Positions 1-64,000 of a DNA stretch of 64,000 bases are shown in pieces. The stretch is taken from contig NZ_KB898356.1 of the NCBI RefSeq assembly GCF_000377565.1, positions 124,001 through 188,000 on the forward strand. Reading direction: 5' to 3'. Positions within the stretch are counted from its first letter, which is position 1; each line of letters starts with the position of its first letter. Made by a program: the position numbers and the translations under genes. The stretch comes from Rhizobium sp. 2MFCol3.1 (GTDB taxonomy: Bacteria > Pseudomonadota > Alphaproteobacteria > Rhizobiales > Rhizobiaceae). The notes beneath the pieces were generated by a model that saw nothing but the letters and a program-made list of their open reading frames with translations, made no database searches and was not told the DNA's origin.

Positions 1-483
1 GGCGAAACGGCGGCGGTGCTGCCGATGGATGGTTTCCACATGGACAATGCCATCCTGATCGAGCGAGGCCAGCTTGCCCGCAAGGGCATCCCCGAGACCT
101 TCGACGTGCGCGGCTTCCTCGATATCATCCGCGCCGTTCGCCTGGCCGATCAGGAAGTGCTGGTGCCGGTGTTCGATCGCTCGCGGGAGCTTGCCATCGC
201 CTCGGCGCGTCCCATCGGCCCGGAGCACCGCTTCATCATCGTCGAGGGCAACTACCTGCTTTTCAGCCTCGGTAAGTGGGCGGAGCTCGAAGGCGTGTTC
301 GATTATTCGATCATGCTCGCCCCGCCGATCGAGGTGCTGGAGGAGCGGCTGTGGGCGCGCTGGCGCGGCTACAAGCTGAGCGAGGAGGAGTCTGCTCGCA
401 AGGTCTATGAGAACGACCTTCCGAACGGTCGCCTCATTCTCGGCAATCGCCGCCGCGCCGACGTCACCCTCGAGATCGCCTGA
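1..483 (+). CDS. P-loop nucleoside/sugar kinase-family protein, 5' truncated
   Basis: The frame is open from the first base, so the N-terminus, including the expected Walker A loop, lies outside the window; about 160 residues remain. The visible part starts in the PMDGFHMDN segment typical of the uridine kinase/phosphoribulokinase/pantothenate kinase superfamily. The IIVEGNYLL strand follows, and then the Arg-rich lid region (RLWARWRGY). Rhizobial proteins of this type accompany the fructose importer and are called FrcK. The substrate cannot be told from sequence and no sugar ABC genes are visible here, so the FrcK link is inference. A weak stem-loop follows the stop codon. Confidence 0.75.
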   Translation, partial: GETAAVLPMDGFHMDNAILIERGQLARKGIPETFDVRGFLDIIRAVRLADQEVLVPVFDRSRELAIASARPIGPEHRFIIVEGNYLLFSLGKWAELEGVFDYSIMLAPPIEVLEERLWARWRGYKLSEEESARKVYENDLPNGRLILGNRRRADVTLEIA

Positions 484-488
484 TCGCA

Positions 489-511
489 TTTGCCCGGTAG
501 CGATGGGCAAA
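489..511 (+). terminator. stem-loop after the kinase gene
   Basis: Arms TTTGCCC and GGGCAAA form a 7-bp stem starting six bases after the stop codon. There is no U-tract behind it, so it may be only a weak or factor-dependent terminator. Confidence 0.35.
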
Positions 512-546
512 CCATTTGCCATCCCCCATGCTTGGATGTAATTCCC

Positions 547-572
547 AAGGCTGAGCCCTAAAGCGCAGCCTT
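547..572 (+). promoter_or_regulatory. hairpin in the pyrC leader
   Basis: AAGGCTG and CAGCCTT form a perfect 7-bp stem about 15 bases before the pyrC start. It may affect translation or mark mRNA folding. No PyrR-type or other known pyrimidine control element was recognised. Confidence 0.3.
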
Positions 573-587
573 GCCGGAGTTTAAGTC

Positions 588-1628
588 ATGCAATCGATCA
601 CCATCCGCCGCCCCGATGATTGGCATCTTCACTTGCGTGATGGCGCGATGCTGGAAGGCGTGATCGCCGATTCAAGCCGCGACTTCGCCCGCGCCATCAT
701 CATGCCGAACCTCGTGCCGCCGGTCGTCACGACAGCGGATGCCGAGGCCTATCGCGGCCGCATCATGGCCGCACTTCCGAAGGGCGACCGCTTCGAGCCG
801 CTGATGACGCTCTATCTGACCGAGCACACCGATCCGGATGATGTGGAGAAGGGCAAGGCCAGCGGCCTGATCACCGCCGTCAAGCTCTACCCCGCCGGCG
901 CCACCACCAATTCGCATGGCGGCGTGCGCGATATCGACAAGGCCATGCCGGTGCTCGAGCGCATGGCCAAGATCGGCCTGCCGCTTTGCGTCCATGGTGA
1001 AGTCACGACATCGGACGTCGATATCTTCGATCGCGAAGCCGTCTTCATCGAAACCGTGCTCGACCCGTTGCGCAAGCGCCTGCCGGAACTGAAGGTGACG
1101 ATGGAACACGTCACCACCAAGGATGGCATCGATTACATCAAGTCGGCCGAGCGCAACCTCGCCGGCTCGATCACGACCCACCACCTGATCATAAACCGCA
1201 ACGCCATCCTCGTTGGCGGCATTCGCCCGCACTATTACTGCCTGCCGGTCGCCAAGCGCGAACACCATCGTGTCGCGCTGCGCCAGGCAGCCACCAGCGG
1301 CGACGCGCGCTTCTTCCTCGGCACCGATTCCGCGCCGCATGTCGATCCGCTGAAGGAATGCGGCTGCGGCTGCGCCGGCATCTATACGTCGATCAACACG
1401 ATGAGCTGCCTTGCTCACGTCTTCGAACAGGACAATGCCCTCGACAGACTGGAAGCTTTCGCTTCGTTGAATGGCCCGGCCTGGTACGGCCTTCCGATAA
1501 ACGAAGAAGTAATAACGCTTGTGAAGCGCGCCGAGCTCGTGTCGTTCCCTGCCAAGATCGAGACCGGCGCCGGTCCCGTCACGGTATTCGACCCCATGTT
1601 CCCGCTTCATTGGGATGTCGAGCGCTAA
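588..1628 (+). CDS. pyrC: dihydroorotase (class II)
   Basis: This enzyme catalyses the reversible cyclisation of N-carbamoyl-aspartate to dihydroorotate, step three of de novo pyrimidine synthesis, in the cytosol. The 346 residues match the short E. coli-like class. Metal and catalytic motifs are visible: DWHLHLRDG (HxH zinc ligands), [11 protein letters not shown] (the lysine that becomes carbamylated), CVHGEV, MEHVTT, and GTDSAPH (catalytic Asp) near residue 250. The ATG is preceded by a GGAG. The gene stands alone here. pyrE, which acts two steps later, lies 6 kb downstream in a separate transcription unit. Confidence 0.97.
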
Positions 1629-1655
1629 TAGCGCTCGCAAACCCCTCATTTTTTA
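1619..1655 (+). terminator. hairpin spanning the pyrC stop codon, then a T-run
   Basis: CGAGCGCT and AGCGCTCG pair perfectly over 8 bp with a 3-base loop, and the TAA stop sits at the top of the stem. A run of six or more T starts about 12 bases further on. It is probably the pyrC terminator, although the spacing to the T-run is longer than usual. Confidence 0.5.
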
Positions 1656-1810
1656 CTGGAAGAAGGATGCGCATCCGTCGAGATATGTTACTGCGCTAAC
1701 ATCTAAGCTTTAAATACATGTTTTTTTAACGAAATTGATAACACATTCGCTGTCGGGCGAATTCCATTTTCTGAAAACGAAAGCGCGGCAGAAGCCACGA
1801 AGTTCAAAGC

Positions 1811-2989
1811 ATGACGCTTGACTATAATTCATTGCTGACCGCGTTGGCGGTCTCGGCGACTTGTCTCGCCATTACTTTATTGGCGAGCTGGATTGCCCGG
1901 CGGACCGAAACATTTCTGCTGGCCTGTGGCGTCGGCCTGATCCTGATCGTCAGCGGCATCTTTGCCTATGGCATCTATGTCGACACGCCTGATGCGATCG
2001 TCGGCACCATCTGTTTTGCACTTTTGTTTCCCGGCTTCGCGATCGTCTGGGGTGCCGGCTGCCAGTTCCGGACAGGAACATTGCCGCATGCGCGTGTCGC
2101 TGCCTTTGGTGCCGTGGCCGTGGTGGCGACCGCATTGCCGATGTTGCTCGGCTATGACGGTCTGTCCTTCATCATGGACAATATCGCCATCGCCTCCTTC
2201 ATGTTCGCCACGGCCTACCAGTATTGGCGCGCCCGCGCCGAAGCGATCGTCCCGCTGACGGGCATCACCAGCCTCTACTGCCTGACCGGCTTCTCTTTCG
2301 TCCTCTGCGCCGCCGTGCTGATCTATCAGGGCAAGCTTGTGCTGGGTGCGGCACCCGACAACTGGTCGGAGGATTTGAGCCTCGCCGTCTGCATCGCCAG
2401 CATGACCGGCATCGGCGCGCTGTCGCTGGCCCTGCACCAATGGCGCATGGCCGCCCGCCACCGCATCGACGCGGCAACCGATCCGCTGACCGGCCTGCTC
2501 AATCGCCGCGCTCTGTTCGATCGCCACGGCGCCGGCGTCATGGGCCCGACCACGGCCGTGCTGGTCTTCGACATCGACCACTTCAAATCGATCAACGACA
2601 ACTTCGGTCACGATGTCGGTGACCGCGTGCTGAAGGTCTTCGCGGCCGAATTGACCGCGAGCTGCCGGCTGAGCGACACGGTTGCGCGCCTCGGCGGTGA
2701 AGAGTTCGCGATGGTCTTGCACGAGGTGATGCCGGGCCGCGCCGAAGTCGTGGCCGAGCGCATCCGCAAGGCCTTCGAGGGGCGCGAGCTCGATATCGAC
2801 GGCGAGATCTGCAAATGCACCGTCAGCGTCGGCGTCGCCACCGGCCGCACCAAGCCGCTGCCATTCGACGCCATGCTGACCGCTGCCGACAAGGCGCTCT
2901 ACGCCGCCAAGCGCGCCGGCCGCAACCGGGTCGAGCTCGCGAGCCACCTGCAGGCAGTCCCCACGGACACCGCACGCACCGCCTCTTGA
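1811..2989 (+). CDS. membrane-anchored diguanylate cyclase (GGDEF)
   Basis: Makes the second messenger c-di-GMP from two GTP. The N-terminal 210 residues hold about six hydrophobic segments, starting with LTALAVSATCLAITLLASWI, and have no recognised sensor domain. The C-terminal 170 residues are a GGDEF domain with the DPLTGLLNRRA entry motif, the FDIDHFKSINDNFGHDVGD nucleotide and metal site, and an intact RLGGEEF active site near residue 295, so the enzyme should be active. No EAL domain is attached. An upstream 12-bp palindrome (GGATGCGCATCC, 1665-1676) lies in the promoter region. A second GGDEF protein is encoded 3.4 kb downstream on the other strand. Confidence 0.9.
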   Translation: MTLDYNSLLTALAVSATCLAITLLASWIARRTETFLLACGVGLILIVSGIFAYGIYVDTPDAIVGTICFALLFPGFAIVWGAGCQFRTGTLPHARVAAFGAVAVVATALPMLLGYDGLSFIMDNIAIASFMFATAYQYWRARAEAIVPLTGITSLYCLTGFSFVLCAAVLIYQGKLVLGAAPDNWSEDLSLAVCIASMTGIGALSLALHQWRMAARHRIDAATDPLTGLLNRRALFDRHGAGVMGPTTAVLVFDIDHFKSINDNFGHDVGDRVLKVFAAELTASCRLSDTVARLGGEEFAMVLHEVMPGRAEVVAERIRKAFEGRELDIDGEICKCTVSVGVATGRTKPLPFDAMLTAADKALYAAKRAGRNRVELASHLQAVPTDTARTAS

Positions 2990-3177
2990 TCGTCGGCAAT
3001 TCCCTTCGTATGGTCTGGTTGGCCGGATGCAGCCAGCCGCCCCGCGGTGCGAAAGCACGATGGTGAATGCATCCACGCATATCCTTCACATCCCTTGCTG
3101 TTTGGCGACTGATGGCGAACGGGTCAGCAGACGCGGGCACTGATCGTCCTGTTCGCCGCCAACGAAGGGAATGCAAC

Positions 3178-3720
3178 ATGCGTGATTTTCGCGATGCGAA
3201 ACTGATGGCCAAGGCGTTGCGCCAGGCACTTGCCGACCGCGATGTCGATCTCTCTCACAGCGAGACGCTGGAGATCGTCGCCCGCCAGTTCGGCTTTGAA
3301 CAATGGAACATCCTGTCTGCGAAACTCGAGCAGACAACGGCGCCGCCGCCAGCGGTCGGCATAGAGCCGCCGATCCCGATCTTTCGTATCTTCGACGTCG
3401 ACAAGGCCAAGGAGTTCTACTGCGGTTTCCTGGGCTTCGCACTCGACTGGGAGCACCGCTTCGGCGAACATTTCCCGCTCTATTGCCAGGTCTCGCGAAG
3501 CGGCATGATCCTGCACCTCAGCGAGCACTCCGGAGACGCCAGCCCCGGCGCCAGGGCCTTCGTTCCCGTGAAAGGCGTTCGCGCCTTTCAGGCGGAGCTG
3601 GCGGCCAAGGATTATCGCTACATGAAGCCGGGGCTTCAGGAAGCGCCATGGGGATTGGAGATGGAGGTCATCGATCCCTTCAACAATCGCCTGACCTTCT
3701 GCGAACGCAACGACGGATAA
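3178..3720 (+). CDS. glyoxalase/VOC-superfamily protein with N-terminal Glyoxalase_8-type domain
   Basis: The start at 3178 is chosen because AAGGGA lies just upstream and the protein then begins MRDFRDAKLMAKALRQAL. This roughly 50-residue helical domain precedes many bleomycin-resistance-like VOC proteins. The remaining 125 residues form a single VOC unit (PIPIFRIFDVDKAKEFYCGFLGF ... LEMEVIDPFNNRLTF). Such proteins bind or modify small molecules. The ligand is not evident, and a full set of metal ligands was not assigned. It is a monocistronic gene, convergent with the membrane-protein gene at 3765. A longer open frame upstream of 3178 lacks a ribosome site. Confidence 0.8.
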   Translation: MRDFRDAKLMAKALRQALADRDVDLSHSETLEIVARQFGFEQWNILSAKLEQTTAPPPAVGIEPPIPIFRIFDVDKAKEFYCGFLGFALDWEHRFGEHFPLYCQVSRSGMILHLSEHSGDASPGARAFVPVKGVRAFQAELAAKDYRYMKPGLQEAPWGLEMEVIDPFNNRLTFCERNDG

Positions 3721-3764
3721 AGGCCGGCAGGGTCTGCGGCGGCATGCTGGGCAAGCCTGCCGCC

Positions 3765-5045
3765 TCAGACAGCCCAAATCCCGCGCGTCGAGAGATAGCC
3801 GACCGCGCCGAAAAGGATGGCGACCGCCGAGGCGAGGCCGAGCGTCACGGCATATTCGCGGCGGCCCGCCGTAAAGGCCAGCGCGACCTTGGTGACCATG
3901 TTGACGAACACGGCGATCAGCGTGACATCGGCCGCCGTCGTGGCGGTGATCGCCGAGCCGACGAGGCGCACGGTCGAGAGCGTGATCGCGTCCACATCGA
4001 CAAGACCCGAAATGGCGGCGACGACATAAAGCGCCGACGCGCCGACATATTCGGTCGCCATCTTCGAGACGAGGCTGATCAGGCCGAGCAGCAGCGCAAA
4101 GGAAATCACCGTCTTCAGTTCGAACGGATTGGTCAGCCCGATCTCCGGCGCCTGTGTGCTTGAGCCTGATCGCCAGGCCAGAAACAGGCTGGTCGCCAGG
4201 AAGCCTATGATGGCGGGTACGAGTGCCGACGAAAGCGGCGCCAGCATGCTCAGCGAAAGCGCGCTCGCAATGACGAGAACGCGCGCGAAGGAAAGCGCGC
4301 CGGCAATCGCCGCACCCGCCGCCAGATGCCGCGCCCCTTGCGGCGCCTCCATCGAATAGCGCGCGAAGGAGAGCGTCAGCGCGGTGGACGAGACGAGCCC
4401 GCCGGCAGCGCCTGCAAGCAGTATCCCGCGGCTCGATCCCATGAGCCGTATCGCCACATAGCCGGCAAAGGACAGTGCCGCGATGGTAATCGTCAGAAGC
4501 CAGAGCGCATAGGGGTTGAGAGCACCCCAGGGATCGAGCGGCTTGTCGGGCAGCAGCGGCAGCGCGATCACGGTCATGGCGAGCAGCATCAGCGCCGACC
4601 TAAGCTCCACCCAGGTCAGCCCTTGCAGGAAACCGTGAAGACTGGTGCGGGCCGCGAGCACGACGGTCACCACGACCGCGCCGGCTCCCGCCGTGATGAG
4701 ATCGCCAAGCGTGGCGAGCATGCCGAGCGCGAAGACGCAAAGGGCCGCGATGATCGAGGTGATGCCGTAATCCTTGTCCTCGATCGCCTCCTGCCACTTG
4801 CCGGCGATATAGACGACCCCGAGAAGGACCGCTATCGTGGCTGGGAAGAACGGGCCTGTCAGCGGCTGCAGCGTGCCGACAATACCGCCGAGAAAGCCGG
4901 TGAGACCGAACGTCCGAAGTCCGGCGGTGCGCCCGCCGACGCGCACGTCCCGCTCGGTCCAGCCCCGCTCGACGCCGACGAGCAGACCGATGGCAAGCGC
5001 CACGCCGAGACGGCGGAAGACTTCGATATGTTCCATGTCCTGCAC
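3765..5045 (-). CDS. MgtC/SapB-DUF4010 family integral membrane protein
   Basis: 426 residues with about 12 hydrophobic segments. The first 140 residues carry the MgtC/SapB signature (ALAIGLLVGVERGW ... RTAGLRTFGLTGFLGGIVG), and the rest is the DUF4010-type bundle. The function of the family is unknown; MgtC relatives are linked to magnesium limitation and to regulation of membrane ATPases, but long DUF4010 fusions have not been tied to a substrate. An alternative ATG three codons downstream (MEHIEVF) is possible. The gene is probably monocistronic, since the next gene on the same strand starts 80 bases away and has its own operator. Confidence 0.8.
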   Translation of the reverse strand: MQDMEHIEVFRRLGVALAIGLLVGVERGWTERDVRVGGRTAGLRTFGLTGFLGGIVGTLQPLTGPFFPATIAVLLGVVYIAGKWQEAIEDKDYGITSIIAALCVFALGMLATLGDLITAGAGAVVVTVVLAARTSLHGFLQGLTWVELRSALMLLAMTVIALPLLPDKPLDPWGALNPYALWLLTITIAALSFAGYVAIRLMGSSRGILLAGAAGGLVSSTALTLSFARYSMEAPQGARHLAAGAAIAGALSFARVLVIASALSLSMLAPLSSALVPAIIGFLATSLFLAWRSGSSTQAPEIGLTNPFELKTVISFALLLGLISLVSKMATEYVGASALYVVAAISGLVDVDAITLSTVRLVGSAITATTAADVTLIAVFVNMVTKVALAFTAGRREYAVTLGLASAVAILFGAVGYLSTRGIWAV

Positions 5046-5126
5046 GATATCGCCGCCGCGCCGCTAAGCAAGCGCAAACATCTGAAACCATTGGCGCATT
5101 AGAGATTTTGCCGCTCGGGCGGGAGA

Positions 5127-5609
5127 TCAGATCAGCATGAGTGCCCGAACGAACGCGGCCGATGCCAGAAGCGACGCCACCGTCCTCACATGGTTCCACC
5201 ACGTCCAGTCGCGCAGGTAGCTCTGCCACAGCGCGGAGGCCTCCGGGCCGCTGCCGGAAACCTGCCCCAGCGCATCGTTCATCGGCACGTTGAAGATGAT
5301 CGTCGAGGCGAAGGAGGCAACGATGTAGATGATAGCGCCGGCGAGCATCCAGAGGCTCGCCCCCTCCCGCCAGCTCATCACCGCGAGCACCCCGATCAAC
5401 AGGCAGAGAATGGCCGTCGGCACGAACAACATCATGAAGGGCGATCGCAGGATCGTGACGTTGATCGAGTTCATCGCAGCGATCCCCTGTTCCGTCGGGA
5501 TGCGCGAAAACGCCGGCATCACGAAAGTCGAGAACGCGAAGAATGTGCCGGCGACGAGCCCGCTGCCGATCGCGGCGGCGACAAGCGCCAATACGAGAAT
5601 GATTACCAT
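5127..5609 (-). CDS. DUF1772 (anthrone oxygenase-like) membrane protein
   Basis: 160 residues with four predicted membrane helices: MVIILVLALVAAAIGSGLVAG, a helix around FMMLFVPTAILCLLIGVL, LAGAIIYIVASFASTIIF, and a C-terminal helix. The motif NVPMNDAL before the last helix is typical of DUF1772. Bacterial members are often next to TetR repressors and are induced with efflux or detoxification genes. No catalytic role is established. It is divergent from the TetR gene at 5725, with a perfect 19-bp palindrome between them, so repression by that regulator is likely. Confidence 0.8.
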   Translation of the reverse strand: MVIILVLALVAAAIGSGLVAGTFFAFSTFVMPAFSRIPTEQGIAAMNSINVTILRSPFMMLFVPTAILCLLIGVLAVMSWREGASLWMLAGAIIYIVASFASTIIFNVPMNDALGQVSGSGPEASALWQSYLRDWTWWNHVRTVASLLASAAFVRALMLI

Positions 5610-5657
5610 GCCGATGACCTCCCATTTTGGCTGCTAAGCCAAAAGCCAATAACAGAG

Positions 5658-5696
5658 AAACTCTCTCATTTGCAAAATGAGATAAACTCTCTTATT
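5658..5696. promoter_or_regulatory. TetR operator: 19-bp palindrome inside a direct repeat
   Basis: TCTCATTT-GCA-AAATGAGA (5664-5682) is a perfect palindrome with 8-bp arms. It is flanked by two near-identical 13-base direct repeats, AAACTCTCTCATT at 5658 and AAACTCTCTTATT at 5684. It sits midway between two divergent starts, the classic position for a TetR-family autorepressor site. Confidence 0.75.
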
Positions 5697-5724
5697 TCTC
5701 CTGTCAACCGGAATGGAGTGTTAG

Positions 5725-6381
5725 ATGGCGGACGAAACGGCTGTGGGATCGCGAACCAAGGCGGGCGCCATCAGGCAGCCCCGGCGCATTCCCCGTCAGC
5801 AGAGAGGCCGCGAGCGCTTCGAAAAGATTCTCGCTGTTGCCACGCAACTGATCGAGGCGAAGGGAAGCGATGCGCTGAAGATGAGCGAGATCGTCGAAAA
5901 GGCCGATCTCTCCTTCGGCGCGCTCTATCAGTATTTCCCGGATAGGAGCTCGATCTTCGCAACGCTGGCCGAGCGCTTCAACGAGGAGGGCCGCGCCTGC
6001 GTGGTCGCGGCGCTTGCGGAGGCAACGGATGCCGCCACGCTGCGTGCGGCGCTCTGCCGGATCGCCGACGAATACCACGCGTTCTTTCGCAGCGAGCCCG
6101 TCATGCGCGACATATGGTTCGCCACGCAGGCGGATCGGCTGCTGCAGGAAATCGATGCTGACGATATGGAGTTTCACGCCCAGGCGCTGCTCGCGGTGCT
6201 GGAGCAGGTCTATCCGGATCGCCGCAAGCCCGCGCTGCTCGCGCTTGCGAGGCTCGCCATGCAGCTCCTGGCGGCGGCGGTCAGATACGCCGCCGCGTTG
6301 GGCGAGGACGAGGGACGGGCAGCAATCGCGCTCTACAAGAAGATGCTGCCCGCCGATATCGGCGAATTGGTAGCGGAGTGA
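5725..6381 (+). CDS. TetR-family transcriptional regulator
   Basis: 218 residues. The N-terminal HTH is clear: RGRERFEKILAVATQLIEAKGSDALKMSEIVEKADLSFGALYQYFPDRSSI is the standard TetR helix-turn-helix with its YQYF recognition end. The C-terminal ligand-binding half is not recognised. A basic, Pro-rich N-terminal tail of about 25 residues (TKAGAIRQPRRIPRQQRG) could contact the minor groove. It is divergent from the DUF1772 gene across the 19-bp palindrome and probably represses both. It meets the following GGDEF gene tail to tail with no intervening base. Confidence 0.9.
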   Translation: MADETAVGSRTKAGAIRQPRRIPRQQRGRERFEKILAVATQLIEAKGSDALKMSEIVEKADLSFGALYQYFPDRSSIFATLAERFNEEGRACVVAALAEATDAATLRAALCRIADEYHAFFRSEPVMRDIWFATQADRLLQEIDADDMEFHAQALLAVLEQVYPDRRKPALLALARLAMQLLAAAVRYAAALGEDEGRAAIALYKKMLPADIGELVAE

Positions 6382-7284
6382 TCAGGCACGGATCTTCGCG
6401 TCCCTGATCGACAACGAGACCGCCGAGCGAACCATGTTGCGACCACCATTCTTGGCGGCATAGAGCTCCCTGTCTGCCGCCGTCAGCATGGATTTCAGCG
6501 TTTCGCTGGCGGGATCGCCACGATAGACGCCAAAGCTTGCTGTCACGCGCTTTGCCGGCAACGGGCCGACGGCCTTGCTTTCGAACTGCATGCGCAGCCT
6601 GTTGGCGATGTTGACCGCTACATCGATATCCGTGCGCGGCAGGACCAGGCAGAACTCCTCGCCGCCGATGCGCGCCGCGATGTCATAGGGCCGCAGATTG
6701 TGCTGGATCGTGGCACCGGCCATGACCAGCACCTGGTCGCCGACATCGTGGCCGAACTGGTCGTTGATCGACTTGAAGTGATCGAGATCGAAGACCACGA
6801 CGGAGATCGGCGTGCGCTCACGCGCGGCGCGAGCAATCTCCAGCGCCCCGATATCCTTCAGCCAGCGGCGGTTGCCGAGGCCGGTCAGCACGTCCGTTGT
6901 CGCCTGGCGGCGCAGCTGTGCCAGCGTCGCGTCGAGTTCCTTGATCAGGATCGAGATCCCGTTGGTGACGATCCCGACCTCGTCCTTGCGCTTGCTGCGC
7001 ACCGACTTCACGACGCCGGTGGAGCGGTAGGTCTCGACCACGCCGGCGATCTGGTGCAGCGGCCGGATGAACGCCCAGACGCAGGCCAGGCAAAAGGCAG
7101 TCCCGATCAGCGTCGCTCCCAGCACCAGGATAAGCACAGGCATCGCCTCGCTCCGAAAGCCGGTCACGAGATAGACGACGAGCGCCAAAAGCGGCACGTG
7201 CGTCGAGACAAAGCAAATGGAGAAGATTTTGAGGGTCAGCGATTGGTTGAACTGCTGGAACGGTGTGAACCTCGTGAGGCGCAT
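6382..7284 (-). CDS. membrane diguanylate cyclase with HAMP-like linker (GGDEF)
   Basis: The start at 7284 is preferred because AAGGAG lies seven bases upstream of this ATG, whereas the in-frame ATG five codons earlier overlaps that ribosome site. The 300 residues hold two hydrophobic helices, a HAMP-like segment (FIRPLHQIAGVVETYRSTG ... RKDEVG), a short coil, and a GGDEF domain with TDVLTGLGNRRWL, FDLDHFKSINDQFGHDVGD and an intact RIGGEEF site. It should make c-di-GMP. There is almost no periplasmic domain, so it may sense the membrane or an intracellular partner. The gene ends one base after the TetR stop codon. Confidence 0.9.
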   Translation of the reverse strand: MRLTRFTPFQQFNQSLTLKIFSICFVSTHVPLLALVVYLVTGFRSEAMPVLILVLGATLIGTAFCLACVWAFIRPLHQIAGVVETYRSTGVVKSVRSKRKDEVGIVTNGISILIKELDATLAQLRRQATTDVLTGLGNRRWLKDIGALEIARAARERTPISVVVFDLDHFKSINDQFGHDVGDQVLVMAGATIQHNLRPYDIAARIGGEEFCLVLPRTDIDVAVNIANRLRMQFESKAVGPLPAKRVTASFGVYRGDPASETLKSMLTAADRELYAAKNGGRNMVRSAVSLSIRDAKIRA

Positions 7285-7706
7285 TCTGGACTCCTTCATG
7301 GTGTCTTTGGGCGCTGGGAAAATGGCGCGGGAAGTTTCACCCCGTTGTTAATGAAATCATTCAAATTTGAATGTCTTTAGGGCCGCAGGACATTAGGCAC
7401 CATGCAAGTGCCTGCCGAACAATACGTATGACGAATGTCTAAAATTATGAATGGGTTGTGGAAATTTAAGTTGTCCGCAAAAGAAATACCATCAAGGGTT
7501 TTCGCCACCCGGCGCGCCTCGCGCTTTTGGTGAATCACCGCGTCCTGACACAACGAAATTAACAGAGCGAGAAGCGGCACCAACGGCAACGTAGGCGCGT
7601 GCAAATGCCATTCTTGCGTTTGAGCCGCTCGCGTTCTGGAAACTTGCCCCACTTGCTGCTATTGGCCCATAAGTTTGAGCACAAGATCCCGGCGAAGGAG
7701 AGAACG
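7285..7706. other. 422-base intergenic region between the GGDEF gene and pyrE
   Basis: Both flanking genes are transcribed away from it, so it must hold two promoters. The middle is AT-rich. One clear element was found, the 16-bp palindrome at 7358-7373. No RNA gene was recognised. A 91-codon frame on the minus strand (7377-7652) has no ribosome site or recognisable domain and was not called. Confidence 0.5.
7358..7373. promoter_or_regulatory. perfect 16-bp palindrome, candidate operator
   Basis: CATTCAAATTTGAATG reads the same on both strands. It lies 74 bases upstream of the start of the GGDEF gene at 7284. No terminator features accompany it, so it is more likely a protein-binding site than an RNA stem. 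The regulator is unknown. Confidence 0.45.
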
Positions 7707-8396
7707 ATGATCCAGGCAACATTCACCGACCGCAAAGTCATGGCCGAACTGGTGGCCAAGATGCTCTGGGAGATCAAGGCCGTTCACTTCAATGCCACCA
7801 AGCCCTACAAGTTCGCCTCCGGCATGGCGAGCCCCGTCTATATCGACTGCCGCAAGCTTCTCTCCTTCCCGCGCGTCCGCTCGACGGTGATGGATTTCGC
7901 CGCCAGCGTCGTGCTGCGCGAGGCGGGCTTCGAGAAGTTCGATTGCATCGCCGGCGGTGAAACCGCGGGCATTCCCTTTGCGGCGCTGCTCGCCGACCGC
8001 CTTAGCCTGCCGATGATCTATGTCCGCAAGCAGCCGAAGGGTCACGGCCGCAACGCCCAGATCGAGGGCAACATGCCTGAGGGTTCGCGCGTGCTGGTCA
8101 TCGAGGACCTGACGACGGCCGGCGGCAGCATGTTCAAGTTCATCGATGCAGTGCGCGCCGCCGGCGGCATTGTCGATCATGGCATCGCGCTCTTCTACTA
8201 CGGCATCTTCGACGAAGGCGCGCTGCGCTTCGCCGACGGCAAGGTCAAGCTGCACTACATCGCCACATGGCGCGATGTTCTGGCTGTCGCCAAGGAGCAG
8301 CAGCTGTTCGATCAGAACACCTTGAACGAGGTGGAATCCTTCCTTGACGCGCCGCTCGCATGGTCCGGCCGCAACGGTGGTATTTCATCACTTTGA
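7707..8396 (+). CDS. pyrE: orotate phosphoribosyltransferase
   Basis: Joins orotate and PRPP to give OMP, step five of pyrimidine synthesis. The start at 7707 is set by GGCGAAGGAGAG just upstream and by the family N-terminus ([20 protein letters not shown]). An open extension upstream has no ribosome site. Of 229 residues, [16 protein letters not shown] is the orotate/PRPP region, [12 protein letters not shown] holds the flexible catalytic loop, and [14 protein letters not shown] near residue 131 is the PRPP-binding signature. The fructokinase gene follows 91 bases later. Confidence 0.96.
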
Positions 8397-8487
8397 GTGA
8401 ATAATTGCTCACGGCGCTTTGCTTTTGCCACGAAGTTATCTAATCCAGTTGGGCATCGACAGATCGTAATGCCCTTGGGAGACGGAC

Positions 8488-9414
8488 ATGATTTTGTGCT
8501 GTGGAGAAGCGTTGATCGACATGCTGCCGCGGGAGACGACGCTCGGCGAAAAGGGCTTCGCGCCCTATGCCGGCGGCGCCATCTTCAACACGGCGATCGC
8601 GCTCGGGCGCCTGGGCATTCAGACTTCTTTCTTCACCGGTCTCGCCGACGACATGATGGGCGAAATCCTCTGCGATACGCTGAAGGCGAGCAATGTCGAC
8701 TTCAGCCTCTGCGCCATCGCGCAGCGCCCCTCGACGCTCGCCTTCGTCAAGCTGGTCAACGGCCAGGCGACCTACGCCTTCTATGACGAGGGCACCGCCG
8801 GCCGCATGATCACCGCCGATGACCTTCCTGTTCTCGGCGACGATTGCGAGGCGCTGCACTTCGGCGCCATCAGCCTGATCCCCAGCCCGTGCGGCGAAAC
8901 CTACGAGGCGCTGCTAGACCGCGAGGCGGCCGAGCGCGTCATCTCGCTCGACCCGAACATCCGCCCCGGCTTCATCAAGGACAAGCAGGCGCATATGGCG
9001 CGCATCAAGCGCATGGCCGCCAAGTCCGATATCCTGAAGTTCTCCGACGAGGACCTGGAATGGTTCGGCATGGAAGGCAGCCATGACGATCTCGCCGCCC
9101 ACTGGCTGCAGCACGGCGCCAAGCTCGTCGTCATCACCAAGGGCGCCGAGGGCGCGACGGGCTACACGAGTGAACGCAAGGTCACCGTCCCCAGCCAGCG
9201 CGTCACCGTGGTCGACACCGTCGGTGCCGGCGATACGTTCGATGCCGGCGTTCTCGCCTCGCTGAAGATGGATGGCCTGCTCACCAAGGCGCAGGTCGCC
9301 TCGCTCGACGAAAACGCGCTTCAGAACGCGCTCTCGCTCGGCGCCAAGGCCGCCGCCGTCACGGTCTCCCGCGCCGGCGCCAACCCGCCATGGGCCAACG
9401 AAATCGGCCTCTAA
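8488..9414 (+). CDS. frk: fructokinase-type PfkB carbohydrate kinase
   Basis: 308 residues of the PfkB ribokinase superfamily. Visible are MILCCGEALIDMLP at the start, the first PfkB signature (GGAIFNTAIALGRLG) near residue 35, SLDPNIRPGF, and the second signature with the catalytic base (DTVGAGDTFDAGVLASL) near residue 248. Placement downstream of pyrE is common in rhizobia, where the gene is called frk and phosphorylates fructose to fructose-6-phosphate. The substrate is inferred from that family resemblance. The product would feed the Pgi encoded 4 kb away. Confidence 0.85.
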   Translation: MILCCGEALIDMLPRETTLGEKGFAPYAGGAIFNTAIALGRLGIQTSFFTGLADDMMGEILCDTLKASNVDFSLCAIAQRPSTLAFVKLVNGQATYAFYDEGTAGRMITADDLPVLGDDCEALHFGAISLIPSPCGETYEALLDREAAERVISLDPNIRPGFIKDKQAHMARIKRMAAKSDILKFSDEDLEWFGMEGSHDDLAAHWLQHGAKLVVITKGAEGATGYTSERKVTVPSQRVTVVDTVGAGDTFDAGVLASLKMDGLLTKAQVASLDENALQNALSLGAKAAAVTVSRAGANPPWANEIGL

Positions 9415-9417
9415 GCC

Positions 9418-10212
9418 TCACACCAATTGGTCAAGAAACGCGAGCACGGTCCGATTGAAGTCATCGGGCCGCTGCAGCGGCGCGAAGTGGCTGACGCCTT
9501 CAAGCGGAACGAATGTCGCGCCGGGAATGCTGCGCACCAGATGCGCGGCATGCTCCGGCTTGATGAACTCGTCCTTGTCGCCGAGCACCACCGCCACCGG
9601 CACGCGGATGCGGTTCAGGTCGGCGGCCGAATAATTCGGCTCGGTCGACATCATCAGGCTCACATCCTCGACGAAGCGGTCGAACTGGTCCGGCGTCGGC
9701 GACAGCGCCTCGTAATCCATCCGATGCCTATTGAAGCAGCGGTCAATGACCGGCGTCGGCACGAAGGGCTTTACGCCCGACGGATCCATGCTGCAGGCGA
9801 AGAAGAACACGCCGTTGACGCGCTCGGGGTGCTTGTCGGCGAGAATGAGCGCCGTGCACGCCCCATCGCTCCAGCCGACAAGCGCTGCCTTCTCGATCTC
9901 CAGATGATTCATCACCGCAAGCACGTCCGATGCCATCAGCTCGTATGTGTAGGGCTTTTCATCCCGCGTGCTGCGGCCGTGTCCACGGCTGTCGATCACC
10001 ACCACGCGCCGCCCTGATCGCAGCAGCGCCGGCACCTGATAGCCCCAGTTGCCGCTGTTCCCAAGCCCGCCATGCAGCAGGATCACAGCCGGCCCGGAAC
10101 CATAGGCGCTGTACCAGATATCGGCGCCGTCATGCGTAACCACCCCGTCGTCACCGTCAGGCAGCGCCTCCGCTCCCTGCGCTGCAAATCGCTCCAGCTC
10201 GTCGTCTGTCAT
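9418..10212 (-). CDS. alpha/beta-hydrolase
   Basis: 264 residues with the alpha/beta-hydrolase core: the oxyanion HGGLGNSGNWGYQ segment, the nucleophile elbow GWSDGA near residue 113, an acidic residue in GDKDEFIKPEHA, and the catalytic His in GVSHFAPLQRP near the C-terminus. The substrate is unknown; an esterase or haloperoxidase-like role is possible. The stop lies three bases from that of frk (convergent). It may be transcribed alone, since the upstream MocR gene ends 89 bases away. Confidence 0.85.
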   Translation of the reverse strand: MTDDELERFAAQGAEALPDGDDGVVTHDGADIWYSAYGSGPAVILLHGGLGNSGNWGYQVPALLRSGRRVVVIDSRGHGRSTRDEKPYTYELMASDVLAVMNHLEIEKAALVGWSDGACTALILADKHPERVNGVFFFACSMDPSGVKPFVPTPVIDRCFNRHRMDYEALSPTPDQFDRFVEDVSLMMSTEPNYSAADLNRIRVPVAVVLGDKDEFIKPEHAAHLVRSIPGATFVPLEGVSHFAPLQRPDDFNRTVLAFLDQLV

Positions 10213-10301
10213 GTCGATCCTCCCAATCCCTCATTCTCTCTAGACGGATAACGCGGCCCCATCTCGACACCTCCTCCGAAATAGTCACCGCGCCGCCCGA
10301 C

Positions 10302-11711
10302 CTAAGCTTTCCCTCGCGCCGCCCACATGGCCTCGCGAAGTACTTCGAAGACCTTCGGGTCTTCCGTCTGCGAAACATTGAACCGCATGAAGTCCGTCGC
10401 CGTCTGCGACAGGCTGAACGCATTGCCCGGCGCCAGCACCACGTCCCGCTCCAGTGCCGCTCGCGCCACATCGGCGGCGTCGATGCCATCAGGCAGCCGG
10501 CACCACAGAAACATCCCCGCCTGCGGCTCAAGCCAGGGCACGATGCCGAGGTTCTTGAGCTTGGCCGAGACCTCGAACATCGTCTTCGATAGCCGGCTGC
10601 GCAGTGTCTCGATATGCTTGCGATAGCTCCCGTCGCTGAGCACGCTCAAGACCAGCTGCGCCGCATGCCGCCCGCCGCCGAACGAGGTGGCGATCTTCAG
10701 ATCCGTCAGCCCGCCGATCCACTCCGGCTTGGCGGCGATGAAGCCGCAGCGCGCCGAGGCCGACAGCGTCTTCGAGAAACTGCCGATATGGATGACGCGA
10801 TCCAGCCCGTCGAAGGCGGCGAGCCGCGGCGCCGTGACGTGCTCGAAATCGGCAAAGATATCGTCCTCGATGATCGTCAGGTCGAATTGTTCGGCGATCT
10901 TCAGCACCCGATGCGCCGTCACCGGCGAGAGGATCGCCCCGGTCGGGTTATGCAGCGCCGAATTGGTCACGTAGAGCTTCGGCCGGTGCTCGGCCACCAC
11001 GCGGGCGAAGACCTCGATATCGGGGCCGGAGGGCGTATAAGGCACGCTGACAATCTTGGCGCGGTGGGCGCGAAGCAGCGCGTGGAAATTGAAATAGCAG
11101 GGATCGTCGACCATCACGGTATCGCCGGGCTCGATCAGAAAACGGCAGAGCAGGTCGATCGCCTGAATGCCTGATTCCGTGAGGATGATCTGGTCGGGCG
11201 AGGCGCCGATCCCCTTGTCGGCCATACGCCGCGCGATCAGCTGCCTGAGCGGCGGCAATCCGAGCGGCGATCCGTATGCAAGCAGCACCGGCCCATCGGC
11301 GCGCGCCAGCGCCCGCACGGCGCGTCGAACGCCATCCTCGGGAAGCCACGCGGGCGGCAGCCAGCCGCAGCCCGGCTTCAGCCCGATATCGCCCGCCTCG
11401 AGAGACTGGCGCGACACCCAGAACGGATCGATTTCGCGATCGAGCCGTGGCCCGACTTCAGACAGCGCGAAGGGGGCCGCCTGGTTTGCGACGTAGAAGC
11501 CGGAACCCGGCCGCGACAGGATCGCGCCCTCGGCGACCAGCCGCTCATAGGCCTCGACCACGGTCGAGGTCGAAATCTTCAGCGACCCCGCAAGCGCCCG
11601 CACCGAAGGCAGCTTCGCCCCCGCCGTCAGGCTGCGGCCGGCGATGCGTTGCTTGATCGTGTTCATCACCGTCGCCACGCGGGTCGTCCCGACGATCACA
11701 TTGTCAGCCAT
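10302..11711 (-). CDS. MocR-type GntR regulator with aminotransferase-like domain
   Basis: 469 residues. The N-terminal 75 form a GntR winged helix (IKQRIAGRSLTAGAKLPSVRALAGSLKISTSTVVEAYERLVAEG). The rest is a class I aminotransferase fold that binds PLP, with the Schiff-base lysine in IGSFSKTLSASARCGF. In the family this domain usually senses PLP plus an amino compound rather than catalysing transamination. The start at 11711 follows GGAGAGC; a 15-codon upstream extension lacks a ribosome site. It is divergent from an EamA exporter across a 111-base gap with ACCGTA direct repeats, so regulation of that exporter is likely. Confidence 0.9.
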   Translation of the reverse strand: MADNVIVGTTRVATVMNTIKQRIAGRSLTAGAKLPSVRALAGSLKISTSTVVEAYERLVAEGAILSRPGSGFYVANQAAPFALSEVGPRLDREIDPFWVSRQSLEAGDIGLKPGCGWLPPAWLPEDGVRRAVRALARADGPVLLAYGSPLGLPPLRQLIARRMADKGIGASPDQIILTESGIQAIDLLCRFLIEPGDTVMVDDPCYFNFHALLRAHRAKIVSVPYTPSGPDIEVFARVVAEHRPKLYVTNSALHNPTGAILSPVTAHRVLKIAEQFDLTIIEDDIFADFEHVTAPRLAAFDGLDRVIHIGSFSKTLSASARCGFIAAKPEWIGGLTDLKIATSFGGGRHAAQLVLSVLSDGSYRKHIETLRSRLSKTMFEVSAKLKNLGIVPWLEPQAGMFLWCRLPDGIDAADVARAALERDVVLAPGNAFSLSQTATDFMRFNVSQTEDPKVFEVLREAMWAARGKA

Positions 11712-11746
11712 CCGTACTGCTCTCCGATGCATAACAGTTTGGCAGA

Positions 11747-11762
11747 ACCGTACCATACCGTA
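11747..11762. promoter_or_regulatory. direct-repeat operator candidate between mocR-type gene and exporter
   Basis: ACCGTA occurs at 11747-11752 and again at 11757-11762, exactly one helical turn apart. Direct repeats in divergent promoters are the usual target of MocR regulators. The assignment is inferred from position and spacing. Confidence 0.5.
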
Positions 11763-11822
11763 GCTGGCATGGCCACGCCACGAGGGATCATAAGATGGCT
11801 ATTGATCGTGAAGGAGTGTGCC

Positions 11823-12686
11823 ATGGACCGCACGGCGGCCGGTTGGTTGAATGGTTTTATCGGTGTCTTGATCTTCAGCGGCTCGCTGCCCGCGACGCGC
11901 ATGGCGGTGATGGGGTTCGATCCCGTGTTCCTGACCGTCGCCCGCGCGGCGATCGCCGGGCTGATCGCACTGGCGCTGCTCGTACTGTTTCGCGAAAAGC
12001 GGCCGGCGGCCAGCGATCTTCTGTCGCTTGTTATCGTCGCCTTCGGCGTCGTCATCGGCTTTCCGCTGCTGACCGCACTGGCGCTCACCCACATCACCTC
12101 GGCGCACTCCATCGTCTTCATCGGCCTGCTGCCGCTTTCGACCGCGATCTTCGGCGTCATCAGGGGCGGCGAGCGTCCGCAGCCGGCCTTCTGGATATTC
12201 TCCTGCGTGGGGAGCGCGCTGGTCGCAGGCTTTGCCCTGTCGCAAGGCGTGACCGCGGCCCCGCTCGGCGATCTCCTGATGCTCGCCGCCATCATCGCCT
12301 GTGGGCTGGGCTATGCCGAGGGCGCCAAGTTGTCGCGCAGGCTCGGCGGCTGGCAGGTCATCTCCTGGGCGCTGGTTCTCTCGCTGCCCGTCATGCTCGC
12401 GCTTGCGCTCTTCAATCTGCCGCCGTCCTTCGCGGCGATCGAAACACCGGCCTGGGCGGGCCTCGTCTATGTCTCGCTGTTCAGCATGCTGATCGGCTTC
12501 TTCTTCTGGTATCGCGGCCTCGCGCAGGGCGGCATTGCCGGTGTCGGCCAGTTGCAGCTGCTGCAGCCCTTCTTCGGCCTGCTCCTGGCGGCAACGCTGC
12601 TGCATGAGCAGGTGAGCCCGATCATGCTCGTCGTCACCATCGCCATCGTCGGCTGCGTCGCCGGCGCCAAGAAGTTCGCCCGCTAG
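11823..12686 (+). CDS. EamA/DMT-superfamily transporter
   Basis: 287 residues, about ten membrane helices, and two EamA repeats (helices 1-5 and 6-10), each with the family's Pro/Gly-rich signature (e.g. GFDPVFLTVARAAIAGL). Such proteins usually export amino acids or metabolites across the inner membrane. The start at 11823 is preceded by AAGGAG. The divergent MocR regulator points to export of an amino compound, which is inference. Confidence 0.87.
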   Translation: MDRTAAGWLNGFIGVLIFSGSLPATRMAVMGFDPVFLTVARAAIAGLIALALLVLFREKRPAASDLLSLVIVAFGVVIGFPLLTALALTHITSAHSIVFIGLLPLSTAIFGVIRGGERPQPAFWIFSCVGSALVAGFALSQGVTAAPLGDLLMLAAIIACGLGYAEGAKLSRRLGGWQVISWALVLSLPVMLALALFNLPPSFAAIETPAWAGLVYVSLFSMLIGFFFWYRGLAQGGIAGVGQLQLLQPFFGLLLAATLLHEQVSPIMLVVTIAIVGCVAGAKKFAR

Positions 12687-12782
12687 GGCGTTGCAGGTGA
12701 GAATGGATTTGCATTTTGCCGCATAAGCGCGCCTGCTGTTTGGCGTCACATCCTTTGATGTGGCCCAACCAGGGAGCTTGAA

Positions 12783-12926
12783 ATGGCAAAGGGTCAACTC
12801 CGCGGCACGCGTGAAGCGCGCAAGCCGAAGAAAGACAAGTCCGCTCCGGCAGTCGCCTCGCAGCCGGGCTCGCAGGTCAAGCAGGCCGCGAGCACCGTAC
12901 CTTCAAGCAAGGGCGCCAGGCCCTGA
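12783..12926 (+). CDS. small basic protein, 47 residues
   Basis: A short frame starting MAKGQLRGTREARKPKKDKS, very rich in Lys, Arg, Ser and Ala and probably disordered. AGGGAG lies eight bases upstream. Similar short MAKGQ...KKPKK proteins are annotated as hypothetical in many proteobacteria, so it is likely real. The function is unknown; the composition suggests nucleic-acid or ribosome contact. The strong bidirectional terminator at 12975-13008 follows the stop. Confidence 0.65.
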   Translation: MAKGQLRGTREARKPKKDKSAPAVASQPGSQVKQAASTVPSSKGARP

Positions 12927-12974
12927 CCGCCAAAAAGGGTGGTCCTGAGGGCAGTCATCTCAACCAAATAGAAA

Positions 12975-13008
12975 ACGCTCCCGCGGCGGTCACCACGGGA
13001 GCGTCTTT
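12975..13008. terminator. bidirectional terminator between the small basic gene and pgi
   Basis: ACGCTCCCG and CGGGAGCGT form a 9-bp stem. The plus strand continues with CTTTT and the minus strand with TTTT, so the structure can end both converging transcripts. Confidence 0.8.
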
Positions 13009-13023
13009 TGAACGTTGCGCTCG

Positions 13024-14649
13024 TTACTTCGCGAGCTTCGCCAGTTCGGCAACGAGGCCCTGCGTCGACGAATCGTGGCCGGCAGCGCTTTCCTTGCCTT
13101 CGATGACGGGCAGCAGGCCGGTCGCCAGCTCCTTGCCGAGCTCGACGCCCCACTGGTCGAAGGAGTTGATGCGGAACAGCACGCCTTCGACAAAGACGCG
13201 GTGCTCGTAGAGCGCCACGAGGCGACCAAATGCGAACGGCGTCAGCTTGTCGTAAACGAAGGTGATCGACGGGCGGTTGCCGGTGAAGACGCGGTGCGGC
13301 GCGATGAAATCGGCCTGCTTGTCGTCCATGCCCTTGTCGGTCAGCTGCTTCTTGGCTTCCTCGAAGGTGCGGCCCTTCATCAGCGCTTCCGACTGCGCGA
13401 TGCAGTTTGCCATCAAAAGCTGGTGCTGGTGGCGCAGCTCCGGCTCGAAGCCGTTGGCGGCGATCATGAACTCGGCCGGGATCACGCTCGTGCCCTGGTG
13501 GATCAGCTGGTAGAAGGCGTGCTGGCCGTTGGTGCCGGGCTCGCCCCAGACGACAGGGCCGGAATTGCCTTCGACCGGCGTGCCGTCGATCGTGACGCCC
13601 TTGCCGTTCGATTCCATGTCGAGCTGCTGCAGGTAAGCAGGGAAGCGCGACAGGCGCTGATCGTAGGGCAGGATCGCGCGGGTGGCGTAGCCGAGAACGT
13701 TACGATTGTAGAAGCCGATCAGGCCGAGCAGGATCGGCAGGTTCTTGGCGATCGGCGCCGTGCGGAAGTGGTTGTCGATCGAGTGCGCGCCATCGAGGAA
13801 CTTGCCGAAGTTCTCAGGACCGACAGCGATCATCAGCGGCAGGCCGATGGCCGACCAGATCGAGTAGCGACCGCCGACCCAATCCCAGAAGCCGAACACG
13901 CGCTCGCTCTCGATGCCGAAGGCGGCAACCTTGTCGAGCGCCGTCGAAACGGCTGCGAAGTGATGCTGAATGGCGGCTTCACCGAGCGCGTCGGCAACGA
14001 ACTTGCGCGCCGTCTGGGCGTTCGTCATCGTCTCGATGGTGGTGAAGGTCTTGGATGCGACGATGAAGAGTGTCGTTTCCGGCTGCACCAGCTTCAGGAT
14101 GTCGGCGATATGCGCGCCGTCGATGTTGGAAACGAAATGCGCGCGCGGGCCGTCGTGATAAGGCGCCAGCGCCAGCGTCGCCATCACGGGGCCGAGGTCG
14201 GAGCCGCCGATGCCGATGTTGATGACGTCGGTGATCTTCTTGCCGGTCGCGCCCTTCAGCGCGCCCGAGCGAATGCCGTCGGCAAACTTGCCCATGGCGG
14301 CGAGCACGCCATTGACGTCAGGCATCACGTCCTTGCCATCGACGAGAACCGGGGTGTTCGAGCGGTTGCGAAGGGCCGTGTGCAGCACGGCGCGGTTTTC
14401 GGTGAAGTTGATCGCCTTGCCCGAGAACATCTCGTCGCGCTTGGCCTCGACACCGCCGGTTTCGGCGAGCTTGACCAGAAGGGCCAGCACTTCGTCGTTC
14501 ACGGCCGTCTTCGAGAAATCCATCAGGAGGTCGTCGAGCGAGGCGGTGAAGCGCGAAAAGCGTTTCGGATCGGCCGCGAAGGCAGCACGGATATCGGTGG
14601 CCTTGGTGGCAGCCGCGGTGCTTTTCAGTTGGTCGACGATGGCATTCAT
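13024..14649 (-). CDS. pgi: glucose-6-phosphate isomerase
   Basis: Interconverts glucose-6-phosphate and fructose-6-phosphate. 541 residues, the usual length. Two SIS sugar-isomerase domains are present, with [13 protein letters not shown] near residue 150 and the signatures [20 protein letters not shown] near residue 350 and RIPF-like C-terminal helices. Catalytic Glu and His lie in that GTNGQHAF region. AAAGGAGCC precedes the start. In rhizobia the enzyme serves gluconeogenesis and the Entner-Doudoroff route more than glycolysis. The leader contains a translated-looking short frame and hairpins. Confidence 0.97.
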
Positions 14650-15069
14650 GGGAGGCTCCTTTGCAGGGCGTGAGGGTCGCGGAAACTATTCGCTTTACCG
14701 GGTGCAAATCAAGTTATGTCTGAAATTATTCATAAAAAGGGTGCGCACGTCGCGCTTGATGCGGCAGCGCTGTCAGGCTATATTGGAGAGGTTGCAGGCG
14801 GAGCTGTAACTCCACCTGCTGCGCTTACTTAGGTATGGAATGCGACCCGGACGCTGATTGACCAGCTTGTCCGGGTTCTCCTTACCGTAAGCGTGATGCT
14901 AAGCGGTCGAAACCACATATCATCACCTCCCGTTCTGATGGCAAGGCTCTTGCCGAAGTCGGCGCGGCCCATCCTCGCCGATAGGCCGCGTCGCCGCGGC
15001 CTGTGCTGCTTCTGCCTCAAAACAAGGCGATAGCAGCACAGTTTTGGGTTGTGCTCAATTGCGAAAATA
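14650..15069 (-). promoter_or_regulatory. 420-base pgi leader / fadD trailer with several hairpins
   Basis: Read on the minus strand, the fadD stop is followed by a stem TGTGCTGCT/AGCAGCACA (15013-15051 area) and by AGGCCGC/GCGGCCT (14985-15004 area). Next come a 29-codon frame with a near-ideal ribosome site (14829-14918), a hairpin inside that frame formed by ACCCGGAC and GTCCGGGT, and another stem GCAGGTGGAG/CTCCGCCTGC near 14795-14820. A T-run lies near 14737-14741. The dense structure suggests a regulated leader or a small RNA; neither is proven. Confidence 0.5.
14829..14918 (-). CDS. possible leader peptide, 29 residues, upstream of pgi
   Basis: The ATG at 14918 lies seven bases behind GGGAGG in the run GGGAGGTGATGAT, one of the best Shine-Dalgarno sequences in the window. 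The peptide starts MWFRPLSITLTV, continues with four Arg and two Thr in RRTRT, and ends VAFHT. A strong RNA stem (ACCCGGAC/GTCCGGGT) lies within the frame, as expected for translation-coupled attenuation. Its stop is 180 bases before pgi. It could also be a free-standing small protein or part of a small RNA. No known attenuator family was recognised. Confidence 0.5.
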   Translation of the reverse strand: MWFRPLSITLTVRRTRTSWSISVRVAFHT

Positions 15070-16770
15070 TTACGCGCGCAGATCCTTGCGCAGGATCTTG
15101 CCGACCGGCGATTTCGGCAGTTCGGTGCGGAACTCGATGAAGCGCGGCCGCTTGTAGTTGGTGAGGTTGGCCACGCAGTGCGCCTTCACATCCGCCTCGG
15201 TCAGGTTGGGATCCTTGCGCACCACGAAGAGCTTCACCGCCTCGCCGGAATGCCCGTCCGCAACACCGACGGCGGCAGCCTCCAGGATGCCCGGGTGCAT
15301 CGCCGCCACTTCCTCGATCTCGTTCGGATAGACGTTGAAGCCGGAGACTAGGATCATGTCCTTCTTGCGGTCGACGATCTTGGTGTAGCCGCGGGCATCC
15401 ATGAAGCCCATGTCGCCGGTGCGGAAATAGCCGTCGGGGGTCATGGCGCGCGCCGTCTCATCCGGCTTGTTCCAGTATCCGGCCATCACCTGCGGCCCGC
15501 GAATGCAGATCTCGCCAACTTCGCCGAGCGGCAGCGATGCGCCGTCCTCGTTGCGGATATCGAGATCCGTGGAGGAGATCGGCAGGCCGATCGCGCCGGT
15601 GAACTCGGGCGAATCGAAGCGGTTGGCGGTGGCGACGGGCGACGTCTCGGAAAGCCCGTATCCCTCGGTGATGTGATTGCCGGTGATCGTCAGCCAGCGC
15701 TCGGCCACCGGCCGCTGCACGGCCATGCCGCCACCCAGTGAAATCACCAGCGAGGAGAAATCGACCTTGGCGAATTCCGGGTTGTTCATCAGCGCGTTGA
15801 ACAGCGTGTTGAGCCCGGGGAAGACGTGGACGTTGGATTTCGAGAATTCGCGCACGAGGGCAGGGATGTCGCGCGGATTGGCGACGAGAATATTATGGGC
15901 GCCAAGCGACATGCCCATCAGCGAGTTCACCGTCAGCGCGAAGATATGGTAGAGCGGCAGCGCGCAGAGAAAGTTTAGCACATCCGGCCGCTGGCGCTTC
16001 TCGAAGGCGGATTTCAGCCAGAGTTCCAGCTGCAGCTTGTTCGACAACAGGTTCTTGTGCGTGAGCACCGCACCCTTGGCGATGCCAGTCGTCCCGCCGG
16101 TATATTGCAGGAAGGCGATATCGCTGCCGACAAGACCTGATGGCTTCAGCGTCGCGCCGTCACCCTCACCAAGCACCTGCTTGAATGTCTTGTGTCGGGG
16201 GATCGACCAGGCGGGAACGAGCTTCTTCACCTTGCGCACGAGAAGATTGACGATCAGCCCCTTGGTGCCCAGCATTTCGCCGAGCGACGTGACGACCACA
16301 TGGCGCACATCGGTATGGCCGAGCACCTGCTGAACGGTATGGGCGAAGTTTTCCAGAACGAAGATCGCCTTGGCGCCGGCATCGCGCAGCTGATGCTCCA
16401 GTTCGCGCGGCGTATAGAGCGGGTTGACGTTCACCACCACGAGCCCGGCGCGCAGGATGCCATAGACGGCGATCGGGTTCTGCAGCACGTTCGGCATCAT
16501 CACCGCGACGCGATCGCCCTTCTGCAGTCCGCTTGCCTGCAGCCATGCCGCGACCTTGCGCGTCTGGCTTTCCAGCTGGCGGTAGGTGAGCGTCTTGCCC
16601 ATGCTGGAAAAGGCGATGCGGTCGGCATAGCGCGCGCAGGATTTCTCAAGCAGCTCCGCCAGTGATTCGTATTCCAGCGCCGGAAGCTCGGCCGGTACGA
16701 TCGCCGGATAGGTGGCAAGCCACGGCTTGTCGGGCCTGTCACCGCCAGGATGGGCGGAAATGCTGTTCAT
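15070..16770 (-). CDS. fadD: long-chain fatty-acid--CoA ligase
   Basis: Activates fatty acids with ATP and CoA for beta-oxidation, usually at the inner membrane. 566 residues from the start at 16770, which follows AGGGAGAGAGA; a 23-codon extension upstream is less likely. Domain order is standard for ANL enzymes: the P-loop-like AMP signature YTGGTTGIAKGAVLTHKNL near residue 200, GYGLSETSP, RTGDMG, and the hinge with DRKKDMILVSGFNVYPNEIEEV near residue 455. The C-terminal catalytic Lys is in SPVGKILRKDL. A TTGACGT..ACGTCAA palindrome lies 126 bases upstream. Confidence 0.95.
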   Translation of the reverse strand: MNSISAHPGGDRPDKPWLATYPAIVPAELPALEYESLAELLEKSCARYADRIAFSSMGKTLTYRQLESQTRKVAAWLQASGLQKGDRVAVMMPNVLQNPIAVYGILRAGLVVVNVNPLYTPRELEHQLRDAGAKAIFVLENFAHTVQQVLGHTDVRHVVVTSLGEMLGTKGLIVNLLVRKVKKLVPAWSIPRHKTFKQVLGEGDGATLKPSGLVGSDIAFLQYTGGTTGIAKGAVLTHKNLLSNKLQLELWLKSAFEKRQRPDVLNFLCALPLYHIFALTVNSLMGMSLGAHNILVANPRDIPALVREFSKSNVHVFPGLNTLFNALMNNPEFAKVDFSSLVISLGGGMAVQRPVAERWLTITGNHITEGYGLSETSPVATANRFDSPEFTGAIGLPISSTDLDIRNEDGASLPLGEVGEICIRGPQVMAGYWNKPDETARAMTPDGYFRTGDMGFMDARGYTKIVDRKKDMILVSGFNVYPNEIEEVAAMHPGILEAAAVGVADGHSGEAVKLFVVRKDPNLTEADVKAHCVANLTNYKRPRFIEFRTELPKSPVGKILRKDLRA

Positions 16771-16895
16771 CGTGTCTCTCTCCCTGTCGCTGCCGGCGGG
16801 GCGCCCGTCGAAACTATTGGATGATCCTCCATCCTCCAATACGGCAGCTTATGTCATTGCTCGAATGGTTCAAGCAGCATCAGGCTACAATAACC

Positions 16896-16911
16896 TTGAC
16901 GTAAACGTCAA
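16896..16911. promoter_or_regulatory. fatty-acid-regulon-like palindrome upstream of fadD
   Basis: TTGACGT-AA-ACGTCAA has perfect 7-bp arms. It resembles operators described in proteobacteria for regulators of fatty-acid and branched-chain catabolism (LiuR/PsrA class). A related site with the same half-sites stands before the nitronate monooxygenase gene at 38554-38575. Confidence 0.6.
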
Positions 16912-17040
16912 TATTGCGGCGCCCGCCAAAATTGCGGATCAAATTCGGGAACAACGGGCAGCGGGCGACGTTTTCAATTCACACGCTTGGCACGAGGAAC
17001 AACGCCAGGCACGAGGAACCAACCGAAAGGGAGTAGAGAC

Positions 17041-17433
17041 ATGCTGCAACAGGACAACGACAAGACCCTCCGTGACCCGAACGTCAAGGATACGCACTCG
17101 CTGATCGCCAGCGACCGTGTGGAAGGCACCCGCGTCTACGGCGCCGATGGCAAGCACATCGGCTCGATCGAGCGCCTGATCCTCGGCAAGAGAGATGGCC
17201 GCGTCGCTTATGCCGTGCTGAGCTTCGGCGGCTTCATGGGCATCGGTCACGATCACTACCCGCTGCCCTGGGATAAGCTGTCCTACGATACGCAGCTGGA
17301 TGGCTACCGCATCGATCTGACCAAAGAACAGATCGAAGGCGCGCCAAGCTACGCGGATGATGACGACACCTGGTACAACGATAACGGCCGCCGGGTCTAC
17401 GATTACTACGGCGTGCCGCCCTACTGGATGTAA
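17041..17433 (+). CDS. PRC-barrel domain protein
   Basis: 130 residues. The PRC-barrel core runs from about residue 20 to 85 (VEGTRVYGADGKHIGSIERLILGKRDGRVAYAVLSFGGF). An acidic and aromatic tail follows (DDDDTWYNDNGRRVYDYYGVPPYWM). Soluble proteins of this type are abundant in rhizobia and often stress-associated, but no reaction is known. AAAGGGAG precedes the start. Two stacked hairpins follow, the second a strong intrinsic terminator. Confidence 0.85.
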   Translation: MLQQDNDKTLRDPNVKDTHSLIASDRVEGTRVYGADGKHIGSIERLILGKRDGRVAYAVLSFGGFMGIGHDHYPLPWDKLSYDTQLDGYRIDLTKEQIEGAPSYADDDDTWYNDNGRRVYDYYGVPPYWM

Positions 17434-17457
17434 GTCTCCCGCGAGGCCGGAAAGGAA

Positions 17458-17522
17458 GGGTCCCGCCGCGTGCGGGACCCACCGACGGCCACAAAAACCT
17501 CCGGCGAAAGTCGGAGGTTTTT
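17458..17522 (+). terminator. two hairpins ending the PRC-barrel transcript
   Basis: GGGTCCCGC/GCGGGACCC forms the first stem (17458-17480). AAAAACCTCCG/CGGAGGTTTTT forms the second (17493-17522) with its T-tract in the 3' arm. The second works in both directions and can also end the beta-mannosidase message from the opposite strand. Confidence 0.85.
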
Positions 17523-17544
17523 GCATGAGTTACGCCGGCCTAGT

Positions 17545-19998
17545 TCAACCCGCGGACACGAGATCGTTGGCCGAGCGCAGCACCGTCCCCACCACGATAT
17601 CGGCCACACCGATCGCCGCCTGCGTATCCACCTCGAACACATGCGTCTCGCCCGGCAGAAGCGTGATCAGCATCGTATCCACCACCGCATCCGGATCGAG
17701 CCGATCAGCCATCAGGCAGAGATCCTTCAGCAGGCTGACGGCGGTCACCGCGACCGCGTAACCGCCCTCCCGCTTGCTGACCTCGATCCTCATCTCCGGC
17801 TTCGGCAGCTTGAGGTCGATATCCTCGACGAAATAGTGAAACGCCCGCCGGTCCAGCATGTCGACGACAACCACTTCGTTGTTTGGATCGTCTGCGGTCG
17901 CGATATCCCGAGGCAGCGTGAATGCCTTCGCCTCGAACCGGTCGCAAAGCAGCCGCCAGAATTCGAACTCGGTAAGCACGGTTCCATCGAGCCGCAGCCG
18001 CTTGCCCGAAATCTTCGCCCGCCAGAACAGCGTCCGCTCGTTGACGGCAACGGCGGCGAGCCCGCCTTCGCGCGGCTGGATCGTCAGAAGCCGGGGATCG
18101 AAAGCCTGGCGCATCGCGTACCACAGCGGCTTGCGCCGCCCGGCCGAATCCAGCGCCGCCCAGGAGGTCACCGGCCAGCAATCGTTGAACTGCCAGACGA
18201 CCGCGCCCTTGCAGATGTCGCGGTGCGAGCGCATGTGCTCGACCGCGAAGCGGATGGCGCGCGCCTGGTTCAGCTGCGTGGCGAAATGCCAGTCGTCCAT
18301 CGTCAGTGGCTCGGGCAGATGGCCGGCCAGCCCACGGATCAGTTTGTCGTTGCCTTGCGTGGCCTTCTGATGATGGAAGACGCCGTTGGAGACGGGCGTC
18401 AGCGGCGCGTCGTGCACGCTCTCTTCCAGCGTCGCCCAGTTGGGCGGCGCCTGCCAGCCGAATTCGGAGCAGAAGCGCGGGATATAGTTGCGGTAGACCT
18501 CGTAGCCCACGTCGTTCCACACATCCCAGATGTGCTTGCACCCATGCGCATCTGCATTCGGCTCGATCTCCATCGTGCCTGAATAGGGGCTGCCGGGGTA
18601 GTAGGGTCGCTCGGGATCGAGCTCGGCGCAGAGCCCCGGCAGGATATCGAGATAGTAGCCGAGCCCCCAGCTCTCGCCCTCCTTGATGATCGGCCGCCAG
18701 CCCCACTCGTCGAAGCCCCAGATATTCTCGTTGTTGCCGTTCCAGACGATCAGCGAGGGATGCGGCATCAGCCGCGCGACGTTGTCGCGCACCTCCGCCT
18801 CGACCTCGCCACGGAGCGGCTCTTCCTCGGGATAGGAGGCGCAGGCAAACAGGAAATCCTGCCACACCAGCATGCCCACGCGGTCGCACTCCTCGTAGAA
18901 TTCATCCCGCTCGAAGATACCGCCGCCCCATACCCGCAAAAGGTTGATGTTGGCGGCCTTCGCCTCGTCGATCCGCGAAGCATAGCGCTCGGCCGTGACC
19001 CGCGATGGGAAGCAATCGTCGGGGATCCAGTTGGCGCCGCAGAGAAACAGCGGCACATCGTTGATCACGAAGGTGAAGGCCGAGCCATGCTCGTCCGCGG
19101 AGGTGTCGAGCCGCACCGAGCGGAAGCCGATCTGTTTGGCGTAATCGTCGAGCAACTCACCGCTCTCGCCGTCGCGCAGTTCGATTTGCAGCGGATAAAG
19201 CGGCTGCGCGCCGAGATGATGCGGCCACCAGATTTGCGGCGAAGGCACGCGCACCTGGAAGCGGACCTCGTCGGTCCCGGTCTCGACGATCTCGCTATGC
19301 GTGACGCCTCCGATGCTGGCCGTGATGCGGCAGTCGCCGGCGTCACCCGCGCGCGCGATCTTTGCCCGCACAGTCACCAACCCGTCTCCACCGGCAAGCG
19401 TCGCCGAGACCAGCGTTTCGGCCAGCCGCGCCTTCGCCCAGCGCTCCAGCCGCACCGGCTTCCATATCCCCGCCGTCACCAGCGTCGGTCCCCAGTCCCA
19501 GCCGAAATTGCAGGCCATCTTGCGCATCAGGTTGCCGGGGCCGGGATAGTTGTTCGGCCGGTAGCCGTAATGCGCTTCCATCTCCGCGCCATAGGCATAG
19601 GCCGAGCGGAAGGTCACGACCAGCTCGTTGCCCTCTGCCTTCAGCCGATCGGAAACGGCGAAGCGGTAGGTGCGGTGCATGTTGAACGTCTGGCCGATCT
19701 CTTCGCCATTGAGCGAGATCGTCGCCGCCGTATCCAGCCCGTCGAAGACAAGCTCCTGCACGAGATCGGCATCGGGCGATGCGTCGAAGCGGCAACTGTA
19801 GGTCCAGTCCTCGCGGCCGATCCAGTCATTGGTGATCTCGTTGACGTCCACATAGGGGTCGGGGATCAGCCGGCTTGCCAGCAGGTCCAGATGCACGCAT
19901 CCGGGCACATGCGCCGGCACCGTTTTCGGCAGATTAGGCTTTCCTGCAACGTTGCAGTTGAGGGTCCAGCCGGTATGCAGGTCTGTCTTGGAAATCAT
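17545..19998 (-). CDS. beta-mannosidase, glycoside hydrolase family 2
   Basis: 817 residues without a signal peptide, so probably cytoplasmic. It hydrolyses terminal beta-mannosides. The GH2 layout is clear: a jelly-roll (residues 1-180, CNFGWDWGPTL), an immunoglobulin-like domain, and a TIM barrel. WNGNNE places the acid/base Glu at residue 424, and CSEFGW the nucleophile at Glu512; these variants are typical of mannosidases rather than galactosidases. It starts nine bases after the VOC gene at 20008 and may be co-transcribed with it. The substrate is probably an imported plant or microbial oligosaccharide. Confidence 0.9.
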   Translation of the reverse strand: MISKTDLHTGWTLNCNVAGKPNLPKTVPAHVPGCVHLDLLASRLIPDPYVDVNEITNDWIGREDWTYSCRFDASPDADLVQELVFDGLDTAATISLNGEEIGQTFNMHRTYRFAVSDRLKAEGNELVVTFRSAYAYGAEMEAHYGYRPNNYPGPGNLMRKMACNFGWDWGPTLVTAGIWKPVRLERWAKARLAETLVSATLAGGDGLVTVRAKIARAGDAGDCRITASIGGVTHSEIVETGTDEVRFQVRVPSPQIWWPHHLGAQPLYPLQIELRDGESGELLDDYAKQIGFRSVRLDTSADEHGSAFTFVINDVPLFLCGANWIPDDCFPSRVTAERYASRIDEAKAANINLLRVWGGGIFERDEFYEECDRVGMLVWQDFLFACASYPEEEPLRGEVEAEVRDNVARLMPHPSLIVWNGNNENIWGFDEWGWRPIIKEGESWGLGYYLDILPGLCAELDPERPYYPGSPYSGTMEIEPNADAHGCKHIWDVWNDVGYEVYRNYIPRFCSEFGWQAPPNWATLEESVHDAPLTPVSNGVFHHQKATQGNDKLIRGLAGHLPEPLTMDDWHFATQLNQARAIRFAVEHMRSHRDICKGAVVWQFNDCWPVTSWAALDSAGRRKPLWYAMRQAFDPRLLTIQPREGGLAAVAVNERTLFWRAKISGKRLRLDGTVLTEFEFWRLLCDRFEAKAFTLPRDIATADDPNNEVVVVDMLDRRAFHYFVEDIDLKLPKPEMRIEVSKREGGYAVAVTAVSLLKDLCLMADRLDPDAVVDTMLITLLPGETHVFEVDTQAAIGVADIVVGTVLRSANDLVSAG

Positions 19999-20007
19999 CG
20001 GGTTCTC

Positions 20008-20403
20008 TTAGAGGTAGCGGCCGTGGCGCTGCAGGACTTCGATCTTGTAGCCGTCGGGATCGGTGATGAAGAAGAACAGGGCAAGCAGCTTGCCGTCGCG
20101 GTTGAGTTCCACAAGCTTGCCGGGATTGAGCCCGGCTTCCGTCAGCCGCTTGTGCTCGACCGCGACCTCGTCGACCGACACCGCCAGATGCCCGTAGCCG
20201 TCGCCGAGATTATAGGGTTCAACGCGGCCCTTGTTGATGGTCAACTCCAGCTCGAAGCCGGTCTCGCGGTTGCTGAGATAGATCAGCGTGAAGGTGTCGA
20301 AATCGATGCGGTCGGCGACCTCGAGCCCGAAGACCTTGCCGTAGAATTCGACCGAGCGCGCTTCGTCGAGAACGCGGATCATCGAGTGAATCATCTTGGC
20401 CAA
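20008..20403 (-). CDS. lactoylglutathione lyase-like VOC protein (glyoxalase I family)
   Basis: 131 residues with a single VOC fold: MIHSMIRVLDEARSVEFY at the N-terminus, GYGHLAVSVDEV in the middle, and FFFITDPDGYKIEVLQ at the end. The His, Glu, His and Glu ligands expected of glyoxalase I (in MIHSMIRV, FELEL, YGHLA and KIEVL) are present, so detoxification of methylglyoxal with glutathione is plausible. The TTG at 20403 is taken as the start: GGAGG stands five bases upstream and the protein then begins MAKMIHSMIRV like its family. An ATG four codons earlier overlaps the ribosome site. Confidence 0.82.
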   Translation of the reverse strand: MAKMIHSMIRVLDEARSVEFYGKVFGLEVADRIDFDTFTLIYLSNRETGFELELTINKGRVEPYNLGDGYGHLAVSVDEVAVEHKRLTEAGLNPGKLVELNRDGKLLALFFFITDPDGYKIEVLQRHGRYL

Positions 20404-20448
20404 GGCTGCCTCCATCGTGCGTATCAGGCCGCTTTGGTAGCTGCTGCC

Positions 20449-21198
20449 TTAGGCGGTGCGCAAGCCCATTCTTCGCGTCATCGCGCTTTCCACCAATCCC
20501 ACCGCATCATAAATCAACAGCGCCATAAGCCCGACGATCAGGCCGCCCTGCAGGATGAAGGCGGTGTTATCAGATATCAGCCCGGCGATGATCACTTCCC
20601 CCAGCCCCTTGGCCGCCACCGTCGAGCCGATCGTGGCCGTTCCGATATTGATCACGGTCGCCACCTTCACGCCCTCGATGATCAGCGGCAGCGCCAGCGG
20701 CAGCTCCACTTGAAACAGCCGCTGCGTCGGGTTCATGCCCATGCCGTCGGCGGCATCGAGCACGGCGGGGGAGACTTGCCGCAGGCCGGAAATGGTGTTT
20801 TCGAAGATCGGCAGCAGCCCGTAGAGAAACAGCGCCACCAGCGTCGGCCCGGCGCCGAAGCCCATGGCCGGCACTGCCAGCGCCAGCACCGCGACCGGCG
20901 GAAAGGTCTGTCCGGCATTGGCGATGGCGCGCGACAGCGGCAGGAAATCGGCGCCGCTCCGCCGCGTCACGAAGACCCCGCCCAGAATGGCGACCACGGC
21001 GCTCCCGACAATCGAGATCAGCACCAGCTGCAGATGCCCGAGCGCCAGAAGCGGCAGGCTGCTTTGCGTGTATACGGCCGGCGCGTTGTTCTTGGTGAGC
21101 GGCGTCAGCAGGAAGGACAGCCACTCCGTCCGGAACAACAGGATCAGGAGCAGCGCCAGCGCCGCGACGCGGAAGAGGTTGGCGGTGAGGAGCTTCAT
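20449..21198 (-). CDS. yehW: osmoprotectant-type ABC permease (YehW-like)
   Basis: 249 residues with about six membrane helices and the binding-protein-dependent permease motif in AADGMGMNPTQRLFQVELPLALPLIIEGVKV. Its four-base ATGA overlap with the upstream ATPase gene indicates translational coupling. Length, order and partners match the E. coli yehZYXW system, a low-affinity glycine-betaine-type importer, but the substrate is inferred. It is the last gene of the four-gene set. Confidence 0.87.
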   Translation of the reverse strand: MKLLTANLFRVAALALLLILLFRTEWLSFLLTPLTKNNAPAVYTQSSLPLLALGHLQLVLISIVGSAVVAILGGVFVTRRSGADFLPLSRAIANAGQTFPPVAVLALAVPAMGFGAGPTLVALFLYGLLPIFENTISGLRQVSPAVLDAADGMGMNPTQRLFQVELPLALPLIIEGVKVATVINIGTATIGSTVAAKGLGEVIIAGLISDNTAFILQGGLIVGLMALLIYDAVGLVESAMTRRMGLRTA

Positions 21199-22139
21199 TC
21201 CTTACGGCCCAGCTCCAGGAGGTGAGACATCGAGATCGACCCGATCGCCGCCTTCTTCTCGTTCTCAACGGCGGCTTCGTCGATCCCCTGCCAGATCATT
21301 TCGGCCAGTGCGTCGCGCAGGCTGAGCGATTGCGGCAAGCCATGGTCGAGCCCGGCCTTGGCCGGCGCCATGCCCGATGTCAGCGGCAGCAGCGACATGC
21401 GCTTCAGCGCCCGGTCGGTCGTTCCCGTCAACTGCTGCACGAAGGGGTCGGCGGGCTCGGTGATGATCTTTTCCGGCGTCGAATATTGCAGCAGCCTGCC
21501 GCCGCGCATCACCGCGATCCGGTTGCCGAGGTGGAAGGCTTCGTCCATGTCGTGGGTAACGAGAATGATGGTCGTGCCGAACTGCTTCTGGATCGCCAGA
21601 AGATCGTCCTGCGCCTTGCCGCGAATGACGGGATCGAGCGCGCCGAAGGGTTCGTCCATGATCAGCACCTCCGGCCCCGCCGCCAGCGCTCGCGCAACGC
21701 CGACGCGCTGCTGTTCGCCGCCGGAAAGCTGATGCGGGTATTTCTTGGCGAAGGATTTGGGGTCGAGATTGAAGAGGCCGAGCAGTTCATCGACGCGGGC
21801 GTCGATCCTGCCGCGCTCCCAGCTGAGCAGCTGCGGCACCGTCGCGATGTTCTGCGCCACTGTGCGGTGCGGAAAGAGGCCGTTGCCCTGGATCACGTAG
21901 CCGATATTGCGACGCAGTTCCGTCTCAGGCACATCGGCCACGTTGCGCCCGCCGACGCGGATTTCGCCAGACGTCATCGGCACCAGCCGGTTGATCATCC
22001 GGATCAGCGTCGACTTGCCGGACCCCGAAGTTCCGACGATGACGGTGATCTCTCCCTTCTCGACCGCCATCGACACATTGTCGACCACGGTCGTATCGCC
22101 GTAGCGCTTGGTGACGTTGCGGATGTCGATCATGCTCAT
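21195..22139 (-). CDS. yehX: osmoprotectant-type ABC ATPase (YehX-like)
   Basis: 314 residues. The Walker A loop is GTSGSGKST near residue 39, the Q-loop is in YVIQGNGLFPH, the signature is LSGGEQQRVGVARAL, and Walker B ends in LIMDEPFGALD, with the H-loop in TTIILVTHDMDEA. This is the OpuCA/ProV branch, but without C-terminal CBS domains. The start at 22139 overlaps the stop of the preceding permease by four bases. An in-frame ATG two codons later is the alternative. A much longer frame runs upstream in this register, but it is only the shadow of the permease gene. Confidence 0.9.
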   Translation of the reverse strand: MSMIDIRNVTKRYGDTTVVDNVSMAVEKGEITVIVGTSGSGKSTLIRMINRLVPMTSGEIRVGGRNVADVPETELRRNIGYVIQGNGLFPHRTVAQNIATVPQLLSWERGRIDARVDELLGLFNLDPKSFAKKYPHQLSGGEQQRVGVARALAAGPEVLIMDEPFGALDPVIRGKAQDDLLAIQKQFGTTIILVTHDMDEAFHLGNRIAVMRGGRLLQYSTPEKIITEPADPFVQQLTGTTDRALKRMSLLPLTSGMAPAKAGLDHGLPQSLSLRDALAEMIWQGIDEAAVENEKKAAIGSISMSHLLELGRKE

Positions 22140-23302
22140 GCGGCAGGTCCCCGTATGCTGTCGGCGACCGCATCGAGAATGACGGCCGAAGAGAAGGCGA
22201 AGATGACGGTCGGCACGGCGCCGAGAAGAACGAGGTCCATGGCCGTCTGGCCTAGCCCCTGGAAGATGAAGACGCCGAACCCGCCACCGCCGATCAGCGC
22301 CGCCACCGTCACCAGCCCGATTGCCTGCACCAGCACGATGCGAATGCCCGTGAGGATGACCGGCAGCGCCAGCGGCAGGTCGATGCCGGTAAGAATCTGC
22401 CGACGGGTGAGCCCCATGCCGGCGGCTGCGTCGCGCACGGCGGGGTCGACGCCCTCGAGGCCGACAACGGTATTGGCCACGATCGGCAGCAGCGAATAGA
22501 GCACCAGCGCGATTAGCGCGGGTGCCGCGCCGATGCCGCTGATCCCGATCGCCGCCGCCAGCGGCACATGCGCCGCGAGATAACCGAGCGGCAACATTAA
22601 AAGGCCGAAGAGCGCGAGGCTCGGGATCGTCTGGATCAGGCTCAGCCCCTGCAAGAGCGCAGCCCGGAGCTTGGGCACCCAGAAGCAGACGATGCCAAGC
22701 GGCAGCCCGATCGCCACCGAGATCGCCAGCGACCCGAAGGCCAACTGCACATGCGTCCATGCCTCGGCCCAGAACTGGTCGCCGCGATTGGCGAATTCGC
22801 GCATGATCGAGAGACTGTCGAGCAGCCCCGACCATAGAAAAATGCCGAGCAGACACGCATAGGCGATGAGCGCCGCGACCCGCATCCACGGCTTCAGCCG
22901 CACCTTCACCAGCGCATCCGATATGATCAGCGATGTAACCGCAAGCAGCACCCAGAAGCCGCCGCCCGGCGTCATGCGCGCCGCCGTGCTGCCCTCTGGC
23001 GTAAAGGACGTCGCCACGAAGCCGATCGCCGCCAGCAATGCCGCCAGACAGAGCGTCGAGATCGCAAGCCGCGCATAGGCGTTTTCGAGAAACAGCACCG
23101 CGCAGGCCGAGAAAACGAGGAGCAGGGTGAGGATGATGGCGGAGGGCTGGTCCAGAAGCTGCATCAGCAATATCGGCTTGCCCGATGCGATGCGGTTCGC
23201 CTTCACATAGATGAATGGCAGCAATGCCGCCGCCGCGACGCCCGCGACGACGAGAACGACGCCGAGCCGGTCCAGTCTGCGGACCGCTAAGGTTTCTTCC
23301 AT
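22136..23302 (-). CDS. yehY: osmoprotectant-type ABC permease (YehY-like)
   Basis: 388 residues. An N-terminal bundle of about six helices (absent from short permeases) precedes the transport domain, whose coupling motif is in AAAGMGLTRRQILTGIDLPLALPVILTGIRI. This length is characteristic of YehY. A 28-base hairpin lies between the binding-protein gene and this one, so less permease than binding protein would be made. It is coupled to the ATPase gene by an ATGA overlap. Confidence 0.87.
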   Translation of the reverse strand: MEETLAVRRLDRLGVVLVVAGVAAAALLPFIYVKANRIASGKPILLMQLLDQPSAIILTLLLVFSACAVLFLENAYARLAISTLCLAALLAAIGFVATSFTPEGSTAARMTPGGGFWVLLAVTSLIISDALVKVRLKPWMRVAALIAYACLLGIFLWSGLLDSLSIMREFANRGDQFWAEAWTHVQLAFGSLAISVAIGLPLGIVCFWVPKLRAALLQGLSLIQTIPSLALFGLLMLPLGYLAAHVPLAAAIGISGIGAAPALIALVLYSLLPIVANTVVGLEGVDPAVRDAAAGMGLTRRQILTGIDLPLALPVILTGIRIVLVQAIGLVTVAALIGGGGFGVFIFQGLGQTAMDLVLLGAVPTVIFAFSSAVILDAVADSIRGPAA

Positions 23303-23330
23303 CGATCCATCCCAGCCTGGAAGGAAAACG

Positions 23331-23358
23331 GCTCCGCATCCATCGCTGGATACGGAGC
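23331..23358 (-). promoter_or_regulatory. intercistronic hairpin after osmF
   Basis: A 12-bp stem (one G-U pair) with a GCGA tetraloop lies eight bases after the osmF stop codon, and CGTTTTCC follows on the minus strand. It probably protects the osmF message or terminates part of the transcripts. Confidence 0.65.
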
Positions 23359-23366
23359 GTCGGCGA

Positions 23367-24275
23367 TTACTTCAGGAAGCCTTTTTCCTTCAGGTAGGCC
23401 TCGGCAACGCTCTTCGCCGGCTCGCCATCGACCTGGATCTTGCCGTTCAGCTTGCGCAGCTCGTCGGCCGTCAGGCTCTTGAAGATCGGCGCCAGGATTT
23501 CTTCGATCTTCGGGTTGGCCTTCAGCACCTCCTCGCGGATGATCGGCGTCGGCGCATAGACCTGCTGCACGCTCTTGTCGTCTTCGAGGACGGTAAGCTC
23601 GGCGGCCTCGATCGCGCCATCCGTGCCGTAGACCATCGCGGAATTGGCGCCGTTCGTCTGGTCTGCTGCGGCCTTGATCGTGGCGGCGGTATCACCGCCC
23701 GAGAGCACGATTTCCTGCTCCGGCTTCAGCGTGAAGCCGTAGGTCGTCTGGAACGCCGGCAGTGCGCCGGCGGTGTTGACGAATTCCGCCGAGGCCACGA
23801 GCTTCGCTTCGCCGCCACCGGCGACCCACTTGCCGAAATCGGACATGCTCTTCAGGTTGTTTTTCCCGGCAACGTCGTTGCGCACGGCGATCGCCCATGT
23901 GTTGTTGGCGGGCGAGGGCGTCAGCCAAACGATCTTGTTGGCGTCGTAATCCAGCTTCTTGGCCATGTCGTAGCCCTGCTGGATATTCTTCCAGGCCGCA
24001 TCGTCGGGCTTGTTGAAGAAGAAGCCGGCATTGCCTGTGTATTCGGGATAGATGTCGATCTCGCCTGCGGTGATCGCCTTGCGCAGCACGGGCGTGGCGC
24101 CGAGCGCGATGCGGTCCTTCGTCTTGATGCCGTTGGCGTTGAGCGCCAGCGCGATCACGTTGCCGAGCAGCGTGCCCTCCGTGTCGATCTTCGACGACAC
24201 CACGACATCCGCGGCCTGCACCGCACCTGCCGTCAGGGCGCAGAGCGATACGGCAAGGGCTATTCTTTTCAGCAT
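23367..24275 (-). CDS. osmF: osmoprotectant-type periplasmic binding protein (OsmF/YehZ-like)
   Basis: 302 residues. A Sec signal peptide is clear (MLKRIALAVSLCALTAGAVQAAD), and the mature OpuAC-type domain includes ALGATPVLRKAITAGEIDIYPEYTGN, a typical ligand-pocket stretch. The ATG at 24275 has AGGGG eight bases upstream; an ATG two codons earlier is too close to it. First gene of a four-gene importer on the minus strand. The YehZ family binds glycine betaine weakly, so the true ligand here is open. Confidence 0.88.
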   Translation of the reverse strand: MLKRIALAVSLCALTAGAVQAADVVVSSKIDTEGTLLGNVIALALNANGIKTKDRIALGATPVLRKAITAGEIDIYPEYTGNAGFFFNKPDDAAWKNIQQGYDMAKKLDYDANKIVWLTPSPANNTWAIAVRNDVAGKNNLKSMSDFGKWVAGGGEAKLVASAEFVNTAGALPAFQTTYGFTLKPEQEIVLSGGDTAATIKAAADQTNGANSAMVYGTDGAIEAAELTVLEDDKSVQQVYAPTPIIREEVLKANPKIEEILAPIFKSLTADELRKLNGKIQVDGEPAKSVAEAYLKEKGFLK

Positions 24276-24450
24276 GACCATCCCCTTATTCCTTCAAAGG
24301 CGCGGAAAGCCTTGGCGCAAGGCGAACCGCTCGAAACTCCCCGGCGAAGACAGCGGACTGTCGGCGACCGATCCAATGCGTAACTGACATAGTGTGCACG
24401 ATTGAAAAATCGATGCGATTGCGAAAATACTGTTCACGACACTGTCCAAT

Positions 24451-24467
24451 CGATCGGTGGCCGATCG
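24451..24467. promoter_or_regulatory. 17-bp palindrome between osmF and cutC
   Basis: CGATCGG-TGG-CCGATCG is a perfect inverted repeat in the divergent promoter region, 95 bases before cutC and 176 before osmF. Its regulator is unknown; the GC-rich arms could also be chance. Confidence 0.35.
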
Positions 24468-24561
24468 CATTCCAGTCTCAGCTCGCAAATCCGATGCTGC
24501 GATGCTAACCGGAAGGAAAGGCTCAGGCTTGGACGATCATGAGATGACGAGGGAGGAAAGC

Positions 24562-25284
24562 GTGACAATCTTGCTTGAGGTATGCGTGGATAGCCCGCGC
24601 GGTCTGGCGGCGGCCATCGAAGGCGGCGCTGATCGTATCGAACTGTGCTCGGCGCTTGAGATTGGCGGACTGACGCCCGTCGCCGGCATGATGAAAGCGG
24701 CGGCTGCCGCCCCCATCCCCGTCTACGCGATGATCCGCCCGCATGCCGGCCCCTTCGTGTTCGACAGCGGCGATGAAGCGGCGATGATGGCGGATATCGA
24801 TGCCGTCAGGGCCTTCGGCCTCGCCGGTGTGGTCATTGGGGCAAACCTTGCAGATGGCACGCTCGACATGCCGCTGCTGCGACGCTTGAAGGCACACGCC
24901 GCAGGGCTCGGCTCGACGCTGCACCGCGCCTTCGATCTCGTCCCCGATCCCGATGCCGCGTTGGAGCAGGCCGTCGAACTCGGCTGCGAGCGCATCCTCA
25001 CCTCCGGCTGCATCCCCAAGGCCATCGATGGCCTGGAGACATTGGCGCGGCTGACGAAGAAGGCAGCCGGGCGGATCTCGATCATGCCGGGCAGCGGCGT
25101 GCGCCCCGCCAACGCGCCGCAGATCCTGCGCGCCACGGGTGCCCGCGAAATTCACGGCTCCTGCAGCTCGCCCGTTGCAAGCGTTGATCCCCGCGCGGTC
25201 GCCTTCGGCTTCGAGGCGGCGTCGCCCAACCGAACGGACGCGTCCATCGTGCGCCAGATGCGCGAGGCGATCGACAGTCTTTAG
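24562..25284 (+). CDS. cutC: CutC-family protein
   Basis: 240 residues forming a TIM barrel with the CutC hallmarks: LLEVCVDSPRGLAAAIEGGADRIELC at the N-terminus, YAMIRPHAGPF, LHRAFDLVPDP, ILTSGC and IMPGSGVRP. The family was linked to copper tolerance, but its biochemical role is unsettled. The GTG at 24562 is chosen because GGAGG stands five bases upstream and homologues begin at this point. Its stop codon overlaps that of the convergent alcohol dehydrogenase gene by three bases. Confidence 0.9.
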   Translation: MTILLEVCVDSPRGLAAAIEGGADRIELCSALEIGGLTPVAGMMKAAAAAPIPVYAMIRPHAGPFVFDSGDEAAMMADIDAVRAFGLAGVVIGANLADGTLDMPLLRRLKAHAAGLGSTLHRAFDLVPDPDAALEQAVELGCERILTSGCIPKAIDGLETLARLTKKAAGRISIMPGSGVRPANAPQILRATGAREIHGSCSSPVASVDPRAVAFGFEAASPNRTDASIVRQMREAIDSL

Positions 25285-26297
25285 CCGACCTTGATCACGG
25301 CCTTGATCAGGCCGCTCTTTTCATGCGCCCAACGCGCCAGATCGCGCGGCGCATCGGCGAGCGTCGTGCGGTGGGTGATCAACCGATCCACCGGCACGAG
25401 GCCATTGGCGATCGAGGCCGCCACGTGCTCGAAGTCGATCCGCGTGGCGTTTCGGCTACCGATCACCATCATTTCGCGCTTGTGAAACTCGGGGTCGGAG
25501 AAGCGGATATCATCCTTCACGACGCTGACCAGAACCAGCGCGCCGCCATGCGCGACGAACTGGAACGCCTTCTCCATCGAGGGGCCATAGCCGGTCGCGT
25601 CGAAAACGACGTCGAAACCATCCCCGCCGGTCCTCGCCTTCACCGCATCAAGCGTTGCATCATTGGCGACGATACCTGACGTAAATCCGAAACGCTCGGC
25701 GGCCATCTCCAGCCGCTCCGCACTGGTGTCGAGCAAGGTCACCTTATGGCCGGCGATCCGCGAAAAGATCGCGGCCCCAAGGCCGATCGGGCCTGCGCCG
25801 ATCACGAGCGCGCGCGAGCCTGTGGGCGAAAGCGAGCGACGCACGGCATGCGCCCCGATCGCCAGGAATTCCACGGTCGCCGCCGCTTCCAGGCTCAGCC
25901 CCTGCGCCGCATAGAGATTGCCCGCCGGTACCGTGATCTCCTCGCAGAATGCCCCATCGGTGTGGACGCCGAGGACCTTGATGTCGGTGCAGCAATTCGC
26001 CTTGTCCTTGCGGCACGCGACGCATCGGCCGCAGGAGATATACGGGTTGACGATCACAGGCGTTCCAACGGCGATCTCGACGCCGACACCGGTTTCCACC
26101 ACGGTTGCCGAGATCTCGTGGCCCATCACCCGCGGATATTCGAGAAACGGATGCTTGCCCTCGAAGATGTGATAGTCGGTGCCGCAGATGCCGACATGAC
26201 TGACGGCAAGCCGCGCCCAGCCGGCTTCAGGCGTGCCGGGAGAGGGGCGCTCGACGATCTCGAGAACGCCCGGTTGTTGGCAAAGCACGGCTTTCAT
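25281..26297 (-). CDS. zinc-dependent medium-chain alcohol/polyol dehydrogenase
   Basis: 338 residues. The catalytic zinc site is in VGICGTDYHIFEGKHP and VMGHE, the structural zinc site is the four-Cys cluster CGRCVACRKDKANCC, and the Rossmann motif is VIGAGPIGLGAA near residue 170. Start at 26297 follows AGGAA. It lies 60 bases behind the sugar permease gene on the same strand and is probably the last gene of that operon, so it likely oxidises the imported sugar, its alcohol or its acid. The precise substrate is not readable from sequence. Confidence 0.88.
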   Translation of the reverse strand: MKAVLCQQPGVLEIVERPSPGTPEAGWARLAVSHVGICGTDYHIFEGKHPFLEYPRVMGHEISATVVETGVGVEIAVGTPVIVNPYISCGRCVACRKDKANCCTDIKVLGVHTDGAFCEEITVPAGNLYAAQGLSLEAAATVEFLAIGAHAVRRSLSPTGSRALVIGAGPIGLGAAIFSRIAGHKVTLLDTSAERLEMAAERFGFTSGIVANDATLDAVKARTGGDGFDVVFDATGYGPSMEKAFQFVAHGGALVLVSVVKDDIRFSDPEFHKREMMVIGSRNATRIDFEHVAASIANGLVPVDRLITHRTTLADAPRDLARWAHEKSGLIKAVIKVG

Positions 26298-26357
26298 GAT
26301 GGTTCCTGCATTCGATTGAAAGGAAGCCGGCGAGTGGCCGGCCCCCAATATTGGCAT

Positions 26358-27332
26358 TTAGGAGCTGCGGCGACGGCGCAGCTGATCGAAGTAGACGATC
26401 ACGATGATCAGCAGGCCGGTGATGATGCGCTGCCAGAACGAGTTGACGTTGAGCAGGTTCGCGCCGTTGTTGATCGTCGCCAGGATAAAGGCGCCGATCA
26501 GCGGACCATGCACGGAGCCGACCGCGCCGAACAGCGAGGTGCCGCCGATGACCGACGAGGCGATTGCCTGCAGTTCCCAACCGTCCGCCTGCGTGGCGTT
26601 GCCGATGGCGATACGCGATGCGAGCAACACGCCGACAAAGGCTGCGAAGGTCGCCGACAGGATGTAGGCCATGTAAATGATGGCATTGACCCGGACACCC
26701 GAGAGGCGCGCTGCCTCGCGATTGGAGCCGACCGCGAAGAGATAGCGGCCCCAGCGGCTGAGATGCAGGAAGATGTACGAGGGGATCGCGACCAGCACGA
26801 CCATCCAGAACAGGCTCGGGACGCCGAGGAAGTCGGCGCGGGCGAAGTTCGTGAAGGGCTCGTTGACGATGTTGATGGTCGAGCCGTTGGTGATCAGAAG
26901 CCCGATGCCACGCAGCGACGTCAGCGTCGCCAGCGTGATGATGAAGGGCGGCAGACCCATCTTGACGATGCCGAAGCCATGAAACACCCCGATGCCGACG
27001 CCGATCAAAAGCGTGATCAGGATCGCTGCCCAGACCGGGAAGCCCGCCTGCAGCAACCATGCCAGGATAACCGTACAGAAGCCCACAATCGCGCCGACGG
27101 AAAGGTCGATGCCGGCCGTGATGATCACGAAGGTCTGGCCAAGCGCCAAGATCGCCGTCATCGCGCCCTGGCGCAGCAGGTTGGAGATATTGAGCGGCGT
27201 CCAGAAGCTGGCGGTGACGACGCCGAGCAGGATCCACAGGAAGGCCAGAAGACCGATCAGGGTCAGGCCGAACAGGATGTTGACCTTGCGGCGCGGCGGT
27301 GGCGCGGCGATCTCGGTGGGGGTTACGGTCAT
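26358..27332 (-). CDS. sugar ABC permease, RbsC family
   Basis: 324 residues with about ten membrane helices and the BPD_transp_2 signature (GLNREAARLSGV-like stretch GSNREAARLSGVRVNAI). It forms the membrane channel of the CUT2-type importer encoded by the two genes upstream. AGGGAGAGAG precedes the start, 23 bases after the ATPase gene. Confidence 0.92.
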   Translation of the reverse strand: MTVTPTEIAAPPPRRKVNILFGLTLIGLLAFLWILLGVVTASFWTPLNISNLLRQGAMTAILALGQTFVIITAGIDLSVGAIVGFCTVILAWLLQAGFPVWAAILITLLIGVGIGVFHGFGIVKMGLPPFIITLATLTSLRGIGLLITNGSTINIVNEPFTNFARADFLGVPSLFWMVVLVAIPSYIFLHLSRWGRYLFAVGSNREAARLSGVRVNAIIYMAYILSATFAAFVGVLLASRIAIGNATQADGWELQAIASSVIGGTSLFGAVGSVHGPLIGAFILATINNGANLLNVNSFWQRIITGLLIIVIVYFDQLRRRRSS

Positions 27333-27355
27333 TTTTCTCTCTCCCTCTTGTTCTT

Positions 27356-28906
27356 TTAGACGCCGATCGCTTCGCTCAGCACTTCTTCATGCGTGGCGGC
27401 GTGGAAGTCGTGGCTGGCCACGAGCTGGCCGCTGCGGAACACATGCAGCCGGTCCGCCAGTTCGTAGACCTCGGGCAGGTAGGAGGAGATCAGAATGATC
27501 CCCGCGCCCTGCTTCAGAAGCTTGGCGAACAGACGGTAGATTTCAGCCTTGGTGCCGACATCGACGCCGACGGTCGGTTCGTCGAAGATGAAGAGCCGCG
27601 CCCCATGGCTCAGCCACTTGCCGATGACGACCTTCTGCTGGTTGCCACCAGACATCGCCGACACCAGCACCCGCCGGCTGGGCGTCTTGATCGCGAGGTC
27701 GCGGATCTGCTGGTCGGCGTTCTGCGTCTCCTCGCTGTGGCTGATGACGGGGCCCTTGCTCAGCCGCTTGAAGACCGGCAGGTTGATGTTGAGGCCGATC
27801 GGCAGGTTGAGGCAAAGGCCCTGGTCGCGGCGACTTTCCGGCGCCAGCGCGATACCGAGCTCCATCGCTGTGCGCTCGTCCTTGATGTTGACCTTCTTGC
27901 CCATCCAGTGGATTTCGCCGGCCGTGGTCTTCTCGCGGCCGTATAGCCCGAGCGCGAACTCGCTGCGCCCGGCGCCGATCAAGCCGTAGAGGCCGACGAT
28001 CTGTCCCGCTTTCACCGAAAGCGACACGTTCTCGAAGCCCGGTCCGGACAAGCCGCGCACATCGACGATGGTCTCACCGATCGCAATCTCTTCCTTGTGA
28101 TAGATCTGCTCGATCGAACGGTTGATCATCAGCGCGATCAGCTCGTTCTCGTTGGTCTCGCCGATAATGCGCGTTCCGACATGGGTGCCGTCGCGCAGAA
28201 CCGAGACGCGGTCCGCCAGCTCGAAGACTTCTTCCATGCGGTGGCTGATGTAGACGATCGTGACACCTTCGCTCTGCAGGCGTCGGATGAGCTTGAAGAG
28301 CTGCGCCGATTCCTGGCGCGTCAGATAAGCGGTCGGCTCGTCGAAGATCAGGAACTGCGTGCCGCGCATGGCCGCGCGCGCGGTCGCAACCAGCTGCTGC
28401 TGGCCGATCGTGAGATCGCTAAGCGGAACGCCGGCCGGCAGGCCGAAGCCGAGATCGTTGAGAACGGCCTGCGCCATCTTCTCCATCTCGCGCTTGCGCA
28501 TTAGGCCGAATTGGTTGACCTCGTCGCCGAGGAAAAGATTGGCCGCCACGCTGAGATGCGGACACAGAACCACTTCCTGGTGCACTGCGTTGATGCCGCG
28601 CGCGATCGCCTCGTTGGGCGTCGCCAGCGCGACCGGGTGTCCGCACCAGTGGATTTCGCCGGCCGTGCGGGTGATGACGCCGGTCAGAAGCTTGATCAGC
28701 GTCGACTTGCCGGCGCCGTTTTCGCCGACGATCGCGTGGATCTCTCCGGCAAGAAAGGTGACAGTTGCCGGCTTCAGCGCCTGCACATATCCGTAATTCT
28801 TCTGCAATCCCTTGAGTTCGAGGATCGGGGCACCCGCGGGTACGCGGTTCGCCTCCTTCAGCTTGGCGCTGTCATCGTGGCGATGACTGACCTCTTCCAG
28901 GCTCAT
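27356..28906 (-). CDS. sugar ABC ATPase, CUT2/RbsA family
   Basis: 516 residues with two nucleotide-binding domains. The first is complete: GENGAGKSTL, LTIGQQQLVATARA (an atypical signature), and LIFDEPTAYLT. The second has a degenerate Walker A (GLIGAGRSEF) but keeps MSGGNQQKVVIGKWL and FIFDEPTVGVDVG, the usual RbsA asymmetry. The start at 28906 follows GAGGAGGAGACG. Upstream in-frame ATGs lack ribosome sites. Second gene of the importer operon. Confidence 0.92.
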   Translation of the reverse strand: MSLEEVSHRHDDSAKLKEANRVPAGAPILELKGLQKNYGYVQALKPATVTFLAGEIHAIVGENGAGKSTLIKLLTGVITRTAGEIHWCGHPVALATPNEAIARGINAVHQEVVLCPHLSVAANLFLGDEVNQFGLMRKREMEKMAQAVLNDLGFGLPAGVPLSDLTIGQQQLVATARAAMRGTQFLIFDEPTAYLTRQESAQLFKLIRRLQSEGVTIVYISHRMEEVFELADRVSVLRDGTHVGTRIIGETNENELIALMINRSIEQIYHKEEIAIGETIVDVRGLSGPGFENVSLSVKAGQIVGLYGLIGAGRSEFALGLYGREKTTAGEIHWMGKKVNIKDERTAMELGIALAPESRRDQGLCLNLPIGLNINLPVFKRLSKGPVISHSEETQNADQQIRDLAIKTPSRRVLVSAMSGGNQQKVVIGKWLSHGARLFIFDEPTVGVDVGTKAEIYRLFAKLLKQGAGIILISSYLPEVYELADRLHVFRSGQLVASHDFHAATHEEVLSEAIGV

Positions 28907-28986
28907 TTGCGTCTCCTCCTCGCGAATTACCATGTCGTCCTTCGCCGTCCGCTCCCCTTGAGGAGTTCGGCCGAAGGGAAGAAGGG

Positions 28987-29010
28987 CCGTGCGGGATCGC
29001 TCCCGCACGG
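28987..29010 (-). promoter_or_regulatory. intercistronic hairpin after the sugar-binding-protein gene
   Basis: A perfect 10-bp stem (CCGTGCGGGA/TCCCGCACGG) with a 4-base loop stands 15 bases after the binding-protein stop codon. No U-tract follows, so it should stabilise the upstream mRNA rather than end transcription. Confidence 0.65.
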
Positions 29011-29024
29011 CGCTCGTCAGGTCG

Positions 29025-30011
29025 TTACTTGATCTTCGGGTTCAAGAGAGCGTCGATCTTCGGGTCGCTCATGTTGGCCTTGGTTACGAGGTTGGCGCCG
29101 GTATCGACGTTCTCCTCGACCTTTTCGCCCTTGGATACAGCAAGCGCGGTCTTCACGCCGTCATAGCCCATGCGATAGGGATCCTGCACCACGAGGCCGG
29201 CAAGCGAGCCGTCCTTCAGGAAGCCGACCGTCTTGTCGTCGCTGTCAAACGCGATGACCTTGATCTTGTCGCCGAGCTTGTTTTCGGCGATCGCCTGGCC
29301 GACGCCCTGGCCGAGGATGAGGTTCGAAGCGAACACACCCACGAGGTTCGGGTTGGCGGTGATCAGGTCGGTCATCATGTTGAGGCCGGTCGTTGCCTGG
29401 CCGTCACCATACTTGTCGGCGATAAGCTTCAGGCCCGGATGCTTCGTCTTCAGCTGATCGAGGAAGCCTTCGCGGCGCTGCTCGAGCGAGCCGACGCCGG
29501 GCAGGTTGGTCAAGATGACGACTTCGCCTTCTTCCTTGCCGGTCATTTCCTTGATCGCCGCGGCCAGGCCGTCGGCTGCGATGCGGCCGCCCTGAACGTT
29601 ATCGGTGGTGAGGAACGACTTGAAGGCCTTCGAATCCGCGCCGGAGTCGATACCGATGATCGGAACGGACTTGGCGGCTTCATCGATCGGCTTGCCCAGC
29701 GCCTTGAATTCGGTCGGCGAGATGACGATCGCGGCCGGCTTGCCGGCAACGGCGTTCTCAAGAATGCTGATCTGGCCGTTCACGTCGGACTCGGCCTGTG
29801 CGCCAAGCTCCGGCACCTTGACGCCGAGATCCTGGCCTGCCTTGCGGGCACCGGCCAGCACGATCTGCCAGTAGAAGGACGTGGTGTCCTTGACGATAAT
29901 CGGAATGGTCACGTCTGCCGCAAAGGACGGCATCGGCACGGCTGTCGCCATGACGGCGGCGCCCGCGAGAGCGGTAAAGGTGCGACGCGAAAGAATGGAC
30001 TTCATGCGCAT
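29025..30011 (-). CDS. periplasmic sugar-binding protein, RbsB family (likely L-fucose-type)
   Basis: 328 residues. The N-terminus is a signal peptide (MRMKSILSRRTFTALAGAAVMATAVPMPSFAA) with two adjacent Arg in SRRTF that could make it a Tat substrate; the rest is a Peripla_BP_4 fold (VTIPIIVKDTTSFYWQIVLAGARKAGQDLGV). The ATG at 30011 has GGAGGAG nine bases upstream. An upstream ATG at 30092 falls inside the operator-like motif and is not used. First gene of the importer operon. The fucose assignment rests on neighbouring fucU and dehydrogenase genes. Confidence 0.88.
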   Translation of the reverse strand: MRMKSILSRRTFTALAGAAVMATAVPMPSFAADVTIPIIVKDTTSFYWQIVLAGARKAGQDLGVKVPELGAQAESDVNGQISILENAVAGKPAAIVISPTEFKALGKPIDEAAKSVPIIGIDSGADSKAFKSFLTTDNVQGGRIAADGLAAAIKEMTGKEEGEVVILTNLPGVGSLEQRREGFLDQLKTKHPGLKLIADKYGDGQATTGLNMMTDLITANPNLVGVFASNLILGQGVGQAIAENKLGDKIKVIAFDSDDKTVGFLKDGSLAGLVVQDPYRMGYDGVKTALAVSKGEKVEENVDTGANLVTKANMSDPKIDALLNPKIK

Positions 30012-30361
30012 GTTGGTTCTCCTCCAAGTGCGTTCTTCCTCCAGGAAATCTCTCGCGAACGCGAACGAGAGACTTTTATCGATAAAAAACATTTACGAGG
30101 TCGAAGCTAGCCGAGGCCTGCCTTGTTTGCAAGACGGCGCCGGGTAAGCCCTTTGGCTCCTTCCGGACCGGTCCTGCACTCGCTTATCGATCGAGCCGCC
30201 GGCACCTAGGCGCCGGCAACTCCCCATTCCCAGTCTCGTTGCCTTTTCCTCTAAGGCCAGACGTCCCTCCAAGACATCCGGCCGAAAAGGTATCGAGTTC
30301 GATTTATGAAACATAGGTTCCGCGTGAATGTCAATACGGAACGTTTATTCCGTTTCTATCC
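30012..30361 (-). promoter_or_regulatory. 350-base promoter and leader of the sugar importer operon
   Basis: On the minus strand a palindrome ACGGAA-TAAACG-TTCCGT (30336-30353) is followed at once by TTGACA, a 17-base spacer and TTTCAT, a good sigma-70-like promoter. A GCCGGC/GCCGGC stem lies at 30198-30217. The shared operator motif (30074-30094) comes last, about 60 bases before the start codon. Confidence 0.55.
30074..30094 (-). promoter_or_regulatory. shared operator motif, copy A (sugar importer operon)
   Basis: On the plus strand it starts TTTTATCGATAAAA, a perfect 14-bp palindrome, and ends AACATTT. It matches copy B at 33431-33451 at 18 of 21 positions. Both copies lie just ahead of minus-strand operons of the same regulon, making a GntR binding site likely. 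Confidence 0.65.
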
Positions 30362-30808
30362 TTACCCCCAGAATACCTCTTCCGGCAGCACGACGCCTTT
30401 CTTCAGGATGATGTTGCCATAGAGCCGAAACTCGGTGGTCGCGACGATATAGGCTGCCTTGCGAGACCGCTCGTAGAAGGCAAAACGCTCAAGCGTCGAA
30501 ATGCCGAAATCGCCTGCGCGCTTGGACACAATGGTCTGAAATTCTTTGCAAACTTCGGGCACGGCGGTCGGATCGCCCACCACTTCCATGACCCAGGCCG
30601 ATTCCGGCACAAACGTATCGAGCGGCATATGCGTCAGGATCGCTTCCGCCATGGTCGTGGCACTGACGCCATCGGCACGGATCATTTCCGGGCCCATGGA
30701 AAAAGACGGGAAGTTGGCGTCGGCGATGACGATCTCGTCCCCATGGCCCATGCGCGCGATGGCGCACAACAGGTCGGGGCTGAGGACGGGATGAATTCCT
30801 TTAAGCAT
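30362..30808 (-). CDS. fucU: L-fucose mutarotase, RbsD/FucU family
   Basis: 148 residues. FucU-type proteins interconvert the alpha and beta anomers of fucose so the dehydrogenase or isomerase gets its preferred form. Family features are MLKGIHPVLSPDLLCAIARMGHGDEIVIADANFP (general acid/base region), the E-V-V-G-D stretch in the middle and RAAYIVATTEFRLYGNIILKKG-like C-terminus. It starts 11 bases after the aldo/keto reductase gene and is the last gene of the catabolic operon. Confidence 0.88.
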   Translation of the reverse strand: MLKGIHPVLSPDLLCAIARMGHGDEIVIADANFPSFSMGPEMIRADGVSATTMAEAILTHMPLDTFVPESAWVMEVVGDPTAVPEVCKEFQTIVSKRAGDFGISTLERFAFYERSRKAAYIVATTEFRLYGNIILKKGVVLPEEVFWG

Positions 30809-30819
30809 TCTGTTTTTCC

Positions 30820-31839
30820 TTAAACGCGAACAGCATCGTCGCCGAGTGGCGGCGCAACGAGGGTGAAGCTATCGAATTCCGGATAGATCGTCTCCGGCAA
30901 AATCGGTGAGAACAGGTCCATGTTGCGCGTCACGCTGGATGCCTTGCCGGTGCCGATCAGCACCGACGAGACGAGCGGGTCGCGCAGCGCGAACTGCAGC
31001 GCCGGCGCGGCGAGCGCGACACCATTCTTGGCTGCGACCGCTTCCATGCCGCGCACCTTGGCGAGCACCTCTTCGGTCGCCGGCATATAGTCGAAATTCG
31101 ACCCCGCCACCGCACCGGTCGCGAGAATACCGGAGTTGAAGACGCCGCCGACCACAAGCGACGTCCCCTTCTTGCGGCAGAGCGGTAGCAGTTCGGCTTC
31201 AGCCGATCGGTCGAGCAGCGTGTAGCGCCCGGCCATCAGGATACAGTCGATATCGGCATTGCGCATCACGTCGAGGCAGACGGGCACCTCGTTGACGCCA
31301 AGCCCGAAGGCCTTGATCGCGCCCGATGTCTTCAGTTCTTCCAGCGCCTTGATACCGGTATCGAGGAACTGCTTGAGATAGACGGCATTCTTCGCCGCGC
31401 CATGCGTATAGCCGCCGATATCGTGGACATAGAGGATATCGATCCGGTTCAGCCCCAGCCGTGCGTAGCTGAATTCGACCGAGCGCATGATGCCGTCATA
31501 GGAGTAGTCGTAATCGGCATCGAAGGAGAGCGGATCGACGTAGGAATAGTCGGGAACCGTCCCCGTCGGCACCGGGCGCAGCAGCCGCCCGACCTTGGTG
31601 GAGAGCACCCATTCGCTTTCCGGTTTGCCGCGCAGGAAATCGCCGACGTGGCGCTCGCCGAGCCCCAATCCATACCAGGGCGCTACGTCGAAATAGCGGA
31701 TGCCGCTATCCCATGCCGCGTCGAGCGTTTGCATTGCCTGTTCGCGCGGGCAGGCGCGGTAGAGGCCGCCAAGGGCTGCGGCGCCGAAGCTCACTTCGGT
31801 CACCTCAAGCTCGGTCCGGCCGATCCTCCTCGTCTTCAT
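30820..31839 (-). CDS. aldo/keto reductase, L-fucose/aldose 1-dehydrogenase type
   Basis: 339 residues of a TIM-barrel AKR. The catalytic tetrad can be assigned: Asp in RYFDVAPWYG, Tyr in the same motif, Lys in STKVGR, and His in YVHDIGG. The SXDPLSFDADYDYSYDG region and overall length match bacterial L-fucose dehydrogenase/D-threo-aldose dehydrogenase rather than xylose reductases. It would oxidise the sugar at C1 to the lactone. Start at 31839 follows GGAGG by four bases. Placed between the UxaA-family gene and fucU in one operon. Confidence 0.85.
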   Translation of the reverse strand: MKTRRIGRTELEVTEVSFGAAALGGLYRACPREQAMQTLDAAWDSGIRYFDVAPWYGLGLGERHVGDFLRGKPESEWVLSTKVGRLLRPVPTGTVPDYSYVDPLSFDADYDYSYDGIMRSVEFSYARLGLNRIDILYVHDIGGYTHGAAKNAVYLKQFLDTGIKALEELKTSGAIKAFGLGVNEVPVCLDVMRNADIDCILMAGRYTLLDRSAEAELLPLCRKKGTSLVVGGVFNSGILATGAVAGSNFDYMPATEEVLAKVRGMEAVAAKNGVALAAPALQFALRDPLVSSVLIGTGKASSVTRNMDLFSPILPETIYPEFDSFTLVAPPLGDDAVRV

Positions 31840-31871
31840 CATTCCTCCCTGAAGACTGTCGATGTTATTGA

Positions 31872-33374
31872 TTAAAGCGTTGCTCCGAGATGCCAAGGCA
31901 CGAATTCGTTATCGCCGTAGCCGAACTCCTCGCTCTTGGTCTTCTTGCCCGAGGCCGTATCGATGATCAGATCGAAGATCTCGCGCCCCTTGCCTGATAT
32001 CGTCGCATCGCCGCTGGCGATCGTGCCGCAGTCGATGTCCATGTCCTCTTCCATCGAGGCATAGAGCGCCGAATTGCTGGAGAGCTTGATCGATGGTGCC
32101 GGGCGACAGCCGAAGCAACTGCCGCGGCCGGTGGTAAACGCGATCATGTTGGCTCCACCCGCGACCTGGCCGGTGGCCGAGACGGGATCGTAGCCGGGCG
32201 TGTCCATGAAGACGAGGCCGGGCGCGGTCACCCGTTCGGCATAGCCATAAACCGCCGTCAGCGGCGAACGCCCGCCCTTGGCGACAGCGCCGAGCGACTT
32301 TTCCAGGATGGTGGTCAGCCCGCCGCGCTTGTTGCCGGGCGAGGGGTTGTTGTCGAGCGAGGCGCCGTGCATCGCCACATATTTCTCCCACCAGACGATC
32401 TTCTCGTCGAGCTTGCGGGCGACCTCTTCGCTGACCGCGCGGCTGCGAAGCAAATGCTCGGCGCCATAGATCTCGGAGGTCTCCGACAGGATCGCCGTGC
32501 CGCCGGCAGCAGCCAGAAGATCGGCCGCGACACCAAGCGCCGGATTGGCGGTGATGCCCGAGAAGCCGTCGGAACCGCCGCACTGCATGCCGATGATGAT
32601 ATCGCTGATCGGCAGCGGCACGCGCCGCTCGCGCCCGACATCGTCGGCGATTTCCTTCAGCATGCCCATGGCACGTTCGACGGCGCGACGCGATCCGCCG
32701 GCATCCTGAATGTTGAAATGACGCTTGGAATTGCCGGCCCCGCTCTGGCCGTAGAGCGTCAGCTGGTTGACCTCGCAACCGAGCCCGATCATCAGCACGC
32801 CGCCGAAATTCACATGCCTCGTATAGCCGGCAAGTGTCCGGTGCAGAACGGCCATGCCGTCGCCCGTCGAGCTCATGCCGCAGCCCTGGTCATGCACGAT
32901 CGGCACGAAACCGTCGATGCCCTCGTAATGCGGCAGGATGGTGCGGTTGGCCTGGTCGGCGATGGCGCGACAGACCGTGGTGGAACAGTTCACGCTGGCG
33001 ATGATGCCGATATAGTTGCGTGTCGCCGAGCGCCCGTCGGCGCGCTTGTAGCCCATGAAGGTGCGCGCGCGGTCGGCCGGACTCGCTTCTTCCGGCGCCG
33101 AATTGGCGGTGGCGGCCAGGCGGTCGTTTTCGAAATGCAGGTTCTGGCTATGGATGTGCTGGCCGGCCTTGACGTCTGATGTCGTGCGCCCGATCGCCTG
33201 CCCGTACTTCACCACCGGCTGACCGAGCGCGATGTCTGTCAGCGCGATCTTGTGGCCGGGGTCGATCTTCTCCAGTGTCGTTATCCCTGCCACCGTCTCG
33301 CCGGCGGCGATCGGGGCCGTGGCCACCGCGACATTGTCGCCTGATGACAGGATGATCCAAGGCTCTTTCTTCAA
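31872..33374 (-). CDS. UxaA/altronate dehydratase-family protein
   Basis: 500 residues: an N-terminal SAF domain (KEPWIILSSGDNVAVATAPI) and a C-terminal dehydratase domain with conserved Cys in HDQGCGMSS, GLGCEVNQ, MQCGGSDGFSG and GRGSCFGCRPAP. Such enzymes dehydrate sugar acids (altronate, galactarate) or act later in deoxy-sugar breakdown. The TTG at 33374 is taken as the start because GGGAG stands seven bases upstream and the protein then has the family length. Upstream in-frame ATGs, including 33449, fall in the operator region. First gene of the catabolic operon. Confidence 0.83.
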   Translation of the reverse strand: MKKEPWIILSSGDNVAVATAPIAAGETVAGITTLEKIDPGHKIALTDIALGQPVVKYGQAIGRTTSDVKAGQHIHSQNLHFENDRLAATANSAPEEASPADRARTFMGYKRADGRSATRNYIGIIASVNCSTTVCRAIADQANRTILPHYEGIDGFVPIVHDQGCGMSSTGDGMAVLHRTLAGYTRHVNFGGVLMIGLGCEVNQLTLYGQSGAGNSKRHFNIQDAGGSRRAVERAMGMLKEIADDVGRERRVPLPISDIIIGMQCGGSDGFSGITANPALGVAADLLAAAGGTAILSETSEIYGAEHLLRSRAVSEEVARKLDEKIVWWEKYVAMHGASLDNNPSPGNKRGGLTTILEKSLGAVAKGGRSPLTAVYGYAERVTAPGLVFMDTPGYDPVSATGQVAGGANMIAFTTGRGSCFGCRPAPSIKLSSNSALYASMEEDMDIDCGTIASGDATISGKGREIFDLIIDTASGKKTKSEEFGYGDNEFVPWHLGATL

Positions 33375-33430
33375 CGATCTTCTCCCTAGGGAAACACTCG
33401 CTGCATCGGCGAATGCGCATTGCTTTTGTT

Positions 33431-33451
33431 TTTTATCTACAATAAACATTT
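33431..33451 (-). promoter_or_regulatory. shared operator motif, copy B (UxaA operon)
   Basis: Plus-strand sequence begins TTTTATCTACAATAAA and ends ACATTT, with TTTAT/ATAAA arms. It matches copy A before the importer operon at 18 of 21 positions. It also lies 163 bases before the divergent GntR gene, so the regulator may control itself here. Confidence 0.65.
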
Positions 33452-33613
33452 TCAAGTCAACGGGATTATTGATCCTGTGGACGAGGGAGGCAAACAGCCG
33501 CGGACGATCCAAAATAAGATAAGGATCGCCGAGAGATAAGCTCCTGCCACGCGCCGGCGCCCGCCATTCGCGGGCTTTCGCCGTGTGCCGCAGGGCAACA
33601 AGGCGGGGTGTGC

Positions 33614-34525
33614 ATGGCGCGGCAAAACACGGTCTTCAAGGAAGCGTATAATCGCTATGTCGCGGCCCTGCGCGCCGACGAGACCCTGCCGTCCGAGCCC
33701 GATATTGCCGCCAAGCTCGGCATCAGCCGCAGCACCGCCCGCGCCATCCTGACCCGGCTCGATGAGGAAGGCATCATCAGCTGGAACAAGCGCCAGAAGG
33801 TGGTGTTGCGCACGCCGACTGAGGCCGATCTCTTTCCCTCGGAAGAAACCGATTCCCTGCACAACATCATCGAGCGCAGCTTCATGCAGCGCATCCTGTC
33901 GGACGATGCAGCCCCCGGCACGCAGATCAACGAGCTGGAACTCGCCCGCGACATCGGCACCGGCACGACCAGCGTACGCGAGTTCCTGATCCGCTTCTCG
34001 CGTTTCGGGCTGATCGAGAAGCGGCCGAACAGCCACTGGATATTGAAGGGTTTTACCCGCGAATTCGCGCTGGAGCTTGCCGAAGTGCGCGAGATGTTCG
34101 AACTCCACTCCGCCGCCGAATTCGGCCGGCTGCCTCAGGATAACGAGGCCTGGCGCGCGCTGGCGGAGATCAAGGCCGAGCACCACGCCCTGCTCGATGA
34201 TCTCGACGGTCGCTACAAGGAATTCTCAGCCCTCGACGAGCGCTTCCATTTGCTGATCCATGGTGCCGCGAAGAACCGCTTCATCGCCGATTTCTACGAC
34301 GCCATCGCCATCGTCTTCCACTATCACTACCAGTGGAACAAGGCCTTCGCCCGCCAGCGCAACGAACGCGCCATCCACGAGCATCTGGATTATATCGCAG
34401 CCCTTGAAGCAGGCGATCCCGCCGCGATCGACGCCGCCTGCAGGGTGCACCTGCGCTCCGCGCGCCAGACCTTGCTGCAGTCTTTGCCGCAGACTTCGGC
34501 CGACGGGGAAACACTCGCGAAATAG
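33614..34525 (+). CDS. GntR-family regulator with two winged-helix domains and an FCD domain
   Basis: 303 residues. A first GntR-like helix-turn-helix is at residues 25-70 (LPSEPDIAAKLGISRSTARAILTRLDEEGII). A second, typical FadR-type winged helix is at about 88-150 (GTQINELELARDIGTGTTSVREFLIRFSRFGLIEKRP). The ligand-binding FCD-type helical domain follows (LHLLIHGAAKNRF-like stretch with His residues that may bind metal). Tandem winged helices are unusual in this family. The start at 33614 follows AAGGCGGGG; a GTG two codons earlier is possible. It is divergent from the sugar-acid operon and probably represses it and the importer. Confidence 0.88.
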   Translation: MARQNTVFKEAYNRYVAALRADETLPSEPDIAAKLGISRSTARAILTRLDEEGIISWNKRQKVVLRTPTEADLFPSEETDSLHNIIERSFMQRILSDDAAPGTQINELELARDIGTGTTSVREFLIRFSRFGLIEKRPNSHWILKGFTREFALELAEVREMFELHSAAEFGRLPQDNEAWRALAEIKAEHHALLDDLDGRYKEFSALDERFHLLIHGAAKNRFIADFYDAIAIVFHYHYQWNKAFARQRNERAIHEHLDYIAALEAGDPAAIDAACRVHLRSARQTLLQSLPQTSADGETLAK

Positions 34526-34548
34526 TGCCGTGCGGCACCATGCAGGCG

Positions 34549-34572
34549 AAAAAAAGCCCGCTCAAGGCGGGC
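34549..34572 (-). terminator. intrinsic terminator on the minus strand
   Basis: GCCCGC-TTGAG... on the minus strand: a GCCCGC/GCGGGC 6-bp stem with a 5-base loop followed by seven T. It cannot serve gntR, which is on the plus strand. It implies a minus-strand transcript arriving from the right, most simply that of the 38-residue peptide. Confidence 0.75.
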
Positions 34573-34761
34573 CACGTCTCGCGAACTCAATACAATCGAT
34601 AACGCAATACCAACGAGACAGCTCAACCTACCACCCCGCGCCCCGCCTTGCACTTCGCTCATTCGGATGAGGTTCGCAGGCTGGCATCAGGCAATGGGAG
34701 CAGGCACCGCTTGCCGCGCCATTCGTCTCGGCTGATCTGAGCAAGCTCGATCGCAAGCGGC

Positions 34762-34878
34762 TTAGCGCCGGGGAAAATCATTCCATCCGGAAGCGCGCGC
34801 CTTCGCAAAAACGATCTGCGCCTCACGCCCCAGGAAGAGCAGGCCGAAGATGCCCAAGATCGTCAGGATATCCCACAT
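34762..34878 (-). CDS. possible 38-residue single-span membrane peptide
   Basis: The frame begins MWDILTILGIFGLLFLG, one hydrophobic helix, and continues with a basic tail ending FPRR. GGGGAGAG stands five bases before the ATG, a 9-bp hairpin (34902-34936) precedes it, and a strong terminator on the same strand lies 190 bases downstream, so a dedicated transcript is plausible. Function unknown; it might be a small regulatory membrane protein. Confidence 0.5.
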   Translation of the reverse strand: MWDILTILGIFGLLFLGREAQIVFAKARASGWNDFPRR

Positions 34879-35381
34879 GTGCGCTCTCCCCAGTTGCGTT
34901 GCGGGCCGTGCCTCAGACCCCTCATGACACGGCCCGCCCAATCCAAACGCGACCGCCATCACGTTTCAGGACGATCGCACTCATATGCGACATCAATGCG
35001 TCGCGGTATCGCGAATTCTGGGGATGTGGCCGTTTGGCGCATCACTTTACGGTGCGCATGAGAGCTCAAAATCGTGAGAGCGAATTATGTTCTGACGCGC
35101 AATATTTTCCGCTGGCTGCATTCTTGTTGTCAGGTTCAGTTCCCAAGTTTTTTTATCGGAAATATCTGAGAAGCTCTTGTGAACTACTTGTTAGCGCGGC
35201 TTTTGCGAAATTCTACGCAAGTGCCGTAAGAACAACTCCCGAGTTGTGCCATTTTCATCAGATTTAGCTAATCACATCCATACTTTATTAACCGCGAATT
35301 TCTTAGTTTGGCACCCATAGGCTGTAAGAATCAGTCGTAACGCTCTTCGTTTTAATTCAAGGTTTTATTTAGAGGCCTTTT

Positions 35382-37166
35382 ATGTCGTCGTTGCTTACCA
35401 ACGTGTCAGCCGTCGCTGCGCTTCAGACACTTCGCTCCATCAACTCAGGGATGCAAGACACCCAAAACCACGTCGCCACCGGCCTGCGTGTCGCCACGGC
35501 GGCCGACAACGCGGCTTACTGGTCGATCGCCACGACCATGCGCTCGGACCGGTCGGCCGTGTCGGCCGTGCATGATGCGTTGGGCCTTGCCGCTGCCAAG
35601 ATCGACACCGCCTATGCGGGGCTGGATTCCGTCGTAGAGGTGCTCGGTCGGTTTAAGGCCAAGCTCGTGGCGGCTGCGGAGGACGGTGTGGACAAGACGA
35701 AAATCCAGGACGAGCTCGATCAACTGAAGCAACAGGTCCTGGGTATTTCGAAGTCGGCAACCTTCAGTGGGCAGAATTGGCTCAGCGCCGACGTCGAGGA
35801 TATAAAGGACCCCGAGCTTGATGTCGTAAACGTACCGACGGCTTTTGTACGTTCGGCTTCCGGCGATGTGTCGGTAACCACCGGCGAGGTCCATCTTGGC
35901 GAGATAGCGCTCTTTAACAGCAACGGTGGCGGGCTTCTGGAGGCCGATTCGCGCAAGATGCGAACGCTTGGCGGCATCAGGGACTACGACACCTACATGG
36001 ACAATGACGGTCTGATCTGGATGGATACGACCAACACCAACCACGGCGTTGCCGGCGACGTCAAATTCTATTTCGATGGCCCGATAACCTTTGATGACCC
36101 GGCGGACCAGATCTCATTCAAGGTGACCGTTGACGCCGACAATCCCGCCAACGTCGATGCGCCGTTGAATGCCGGTACGACAAAACAAGTGACCATCAAT
36201 CGAGCGACGGTCGACGGCTACAAAGCCAGCCTCAACGGTGTGATTTCAACCTACACCGATTACATGGGTGTGATCGGACATGCTCTGAGCCAAGAGAATG
36301 TCGACGCCGTGGCGCACGGATACACTGTCTGGAGTTCCCCCCTGCAACGTTACATTCCCGAAGTCGATGCGATAGGGATCCAGACCACGGAACGCTCCGG
36401 CCTCGCTGGTTCATATGTCGAAATTAGCGATTTCACCGAAAACGTTGGATCAGGTGGGCTGGGCAACAGTTTCGACTGGGGTACTCGCGGTTCCTGGGAT
36501 GATTTGAATTTTGAACCGTTCACGCTCTACAAGGATGGTGAAAATCCAGCTGGTGTCGAGGTGAGCTTTTCGTTCGGCGTCAACGGTGCCGCGCGCAAGA
36601 GCTATTCATTCGATCGAGCCTATGTGAACGAACTGCTAGGCAAGGATACCGGCAAGGTCGAGACTGCGGATGAGATGGTGACACTGCTCCAATCGCTGAT
36701 GAGCAGCGATTGGCCCGACGTGATCATCGAGAACACAGGCGGCAACACGATATCCGTCCGCTCAGACAAAGACGTCGATCGCCTAGCCGGTTACAAGACA
36801 GCCATTGGCTTTACCAACATCTCCGTGAGCATTGAGCCACTGCCCGACCTGAACTTCATGGACATCGATATCGCATCAAACCCGGATATGGTCGGCGTGT
36901 ATACCAGCTACATCGAAATTGTGACGCGCGATATCACTTCGGCGGCGTCGGTCCTCGGATCGTTGCAGAAGGGTATCGAGATGCAAACCGACTTTGCCAG
37001 CAGGTTCATGGATAGTATAGATAGCGGCGTTGGTCGGCTGGTTGACGCGGACATGGAAGAAGAATCCTCGCGGTTGTCCGCCCTTCAGACGCAACAGCAG
37101 CTATCCATTCAAGTCTTGTCTATCGCGAATGCAACGCCAAGCTTCATTCAAAGCCTGTTTCGCTAA
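35382..37166 (+). CDS. large orphan flagellin
   Basis: 594 residues. The conserved N-terminal D0/D1 helices (LLTNVSAVAALQTLRSINSGMQDTQNHVATGLRVATAADNAAYWSIA) and the C-terminal D0 end (RLSALQTQQQLSIQVLSIANATPSFIQSLFR) are intact, so it should be exported and polymerise. The variable centre, roughly residues 135-500, is far longer than in the usual 300-400-residue rhizobial flagellins. It is not in a flagellar cluster, and its codons and flanks are AT-richer than neighbours. It may be an accessory or surface-altered filament subunit; transfer is possible. Confidence 0.87.
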   Translation: MSSLLTNVSAVAALQTLRSINSGMQDTQNHVATGLRVATAADNAAYWSIATTMRSDRSAVSAVHDALGLAAAKIDTAYAGLDSVVEVLGRFKAKLVAAAEDGVDKTKIQDELDQLKQQVLGISKSATFSGQNWLSADVEDIKDPELDVVNVPTAFVRSASGDVSVTTGEVHLGEIALFNSNGGGLLEADSRKMRTLGGIRDYDTYMDNDGLIWMDTTNTNHGVAGDVKFYFDGPITFDDPADQISFKVTVDADNPANVDAPLNAGTTKQVTINRATVDGYKASLNGVISTYTDYMGVIGHALSQENVDAVAHGYTVWSSPLQRYIPEVDAIGIQTTERSGLAGSYVEISDFTENVGSGGLGNSFDWGTRGSWDDLNFEPFTLYKDGENPAGVEVSFSFGVNGAARKSYSFDRAYVNELLGKDTGKVETADEMVTLLQSLMSSDWPDVIIENTGGNTISVRSDKDVDRLAGYKTAIGFTNISVSIEPLPDLNFMDIDIASNPDMVGVYTSYIEIVTRDITSAASVLGSLQKGIEMQTDFASRFMDSIDSGVGRLVDADMEEESSRLSALQTQQQLSIQVLSIANATPSFIQSLFR

Positions 37167-37358
37167 ATAATTAGCCGGCTATTCCTTCCGACCTAAGGCA
37201 TAGCCATTTGGCTCGTCAGCTTCCTCCGCTATGATCTCGGATATACTGATCTCGAACGGATAACACCGCAAACCAATGGCAACCCGTGTGGAACGGGCTT
37301 GTCATCTATGTCACAGGACTGATCTGTAATATCTATCTGACGTTGGCATAGAGAAAAA

Positions 37359-37434
37359 TGGTGCCGCTTGCAGGACTCGAACCTGCGACCCCATCATTAC
37401 GAATGATGTGCTCTACCACCTGAGCTAAAGCGGC
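37359..37434 (-). tRNA. tRNA-Thr (anticodon CGU)
   Basis: A full cloverleaf reads on the minus strand: acceptor GCCGCTT/AAGCGGC, D arm with TAGCTCAGGTGGTAGAG, anticodon loop TTCGTAA (anticodon CGT, reading ACG), T arm with GGTTCGAGTCC, and an encoded CCA end. It follows the flagellin gene and no integration repeat was seen beside it. Confidence 0.95.
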
Positions 37435-37565
37435 AATCCGGCGGGTGATTTGTGTTCGGCCCGCGATTTGCATGGCGCTGATACAGGCATTGCCGGAAGA
37501 TTTCAAGCGCCCTGTCACGTCTTTGGCAAAAAAGAACGCGGCTGTGGAAACATGCCCCGCGCCGT

Positions 37566-38537
37566 TCAAGCCGGCGAGGGGAGCGCCAGTCGGCCGCGCG
37601 CCGCGTCATATTCCTTTTTCATGCGGTCCACGAGCGCCTCGACGGGTTCGACGGCCTTGATGGCACCGATGCCCTGGCCGCTGCCCCATATGTCCTTCCA
37701 GGCCTTGGCGCCGCCCACGGCCTGTTCGAAATCCATCTTCGAGGCGTCGGCGACCGGCAGGTTGTCGGGGTCGAGGCCAACGGCCTTGACTGAAGGTTTC
37801 AGGTAGTTGCCGGCGACGCCGGTGAAGTAGTTGGAATAGACGATATCGCCGGATGCGCCTTCGACGATCGCCTGCTTGTAGGCGTCGGAGGCGCGCGCCT
37901 CGTCGGTGGCGATGAAGGGGCTTCCGATATAGGCCATGTCGGCGCCCATCGCCTGCGCCGCCAGGATCGCGCCGCCATTGGCGATCGCGCCGGCAAGCAG
38001 AAGCGGGCCGTCGAACCATTCGCGGATCTCCTGCACCAGCGCGAACGGCGAGAGCGTTCCCGCATGGCCGCCGGCACCCGCCGCCACCGCGATCAACCCG
38101 TCGGCGCCCTTGCGGATCGCCGAGTTGGCGTGCCGGTTGTTGATCACGTCATGCAGCACGATGCCGCCATAGGAATGCACGGCGGCGTTCACCTCGGGCA
38201 CCGCGCCGAGCGAGGAGATGACGATCGGCACCTTGTATTTGACACAGAGCATCAGGTCGTGCTCCAGCCGCTTGTTCGACGTGTGGACGATCTGGTTGAC
38301 GGCGAAGGGTGCGGCCGGCCGGTCCGGATTGGCGGCGTCGTACGCTGCGAGATCCTCGGTCATCATCGCAAGCCATTCGTCGAGCTGGCTCTCCGGCCGC
38401 GCGTTGAGCGCCGGGAACGCGCCGATCACGCCCGCCTTGCACTGCGCCAGCGTCAGCGCCGGGTGCGAAATGATGAACAGCGGAGAGGCCACCACGGGCA
38501 GTCTGAGGTTTCGCGTCAGGATCGAGGGCAGGGCCAT
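37566..38537 (-). CDS. nitronate monooxygenase (2-nitropropane dioxygenase family)
   Basis: 323 residues of an FMN-dependent TIM barrel. Typical are RLPVVASPLFIISHPAL at the start, APFAVNQIVHTSN, VISSLGAVPEVNAAVHSYGG, and the FMN phosphate site AAGAGGHAGTLSPFALVQEI near residue 150. It oxidises alkyl nitronates; many members have other, unknown substrates. A TTGACGTT...AACGTCAA repeat lies 17 bases before the start and resembles the palindrome upstream of fadD, suggesting shared control by a lipid-catabolism regulator. Confidence 0.9.
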   Translation of the reverse strand: MALPSILTRNLRLPVVASPLFIISHPALTLAQCKAGVIGAFPALNARPESQLDEWLAMMTEDLAAYDAANPDRPAAPFAVNQIVHTSNKRLEHDLMLCVKYKVPIVISSLGAVPEVNAAVHSYGGIVLHDVINNRHANSAIRKGADGLIAVAAGAGGHAGTLSPFALVQEIREWFDGPLLLAGAIANGGAILAAQAMGADMAYIGSPFIATDEARASDAYKQAIVEGASGDIVYSNYFTGVAGNYLKPSVKAVGLDPDNLPVADASKMDFEQAVGGAKAWKDIWGSGQGIGAIKAVEPVEALVDRMKKEYDAARGRLALPSPA

Positions 38538-38553
38538 GGGTCACCGTGAAGAA

Positions 38554-38575
38554 TTGACGTTTACGAAAACGTCAA
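38554..38575. promoter_or_regulatory. fatty-acid-regulon-like inverted repeat before the nitronate monooxygenase gene
   Basis: TTGACGTT and AACGTCAA arms are separated by six bases (TACGAA). The half-sites equal those of the palindrome at 16896-16911, but the spacing differs. Confidence 0.5.
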
Positions 38576-38783
38576 TGTGATAGCAGAGAGTTTTCGCCAG
38601 GAAAAGACCGTGTCGCGGTTCCGCCAACATCGGTTGCTCTATAAAAAGGCCTGCCTTTCGGTATTATCCCCTATTGAACGGGCGCCGTCGGCAGCCTCAG
38701 CCTTGCGGTTTGCGGCCTCAGCCGCTACCGCAGTTGCATATTGTTAAGCATATGACGCCTGTCATCAGCACGAAGGACCGGAC

Positions 38784-39971
38784 GTGAGCGGATTAGAAAC
38801 GGCTATCAGAACGGCGCTAGACAATGCCGATCGCGACAATCCCGAAGTCCGAGCCAAGATCTATCAATCCGCGCGCCAGGCGCTGGAAGCCGGCCTGCGC
38901 AAGCAGGACGTCACCGATACCAACGCGATTGCCCATCATCGCCACCGCCTGGAAACGACGATCCACATGATCGAGGCGGAGGAGCGACAGCGCCTTCACC
39001 CGCGCCAGGGGCCGCCCGAAGTGCCGGTGCCGCCGGTGGTCGATATCCCGCCACCACCACCGCCTCGCGCGCCTGACGATTTCGACAGCCCCACCATCGG
39101 CGGCGAAACGCGCGCGCCGGCGCCTGACGTCATGGTTGCCGACAATCGCTACGAAGAGGACTCCGGCCTCGGTGGCCTGCATGCCGGCGATGCCGATCAT
39201 CTGGCGGCCGCTCCCGAACCCTTCGTGGCCGAGAAAAAGCCGGCCAACATGGATTTCCGGCCCGAGCGCGCCGTCGCCCGGCGCAAGCCGCGCAAGTTCT
39301 TCTCGCGTCTGCTCGTCTGGTGCGTCCTGCTCGCCTTCATCGGCATGGGCGCCTGGTGGGCGCACACATCAGGCCTGCTGATGACGGCGGCCGAGCGCGA
39401 TACCAGCGTCGCCAATCCGCCCGCCACGACCGCGCCGGAGGATTTCAACGGCGCGAGTGACAATCACACGGCCGACAGCGACGCCAGCCAGGCGCCGGTC
39501 ATCGATCCGCAGAATTCCTTCTCCGCCGCCTGGCTCGAAATCTTCAAGCCGTCGGATGCCAACAAGATCGTCAAAGGTCCGCAGTCGCGCGTCGAGAGCA
39601 TTGCCGAAAACGATGGTCCGGCGGTCCGCCTCACCTCGCAAAGCGCCGGCGCCGATGGTAATGTCGGAATTACGGTTCCGCCCGATATCCTGCAGCAACT
39701 CGCCGGCAAATCCTCGACGATCGCCGTCACTTTGCAATCGACCTCCGATGAGCCCACGCAGATCACCGTCGAATGCGATTTCCAGTCGCTCGGCGATTGC
39801 GCCCGTCACCGCTTCACGGTCAACCGCGAGAAGTCGGACGTTCTCCTGCAGGTTCGCTTCGATCGCTCGCTCGCGCCGACCTCGGCCGGCACGCTTTTGA
39901 TCAACAGCGACGTGGACGGCAAGGCGAGGGGCATCAACCTCTACGCCGTGCGCATCCTGCCCGGCCAATAA
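38784..39971 (+). CDS. membrane protein of unknown function with N-terminal cytoplasmic domain
   Basis: 395 residues. Residues 1-70 are helical and charged (GLETAIRTALDNADRDNPEVRAKIYQSARQALEAGL). A Pro-rich linker follows (PPVVDIPPPPPPRAP), then an acidic stretch, one membrane helix near residue 175-195 (LLVWCVLLAFIGMGAWWA), and a C-terminal beta-rich domain, presumably periplasmic, with two Cys (VECDFQSLGDCARHRF). I do not recognise a family. It is monocistronic, convergent with ppk2. An ancillary cell-envelope role is possible but unsupported. Confidence 0.75.
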   Translation: MSGLETAIRTALDNADRDNPEVRAKIYQSARQALEAGLRKQDVTDTNAIAHHRHRLETTIHMIEAEERQRLHPRQGPPEVPVPPVVDIPPPPPPRAPDDFDSPTIGGETRAPAPDVMVADNRYEEDSGLGGLHAGDADHLAAAPEPFVAEKKPANMDFRPERAVARRKPRKFFSRLLVWCVLLAFIGMGAWWAHTSGLLMTAAERDTSVANPPATTAPEDFNGASDNHTADSDASQAPVIDPQNSFSAAWLEIFKPSDANKIVKGPQSRVESIAENDGPAVRLTSQSAGADGNVGITVPPDILQQLAGKSSTIAVTLQSTSDEPTQITVECDFQSLGDCARHRFTVNREKSDVLLQVRFDRSLAPTSAGTLLINSDVDGKARGINLYAVRILPGQ

Positions 39972-40011
39972 GGCGGTCGGCAGCCCGCTCAGTTAGTACG
40001 CTTGGCCACGA

Positions 40012-40893
40012 TCACTTCAGGAACTTCGGCCCCTGGCCGATGATCTTGTCGTCGAGCTTGCCGATAGCGTCCTTGTCCTTGCCGTCGTAATCGATGGTCT
40101 TCAGTATGTGGCGGATTAGGTTCAATCGGGCGCGGCGCTTGTCGTTGGCGTGCACCACGGTCCAGGGCGCGAATTCCGTGTGCGTTTCCTTCAGCATCCG
40201 GTCGCGCTTTTCACTGTAGTCGTCCCACTTGGTCAGCGCCGCGATATCCATCGACGACAGCTTCCACACCTTTCGGGGATCATGGCGGCGGTCATGAAAC
40301 CGCTTCAGCTGCATCTCGCGGCCGATATCCAGGTAGAACTTGAAGAAGAAGATGCCCTCGTGGCTGATCACCTTCTCGATCTGCGGCGCCTGCGCGAGAA
40401 AATCCTCATATTGCTTCGGCGTGCAGAAGCCCATGATCGGCTCGACGCCGGCGCGGTTGTACCAGGAGCGGTCGAAGAGCACGAACTCGCCCGCCGTCGG
40501 AAACTGCGCGATGTAGCGCTGGAAATACCATTGCCCGGCCTCGCGGTCGGTGGGCTTGGTCAGCGCCACCACGCGTGCAAGGCGAGGGTTCATGTGCGCG
40601 GAAGACGCGGAAATCGCGCCGCCCTTGCCGGCGGCGTCGCGGCCTTCGAACAGCGCCATCACGCGCTTGCCGGTCGCCTGCAGCCAGAACTGCACCTTCA
40701 CCAGCTCGATCTGAAGCGCCTTCAGCTCTTCAAGATACTCTTCTTCCTTGAGCTTCTTGTTATAGGGAAAGTCGCCCGATTTCAGCGCCTCCTCGTCCAC
40801 CCAGTCGGGCAGCACCGGATCGTCCACGTCGAAGACGCGCTTCTTGCCCCTGATATCCAGTTCGACTGCTCTGCTTTCGACGTCTTCCGACAT
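40012..40893 (-). CDS. ppk2: polyphosphate kinase 2
   Basis: 293 residues. PPK2 transfers phosphate between polyphosphate and nucleoside diphosphates or monophosphates. Motifs: Walker A in [13 protein letters not shown] near residue 75, Walker B in [14 protein letters not shown], and the lid with [15 protein letters not shown]. The start at 40893 follows GAGGAGG. It stands next to phoR and the pst operon, as in other rhizobia, consistent with a joint role in phosphate storage and starvation. It is divergent from phoR across 140 bases. Confidence 0.93.
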
Positions 40894-41033
40894 GGCGATC
40901 CTCCTCGGTATGTGCGTAGCCGCCAAGGCGAACATATTTCCTTTTGAAAATCAAACCTCTCGTCATCGGTAAAAATTATGTGCGCAGTCGGGGTGCATTG
41001 TCGGTTTGCTGGCGGCATCGGTAAAATTCTGTC

Positions 41034-42371
41034 ATGAAAGAGCGCTATCAGGCGAAGTTTGATAGCCAACGAAGAACGAATCGACGTCGCGAGGGGCACT
41101 TGGAACAGCAAACGCCATGGACGGCCAAACTGGCGGCGAAGCTCCGTCGGGAGAGCTTCGTGCTTCTCGTCGCACTGGCGATTGCCTTCATTGCGGTGAC
41201 CGCTGGCATGAACGGCTGGGGCGTGCTCGGCTTGCTGGCGATCATGCTGCTTGCCATCATGTGTTCGTCCGAGCCGCGCCCCCGGGTCGCCTCGTCCCCG
41301 CCGGCGTCCGAGATCGAAGAGCCGGCCGCGCGCAGTCTTCTGCCCGAGGTGTCGGCGACGCTTTCGGCGCTCGACATTCCCGTCATGGTGCTGGCTGGCG
41401 ATGCTTCCGTGCTGTTTCAGAACCGCGCCGCTGAAAAAGCCTTCGGAGAGATGGTCATCGGTGCGCATATCTCGGCGCGCCTTCGCTCGCCAGGCATTCT
41501 CGACATGGTTCGCGAAACCATCGTCACCAACGCGCCGAACCAGATCGAGCACTCCGAACGCCTGCCGTCAGAGCGCGTCTATATTGTCCGCAGCTCGCCG
41601 GTCGAGCTCGGCGCCGTCGGCGGTGCCAACCATGGCGCAAGCGAGCGCCTGTTTGTCCTGTCCTTCCGCGACATATCGGAAGTGCGCCGCATCGATCGCA
41701 TGCGCTCGGATTTCGTGGCCAACGCCAGCCACGAGCTGCGCACGCCGCTCGCTTCGTTGCGCGGCTTCATCGAAACCATCCAGGGGCCGGCGAAAAGCGA
41801 TTTCAAGGCGCAGGAACGCTTCCTCGGCATCATGTTCGACCAGACCACGCGCATGAGCCGCTTGGTCGACGACCTCTTGTCCCTGTCACGTCTGGAGTTG
41901 AAGTCGCATATCGCGCCGGATGAGAAGGTGGATCTCGTCCCTCTGCTCGGCCATGTCCGGGATGCGCTTCTGCCTCTTGCCAATGATGTCGGCGTCGATA
42001 TCCAGCTGCACCTGCCGGAAGGCCGAGCCGAGGTGGCGGGCGATCGCGACGAGCTTGTCCAGGTGTTTGAAAACCTGATCGAAAACGCCTGCAAGTATGG
42101 CCAGGAAGGCAAACTAGTTGAGGTCTTCCTGAAGAATGGCCCCAGCGGACCCGTCGAGGTCACCGTCGTCGACAAGGGGCCGGGTATCCCGGCCGAACAC
42201 GTGCCACGCCTGACGGAGCGCTTCTATCGCGTCAGCATCGAGGATAGCCGCTCCAAGAAGGGCACCGGCCTTGGGCTTGCCATCGTCAAGCACATCCTCA
42301 CGCGCCACCGCGCCCGCCTGATCGTCAAGTCCGAGGTCGGCAAGGGAACGAGCTTTACCGTCCGGTTTTGA
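41034..42371 (+). CDS. phoR: phosphate-regulon sensor histidine kinase
   Basis: 445 residues. Two hydrophobic helices near residues 42-76 anchor it in the inner membrane. A PAS-like domain (LDIPVMVLAGDASVLFQNRAAEKAFG) follows, then HisKA with the phosphorylated His in NASHELRTPLASLRG near residue 233, and a HATPase domain with FENLIENACKYG, DKGPGIPAEH and GTGLGLAIVKH. It phosphorylates PhoB, encoded 5.8 kb downstream. The start codon is uncertain because no clear ribosome site precedes it; an internal TTG near 41100 is an alternative. Confidence 0.93.
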   Translation: MKERYQAKFDSQRRTNRRREGHLEQQTPWTAKLAAKLRRESFVLLVALAIAFIAVTAGMNGWGVLGLLAIMLLAIMCSSEPRPRVASSPPASEIEEPAARSLLPEVSATLSALDIPVMVLAGDASVLFQNRAAEKAFGEMVIGAHISARLRSPGILDMVRETIVTNAPNQIEHSERLPSERVYIVRSSPVELGAVGGANHGASERLFVLSFRDISEVRRIDRMRSDFVANASHELRTPLASLRGFIETIQGPAKSDFKAQERFLGIMFDQTTRMSRLVDDLLSLSRLELKSHIAPDEKVDLVPLLGHVRDALLPLANDVGVDIQLHLPEGRAEVAGDRDELVQVFENLIENACKYGQEGKLVEVFLKNGPSGPVEVTVVDKGPGIPAEHVPRLTERFYRVSIEDSRSKKGTGLGLAIVKHILTRHRARLIVKSEVGKGTSFTVRF

Positions 42372-42432
42372 CATAAAAGGCCGTCCGGTCTTTGTGGGTC
42401 ATGATTTTATCTATGAATTTCAATTGCATAGA

Positions 42433-42476
42433 CTGTCATAAATGTTTCACTGAACTGACATAAAAGCTCTTGTCAT
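42433..42476 (+). promoter_or_regulatory. PHO box region upstream of pstS
   Basis: CTGTCATAAATGTTTCAC (42433-42450) and CTGACATAAAAGCTCT (42455-42470), followed by TTGTCAT, repeat the CTGTCAT-type half-site at about 11- and 22-base spacing on the same strand. This is the arrangement bound by PhoB. It lies 95-135 bases before the pstS start. Confidence 0.8.
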
Positions 42477-42569
42477 CAGAGGCTAAAGAATGCGTGCCGC
42501 TGACAGAGACGGCACCGTCAAAGGGCCGTTCAGGCCCCACCCAGACAGTTATAAGCCCGGGAGACTATT

Positions 42570-43604
42570 ATGAACGCTTTTAAACTCACGGTCGCTGCAC
42601 TTGCTGCTTCCGCCGCTTTCGCAGGCGCGGCTGTTGCTCGCGACCAGGTCCAGGTCAGTGGTTCGTCCACCGTTCTGCCTTACGCCAAGATCGTTGCCGA
42701 AACCTTCGGCGAAACCTTCAAGGACTTCAAGACGCCGGTCGTTGAATCCGGTGGTACGGGCGCTGGCCTCAAGGAATTCTGCAAGGGCGTAGGCCCTGAT
42801 ACGATCGACGTTGCCAACGCTTCGCGTCCGATCAACGCCAAGGAACTGGAAGCCTGCAAGACCGCTGGCGTTACCGACATCCAGGAAGTCAAGATCGGCT
42901 ACGACGGCATCGTCTTCGCAACCGACTCGTCCAACCCTGACGTCGCTTACGAGCCGGCCGACCTCTACAAGGCTCTCGCTGCTCAGGTTGTTGTCGACGG
43001 CAAGCTCGTCGCAAACCCCTACAAGAAGTGGTCTGAAGTCAACTCGAAGCTCCCGGCTGTTGATATCGCTGCCTACATCCCAGGCGAAAAGCACGGCACC
43101 CGCGAAGTGTTCGAACTGAACGTTCTCGCTGCTGGCTGCAAGGATAGCGGCGCCCTCGACGTGATCTCCAAGGAAATCGCTGACAAGGCTGCCCAGAGCA
43201 AGGCTTGCGTTGCAGTTCGTAAGGACGGCGCTGCAGTCGACATCGACGGCGACTATCCGGAAACGCTGGCACGCATCGCTGCCAACAAGACCGGCGTTGG
43301 CGTATTCGGCCTCTCCTTCTACGAAAACAACGCTGACAAGCTGAAGGTCGCTACCGTCAAGGGTATCGTTCCGAACCCGGAAACGATCGCTGACGGCACC
43401 TATCCGGTTTCCCGTCCGCTGTTCTTCTACGTGAAGAAGGCTCACCTGGGCGTTATCCCGGGCCTGAAGGAATACGTAAACTTCTTCGTATCCGACCAGA
43501 TGGTTGGCCCTGACAGCCCGCTCGTCGAGTACGGCCTGGTTGCTGCTCCGGACGCTGAGCGCGAAGCGACCCGCAAGGCAGTCGAAGACGGCAAGACCAT
43601 GTAA
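42570..43604 (+). CDS. pstS: periplasmic phosphate-binding protein
   Basis: 344 residues. A signal peptide (MNAFKLTVAALAASAAFAGAAVA) is followed by VQVSGSSTVLPYAKIVAETF and SGGTGAGLKEFCKG, which hold the Ser/Thr phosphate ligands. Codon choice is unusually restricted (GCT, GGC, AAG), as in highly expressed genes. It captures phosphate for PstCAB. GGGAGACTATT precedes the start, and a 10-bp hairpin follows the stop, which can raise PstS levels over the rest of the operon. Confidence 0.96.
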   Translation: MNAFKLTVAALAASAAFAGAAVARDQVQVSGSSTVLPYAKIVAETFGETFKDFKTPVVESGGTGAGLKEFCKGVGPDTIDVANASRPINAKELEACKTAGVTDIQEVKIGYDGIVFATDSSNPDVAYEPADLYKALAAQVVVDGKLVANPYKKWSEVNSKLPAVDIAAYIPGEKHGTREVFELNVLAAGCKDSGALDVISKEIADKAAQSKACVAVRKDGAAVDIDGDYPETLARIAANKTGVGVFGLSFYENNADKLKVATVKGIVPNPETIADGTYPVSRPLFFYVKKAHLGVIPGLKEYVNFFVSDQMVGPDSPLVEYGLVAAPDAEREATRKAVEDGKTM

Positions 43605-43612
43605 TAAACTTT

Positions 43613-43641
43613 GCCGGCGCGATCCAAAGGGTCGCGCCGGC
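43613..43641 (+). promoter_or_regulatory. hairpin between pstS and pstC
   Basis: GCCGGCGCGA and TCGCGCCGGC make a perfect 10-bp stem with a 9-base loop, nine bases after the stop codon. No T-run follows. It is probably an mRNA-stabilising or partial-termination element. Confidence 0.65.
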
Positions 43642-43757
43642 ATCGCCTTTGTCCGCTCTAAGGGGGCGGTGAAGCTGAACTACTCCATGATTGGAAGCCG
43701 AGATGGCCGAAGCGCCGTTTCGCTCTTGGGGGCCGAGGGCCTGGGGGACCTTAACGA

Positions 43758-45235
<1,478 letters not shown>

Positions 45236-45239
<4 letters not shown>

Positions 45240-46558
45240 CGGACGTTGTATCCTCCGGACAGGGCGTCGTCGTCTCCAAGGCGCCGGCCCGCCGCGACAT
45301 CGGCATCAAGCGTCGCTACGCCGCCGAACGCCGCTTCCAGGCCTATGGCATCGCTGCCATCTCCTTCGGTCTGATCTTCCTGGCCATCCTGCTCACGACG
45401 GTCATCCGTCAGGGCTACACGGCCTTCGCGCAGACCTCGATCACCCTGCCGATCGAGTTTTCCGAAAAGGTGCTCGACCCCAACAACAAGCGCGCCACCG
45501 ACCCGTCGGTGCTGATCGCCGCCAACTATCCGGTGCTCATCCGCGACGCCATGGTCAAGACGCTCGGCATCAATGCTCAGAGCCGTCCTGAAGTCCGCGA
45601 CGCCACCGCGATGATCTCCAAGGGCGCGCCGATCGTGCTCCGCGACATGGTCGTTGCCGATCCGTCGCTGATCGGCAAGACGGTCAACGTCACGCTCCTC
45701 GCAGACGCCAACGTCGACTCGGCCAACAAGGGCCAGATCGACCTGACGGTTGACGAGAAGAACCGTAAGGTCAACGACCGCCAGGTCGGCTGGATGCAGC
45801 AGATGGCCGCCAGCGGCACGCTCCACAAGGAGTTCAACACCGGCCTCTTCGTCAACGGCAACTCCAGCCGTCCGGAAGCCGCAGGTCTCGGCGTCGCCCT
45901 CATCGGCTCGCTCTACCTGATGCTGATCGTTCTCGCCCTGTCGCTGCCGATCGGTGTCGCCGCTTCGATCTACCTCGAAGAGTTCGCGCCGAAGAACAAG
46001 CTGACCGACCTGATCGAGGTCAACATCAACAACCTCGCGGCCGTTCCCTCGATCGTCTACGGTCTGCTCGGTCTCGCCGTCTTCATCAACTTCGCAGGCC
46101 TGCCGCGCTCCGCGTCGCTGGTCGGCGGTCTGGTGCTGACGCTGATGACGCTGCCGACGATCATCATCGCCACCCGCGCGGCACTGCGCGCCGTGCCTCC
46201 CTCGATCCGCGCGGCCGCTCTCGGCCTCGGCGCTTCGAAGATGCAGATGGTGTTCCACCACGTTCTGCCGCTGGCAATGCCTGGCATCCTGACCGGCACC
46301 ATCATCGGTCTGGCGCACGCGCTCGGTGAAACCGCGCCGCTGCTCCTGATCGGCATGGTCGCCTTCGTCGCCAATGCGCCTGCCACCCCGATGGATCCCT
46401 CCACGGCTCTGCCGGTGCAGGTTTACATGTGGGCAAACGAAGCCGAACGCGCCTTTGTCGAGCGCACGTCCGGCGCCATCATCGTCCTGCTCCTGTTCCT
46501 GATCGTCATGAACCTCGGAGCCATCCTCTTGCGTCGTCGCTTTGAGCGCCGCTGGTAA
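45236..46558 (+). CDS. pstA: phosphate ABC permease PstA
   Basis: 440 residues with one N-terminal helix, a large periplasmic stretch (residues 70-210), and a C-terminal permease domain ([43 protein letters not shown]). Forms the phosphate channel with PstC. ATGA overlap with pstC indicates translational coupling. pstB starts 15 bases after the stop. Confidence 0.94.
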
Positions 46559-46572
46559 ACGGAGTAAACATC

Positions 46573-47388
46573 ATGAACATGTTGACGGAAGCAGCAGTTG
46601 AGAAGGCGCTAGACCAGAAGATGAATACCATTCCGTATAAAATGATCGGCCAGGACGTCTCGGTTTACTACGGCGAGAAGCGTGCGCTTTTCGACGTGAA
46701 GCTGAACATCCGCGAAAACACCGTGACGGCTCTCATCGGTCCGTCGGGCTGCGGCAAGTCCACCTTCCTGCGCAGCCTGAACCGCATGAACGACACGATC
46801 GACAATTGCCGCGTCACCGGCAAGATCACGCTCGATGGCGATGATATCTACGATCCGGATATCGACGTCGTTGAACTGCGCGCCCGCGTCGGCATGGTGT
46901 TCCAGAAGCCGAACCCGTTCCCGAAGTCGATCTACGAAAACGTCGCCTACGGTCCGCGCATCCACGGTCTCGCCAAGGCGAAGGCCGACATGGACGTCAT
47001 CGTCGAGCAGAGCCTGCAGCGCGCCGGCCTGTGGAACGAGGTCAAGGACCGCGTGCACGAAGGCGGCACCGGCCTCTCGGGTGGTCAGCAGCAGCGTCTG
47101 TGCATCGCCCGCGCGATTGCCGTCAGCCCCGAAGTCATCCTCATGGACGAACCCTGCTCGGCGCTCGACCCGATCGCGACCGCCAAGGTCGAGGAGCTCA
47201 TCCACGAGCTGCGCGAAGCCTACACGATCGTCATCGTCACGCACTCGATGCAGCAGGCAGCCCGCGTTTCGCAGCGCACCGCCATGTTCCACCTTGGCAA
47301 CCTCGTCGAGGAGAACGATACCGACAAGATGTTCACCAACCCGGATGATCCGCGCACCCAGGATTACATCATGGGCCGCTTCGGTTGA
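46573..47388 (+). CDS. pstB: phosphate ABC ATPase
   Basis: 271 residues. Walker A is GPSGCGKST at residues 56-64, the signature is [15 protein letters not shown] near 162, and Walker B is [13 protein letters not shown], with [12 protein letters not shown] as H-loop. Drives phosphate uptake through PstCA and, with PhoU, holds PhoR inactive when phosphate is plentiful. AACGGAGTAAAC precedes the start. Confidence 0.97.
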
Positions 47389-47431
47389 TCTCCGAAACCG
47401 GTAAACCTCAGGACATTCAAGGATAAGCCCC

Positions 47432-48145
47432 ATGGCATCGACACATATCTATTCCGCCTATGACGATGATCTCAAGTTCCTGACGCGCCGCATTTCCGAA
47501 ATGGGCGGCCTCGCGGAACAGATGGTCGGCGACGCTGTTCGCGCGCTCGTCAACGGCGACACTTCGCTCGCCCAGAAGGTCATCTCCGACGACGTGATCC
47601 TCGATCACGCTGAGCGCGAGATTGGCGAAAAGGCGATCATCACCATCGCCCGCCGTCAGCCGATGGCCGCCGACCTTCGCGAAATCATGGGCTCGATCCG
47701 CATCGCGGCCGATCTCGAGCGCGTCGGCGATCTCGGCAAGAACACCGCCAAGCGCGTCATCGCCGTTCAGAGCACTGGCGTTCCGCGCAAGCTCGCCCGT
47801 GGCCTCGAGCATCTCTCCGAACTGGCGCTCGTCCAGCTCAAGGAAGTTCTCGACGTCTACACCAGCCGCGTTGCCGACCGCGCCAAGTCGATCCGCGAGC
47901 GCGACGAGGAAATCGACGCGATGTACACCTCGCTGTTCCGCGAGATGCTGACCTACATGATGGAAGATCCGCGCAACATCACCAGCTGCACGCATCTCCT
48001 GTTCTGCGCCAAGAACATCGAGCGCATCGGCGACCACGCCACCAACATCGCAGAGACCATCTACTACATGGCTACCGGCGCCCAGCCGGAAGGCGAGCGT
48101 CCGAAGGACGACACCGCCAACACCGTCGGCGCGGTCACGGAATAA
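47432..48145 (+). CDS. phoU: phosphate signalling regulator PhoU
   Basis: 237 residues with two three-helix repeats, each with the metal-binding E-x3-D-type acidic motifs (e.g. DLERVGDLGKNTAKR near residue 90 and NIERIGDHATNIAE near residue 195). It mediates inhibition of PhoR by the Pst transporter and is needed to limit phosphate uptake. It sits between pstB and phoB in one operon. Confidence 0.95.
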   Translation: MASTHIYSAYDDDLKFLTRRISEMGGLAEQMVGDAVRALVNGDTSLAQKVISDDVILDHAEREIGEKAIITIARRQPMAADLREIMGSIRIAADLERVGDLGKNTAKRVIAVQSTGVPRKLARGLEHLSELALVQLKEVLDVYTSRVADRAKSIRERDEEIDAMYTSLFREMLTYMMEDPRNITSCTHLLFCAKNIERIGDHATNIAETIYYMATGAQPEGERPKDDTANTVGAVTE

Positions 48146-48181
48146 GCGTTCCGGACCCACGCCCCCAGGAGACCGAGACGA

Positions 48182-48865
48182 ATGATCCCAAGAGTAGCAG
48201 TCGTTGAAGACGAAGAAGCACTGAGCGTGCTTCTTCGCTATAACCTCGAGGCCGAAGGCTTCGAAGTCGATACCATCCTTCGCGGTGACGAGGCCGAAAT
48301 CCGGCTGCAGGAACGCACGCCGGACCTGTTGATCCTCGATTGGATGCTGCCCGGCGTATCCGGCATCGAGCTGTGCCGTCGCCTGCGCATGCGCCCGGAG
48401 ACGGAGCGCCTGCCGATCATCATGCTGACCGCCCGTGGCGAGGAAAGTGAACGCGTTCGCGGCCTGTCGACCGGCGCCGACGATTATGTCGTCAAGCCGT
48501 TCTCGACGCCTGAGCTCGTTGCCCGCGTCAAGGCGATGCTGCGTCGTGCCAAGCCGGAAGTTCTCTCCTCGCTGCTGAAGTGCGGCGATATCGAGCTCGA
48601 TCGCGAAACCCACCGCGTTCACCGCAAGAGCCGCGAAGTGCGCCTCGGACCGACCGAATTCCGCCTCCTGGAGTTCCTGATGTCGTCGCCAGGCCGTGTC
48701 TTCTCCCGCTCGCAGCTGCTCGATGGCGTCTGGGGCCATGACATCTATGTCGACGAGCGCACGGTCGACGTGCACGTTGGCCGCCTGCGCAAGGCGCTCA
48801 ACTTCTCGAACATGCAGGATGTCATCCGCACCGTTCGCGGCGCTGGTTATTCGATGGAAGCGTAA
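48182..48865 (+). CDS. phoB: phosphate-regulon response regulator
   Basis: 227 residues. The receiver domain has acidic residues VVEDEE, the phosphorylated Asp53 in LLILDWMLPG, Thr83 and Lys105 (DYVVKPFS). The OmpR-type DNA-binding domain covers about residues 128-225 (LGPTEFRLLEFLMSSPGRVFSRSQLLDGVWG). Activated by PhoR, it should bind the PHO boxes upstream of pstS. The operon ends at the strong terminator 30 bases later. Confidence 0.96.
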   Translation: MIPRVAVVEDEEALSVLLRYNLEAEGFEVDTILRGDEAEIRLQERTPDLLILDWMLPGVSGIELCRRLRMRPETERLPIIMLTARGEESERVRGLSTGADDYVVKPFSTPELVARVKAMLRRAKPEVLSSLLKCGDIELDRETHRVHRKSREVRLGPTEFRLLEFLMSSPGRVFSRSQLLDGVWGHDIYVDERTVDVHVGRLRKALNFSNMQDVIRTVRGAGYSMEA

Positions 48866-48893
48866 GGCGCTTCCATTTCATCTGATCCAACGA

Positions 48894-48920
48894 AAAACGG
48901 GCCCCGCGAGGGCCCGTTTT
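48894..48920. terminator. bidirectional terminator between phoB and gcrA
   Basis: AAAACGGGCCC and GGGCCCGTTTT form an 11-bp stem with a 5-base loop. U-tracts exist on both strands, so it ends both the pst-pho message and the convergent gcrA message. Confidence 0.88.
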
Positions 48921-48947
48921 CTTGTGTTCCTTATCCGGCTTTCCGGG

Positions 48948-49493
48948 TCATGCGACCCGGTTGGCTGCCTTGCGGCGCTCGTTGACCGGCTGGTAGGCCA
49001 TGCGCTGGTGGTAGGTGCAATATGGCGAGTTGTCGGGGGACTCGCAGCCGCAGAAGTGGAAATCGTCAGTCAGCGGATCGCCGACCGGCCACTTGCACGT
49101 ACGCTCGGTCAGTTCCGTGAGGCCGAGGCGGCGCGAGATCGGAACGACAACGTTGGAGGCCGGACGGTAACGGACTTCCTCGATCGCATCGATATCCATC
49201 TCTTCCTTGAGAGCCACTGCGCCCTGCGGGCGGGCAACGGCGCGGCTTGGCGAGATGCGTGCGGAATTGAAGTTGCTGGCGGGGCGGGGCGTCGAAACCG
49301 CCGGGCGCTTCGGCGCTCTGGTCGCCGTCGTCGTGCCGCCGGCCTTGGCGCGGCCAGGCAGGTTCAGACGGTGGACCTTGCCGATGACAGCGTTGCGGCT
49401 TACACCGCCAAGTTGTGCCGCAATCTGGCTGGCGCTCAGGCCCTCAGCCCAAAGCTTCTTCAGTCTTTCAACGCGCTCGTCTGTCCAGTTCAT
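48948..49493 (-). CDS. gcrA: cell-cycle regulator GcrA
   Basis: 181 residues. The N-terminal helix-turn-helix (MNWTDERVERLKKLWAEGLSASQIAAQLGGVSRNAVIGKVHRLNL) is the GcrA DNA-binding domain, which works with sigma-70 at promoters methylated at GANTC by CcrM. The linker is Ala/Arg/Pro-rich. The C-terminal sigma-binding part has CKWPVGDP and a Cys/His set (HFCGCESPDNSPYCTYH). The start at 49493 follows GGAGACAGGG. GANTC sites cluster in its own upstream region. Confidence 0.96.
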   Translation of the reverse strand: MNWTDERVERLKKLWAEGLSASQIAAQLGGVSRNAVIGKVHRLNLPGRAKAGGTTTATRAPKRPAVSTPRPASNFNSARISPSRAVARPQGAVALKEEMDIDAIEEVRYRPASNVVVPISRRLGLTELTERTCKWPVGDPLTDDFHFCGCESPDNSPYCTYHQRMAYQPVNERRKAANRVA

Positions 49494-49794
49494 GCCCTGT
49501 CTCCGCCTTATTGCGTTGGTGTAGGCAGAATCCTTCACCCATGGCACGGACGTGTCCGGACCAAGAAACGCTTGCTCGATTTTGGTGACTAGTTCCGCCG
49601 CATGCAGTCTAGTAATTGAGTTTTAACCTAGAGTGAGGGCGACTCCGTGACAAGAGTCGGTTGAATCGCGGCGAATCGATTTCTCGGTTTTCCCCAACTT
49701 GCTGGGTGGTAGAGTCATTTCTGCAACATTAGCTGTTGATAGCTCGCCGGCGCCCCGATGCTTGCTTGACGCATGCGACAAAAGCTCAGTTTTG

Positions 49795-49823
49795 TTGACA
49801 TCGCACTGCGAAAAGACAATAGT
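49795..49823 (+). promoter_or_regulatory. sigma-70-like promoter for argD operon
   Basis: TTGACA and AATAGT are separated by 17 bases, on the argD strand and about 100 bases before its start codon. Confidence 0.55.
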
Positions 49824-49830
49824 GCCCCTC

Positions 49831-49852
49831 GCCGCCGAAAGGCGGCATTTTT
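49831..49852 (+). terminator. GNRA-capped hairpin with U-tract at the argD leader start
   Basis: GCCGCC-GAAA-GGCGGC followed by ATTTTT looks like an intrinsic terminator, but it lies right at the predicted argD transcription start. It may stop upstream readthrough, form the 5' end of the argD message, or end an unrecognised small RNA. Confidence 0.6.
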
Positions 49853-49920
49853 CATTTCCGGGCACCCGCTTTTTAGCCGGAGTCCGGGCCTTTGTTGAGC
49901 GAATGACAGGAGATCGCGCC

Positions 49921-51117
49921 ATGGCTGAAGCCGCGCCGCTTTATGATACCTACTCTCGTGCCCCGCTGCGGTTCGAGCGAGGAGAGGGCGTGTGGCTGAT
50001 CACCGAAACTGGCGAGCGATATCTCGATTTCGGCGCGGGCGTTGCCGTGACCTCCGTTGGCCATAGCCACCCGCACGTCGTCGGCGCGCTGAAGGATCAG
50101 GCCGAGAAGGTTTGGCACCTTTCCAACATTTACGAGATCCCCGGCCAGGAGCGCTTCGCCAAGCGGCTGACCGATGCAACCTTCGCGGATAAGGTGTTCT
50201 TCACCAATTCCGGCGCCGAGGCGCTGGAATGCGCGATCAAGACCGCGCGCCGCTACCAGTATTCGAAGGGCCATCCCGAGCGCTTCCACATCATCACCTT
50301 CGAAGGCGCCTTCCACGGCCGCACGTTGGCGACGATCGCCGCCGGCGGCCAGGAAAAGTATCTCGAAGGCTTCGGCCCCAAGATGCCCGGTTTTGACCAG
50401 GTTCCCTTCGGCGATATCGAAGCCGTCCGTGCCGCCATCACCGATGCCACGGCCGGTATCTTGCTTGAGCCGGTACAGGGCGAGGGCGGTATCCGCCCGG
50501 CAACCACGGAATTCATGAAGGCGCTGCGCGAGCTCTGCGACGAAAACGGCCTGCTTCTTATCCTCGATGAGGTTCAGTCCGGCGTCGGCCGCACCGGCAA
50601 GCTCTTCGCGCATGAATGGTCCGGCGTGACGCCCGACATCATGGCTGTCGCCAAGGGCATCGGCGGCGGCTTCCCGCTCGGCGCCTGCCTGGCAACGGCT
50701 GAAGCGGCTTCCGGCATGAAGGCCGGCACCCATGGTTCGACCTATGGCGGCAACCCGCTCGCCATGGCCGTCGGCAATGCCGTGCTCGATGTCATCCTGG
50801 AGGAAGGCTTCCTGCGCCACGTCAACGACGTCGCGCTCGTCTTCCGTCAGGGCCTTGCATCGCTGAAGGATCGCTTCCCCGATGTGATCGAGGACATCCG
50901 CGGCGAAGGCCTGATGCTCGGCGTCAAGGCGGCGGTTCCGTCAACTGAGCTGTTGCAGGCCATCCGCGCTGCCAACCTGCTGGCCATTCCGGCCGGCGAC
51001 AATGTCATCCGTTTGTTGCCCCCGCTCGTCGTCACCGCTGACGAAGCCCGCGAAGGCCTCGCGCGCCTCGAGCGCGCCGCCGAGGGCGTGCGCGCCAAGG
51101 CAAAGAAGACGGCTTGA
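49921..51117 (+). CDS. argD: acetylornithine aminotransferase
   Basis: 398 residues of class III PLP aminotransferase. It converts N-acetylglutamate semialdehyde to N-acetylornithine in arginine synthesis. Visible are [44 protein letters not shown] (Asp to PLP), and the Schiff-base lysine in [13 protein letters not shown] near residue 250. The start at 49921 follows AGGAGATCG. argF follows after 47 bases. A longer upstream frame lacks a start signal. Confidence 0.95.
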
Positions 51118-51164
51118 ATGGATGAATGCCCTGCCGGATGGCGGGCGTAACAGGTTAAAGACAG

Positions 51165-52082
51165 ATGGCTTCCCCAAAACACTTTCTCGATCTCTCCGCG
51201 GTAACCTCCTCTGACCTCAGGGTCATCATGGACGACGCCAAGACCCGCAAGCAGGCCTTCAAGGCCGGCCAGGGCGACAAGCCGCTGGCAGGCAAGATGC
51301 TGGCGATGATCTTCGAAAAGCCCTCGACCCGCACCCGCGTCTCCTTCGACGTCGGTATGCGCCAGCTCGGCGGCGAGACGCTGTTCCTTTCGGGCACCGA
51401 AATGCAGCTCGGCCGCGCCGAGACCATCGGCGACACCGCCAAGGTCCTGTCGCGCTATGTCGATGCGATCATGATCCGCACCACCGACCATGCGCGCATG
51501 CTGGAGCTCGCCGAACACGCGACGGTTCCCGTCATCAACGCCCTGACGGATGACACCCATCCCTGCCAGATCATGGCCGATATCATGACCTTCGAAGAGC
51601 ATCGCGGCCCGATCAAGGGCAAGACGATCGCCTGGATGGGCGATGGCAACAACGTGCTGCATTCGCTGGTCGAGGGCGCTGCCCGTTTCGGCTATCGCAT
51701 GAACATGGCGGTACCCCTTGGTTCCGAGCCGAAGGATCACTATCTGAACTGGGCCCGCAATGAGGGCGCCGAGATCATGCTCAGCCATGATGCAGACCGT
51801 GCGGTCGCCGGCGCCGATTGCGTGGTGACCGATACCTGGGTCTCCATGAATCAGGAACATCGGGCCCGGGGTCACAACGTCTTCCAGCCTTATCAGGTCA
51901 ATTCGGCTTTGATGGCACAGGCCGACAAGGATGCATTGTTCATGCATTGCCTGCCGGCCCATCGTGGTGAGGAAGTTACCGACGAAGTGATCGACGGCCC
52001 GCAATCCGTGGTCTTCGATGAAGCGGAAAACCGTCTTCATGCGCAGAAGTCGATTCTTGCTTGGTGCCTGGGCGCGATCTGA
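51165..52082 (+). CDS. argF: ornithine carbamoyltransferase
   Basis: 305 residues. It joins ornithine and carbamoyl phosphate to citrulline. The carbamoyl-phosphate site is [20 protein letters not shown] (STRTR near residue 50), with [12 protein letters not shown] near residue 130, and the catalytic Cys is in [13 protein letters not shown] near residue 265. Second gene of the argD-argF-hslO set. Confidence 0.97.
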
Positions 52083-52174
52083 ACCATACTGGAGGCCACA
52101 TCGGGCCGGACAGGCCCGTGGCCGCGCTGGCGGATGGACGGGCTCGTCCGCTGCCCTCAGACTAGGAGAAGACC

Positions 52175-53170
52175 ATGGCAGAAGCTGCAGCCACCCTCGG
52201 CGAATTCGATTTCGCCGGTGATGATCATGTCGTTCCGTTTCAGGTGGAAGGCCTGGATGTGCGCGGTCGCGCCGTCCAGCTCGGCCCGATGCTGGATGCG
52301 ATCCTCGATCGCCACAATTATCCCGCACCCGTCGCCCGCCTGCTGGCCGAGGTCATCGCGCTGACGGTGCTGCTTGGCACGTCGCTGAAGTTCGAAGGCA
52401 AGTTCACGGTCCAGACCAAGAGCGACGGCCCGGTCGATCTGCTTGTCGCCGACTTCTCGACGCCAGAGAACGTGCGCGCCTATGCCCGCTTCGACCAGAC
52501 GCTTCTGGACGAGGCGGTCGCCGCTGGCCGCGCCGAGCCCGAGCAGCTGCTCGGCAAGGGCATGCTGGCGTTCACCATCGACCAGGGCAAGTTCAGCCAG
52601 CCTTACCAGGGCATCGTCGCGCTCGACGGCGCCACGCTGGAAGACATTGCCGGCACCTACTTCCGCCAGTCGGAGCAGATCCCGACGCGCGTGCGCCTCG
52701 CTGCCGCCGAACTGCTGGATCGCGACGAAGCGGGTAAGCCGCGTCATCGCTGGCGGGCAGGGGGCCTCGTTGCCCAGTTCCTGCCGGAAGCGCCCGAGCG
52801 CATGCGCCAGGCCGACCTGCACGGCGGCGATGGCGATGAAGGTACCGTCCAGCATGCGGAAGACGATGCCTGGGCCGAAGCGCGTTCGCTGGTGGAGACC
52901 ATCGACGCCGATGAGCTGACGGATCCGCAGGTCGGCGTCGAGCGCCTGCTGTTCCGGCTGTTCCACGAGCGCGGCGTGCGCGTTTACGAGCCGCGCGAGG
53001 TGTTCGATCGCTGCTCTTGCTCGCGCGAGAAGATCAAGGGCGTGCTGAAGGGCTTCTCCGCCGAGGAGATCGAGGCGAGCCAGGAAGAGGGCAAGATCGC
53101 GGTCACCTGCGAATTCTGCTCGACGACCTATCGTTTCGAGGCCGAAGAGCTCGCGCAGGCGGCTGAGTAA
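52175..53170 (+). CDS. hslO: redox-regulated chaperone Hsp33
   Basis: 331 residues. Hsp33 is activated by oxidation and prevents aggregation of unfolded proteins. The C-terminal redox switch has four zinc-binding Cys in CSCSREKIKGVLKG (CxC) and TCEFCSTTY (CxxC). The ATG follows AGGAGAAG. It is third in the arginine operon, a common alphaproteobacterial arrangement. A rhizobial palindrome starts directly after its stop. Confidence 0.95.
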   Translation: MAEAAATLGEFDFAGDDHVVPFQVEGLDVRGRAVQLGPMLDAILDRHNYPAPVARLLAEVIALTVLLGTSLKFEGKFTVQTKSDGPVDLLVADFSTPENVRAYARFDQTLLDEAVAAGRAEPEQLLGKGMLAFTIDQGKFSQPYQGIVALDGATLEDIAGTYFRQSEQIPTRVRLAAAELLDRDEAGKPRHRWRAGGLVAQFLPEAPERMRQADLHGGDGDEGTVQHAEDDAWAEARSLVETIDADELTDPQVGVERLLFRLFHERGVRVYEPREVFDRCSCSREKIKGVLKGFSAEEIEASQEEGKIAVTCEFCSTTYRFEAEELAQAAE

Positions 53171-53232
53171 CCTGAAGCATGTCGCGCAAAAGGGCGCAGC
53201 GGTTTTGCGGCACCGACATGCGACAAGACAAA
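53171..53232. repeat. rhizobial intergenic palindromic repeat (RIME-like)
   Basis: GCATGTCG (53177-53184) with CGACATGC (53214-53221), and CGCAAAA (53185-53191) with TTTTGCG (53203-53209), form a stepped stem. The unit recalls a palindrome scattered between genes in Rhizobium and Sinorhizobium genomes (RIME/ABC-type). Only one copy was found in this window. It may serve as the hslO transcription end. Confidence 0.6.
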
Positions 53233-53234
53233 GG

Positions 53235-53627
53235 TTAGTTCAGCACTCTGAGCAGGCCGGGTGAATCGAGAGAGAAGGCGGGGATTTCCACCTGGAAGAC
53301 CTCGCCTTTGTCGGTTTCCATCTGGTAGTGGCCGAACATCAGGCCCGATGGCGTATCGAGCGGGCAGCCCGATGAATATTCGTAGGTATCACCGGGGCTA
53401 AGCGTCGGCTGTTCGCCGACGACGCCCGCGCCGCTCACTTCATCGACGACGCCGTTCTGATCGGTGATGTTCCAGTAGCGGTTGACGAGGCGTACAGTGA
53501 GGTCGGAATTATTGCTGATGACGATGCGGTAGCCCCACACATAGCGGTCGTCGTCCGGGTCGGATTGCTCCTCCAGGTAAAAGGGCTCGACCACCACTTC
53601 AATATCTCGTGTCAGGGCGCGGTACAT
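53235..53627 (-). CDS. apaG: ApaG-family protein
   Basis: 130 residues of a fibronectin-III-like beta fold: [22 protein letters not shown] at the start, [24 protein letters not shown] in the middle, and [10 protein letters not shown] near the C-terminus. In enterobacteria apaG sits with apaH; its function remains unclear. The start at 53627 matches the family N-terminus; a 19-codon extension upstream is not supported. It lies between hslO and metZ with its own transcription direction. Confidence 0.93.
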
Positions 53628-53796
53628 GCCTACACCATAATAAGAATACCTTACTGGTATCTTATAAGAGGTGCGGCAGGTCAATAAACCAGGCCGGAAT
53701 CCGCAATCAATTGGCTGTAAGCGCGAAAAATTCGCGCGTTAAGACTAATGCAACTCCCGCTCAGCGCGAGTAAATTGCAGGAATGCGCGTTTAAAT

Positions 53797-53825
53797 GCCG
53801 GTCGGGCCATGTCGACCCGACCGGC
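53797..53825 (-). terminator. metZ terminator
   Basis: GCCGGTCGGG and CCCGACCGGC form a perfect 10-bp stem about nine bases after the metZ stop codon, followed on the minus strand by ATTTAAAC. Confidence 0.65.
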
Positions 53826-53834
53826 TATTCTTGA

Positions 53835-55019
53835 TCAGGCCTTGATCTTGGAGAGCGCCTGCGCGAAATCCTCGATCAGGTCGTCGGTATCCTCGATACC
53901 AGCAGACAGGCGCACGGTGCCGGGCGAGATGCCGAGTTCGGCGCGGGCCTCGTCCGTCAGGTTCTTGTGCGTGGTCGTCGCCGGATGCGTGATCAGGCTC
54001 TTCGCGTCGCCGAGATTGTTGGAGATCTTGACGATCTCAAGCGCGTTCTGCAGCGCGAACGCCGCTTCCTTTCCGCCCTTGAGTTCGATCGCCACCAGCG
54101 TCGAGCCGCCCTTCATTTGGCTAGCGACGATATCGGCCTGCGGATGGTCCTTGCGGCCGGGATAGATCACCTTGGCGACCTGCTTCTGCTCGGCCAGGAA
54201 GTCGGCGATCTTGCCGGCGTTCTCGGTCTGCTGCTTGACGCGCAGCGGCAGCGTCTCGAGACCCTTGAGCAGCGTCCACGCCGTGAACGGCGACATGGCC
54301 GGACCGGTGTGGCGATAATAGTCCTGCAGATGCTCGTTGACCCACTCCGTATCCGAGAGGATCACGCCGCCGAGGCTGCGGCCCTGGCCGTCGATATGCT
54401 TGGTCGCGGAATAGACGACGATATGGGCGCCGAGTTCCAGCGGCTTCTGGAAGATCGGCGTCGCGAAAACGTTGTCGACCACAACCTTGGCGCCGACCTG
54501 GTTGGCGAGCTTGGCAACGCCGGCGATATCGACCACTTCGAGGGTTGGGTTGGTTGGGCTTTCCAGGAAGAACACCTTGGTATTCGGGCGGATCGCCTTT
54601 TCCCAGTTCTCCAGATGGCGGCCGTCGACCAGTGTGCACTCGATGCCGTATTTCGGCGCCAGCGTTTCGACAACCCAGCGGCAGGAACCGAAGAGCGCGC
54701 GGGCGGCAACGATGTGATCGCCGGCCTTCACCTGGCAGAGGATGGCGGCGGCAACGGCTGCCATGCCCGATGCGGTGGCGCGGGCTTCTTCCGCACCTTC
54801 CATGGCGCACATGCGCTTTTCGAACATGTCATTGGTCGGGCTGCCGTAGCGGGCGTAGATATAGCCCTCGGTCTCGCCCTTGAAGCGCGCCTCGGCGGCT
54901 TCCGCGCTGTCGTAGACAAACCCTTGCGTGAGATAGATCGCCTCGGAGGTCTCGCTATACTGCGAGCGCAGCGTTCCGCCGTGGACCAGTTGGGTTGCCG
55001 GGCGCCAAGTCTTGCTCAT
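53835..55019 (-). CDS. metZ: O-succinylhomoserine sulfhydrylase
   Basis: 394 residues of the Cys/Met-metabolism PLP family. It makes homocysteine from O-succinylhomoserine (or O-acetylhomoserine) and sulfide. Motifs include YARYGSPTNDMFEKRM, FLESPTNPTLEVVD and the Schiff-base lysine in VVYSATKHIDGQGRSLGG near residue 205. The start at 55019 lies 22 bases behind the riboswitch terminator. A seven-codon extension is possible. Placement behind a SAM-sensing leader supports the methionine role. Confidence 0.95.
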   Translation of the reverse strand: MSKTWRPATQLVHGGTLRSQYSETSEAIYLTQGFVYDSAEAAEARFKGETEGYIYARYGSPTNDMFEKRMCAMEGAEEARATASGMAAVAAAILCQVKAGDHIVAARALFGSCRWVVETLAPKYGIECTLVDGRHLENWEKAIRPNTKVFFLESPTNPTLEVVDIAGVAKLANQVGAKVVVDNVFATPIFQKPLELGAHIVVYSATKHIDGQGRSLGGVILSDTEWVNEHLQDYYRHTGPAMSPFTAWTLLKGLETLPLRVKQQTENAGKIADFLAEQKQVAKVIYPGRKDHPQADIVASQMKGGSTLVAIELKGGKEAAFALQNALEIVKISNNLGDAKSLITHPATTTHKNLTDEARAELGISPGTVRLSAGIEDTDDLIEDFAQALSKIKA

Positions 55020-55040
55020 GCCATCACCACTTTCAAACAC

Positions 55041-55071
55041 AAAAAAACCGGCCGCGAATGCAGACCGGTTT
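55041..55071 (-). terminator. riboswitch terminator of metZ
   Basis: On the minus strand AAACCGG pairs with CCGGTTT over a 17-base loop and is followed by TTTT. Its 5' arm overlaps the antiterminator stem AGACCGG/CCGGTCT (55062-55082), so the two are mutually exclusive. Confidence 0.75.
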
Positions 55072-55077
55072 CAACCC

Positions 55078-55132
55078 GGTCTATTTAGCCACTTGTTTAA
55101 CGTGGCTGCAAGCCGACCGGCCAAATCACCAC
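55078..55132 (-). ncRNA. SAM-II riboswitch aptamer (metA/metZ leader)
   Basis: The minus strand carries the SAM-II core: GTGATTTGGCC, the GGCTTGCAGCCACG stem-loop and pseudoknot strand TTAAACAAGTGGCTAAA. This class is found in alphaproteobacteria before metA, metX and metZ. SAM binding should favour the downstream terminator and lower metZ expression. Confidence 0.9.
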
Positions 55133-55215
55133 GGGATAAAGCTGCAATACTGCTGTTGCGCGCTTGCGTCAATTCCTCGATTTTGGTTTTGTCTGCGGCA
55201 AATTATGGATGGGGC

Positions 55216-56310
55216 ATGATGGCTCGCGAAACAGGAATATTGGCAGACCGCGCGATTGCCGCGTTGTTCGAGACGGGACGCCTCGTCGCGGAGCGCGAGC
55301 TCGACAGCGACCAGATCCAGCCGGCGAGCCTTGATCTGCGTCTCGGCGCCAAGGCCTTCCGCGTCCGCGCCAGCTTCATGCCGGGTCCGAACAGCCTCGT
55401 GTCCGACAAGCTCGACCGTCTGAAGCTGCATGTCGTCGACCTCTCGGAAGGCGCGGTGCTCGAAACCGGCTGCGTCTACATCGTGCCCCTCATGGAGCGT
55501 CTCGATCTGCCGGCCGACATGTCGGCCTCGGCCAACCCGAAAAGCTCGACCGGCCGCCTCGATATCTTCACCCGCGTCATCACCGATTACGCGCAGGAAT
55601 TCGACAAGATCCCGGCCGGCTATTCTGGCCCGCTCTATCTCGAAATCTCGCCGCGCACCTTCCCGATCGTCGTGCGTCGCGGCTCGCGCCTGTCGCAGAT
55701 CCGCTTCCGCATCGGCCAGTCGCTGCTCGGCGAACCGGAACTGCTGGCGCTGCACGATGCCGAAACGCTGGTCGCAAGCACAAAGCCGAACGTCTCGGGC
55801 GGCGGCATTGCGCTGTCGATCGATCTCGCCGGCGACAAGGATGGCCTGATCGGCTATCGCGGCAAGCACCACACGGCTGTCGTCGATGTCGACAAGAAGG
55901 CCCAGCACGACATCTTCGATTTCTGGGAGCCGATCTACAGCCGTGGTCGCAACGAACTGATCCTCGATCCCGATGAGTTCTACATCCTCGTATCGCGCGA
56001 AGCCGTCCACGTGCCCCCGCATTACGCCGCCGAAATGACGCCATTCGATCCGCTGGTCGGCGAATTCCGCGTCCACTACGCCGGCTTCTTCGACCCCGGC
56101 TTCGGCCACGCGCCCGCCGGCGGCCGCGGAAGCCGCGCCGTCCTCGAAGTCCGCAGCCACGAGGTCCCCTTCATCCTCGAAGACGGCCAGATCGTCGGCC
56201 GCCTGGTCTACGAGCACATGCAGGAACACCCCGAAAGCCTCTACGGCACCGGCCTCGGCTCCAACTACCAGGCCCAGGGCCTCAAGCTCTCCAAGCACTT
56301 CCGGATCTGA
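55216..56310 (+). CDS. dcd: dCTP deaminase, long form
   Basis: 364 residues (363 if the next ATG is used), about twice the size of E. coli Dcd. The family deaminates dCTP to dUTP for thymidylate synthesis. Two related halves are visible: an N-terminal half with PASLDLRLGAKAFRV and SANPKSSTGRLDIFTRVITDYAQEFDKIPAGYSGPLYLEI, and a C-terminal half with DPDEFYILVSREAVHVPP. The long duplicated form is typical of rhizobia. Start options ATG 55216 and 55219 are adjacent. Confidence 0.88.
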   Translation: MMARETGILADRAIAALFETGRLVAERELDSDQIQPASLDLRLGAKAFRVRASFMPGPNSLVSDKLDRLKLHVVDLSEGAVLETGCVYIVPLMERLDLPADMSASANPKSSTGRLDIFTRVITDYAQEFDKIPAGYSGPLYLEISPRTFPIVVRRGSRLSQIRFRIGQSLLGEPELLALHDAETLVASTKPNVSGGGIALSIDLAGDKDGLIGYRGKHHTAVVDVDKKAQHDIFDFWEPIYSRGRNELILDPDEFYILVSREAVHVPPHYAAEMTPFDPLVGEFRVHYAGFFDPGFGHAPAGGRGSRAVLEVRSHEVPFILEDGQIVGRLVYEHMQEHPESLYGTGLGSNYQAQGLKLSKHFRI

Positions 56311-56380
56311 GCAGCCTCACCCGCAAGTGCTTCAAGGCCGCTTGACACCGATCGTCATCTGTTGGAAATCTGCGCGTAAC

Positions 56381-56454
56381 GCGGGTGTAGCTCAATGGTA
56401 GAGCAGCAGCTTCCCAAGCTGAATACGAGGGTTCGATTCCCTTCACCCGCTCCA
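56381..56454 (+). tRNA. tRNA-Gly (anticodon CCC)
   Basis: Full tRNA-Gly: GCGGGTG acceptor, GTAGCTCAATGGTAGAGC D arm, anticodon loop TTCCCAA (anticodon CCC), GGGTTCGATTCCC T arm, and encoded CCA. Its 3' part is repeated at 58617-58652, marking an integration site. Confidence 0.95.
56408..56443 (+). repeat. attachment-site direct repeat, left copy (inside tRNA-Gly)
   Basis: 36 bases from the anticodon arm through the T arm of tRNA-Gly are identical to 58617-58652. This is the usual target of tyrosine recombinases, and the tRNA stays intact. Confidence 0.85.
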
Positions 56455-56496
56455 GCGATTTCAATAGCTTAGGTATATCGGCGTTTCACCGCCGTG

Positions 56497-56937
56497 TCAC
56501 TTGCACTTGGCGATGAGTGCGTCGGCAGCCTTGCGGCTGGCCTCAGGACCGTCGCCTTGGACGTACTTTTTTGTCATCTTCGTCGTCGTGTGGGTAGCGA
56601 GATCGCTAGCCATTTCGATAGAGCCCGTTGCTTGCACCGTCTCGGAAACGGCGCCAGCTCGGGTATCCATTGACCAGACGGTAGCAGGGACGCCAGCTGC
56701 GTCTCTCACTATCCGAAACTTGGCAGCATAACGGCTTTCCCAGTATGGCTTGCCATAGTCCTCGTCGATCACGACAGGGCCGATCTCTGGAACCGGCGCG
56801 AGTTGGCGCGATGATGAACACCGCGCGCCTGGGAGAAAACGCTCATGCGGCCTCCTCGGCGCAAACCGGGAGAGGAACACTCGCGGGCCAGTCGTGCGGC
56901 GCCATTGGTAGAGAGGTTCGTAGGGGTCGCTGCTCAT
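56497..56937 (-). pseudogene. tyrosine recombinase (integrase) remnant
   Basis: The open frame is 146 codons, but only the last 95 or so look like protein: GPVVIDEDYGKPYWESRYAAKFRIVRDAAGVP, MDTRAGAVSE, and THTTTKMTKKYVQGD, where the Tyr is the expected nucleophile. This matches the C-terminal catalytic domain of phage-type integrases. The R-x-x-R part and the whole N-terminal DNA-binding half are missing, and the first 50 codons read as unrelated Arg-rich sequence. It ends 43 bases from the tRNA. It is probably an inactive remnant of the integrase that inserted the element. Confidence 0.7.
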
Positions 56938-57064
56938 CGCAACAGCTTAGCGTGTGACTCTACGCCCGAAAAGCAGAACGATCGCCAGACGTCGATTGTC
57001 GCCTCACCCGGCTTCAAGCCATTGGTAGCGCTGGATCGTGGCATTCCGGCATGGAGTCCCATAT

Positions 57065-58429
57065 TCATTTCAGCAAGTCGGAAATTTTCAACGCCATCTG
57101 CTTCATAGGCTCGTAGTACTCGCCTCTTATAACCCTTTTCTCATCAAGCAGCCCTTTGACGGAGTTGGTGGCCTCGCGGGCCGGCTTTGTTCGCACATCT
57201 TTAGCCGGAATTGCCATAAAGTGAAATCTGGGGAAGCGATCGGCAAGCTTCGGCACCAGATCTTCCTTATCTCCATCCAAGATGCCAACGACTTTCTCGA
57301 AGCCTAAATCATCTAGGATTGAGGCGATCTTTTCCATTTTATCAGCGCCGCCGACACCCCATCCGAAGATCGCTCCACTCATGGCGACAGACAACTGGCC
57401 AAATACTTCGGGATAGAGAACCGCGTCCTCCTGGCCCTCGGTGAGAATGACGCCGTCTTCTTGGAAGAATAGCTCTCGCGCGCTCAGCCCGAGTACATGA
57501 GGATTGTTTATGTCTCTTATAAGCTTCGCGATAGCCGTTTTGGAAGCATTTGAAAGCTCATGGATCAACGTCCCTTCAGCCTCCTTGGTGGCGACTCGGA
57601 CGAGATGCGCACCATTGCCCAGTGCGGCGAGATCGACGAAATAAGGCGAGTGGGTGGAAATAACAATCTGGCGATCCTTGGCGTATTCCGCCAGCATTCG
57701 CGCGACTCTCTTTTGCAAGCTTGGATGGAGCGACAGTTCAGGTTCGTCGATCACCACCATGCTGCCGGGATCGCTGTCATAAAGTGCATCTACAATGGCG
57801 AAAACACTGACGATACCTTCTCCAAGGCCATCACTCGTGTGGGAGTGCTTTCCGCTAACAAACTTCAGGAAATAGGCGCCTGTGTCATTGAGGTCGATTG
57901 ACCATTTTGGCTCAAATCCAAGCACCTTCTTAAGCTCGTCATTGAAAGCGGCTTGATTACGTTCGATCTCGAAGAGACGCGATGAGAAGCTATCCAGTTG
58001 GCTAGACCTACTCGTTGGCAGGGGCGTGTTGTTAATATAGTTGGTTCGCGACATCTGGCCTTTGCCAAAGTGCGAATTGAACGCGCGGCGTGACTGCAGG
58101 ATAAATGCCTGAAACTCGTCATCTCGTGGACTTCGGGAGGTTTCGCTTGAGCCGGCCCGAATTGACGATAACGTCTCTATCACACCGTTGATGGTCATCT
58201 TAATGGTGACCTTATCTAGCTCGGCATTCCTCATGCCGGTCGTGAAGCTTGGCGTGTTATGTCCGGCTCTCGCCCGCAGGCATTCGATGATCGACGATTT
58301 TCCAGAATTATTGGAGCCTGTAATGACGGTCAGGCCACTCCCAACTTGACCGGTTGGCTGCGCGAATTCCATTGATTTTTCTGTCGTAAAGCCACGGTAG
58401 CCTTCGACAGTCAGTCTCTCTAAACCCAC
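57065..58429 (-). CDS. OLD-family ATP-dependent nuclease (ATPase-TOPRIM)
   Basis: 454 residues from the GTG at 58429, which follows GGAGG by eight bases (ATG at 58444 is the alternative). An SMC/RecF-like ATPase comes first: Walker A GSNNSGKSS near residue 40, signature-like SDGLGEG near 200, Walker B SMVVIDEPELSLHP near 230, and STHSPY. The C-terminal TOPRIM has the Glu in VILTEGQEDAVLY near 335 and DxD in GILDGDKED near 385. The best-known relative is P2 Old, a phage-exclusion nuclease. It is a single gene with no UvrD partner, so unlike Gabija, and is the main cargo of the tRNA-Gly island. Base composition is AT-richer than the flanks. Confidence 0.85.
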   Translation of the reverse strand: MGLERLTVEGYRGFTTEKSMEFAQPTGQVGSGLTVITGSNNSGKSSIIECLRARAGHNTPSFTTGMRNAELDKVTIKMTINGVIETLSSIRAGSSETSRSPRDDEFQAFILQSRRAFNSHFGKGQMSRTNYINNTPLPTSRSSQLDSFSSRLFEIERNQAAFNDELKKVLGFEPKWSIDLNDTGAYFLKFVSGKHSHTSDGLGEGIVSVFAIVDALYDSDPGSMVVIDEPELSLHPSLQKRVARMLAEYAKDRQIVISTHSPYFVDLAALGNGAHLVRVATKEAEGTLIHELSNASKTAIAKLIRDINNPHVLGLSARELFFQEDGVILTEGQEDAVLYPEVFGQLSVAMSGAIFGWGVGGADKMEKIASILDDLGFEKVVGILDGDKEDLVPKLADRFPRFHFMAIPAKDVRTKPAREATNSVKGLLDEKRVIRGEYYEPMKQMALKISDLLK

Positions 58430-58540
58430 GCTGCAATCCTCCATTGCCTAAGCTTAATCAAAATACTGTGCGTCAGCGATGAGTTGTATCCCTGATGTGA
58501 AGAATACTCTCAAGTGATATTTCCGAGTAATGCCCGTTTC

Positions 58541-58570
58541 AAAAACCTCGCCGGATTGTGTCCGGCGAGG
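58541..58570 (-). terminator. intrinsic terminator facing into the island
   Basis: CCTCGCCGGA and TCCGGCGAGG make a perfect 10-bp stem with a 5-base loop, and five T follow on the minus strand. It lies just upstream of the nuclease gene on its strand, so it may block readthrough into the island, or be the end of a lost gene. Confidence 0.7.
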
Positions 58571-58616
58571 TGATGTTTGAGTGAAACGCTGCGTTGAATT
58601 TGCTCAGGGTTCTCGA

Positions 58617-58652
58617 AGCTTCCCAAGCTGAATACGAGGGTTCGATTCCCTT
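58617..58652 (+). repeat. attachment-site direct repeat, right copy (partial tRNA-Gly)
   Basis: Identical to the 36 bases at 56408-56443. The tRNA-like sequence continues imperfectly for 12 more bases with one insertion and one substitution, and ends in the TCCA end. It cannot form a whole tRNA. Confidence 0.85.
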
Positions 58653-58876
58653 TCACGCGCTCCATTCCCGTCAAAAAATACGTGATCTTCGGCGCTTATT
58701 CGCGTCCGGCACCCGTGCGTCAAGACCCGCATCAACGCTCGACATCCCACACCCTAACGCTTTCCGTGTACTTGACGAATCCCTAACGAACGTGGTTAAT
58801 TTTTAACTATTCTCCGGTACATGGAACTTGGACGGCGCTCTGGCCGTTACTGGCGCACACGAGGAGGAATAGCGAA

Positions 58877-59065
58877 ATGCTCTTGAAGATTTTCACCGCA
58901 AAGCGCGATGTCGTCGACGCCGATGACACCGGCACCTACGCGGATGGCTACCATATGCCGGAACTCGACGTTGCCGCATACAAGCGCAGCGACCGCCGCT
59001 CCTCCTACGAGCGCGACTATGGTCGTGGTCGCAAGGTTGAAGAAATTTCGCTCGGTCTCGTCTGA
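58877..59065 (+). CDS. small charged protein, 62 residues
   Basis: The frame begins MLLKIFTAKRDVVDADDTG and includes the aromatic and charged run YKRSDRRSSYERDYGRGRK. GGAGG stands nine bases before the ATG, and a strong hairpin follows. I do not recognise a domain. It is likely a real small rhizobial protein; nothing in the context gives a function. Confidence 0.65.
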   Translation: MLLKIFTAKRDVVDADDTGTYADGYHMPELDVAAYKRSDRRSSYERDYGRGRKVEEISLGLV

Positions 59066-59109
59066 AAGATCGATCACATAGCGGATAAAGTCGGCATCTG
59101 CCGAAATGA

Positions 59110-59136
59110 AAATGGGCGGCCTTGAGCCGCCCATTT
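59110..59136. terminator. terminator between the small gene and the chemoreceptor
   Basis: AAATGGGCGGC and GCCGCCCATTT form an 11-bp stem with a CTTGA loop; short T-runs flank it on both strands, so it can serve both convergent genes. Confidence 0.75.
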
Positions 59137-59162
59137 CATGTTTGCGAGAGCCTTGTCGCGGC

Positions 59163-61175
59163 TCAGAACTCCGTCCAGTCGTCATCCTTCTTGTCGGCGG
59201 AAGACGTGCCGCCGAAGGCGTTGGCGAGCTTCTGCCCGAGGGCGAGCGCCGGCGAGGAGGTCGGTCGCGTAACGCCTGAGGTGGCGATCCGCACCGGGGC
59301 CTTACGGGTCAAGACAGGCTTGGCCGGGCGCGGCGGCAGGGGCTCGTTGGCGTCTGGAACCACCCGTGGCGTGAACGCCACGGTGCTGCCGCCGGTGCCG
59401 GTCAGCTTGAACTGGTCGAGCAGGGTGTTGAGCGCCGCAGCCTCGGTCGCGAGCTTGTGGCTAGCGGCGGTGCTTTCTTCCACCATCGCGGCGTTCTGCT
59501 GCGTGCCCTGGTCCATCGTGTTGACCGCCGTGTTGATCTCCTGCAGCCCGATCGATTGCTCGCGTGCGGCTTCGGCGATCGCGTTGACGTGCTGGTTGAT
59601 CTCCTGCACCTCATGCACGATCTCTTCGAGCGCCTTGCCGGTCTCGCCGACCAGCGATACGCCCGATTTCACCTGGTTGCCAGAAGTCAGGATCAGCGAC
59701 TGGATTTCGCGTGCGGCATTGGCGGAACGCTGCGCGAGTTCGCGCACTTCTTGCGCGACAACAGCGAAGCCCTTGCCCGCTTCCCCGGCGCGCGCCGCTT
59801 CCACGCCGGCGTTCAGCGCCAGCAGGTTGGTTTGGAAGGCAATGTCGTCGATCACGCCGATGATGTTGCCGATCGATGCCGAGGACTGTTCGATCTGCTG
59901 CATGGCGTTGACCGCCTTGCGCACGACTTCGCCGGATCGCTCGGCGCTGTGGCGGGTTTTCGACACCAGCGTGCGTGCTTCTTCCGCCCGGCGCGCGGCA
60001 TCCTTCACCGTGGTCGTGATCTCTTCCAGCGCGGCTGCCGTCTCTTCGACGGAGGCTGCCTGCTGCTCGGTGCGACGCGAGAGCTGGTCGGCAGACGCGC
60101 GGATCTCGCCGGCGCCGGCTGTGATCGCGCGGGCATTATCGCCCACGGTCTGCATCGTTTCGTTGAGCTTGAAGATCGAGTTGTTGAAGTCCTGGCGCAG
60201 GCTGTCCAGGCTGCCTTCAAACGGCGTGTTGATCTGCGAGATCAGGTCGCCGGCCGCAAGCTTGCGCAGGCCGTCGCCGAGCGCGCTGACGGTGCGCGAG
60301 AGATCGGCCGCCTCGGTGGCGCGCTGCGCTTCGATTTCGCGCCGCTCGCTATCGGTGAGATTGCGGTTGCGCTCCGCCTCGCGCTCGAGACGCACGCGCT
60401 CGATGGCGTTGTCGCGGAAGATCGAGACGGCAGCAGCCATCTCGCCCACTTCGTCCTGCCGGTCCATGCCGTCGACGGCGCTTGCCGTCTCGCCCTCGGC
60501 AAGCCGCGTCATGCGCTGGCGAAGCCGGGCCATCGGTGCCGCGATGCCGGCCTGCGCGATCCAGATGCTGAGCCCGATCGCGGCAAGCACGGCGAGCCCG
60601 ATCAGCACGAAACAATAAAGGATGCGGCTGTTGACCGTGGCCGAAAGCGCATCGCCGCCATCGTTGAGCTGCGCCATCAGGGCATCATTGTTGGCGATCA
60701 TCTTCGGCGTGACGATCGAGAGCTTGGCGTTGAGCTCGGCTGCCGTGGCCTGTGCACCTGCGCGGTCGCCGGCCTTGGCCTGATCGAACACCTTTTTCGA
60801 AAGCGCGTCCATCTCGTCGATGCCGGCAATGATCTCGTCGATCGCGGGCTTGCGGTTCGGCACGAGACCGGCTGCCTGCTGCAGACGCTCGCGCGCTTGC
60901 GGCATCTTGCTGGGGCTCGCGATCGCCGCATCGAAGTCGGGCGTGCCGGGGGTGAGGTCGGAGACGACGGTTGCCTGCAGAACGGCTGCGGTAGCAGACG
61001 CGCTGGCGCGCGAAGCCTGCATCGCCGCAAGCGCTTCATGGTCGATGAAGGCGCTATAGGCGGCATCGGCGCCGCGGAATTCCTCGATGACATAGACGAG
61101 ACCGCCGATCGCGATGACGCCGAGAAGCGCAACGACCGAGATGATCTTGGTGCGGATTTTGAAGTTTTTCAGCAT
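59163..61175 (-). CDS. methyl-accepting chemotaxis protein with CheR tether
   Basis: 670 residues. A first membrane helix ([21 protein letters not shown]) is followed by a roughly 165-residue four-helix periplasmic sensor domain, a second helix ([16 protein letters not shown]), HAMP, a coiled-coil cytoplasmic stalk, and the MCP signalling tip with [24 protein letters not shown] and [32 protein letters not shown]. The final five residues, DWTEF, match the W-x-x-F tether that binds CheR or CheB. The ligand is unknown. No other chemotaxis genes are adjacent. The start at 61175 lacks a clear ribosome site. Confidence 0.93.
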
Positions 61176-61407
61176 GAATGGGCCCATGGGCTGCGGCCAG
61201 GGGGATGGCCGGATACGATCGTTTTCAAGGACAGGCGTTTCGAAGGCAGAGCTGGCGCTTGTGGCGCCGTGGGGAGATGCCCGCTAAGGCTCGACAGGCG
61301 CATCATGCATTCGGTCGGGAACCGGTGTCGTCGAACGCGACTAGAATCCATATTGCTTAAGACGAAACTAACACATCCAGAGGTCCACAGAATTTAAGTG
61401 GATCGGC

Positions 61408-63342
61408 TCATTGTAAGGGCATGGAGGCCGCGCGCACCGGTTGCGAGGTTGGCAGGTGCGGGGTCTTGTCCCAGAAGAACGGCTTGAAATGCAGCTGGAA
61501 GACCGCGCGCCATGCGGCGCCCGATATCATCATCCAGTAGAGGGGCAGGGCGACCCAGCGCCAGCCGACCTTGCGCTTCTCGTCGCGCAGCATGGCGCGC
61601 CGGCCAAGCACCAGCAGGATGATATAGCTTCCCAGCATGTTGGCGACATCGATCAGAAACAGCAGCGCCTCGCCGGTGCCGGGTGCTGGGAAACCGAGCA
61701 TCATGTAGCTGGCGGTGGTGAGGATCAGCATGACCATCCACGGATGCGTCAGCGAGGCGACGAGCATGCCGCCGATCAATATCTGAAAAACGAGGAGCGG
61801 CCAGATCCCCATCTCACGCACGAGCTTGCCGGGTGCGCGCATCATCACCAGCCACGTTTGCAGCCAGCCCTTGAACCACCGTGTTCGCTGGTTCAGCCAG
61901 ACATCGCGCGTCGTCGGCGCATCCTCATAGGTCGGGCAGTCGATCACGCCGCAGCGATAGCCGAGCCTGTAGAGCCGCAAGCCGAGATCGGCATCCTCGG
62001 TCACATTATAGGGATCCCACCCGCCGCACGCCTTGAGATCGGCGACGCGCAGATGGTTGGACGTGCCGCCGAGCGGCATCGGCAATTGATGCTTTGCCAG
62101 CATCGGCAGCAACAGCCGAAACAGCGCCGCGTATTCGAGCGCGAAGGCGGCGCTGATCCATGAAATGCCGACATTGGAGATGATCAACGGCGCCTGCAGG
62201 CAGGCAACGTCATCGCGGCTGGCGCAGAAACTCGCATAGGCCGCGCGCAGCTGGTCCGGATGCGGCCTGTCCTCTGCGTCGTAGATCACGAGGAACTCGC
62301 CGCGCGCGGCGCTCAGCGCATAGTTCAGCGCCTTTGGTTTCGTTCTCGGATGGGAGACCGGCACCGCGACGATTTCGAATTGCGGGCCGAGGTCCTGTTT
62401 CTCGAGTGCCGCGATCGTCGCGTGGTCGTCGGCCTCGCAGATCAGCTTGATGTCGAGCTTGGCGATCGGCCAGTTGAGCTGCTTCAGCGCCGCGACAAGC
62501 TGGCCGGCGACCTCGGCCTCCTTGTAGAGCGCGACGAACACGGAATAGACCGGCAGCCGCTCCGTTGGTTGCGGCGTCGGTTGCGGGCCGCGGCGGTGGC
62601 TGAGCGCGCAGGCTCTGAGCAGGATCGCCGCCATGTAGATGAGCGACAGAGCGAGATGAACGATCGCGATCAGCGGCAGCTCGGAAAACGCCGCGAAGAT
62701 AAGCGCGCAAAGGGCCGCGCCGGCGATGAACCCTTGCTTGCCCGAGAGCACGATGCGGGCGCTGAACCGCCCCTTGTCCTCGAATAACGTCCCGATGCTC
62801 TCCTTCACCCGTCGCTTGGCGCCGACCTGCCAGATGGCGTCGCGCATCGCGGTGGGCGTGGTGATGATGATCCGCTCGGCAAGCCCCGGCCGCGCCTCAA
62901 TCGTCCGTGCCAGCGCCAGCAGGCGGCCAGCCTCGGGAATAATGGCGATCATCGCCTTGTCGGCATAGTTCAGCCGCACGGATCGCGTGTCCGCCAGCTG
63001 CGTGTCGAGCGCCTGGTCGTCATGGATCAGCGCCGGATCGAGCTGCGACAGGAATGGCAGGCGAAGCGCACGGGCAAGGCCGGCATAATAGCTCTCGGCG
63101 TCCACCCATCGGTTGGCCAGCAGTTCGCGCTCGATCGACGTGCCATTATGGCGGGCCATGGTCGCCGCGCGCGCGATCGTCGGCTTGCCGATGCCGAGGC
63201 GGAGCAGCGCTTCGATCTCGATCTGCCTGACATCATTGACCACGCTCGCCGGCACGACCGGCGAGAGCGGAGGTTTCGGTCGCTCCTGAAGCGTTGTTTG
63301 ACGGGTGCTGATCCCGCCCGACGCATATTCCCCGATACGCAT
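61408..63342 (-). CDS. family 2 membrane glycosyltransferase with N-terminal MSHEN-like domain
   Basis: 644 residues. Residues 30-170 resemble the GspE N-terminal/MshEN fold (ALLRLGIGKPTIARAATMARHNG ... LLANRWVDAESYYAGLARALRLPF), which in other proteins can bind c-di-GMP. A pair of membrane helices and a BcsA-like GT2 domain follow, with the D residues in CEADDHA, DAEDRPHPDQL, EDADLGLRLYRLGYR and QRTRWFKGWLQT. At least three further helices close the protein. It probably polymerises or exports a beta-glycan. Which polysaccharide is unknown, and no partner genes are next to it. Confidence 0.85.
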   Translation of the reverse strand: MRIGEYASGGISTRQTTLQERPKPPLSPVVPASVVNDVRQIEIEALLRLGIGKPTIARAATMARHNGTSIERELLANRWVDAESYYAGLARALRLPFLSQLDPALIHDDQALDTQLADTRSVRLNYADKAMIAIIPEAGRLLALARTIEARPGLAERIIITTPTAMRDAIWQVGAKRRVKESIGTLFEDKGRFSARIVLSGKQGFIAGAALCALIFAAFSELPLIAIVHLALSLIYMAAILLRACALSHRRGPQPTPQPTERLPVYSVFVALYKEAEVAGQLVAALKQLNWPIAKLDIKLICEADDHATIAALEKQDLGPQFEIVAVPVSHPRTKPKALNYALSAARGEFLVIYDAEDRPHPDQLRAAYASFCASRDDVACLQAPLIISNVGISWISAAFALEYAALFRLLLPMLAKHQLPMPLGGTSNHLRVADLKACGGWDPYNVTEDADLGLRLYRLGYRCGVIDCPTYEDAPTTRDVWLNQRTRWFKGWLQTWLVMMRAPGKLVREMGIWPLLVFQILIGGMLVASLTHPWMVMLILTTASYMMLGFPAPGTGEALLFLIDVANMLGSYIILLVLGRRAMLRDEKRKVGWRWVALPLYWMMISGAAWRAVFQLHFKPFFWDKTPHLPTSQPVRAASMPLQ

Positions 63343-63395
63343 GACTCTGATACACCGTCGTTGAATTGGCAGTGCAGTCCCCGGGGCAGATCATA

Positions 63396-64000
63396 ATGGT
63401 GCGATTTAAGCTGGCATCTCTCAATCCTAAGGGGTTTTGCAGCCTCTGGCTGTTTCTGGCCGCGTTTTGGCTACCTCTTTCGGCTGCGGCACAGCAGGCA
63501 GCGCCCTCTTTGCCGCTGTTGTTCGATAGCCGCGAGCGCCTCGCCAAGCCTGATCTGACAAGCCTCGTGCGTCTGCGTTTCCTGACTTCGGTTGATTTTC
63601 CGCCGTTCAATTTCATGGATCAGAACGGCAAGCTCTCGGGCTTCAATGTCGATCTCGCCCGCGAAATCTGCGCCGAGCTGGAGATATCCGACAAGTGCCA
63701 GATCCAGGCCTTGCCCTTCGGCGATCTCAAGGATGCGCTGGCCGCCTCGCAGGGCGATGCCGTGATCGCGGGGCTGGCCGTCGGCAGCGAGCTGCGCCGG
63801 CAGTTCTCCTTTTCGCGCCCTTATCTGATGCTGCCCGCCCGCTTTGCCCGCAATCTGAAGGCGCCGATCAAGGGCGAGAACGCCGCAAGCCTTGCCGATC
63901 GCTCCGTCGGCGTCGTCAAGGAAACCGCCCACGCCGCCATGCTCGCCGCCTATTTCCCCAGGGTCAAGGCGGTGCCGTTCGACAGCAAGGAGGCGCTGCT
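63396..64000 (+). CDS. periplasmic amino-acid-type binding protein (SBP_bac_3), 3' truncated by window
   Basis: The frame runs to the end of the window (about 201 codons). A signal peptide is visible (LNPKGFCSLWLFLAAFWLPLSAAAQQA). The mature part reads VRLRFLTSVDFPPFNFMDQNGKLSGFNVDLAREICAELEI and AVIAGLAVGSELRRQFSFSRPYL, the standard ligand-binding lobes of amino-acid/polar ABC binding proteins. The start may be the ATG at 63396 or the next GTG. It is divergent from the glycosyltransferase gene. Confidence 0.85.
   Translation, partial: MVRFKLASLNPKGFCSLWLFLAAFWLPLSAAAQQAAPSLPLLFDSRERLAKPDLTSLVRLRFLTSVDFPPFNFMDQNGKLSGFNVDLAREICAELEISDKCQIQALPFGDLKDALAASQGDAVIAGLAVGSELRRQFSFSRPYLMLPARFARNLKAPIKGENAASLADRSVGVVKETAHAAMLAAYFPRVKAVPFDSKEAL

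What the first reader, a model, noticed from the sequence alone, without database searches (positions are those of the whole stretch)
56381..58664. A 2.2-kb mini-island in tRNA-Gly(CCC) carrying one OLD-type nuclease
The sequence shows a 36-bp perfect direct repeat, one copy inside an intact tRNA-Gly and one 2.2 kb further on. Between them are an integrase C-terminal remnant beside the tRNA, an AT-richer ATPase-TOPRIM gene and an inward-facing terminator. Such small tRNA-bound elements are known to carry single defence genes. A compact integrative element reduced to its defence cargo is the simplest reading. Whether it is still mobile with help from another integrase is unknown.
Basis: partly seen in the sequence, partly recalled or inferred. 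Interest (0 to 1): 0.8.

Follow-up and report, generated by a model that had tools for sequence, protein, structure and literature searches.

The report
Tiny tRNA-bound island with one nuclease
A 2.2-kb piece of foreign DNA sits in a glycine tRNA gene of a bacterium; it is the worn-down remainder of a mobile element that keeps one intact gene, probably an anti-virus nuclease, and close relatives have an empty site or other cargo in the same place.

Summary
The 36-bp repeat is the only exact direct repeat of 24 bp or more in the window. tRNA-Gly(CCC) is found in 148 of 148 congeneric genomes, the OLD-type gene in 1 of 148 (E 1e-20), and a second copy of the tRNA 3' half downstream in 6 of 148. 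G105 and G106 have empty sites. G114 and G074 have related islands with other cargo; G074 keeps an open integrase gene whose last 98 residues match the window's remnant at 80%. A second integrase family lies near this tRNA in 7 of 148 genomes. The cargo is a stand-alone OLD-family ATPase-TOPRIM protein without a recurring partner gene. Defence is inferred, not shown. The island cannot move alone; both ends keep arm-like sequences shared with related elements, so help from another integrase is possible but untested. New member of a known kind: a decayed, CIME-like tRNA island.

The parts
56381..56454 (+). tRNA-Gly(CCC), intact; its 3' half is the left attachment core
   Evidence: ARAGORN; Rfam; found in 148 of 148 genus genomes
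56408..56443 (+). first copy of the 36-bp perfect direct repeat (left core, attL)
56455..56496 (+). left arm next to the core, with CGTTTCAC at 56482-56489
   Evidence: similar arm in G114, G074 and own-genome contig C14
56497..56796 (-). C-terminal end (98 codons matched) of a tyrosine-recombinase-type integrase; the first catalytic Arg region is missing, the putative Tyr is kept
   Evidence: 80% identity to residues 310-407 of the G074 integrase, E 2.9e-46; alignment; catalytic assignments are recalled, from no call
56793..56893 (-). about 100 bp not related to the integrase; 85% identical to a stretch of G050 contig 13 inside overlapping ORFs that look like a phage regulatory region
   Evidence: 'phage regulatory' is my reading of the ORFs, not searched
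57065..58444 (-). stand-alone OLD-family ATPase-TOPRIM protein, 459 aa, the only intact cargo gene seen
58535..58616 (+). right arm: nested inverted repeat (CGTTTCA ... CCTCGCCGG loop CCGGCGAGG ... GTGAAACG)
   Evidence: 80-85% identical in G105 contig 2, G074 and G041, shorter matches in G066 and G139; 83% on Rhizobium plasmid pT136b; fold z -6.7
58617..58664 (+). second copy of the tRNA 3' half (attR); 36 bp perfect, then with an inserted base and a substitution that G114 shares

Best explanation
The 2.2-kb segment is the decayed remainder of an integrative element (probably prophage- or phage-satellite-like) that entered tRNA-Gly(CCC) by tyrosine-recombinase recombination in the tRNA 3' half. 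It has lost all but about the last 98 codons of its integrase and nearly everything else. It keeps attL and attR with their arms and one intact gene. That gene encodes a stand-alone OLD-family ATPase-TOPRIM protein, which most likely acts as a single-gene anti-phage nuclease: the ABC-type ATPase responds to an infection-linked signal, and the TOPRIM domain then cuts nucleic acid (DNA, or a host tRNA as reported for P2 Old), stopping phage growth, probably at a cost to the cell. Shown here: insertion at the tRNA with a duplicated end, empty sites, alternative cargo, a truncated integrase, an open OLD-type gene with conserved active-site residues, no recurring partner gene. Inferred: the phage-like origin, the defence role, the trigger and the substrate.
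For: Empty sites in G105 and G106, joined at the tRNA end. Related islands with the same left end and a second repeat in G114 and G074, G074 with an open integrase gene. Remnant 80% identical to that integrase, dN 0.11 against dS 0.78 over 98 codons, which suggests that the gene was under selection for most of their separation. OLD gene in 1 of 148 genus genomes. PADLOC's Old model matches at 2.8e-23, through the TOPRIM region. Model mean pLDDT 92.5; best PDB match Thermus OLD 6p74: Foldseek E 3.2e-15, VIA Z 21.5, rmsd 4.6, 369 residues over model residues 6-458. K48, D232, E233, H264, E335, D339 and D389 (458-aa numbering; add 1 for the full protein) in 40 of 40 aligned homologues. Neighbours of homologues include type I restriction, Mrr, TIR, Schlafen, SAVED-linked effectors and phage tail genes. 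The nearest relative found, 68% identical over residues 1-363 (cut by the contig end), lies 72 bp after a tail tape-measure gene in a viral contig.
Against: Defence was not tested, and no tested close relative was found; identity to Thermus OLD is about 20% and Foldseek superposes the whole chain poorly (rmsd 13.9, TM 0.53). PADLOC's best model is AriA (1.2e-25), ahead of Old. D391 of the DxD pair is D in only 22 of 40 and N in 12 of 40, so the TOPRIM chemistry may vary in the family. SMC heads score Z up to 20.3, though over the ATPase only. No phage record encodes a relative at E 1e-5. The neighbour scans had no background control, so enrichment of defence or phage genes was not measured.
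Confidence: 0.75

Rival explanations
1. The island is a non-autonomous but still mobilisable cassette (CIME- or MITE-like): the integrase 3' end and the right palindromic arm are kept as attachment arms, and a related integrase in trans or a newly arriving element moves it.
For: GTGAAACG occurs 3 times in 64 kb, and 2 of these lie in the two arms, 27 bases after the tRNA and 28 bases before the right core. The right arm is 80-85% identical in G105, G074 and G041 and 83% on a Rhizobium plasmid. G000 and G114 share the same decayed attR but hold different cargo, and their left arms agree at 241 of 300 against 252 of 260 for attR plus the non-coding right flank, Fisher p 3.9e-10.
Against: The remnant is the only match to this integrase in the own genome at E 1e-20. 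The intergenic stretch just upstream of the tRNA also differs between G000 and G114 (57 of 69 identical), so the left-arm divergence is not clean proof of exchange. The total count of GTGAAACG is what chance gives (2.07 expected). attR has an inserted base and a substitution.
Confidence: 0.25
2. G000 and G114 inherit one ancestral, larger island and each kept a different gene after separate deletions; nothing has moved since.
For: Shared derived attR variant in G000 and G114; among the genomes compared G114 is G000's nearest on the dcd side (96.9%) and ties with G119 on the right (95.1%); both integrases are truncated.
Against: Left arms differ by 20% while attR plus the non-coding right flank differs by 3%. 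G000 and G114 are not sisters in either flank tree, though support there is weak.
Confidence: 0.3
3. The ATPase-TOPRIM gene is not a defence gene but a DNA-repair, cell-cycle or element-maintenance ATPase carried along.
For: Some OLD proteins have other roles: the start of the abstract of PMC12796447 (search listing only) describes an archaeal class needed for cell-cycle progression. The TOPRIM domain of YbjD is dispensable for its anti-phage phenotype (PMC13261556).
Against: Patchy distribution, 1 of 148 in the genus; phage tail, restriction and SAVED-linked neighbours of some homologues; placement on a mobile remnant.
Confidence: 0.15

Closest known systems
CIME (cis-mobilizable element): decayed ICE or IME that keeps attL and attR (PMC5704250, one passage read)
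   Same: Flanking direct repeats, no working integrase, no transfer genes seen, att ends kept.
   Different: Only 2.2 kb and one intact gene; traces look phage-like rather than ICE-like; cis-mobilisation not tested.
Class 1 OLD proteins (P2 Old, Thermus scotoductus OLD, E. coli YbjD) (PMC10568477, passages; PMC13261556, part 1 of 2)
   Same: ABC ATPase plus C-terminal TOPRIM, single gene without GajB-like helicase or reverse transcriptase, sometimes phage-borne.
   Different: 459 aa against 528 for the Thermus OLD chain and 552 for YbjD; about 20% identity to Thermus OLD; a conserved FGWGxGGA stretch in the TOPRIM region (consensus).
Defence hotspots of P2-like prophages and P4-like satellites (PMC9122126, listing and start of abstract only)
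   Same: Small variable defence cargo at a fixed site of a mobile element; two homologues of this OLD lie within about 1.5 kb of baseplate genes.
   Different: Here the carrier has decayed and no structural or replication gene remains.
Tycheposons and other phage satellites (named in PMC11389934, one passage read)
   Same: From recall: integrase-driven insertion at tRNA genes with exchangeable cargo.
   Different: Not compared by sequence; this island has no intact integrase.

Membership tests
tRNA-integrated genomic island | Direct repeat of the tRNA 3' end at both ends | tested here: met
tRNA-integrated genomic island | Empty site in relatives | tested here: met
   G105 and G106
tRNA-integrated genomic island | Intact integrase gene next to the tRNA | tested here: not met
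   Only a 98-codon remnant here; an open gene of the same family is in the related island of G074. So: a decayed island
CIME | attL and attR kept, integration and transfer genes lost | tested here: met
   the ORF list shows no further long ORF between the repeats besides the OLD gene and the remnant
CIME | Can be mobilised in cis by another element | not testable with these tools
   needs an excision assay
Class 1 OLD | ABC-type ATPase with a C-terminal TOPRIM domain | tested here: met
   AAA_21 5.5e-26, OLD-like_TOPRIM just below its cut-off; PADLOC Old 2.8e-23; model match to 6p74 across both domains; profile match through the TOPRIM acidic residues
Class 1 OLD | Single gene, no UvrD-like helicase or reverse transcriptase partner | tested here: met
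   No other long ORF in the island; in 64 homologue neighbourhoods the commonest neighbour cluster is in 5; no Pfam family in more than 3 of 145 neighbour proteins (only the first 25 of 123 families shown)
Class 1 OLD | Dimerisation domain inserted in the ATPase | tested here: inconclusive
   Model has only short elements between residues 100 and 180; not superposed residue by residue
Class 1 OLD | Groups with P2 Old and Thermus OLD in a tree | not tested
   no tree of the OLD family was built
Class 1 OLD | Nuclease activity and phage restriction | not testable with these tools
   bench test needed
Gabija (class 2 OLD) | Adjacent GajB helicase | tested here: not met
   No such ORF in the island; the left flank gene is a dCTP deaminase
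Retron (class 3 OLD) | Adjacent reverse transcriptase and ncRNA | tested here: not met
   No reverse-transcriptase-sized ORF in the island; Rfam finds no retron RNA in the window
PARIS | AriB (DUF4435) with an AriA-type ATPase | tested here: not met
   The ATPase part matches PADLOC AriA best (1.2e-25), but it is one gene with an OLD-like TOPRIM and no DUF4435 match at E up to 1

The most novel reading that the evidence does not exclude
tRNA-Gly(CCC) in these bacteria serves as a cassette-exchange dock: minimal non-autonomous elements of 1-3 kb, defined only by a left arm (the integrase 3' end) and a right palindromic arm, swap single cargo genes by recombination at the shared core, using integrases supplied by related elements, and one such cassette is a single-gene OLD-type defence system of a separate, widespread ~460-aa subfamily.
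Probability: 0.2. Interest if true: 0.65.

Novelty: new member of a known kind. Interest (0 to 1): 0.42.

Why it matters
It is a clean example of how little of a mobile element can be left around one intact cargo gene, with empty and differently filled sites in close relatives. The review read in passages (PMC10568477) names as open whether a class 1 OLD protein alone gives broad phage defence; a natural single-gene island makes that directly testable. The site is a hotspot used by at least two integrase families in one genus.

Tried and rejected
Chance repeat or tRNA duplication: rejected, since the 36-bp repeat is unique in the window and the second copy is not a tRNA.

Vertical inheritance of the OLD gene: rejected (1 of 148 in the genus at E 1e-20; 2 of 397 in the order at E 1e-15; own genome counted in both).

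Gabija, retron or PARIS: rejected for lack of the partner genes, although PADLOC's best single model is AriA.

A recurring partner gene for this OLD subfamily: none in 64 neighbourhoods (65 loci, one duplicate, L118, dropped), nor in Pfam, PADLOC and PHROGs scans of 145 of 154 selected neighbour proteins from 42 loci at 40% identity or more. Those scans show only the first 25 families, so rarer hits were not seen, and there was no background control.

Larger islands with the same right arm: G041 and G066 hold a right-arm match 97 and 75 kb downstream of the tRNA, but there the core is followed by non-tRNA sequence, so I did not count them as islands at this tRNA. Looking for the pre-insertion site of the G105 right arm gave matches in G106 and G114 that begin 187 bases into the flank and settled nothing.

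Flank trees do not make G000 and G114 sisters, and the intergenic stretch upstream of the tRNA is also divergent, so cargo exchange is left as a rival.

Searches that led nowhere: relatives of the OLD protein with the single sequence in genome contigs and viral contigs and in phages; NCBIfam, all matches far below cut-off; PADLOC for cargo of G114 and G092; sigma-70-type promoters in the island (0 found). One of the two integrases tried, G082's, had no PHROGs match, and G074's had no Pfam match. Paper searches on small tRNA islands listed none that I recognised by title or abstract start as this island; one search matched 56,212 papers and only 8 were listed. I make no claim that it is unpublished.
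Full report
Observation. The window holds one intact tRNA-Gly(CCC) at 56381-56454. A 36-bp stretch of it, 56408-56443, recurs perfectly at 58617-58652; extended to the tRNA 3' end the copies are 95.8% identical, with one inserted base in the second. No other exact direct repeat of 24 bp or more exists in the 64 kb. Between the copies the longest ORFs are one of 459 codons (57065-58444, minus) and one of 146 codons (56497-56937, minus). G+C is 51.6% for the first against 62.0% for the window; 5 of 627 windows of that length are as low.

Empty and filled sites. The tRNA's left flank is found in 148 of 148 genomes of the genus, own included, and ARAGORN finds tRNA-Gly(CCC) in the stretch taken from each. 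In G105 and G106 the tRNA is joined directly to the sequence that follows the second repeat in the window: empty sites. G132 also lacks the insert but keeps about 11 bases like the island's left end. Of the 148, 6 have a second copy (20 or more identical bases) of the tRNA 3' half downstream: G000 (2.2 kb), G114 (1.3 kb), G074 (3.0 kb), G084 (0.24 kb), G022 (10.0 kb) and G092 (8.2 kb). The stretch examined was at least 10 kb for 131 of 148, 2.5-10 kb for 11 and shorter for 6, so larger islands are not counted.

Related islands. G114 and G074 share the window's left end at 80-81% over 295 and 340 bp; at the right end G074 agrees at 84% over 82 bp and G114 at 87% over 31 bp. G114 carries a 260-aa ORF without a significant family match and a truncated integrase. 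G074 carries an open integrase frame of 418 codons. That protein has no Pfam match; it matches the PHROGs integrase family at 3e-9, while its relative from G082 matches none; 5 of 50,697 phage records encode relatives at 23-31% identity, two of them annotated as integrase or recombinase. The window's remnant equals residues 310-407 of the 408 used (80% identity, E 2.9e-46) and is the only match in its own genome at E 1e-20. Between remnant and open gene dN is 0.11 and dS 0.78 over 98 codons, which suggests that the truncation is young compared with their separation. In the genus, 6 of 148 genomes hold a near full-length protein of this family at 71-100% identity, one with an internal stop; 4 of these 6 lie beside tRNA-Gly(TCC).

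A hotspot. A second integrase family, taken from G092, is found in 7 of 148 genomes at E 1e-60: G092, G022 (in two pieces), G050, G133, G065, G139 and G042. By coordinates it lies within about 1.3 kb of tRNA-Gly(CCC) in all 7. G119 has an unrelated 1.1-kb stretch without a repeat at this place.

Ends. The left arm carries CGTTTCAC 27 bases after the tRNA, and the right arm carries GTGAAACG 28 bases before the core. The 8-mer occurs 3 times in 64 kb against 2.07 expected, so its number is not unusual; its place is suggestive. The right arm, a nested palindrome (fold z -6.7), is conserved at 80-85% in G105 contig 2, G074 and G041, with shorter matches in G066 and G139 (6 of 148 genomes with a match, own included), and at 83% on a Rhizobium plasmid. 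In these except G074 the core (CTTCCCAAGCTG) is followed by sequence that is not tRNA. Own-genome contig C14 has the mirror case: unrelated DNA, then the core, the tRNA 3' half, a left arm and a degraded integrase end. I read these as att sites of related elements at non-tRNA targets, unproven.

G000 and G114 share a decayed second repeat with the same insertion and substitution. Repeat plus non-coding right flank agree at 252 of 260 aligned positions, yet the left arms agree at only 241 of 300 (Fisher p 3.9e-10), and the cargo differs. This suggests exchange of the element at an occupied site. Against it, 69 aligned intergenic positions upstream of the tRNA agree at only 57, and flank trees do not resolve the relation.

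The cargo protein. Pfam gives AAA_21 at 5.5e-26 and OLD-like_TOPRIM at 1.8e-4, just below its cut-off. PADLOC's best models are AriA (1.2e-25) and Old (2.8e-23); PHROGs has families of unknown function at 8e-24. Close relatives are rare: 1 of 148 in the genus, 2 of 397 in the order, 1 of 72,556 plasmid records at E 1e-10, 0 of 50,697 phage records at E 1e-5. Of the 65 loci whose ORF I measured, 49 encode 450-500 aa. A 40-sequence alignment gave a model with mean pLDDT 92.5. The best solved match is Thermus OLD, 6p74 (Foldseek E 3.2e-15, TM 0.53, rmsd 13.9; VIA Z 21.5, rmsd 4.6, 369 residues), the only one of the 50 rows that runs past residue 331; SMC heads reach Z 20.3 on the ATPase. The profile aligns the acidic TOPRIM residues with those of Thermus OLD. 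Walker A Lys, Walker B Asp-Glu, the H-loop His, and TOPRIM E335, D339 and D389 are in 40 of 40; D391 in 22 of 40 (numbering of the 458-aa translation, add 1 for the full protein; motif names recalled).

Neighbours of the family. In 64 neighbourhoods the commonest neighbour cluster, serine-recombinase-like by eye, is in 5, and a type I restriction-like one in 4. Among 145 neighbour proteins no Pfam family is in more than 3; the families shown include type I restriction, Mrr, TIR, Schlafen, a SAVED-linked effector domain, phage integrase and baseplate proteins. The 68% relative follows a tail tape-measure gene. The protein thus looks like a stand-alone accessory gene of prophages and defence regions; no background was measured.

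How it likely works. By the OLD review (PMC10568477, passages) and the YbjD paper (PMC13261556, part 1 of 2), OLD proteins join an ABC ATPase to a TOPRIM nuclease; class 1 members are single genes; P2 Old is set off by RecBC inhibition and is reported to cut a host tRNA. I infer a similar single-protein abortive defence here. The trigger and substrate are unknown.

Verdict. Carrier: a CIME-like decayed tRNA island (definition from PMC5704250, one passage), not shown to be mobile. Cargo: a class-1-like OLD protein of a ~460-aa subfamily. Known kinds, in an unusually small combination.

Noticed in passing
55064-55142 (-): SAM_alpha riboswitch (Rfam RF00521, 81 bits) just upstream of the ORF at 53835-55040 (-), which looks by eye like a methionine-pathway enzyme.
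   Followed up: no
L079 11834-12097 (own genome contig C14): A second decayed left end of the same element family at a non-tRNA site: unrelated flank, core, tRNA 3' half, left arm, degraded integrase end.
   Followed up: partly
L388, L390, L391, L392, L386: The element's right arm and core occur at other genomic places and on a Rhizobium plasmid, followed by non-tRNA sequence; in G105 an ORF that looks integrase-like by eye lies just inside the arm.
   Followed up: partly
L133, L134, L135, L140: Four homologues of the OLD protein, in actinobacterial contigs by their titles, have open frames of 637-740 aa, i.e. about 180-280 more residues, at the N-terminal side; a fused domain could hint at a partner or sensor, or the start is misplaced.
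   Followed up: no
L382 8102-11895 (G092): An 8.2-kb island of the second integrase family at the same tRNA carries 255-aa and 963-aa ORFs without a PADLOC match at E 0.01; may be unknown cargo.
   Followed up: partly
L075 (G084), 240 bp after the tRNA: A short second copy of the tRNA 3' half with little between: possible scar of a lost island.
   Followed up: no
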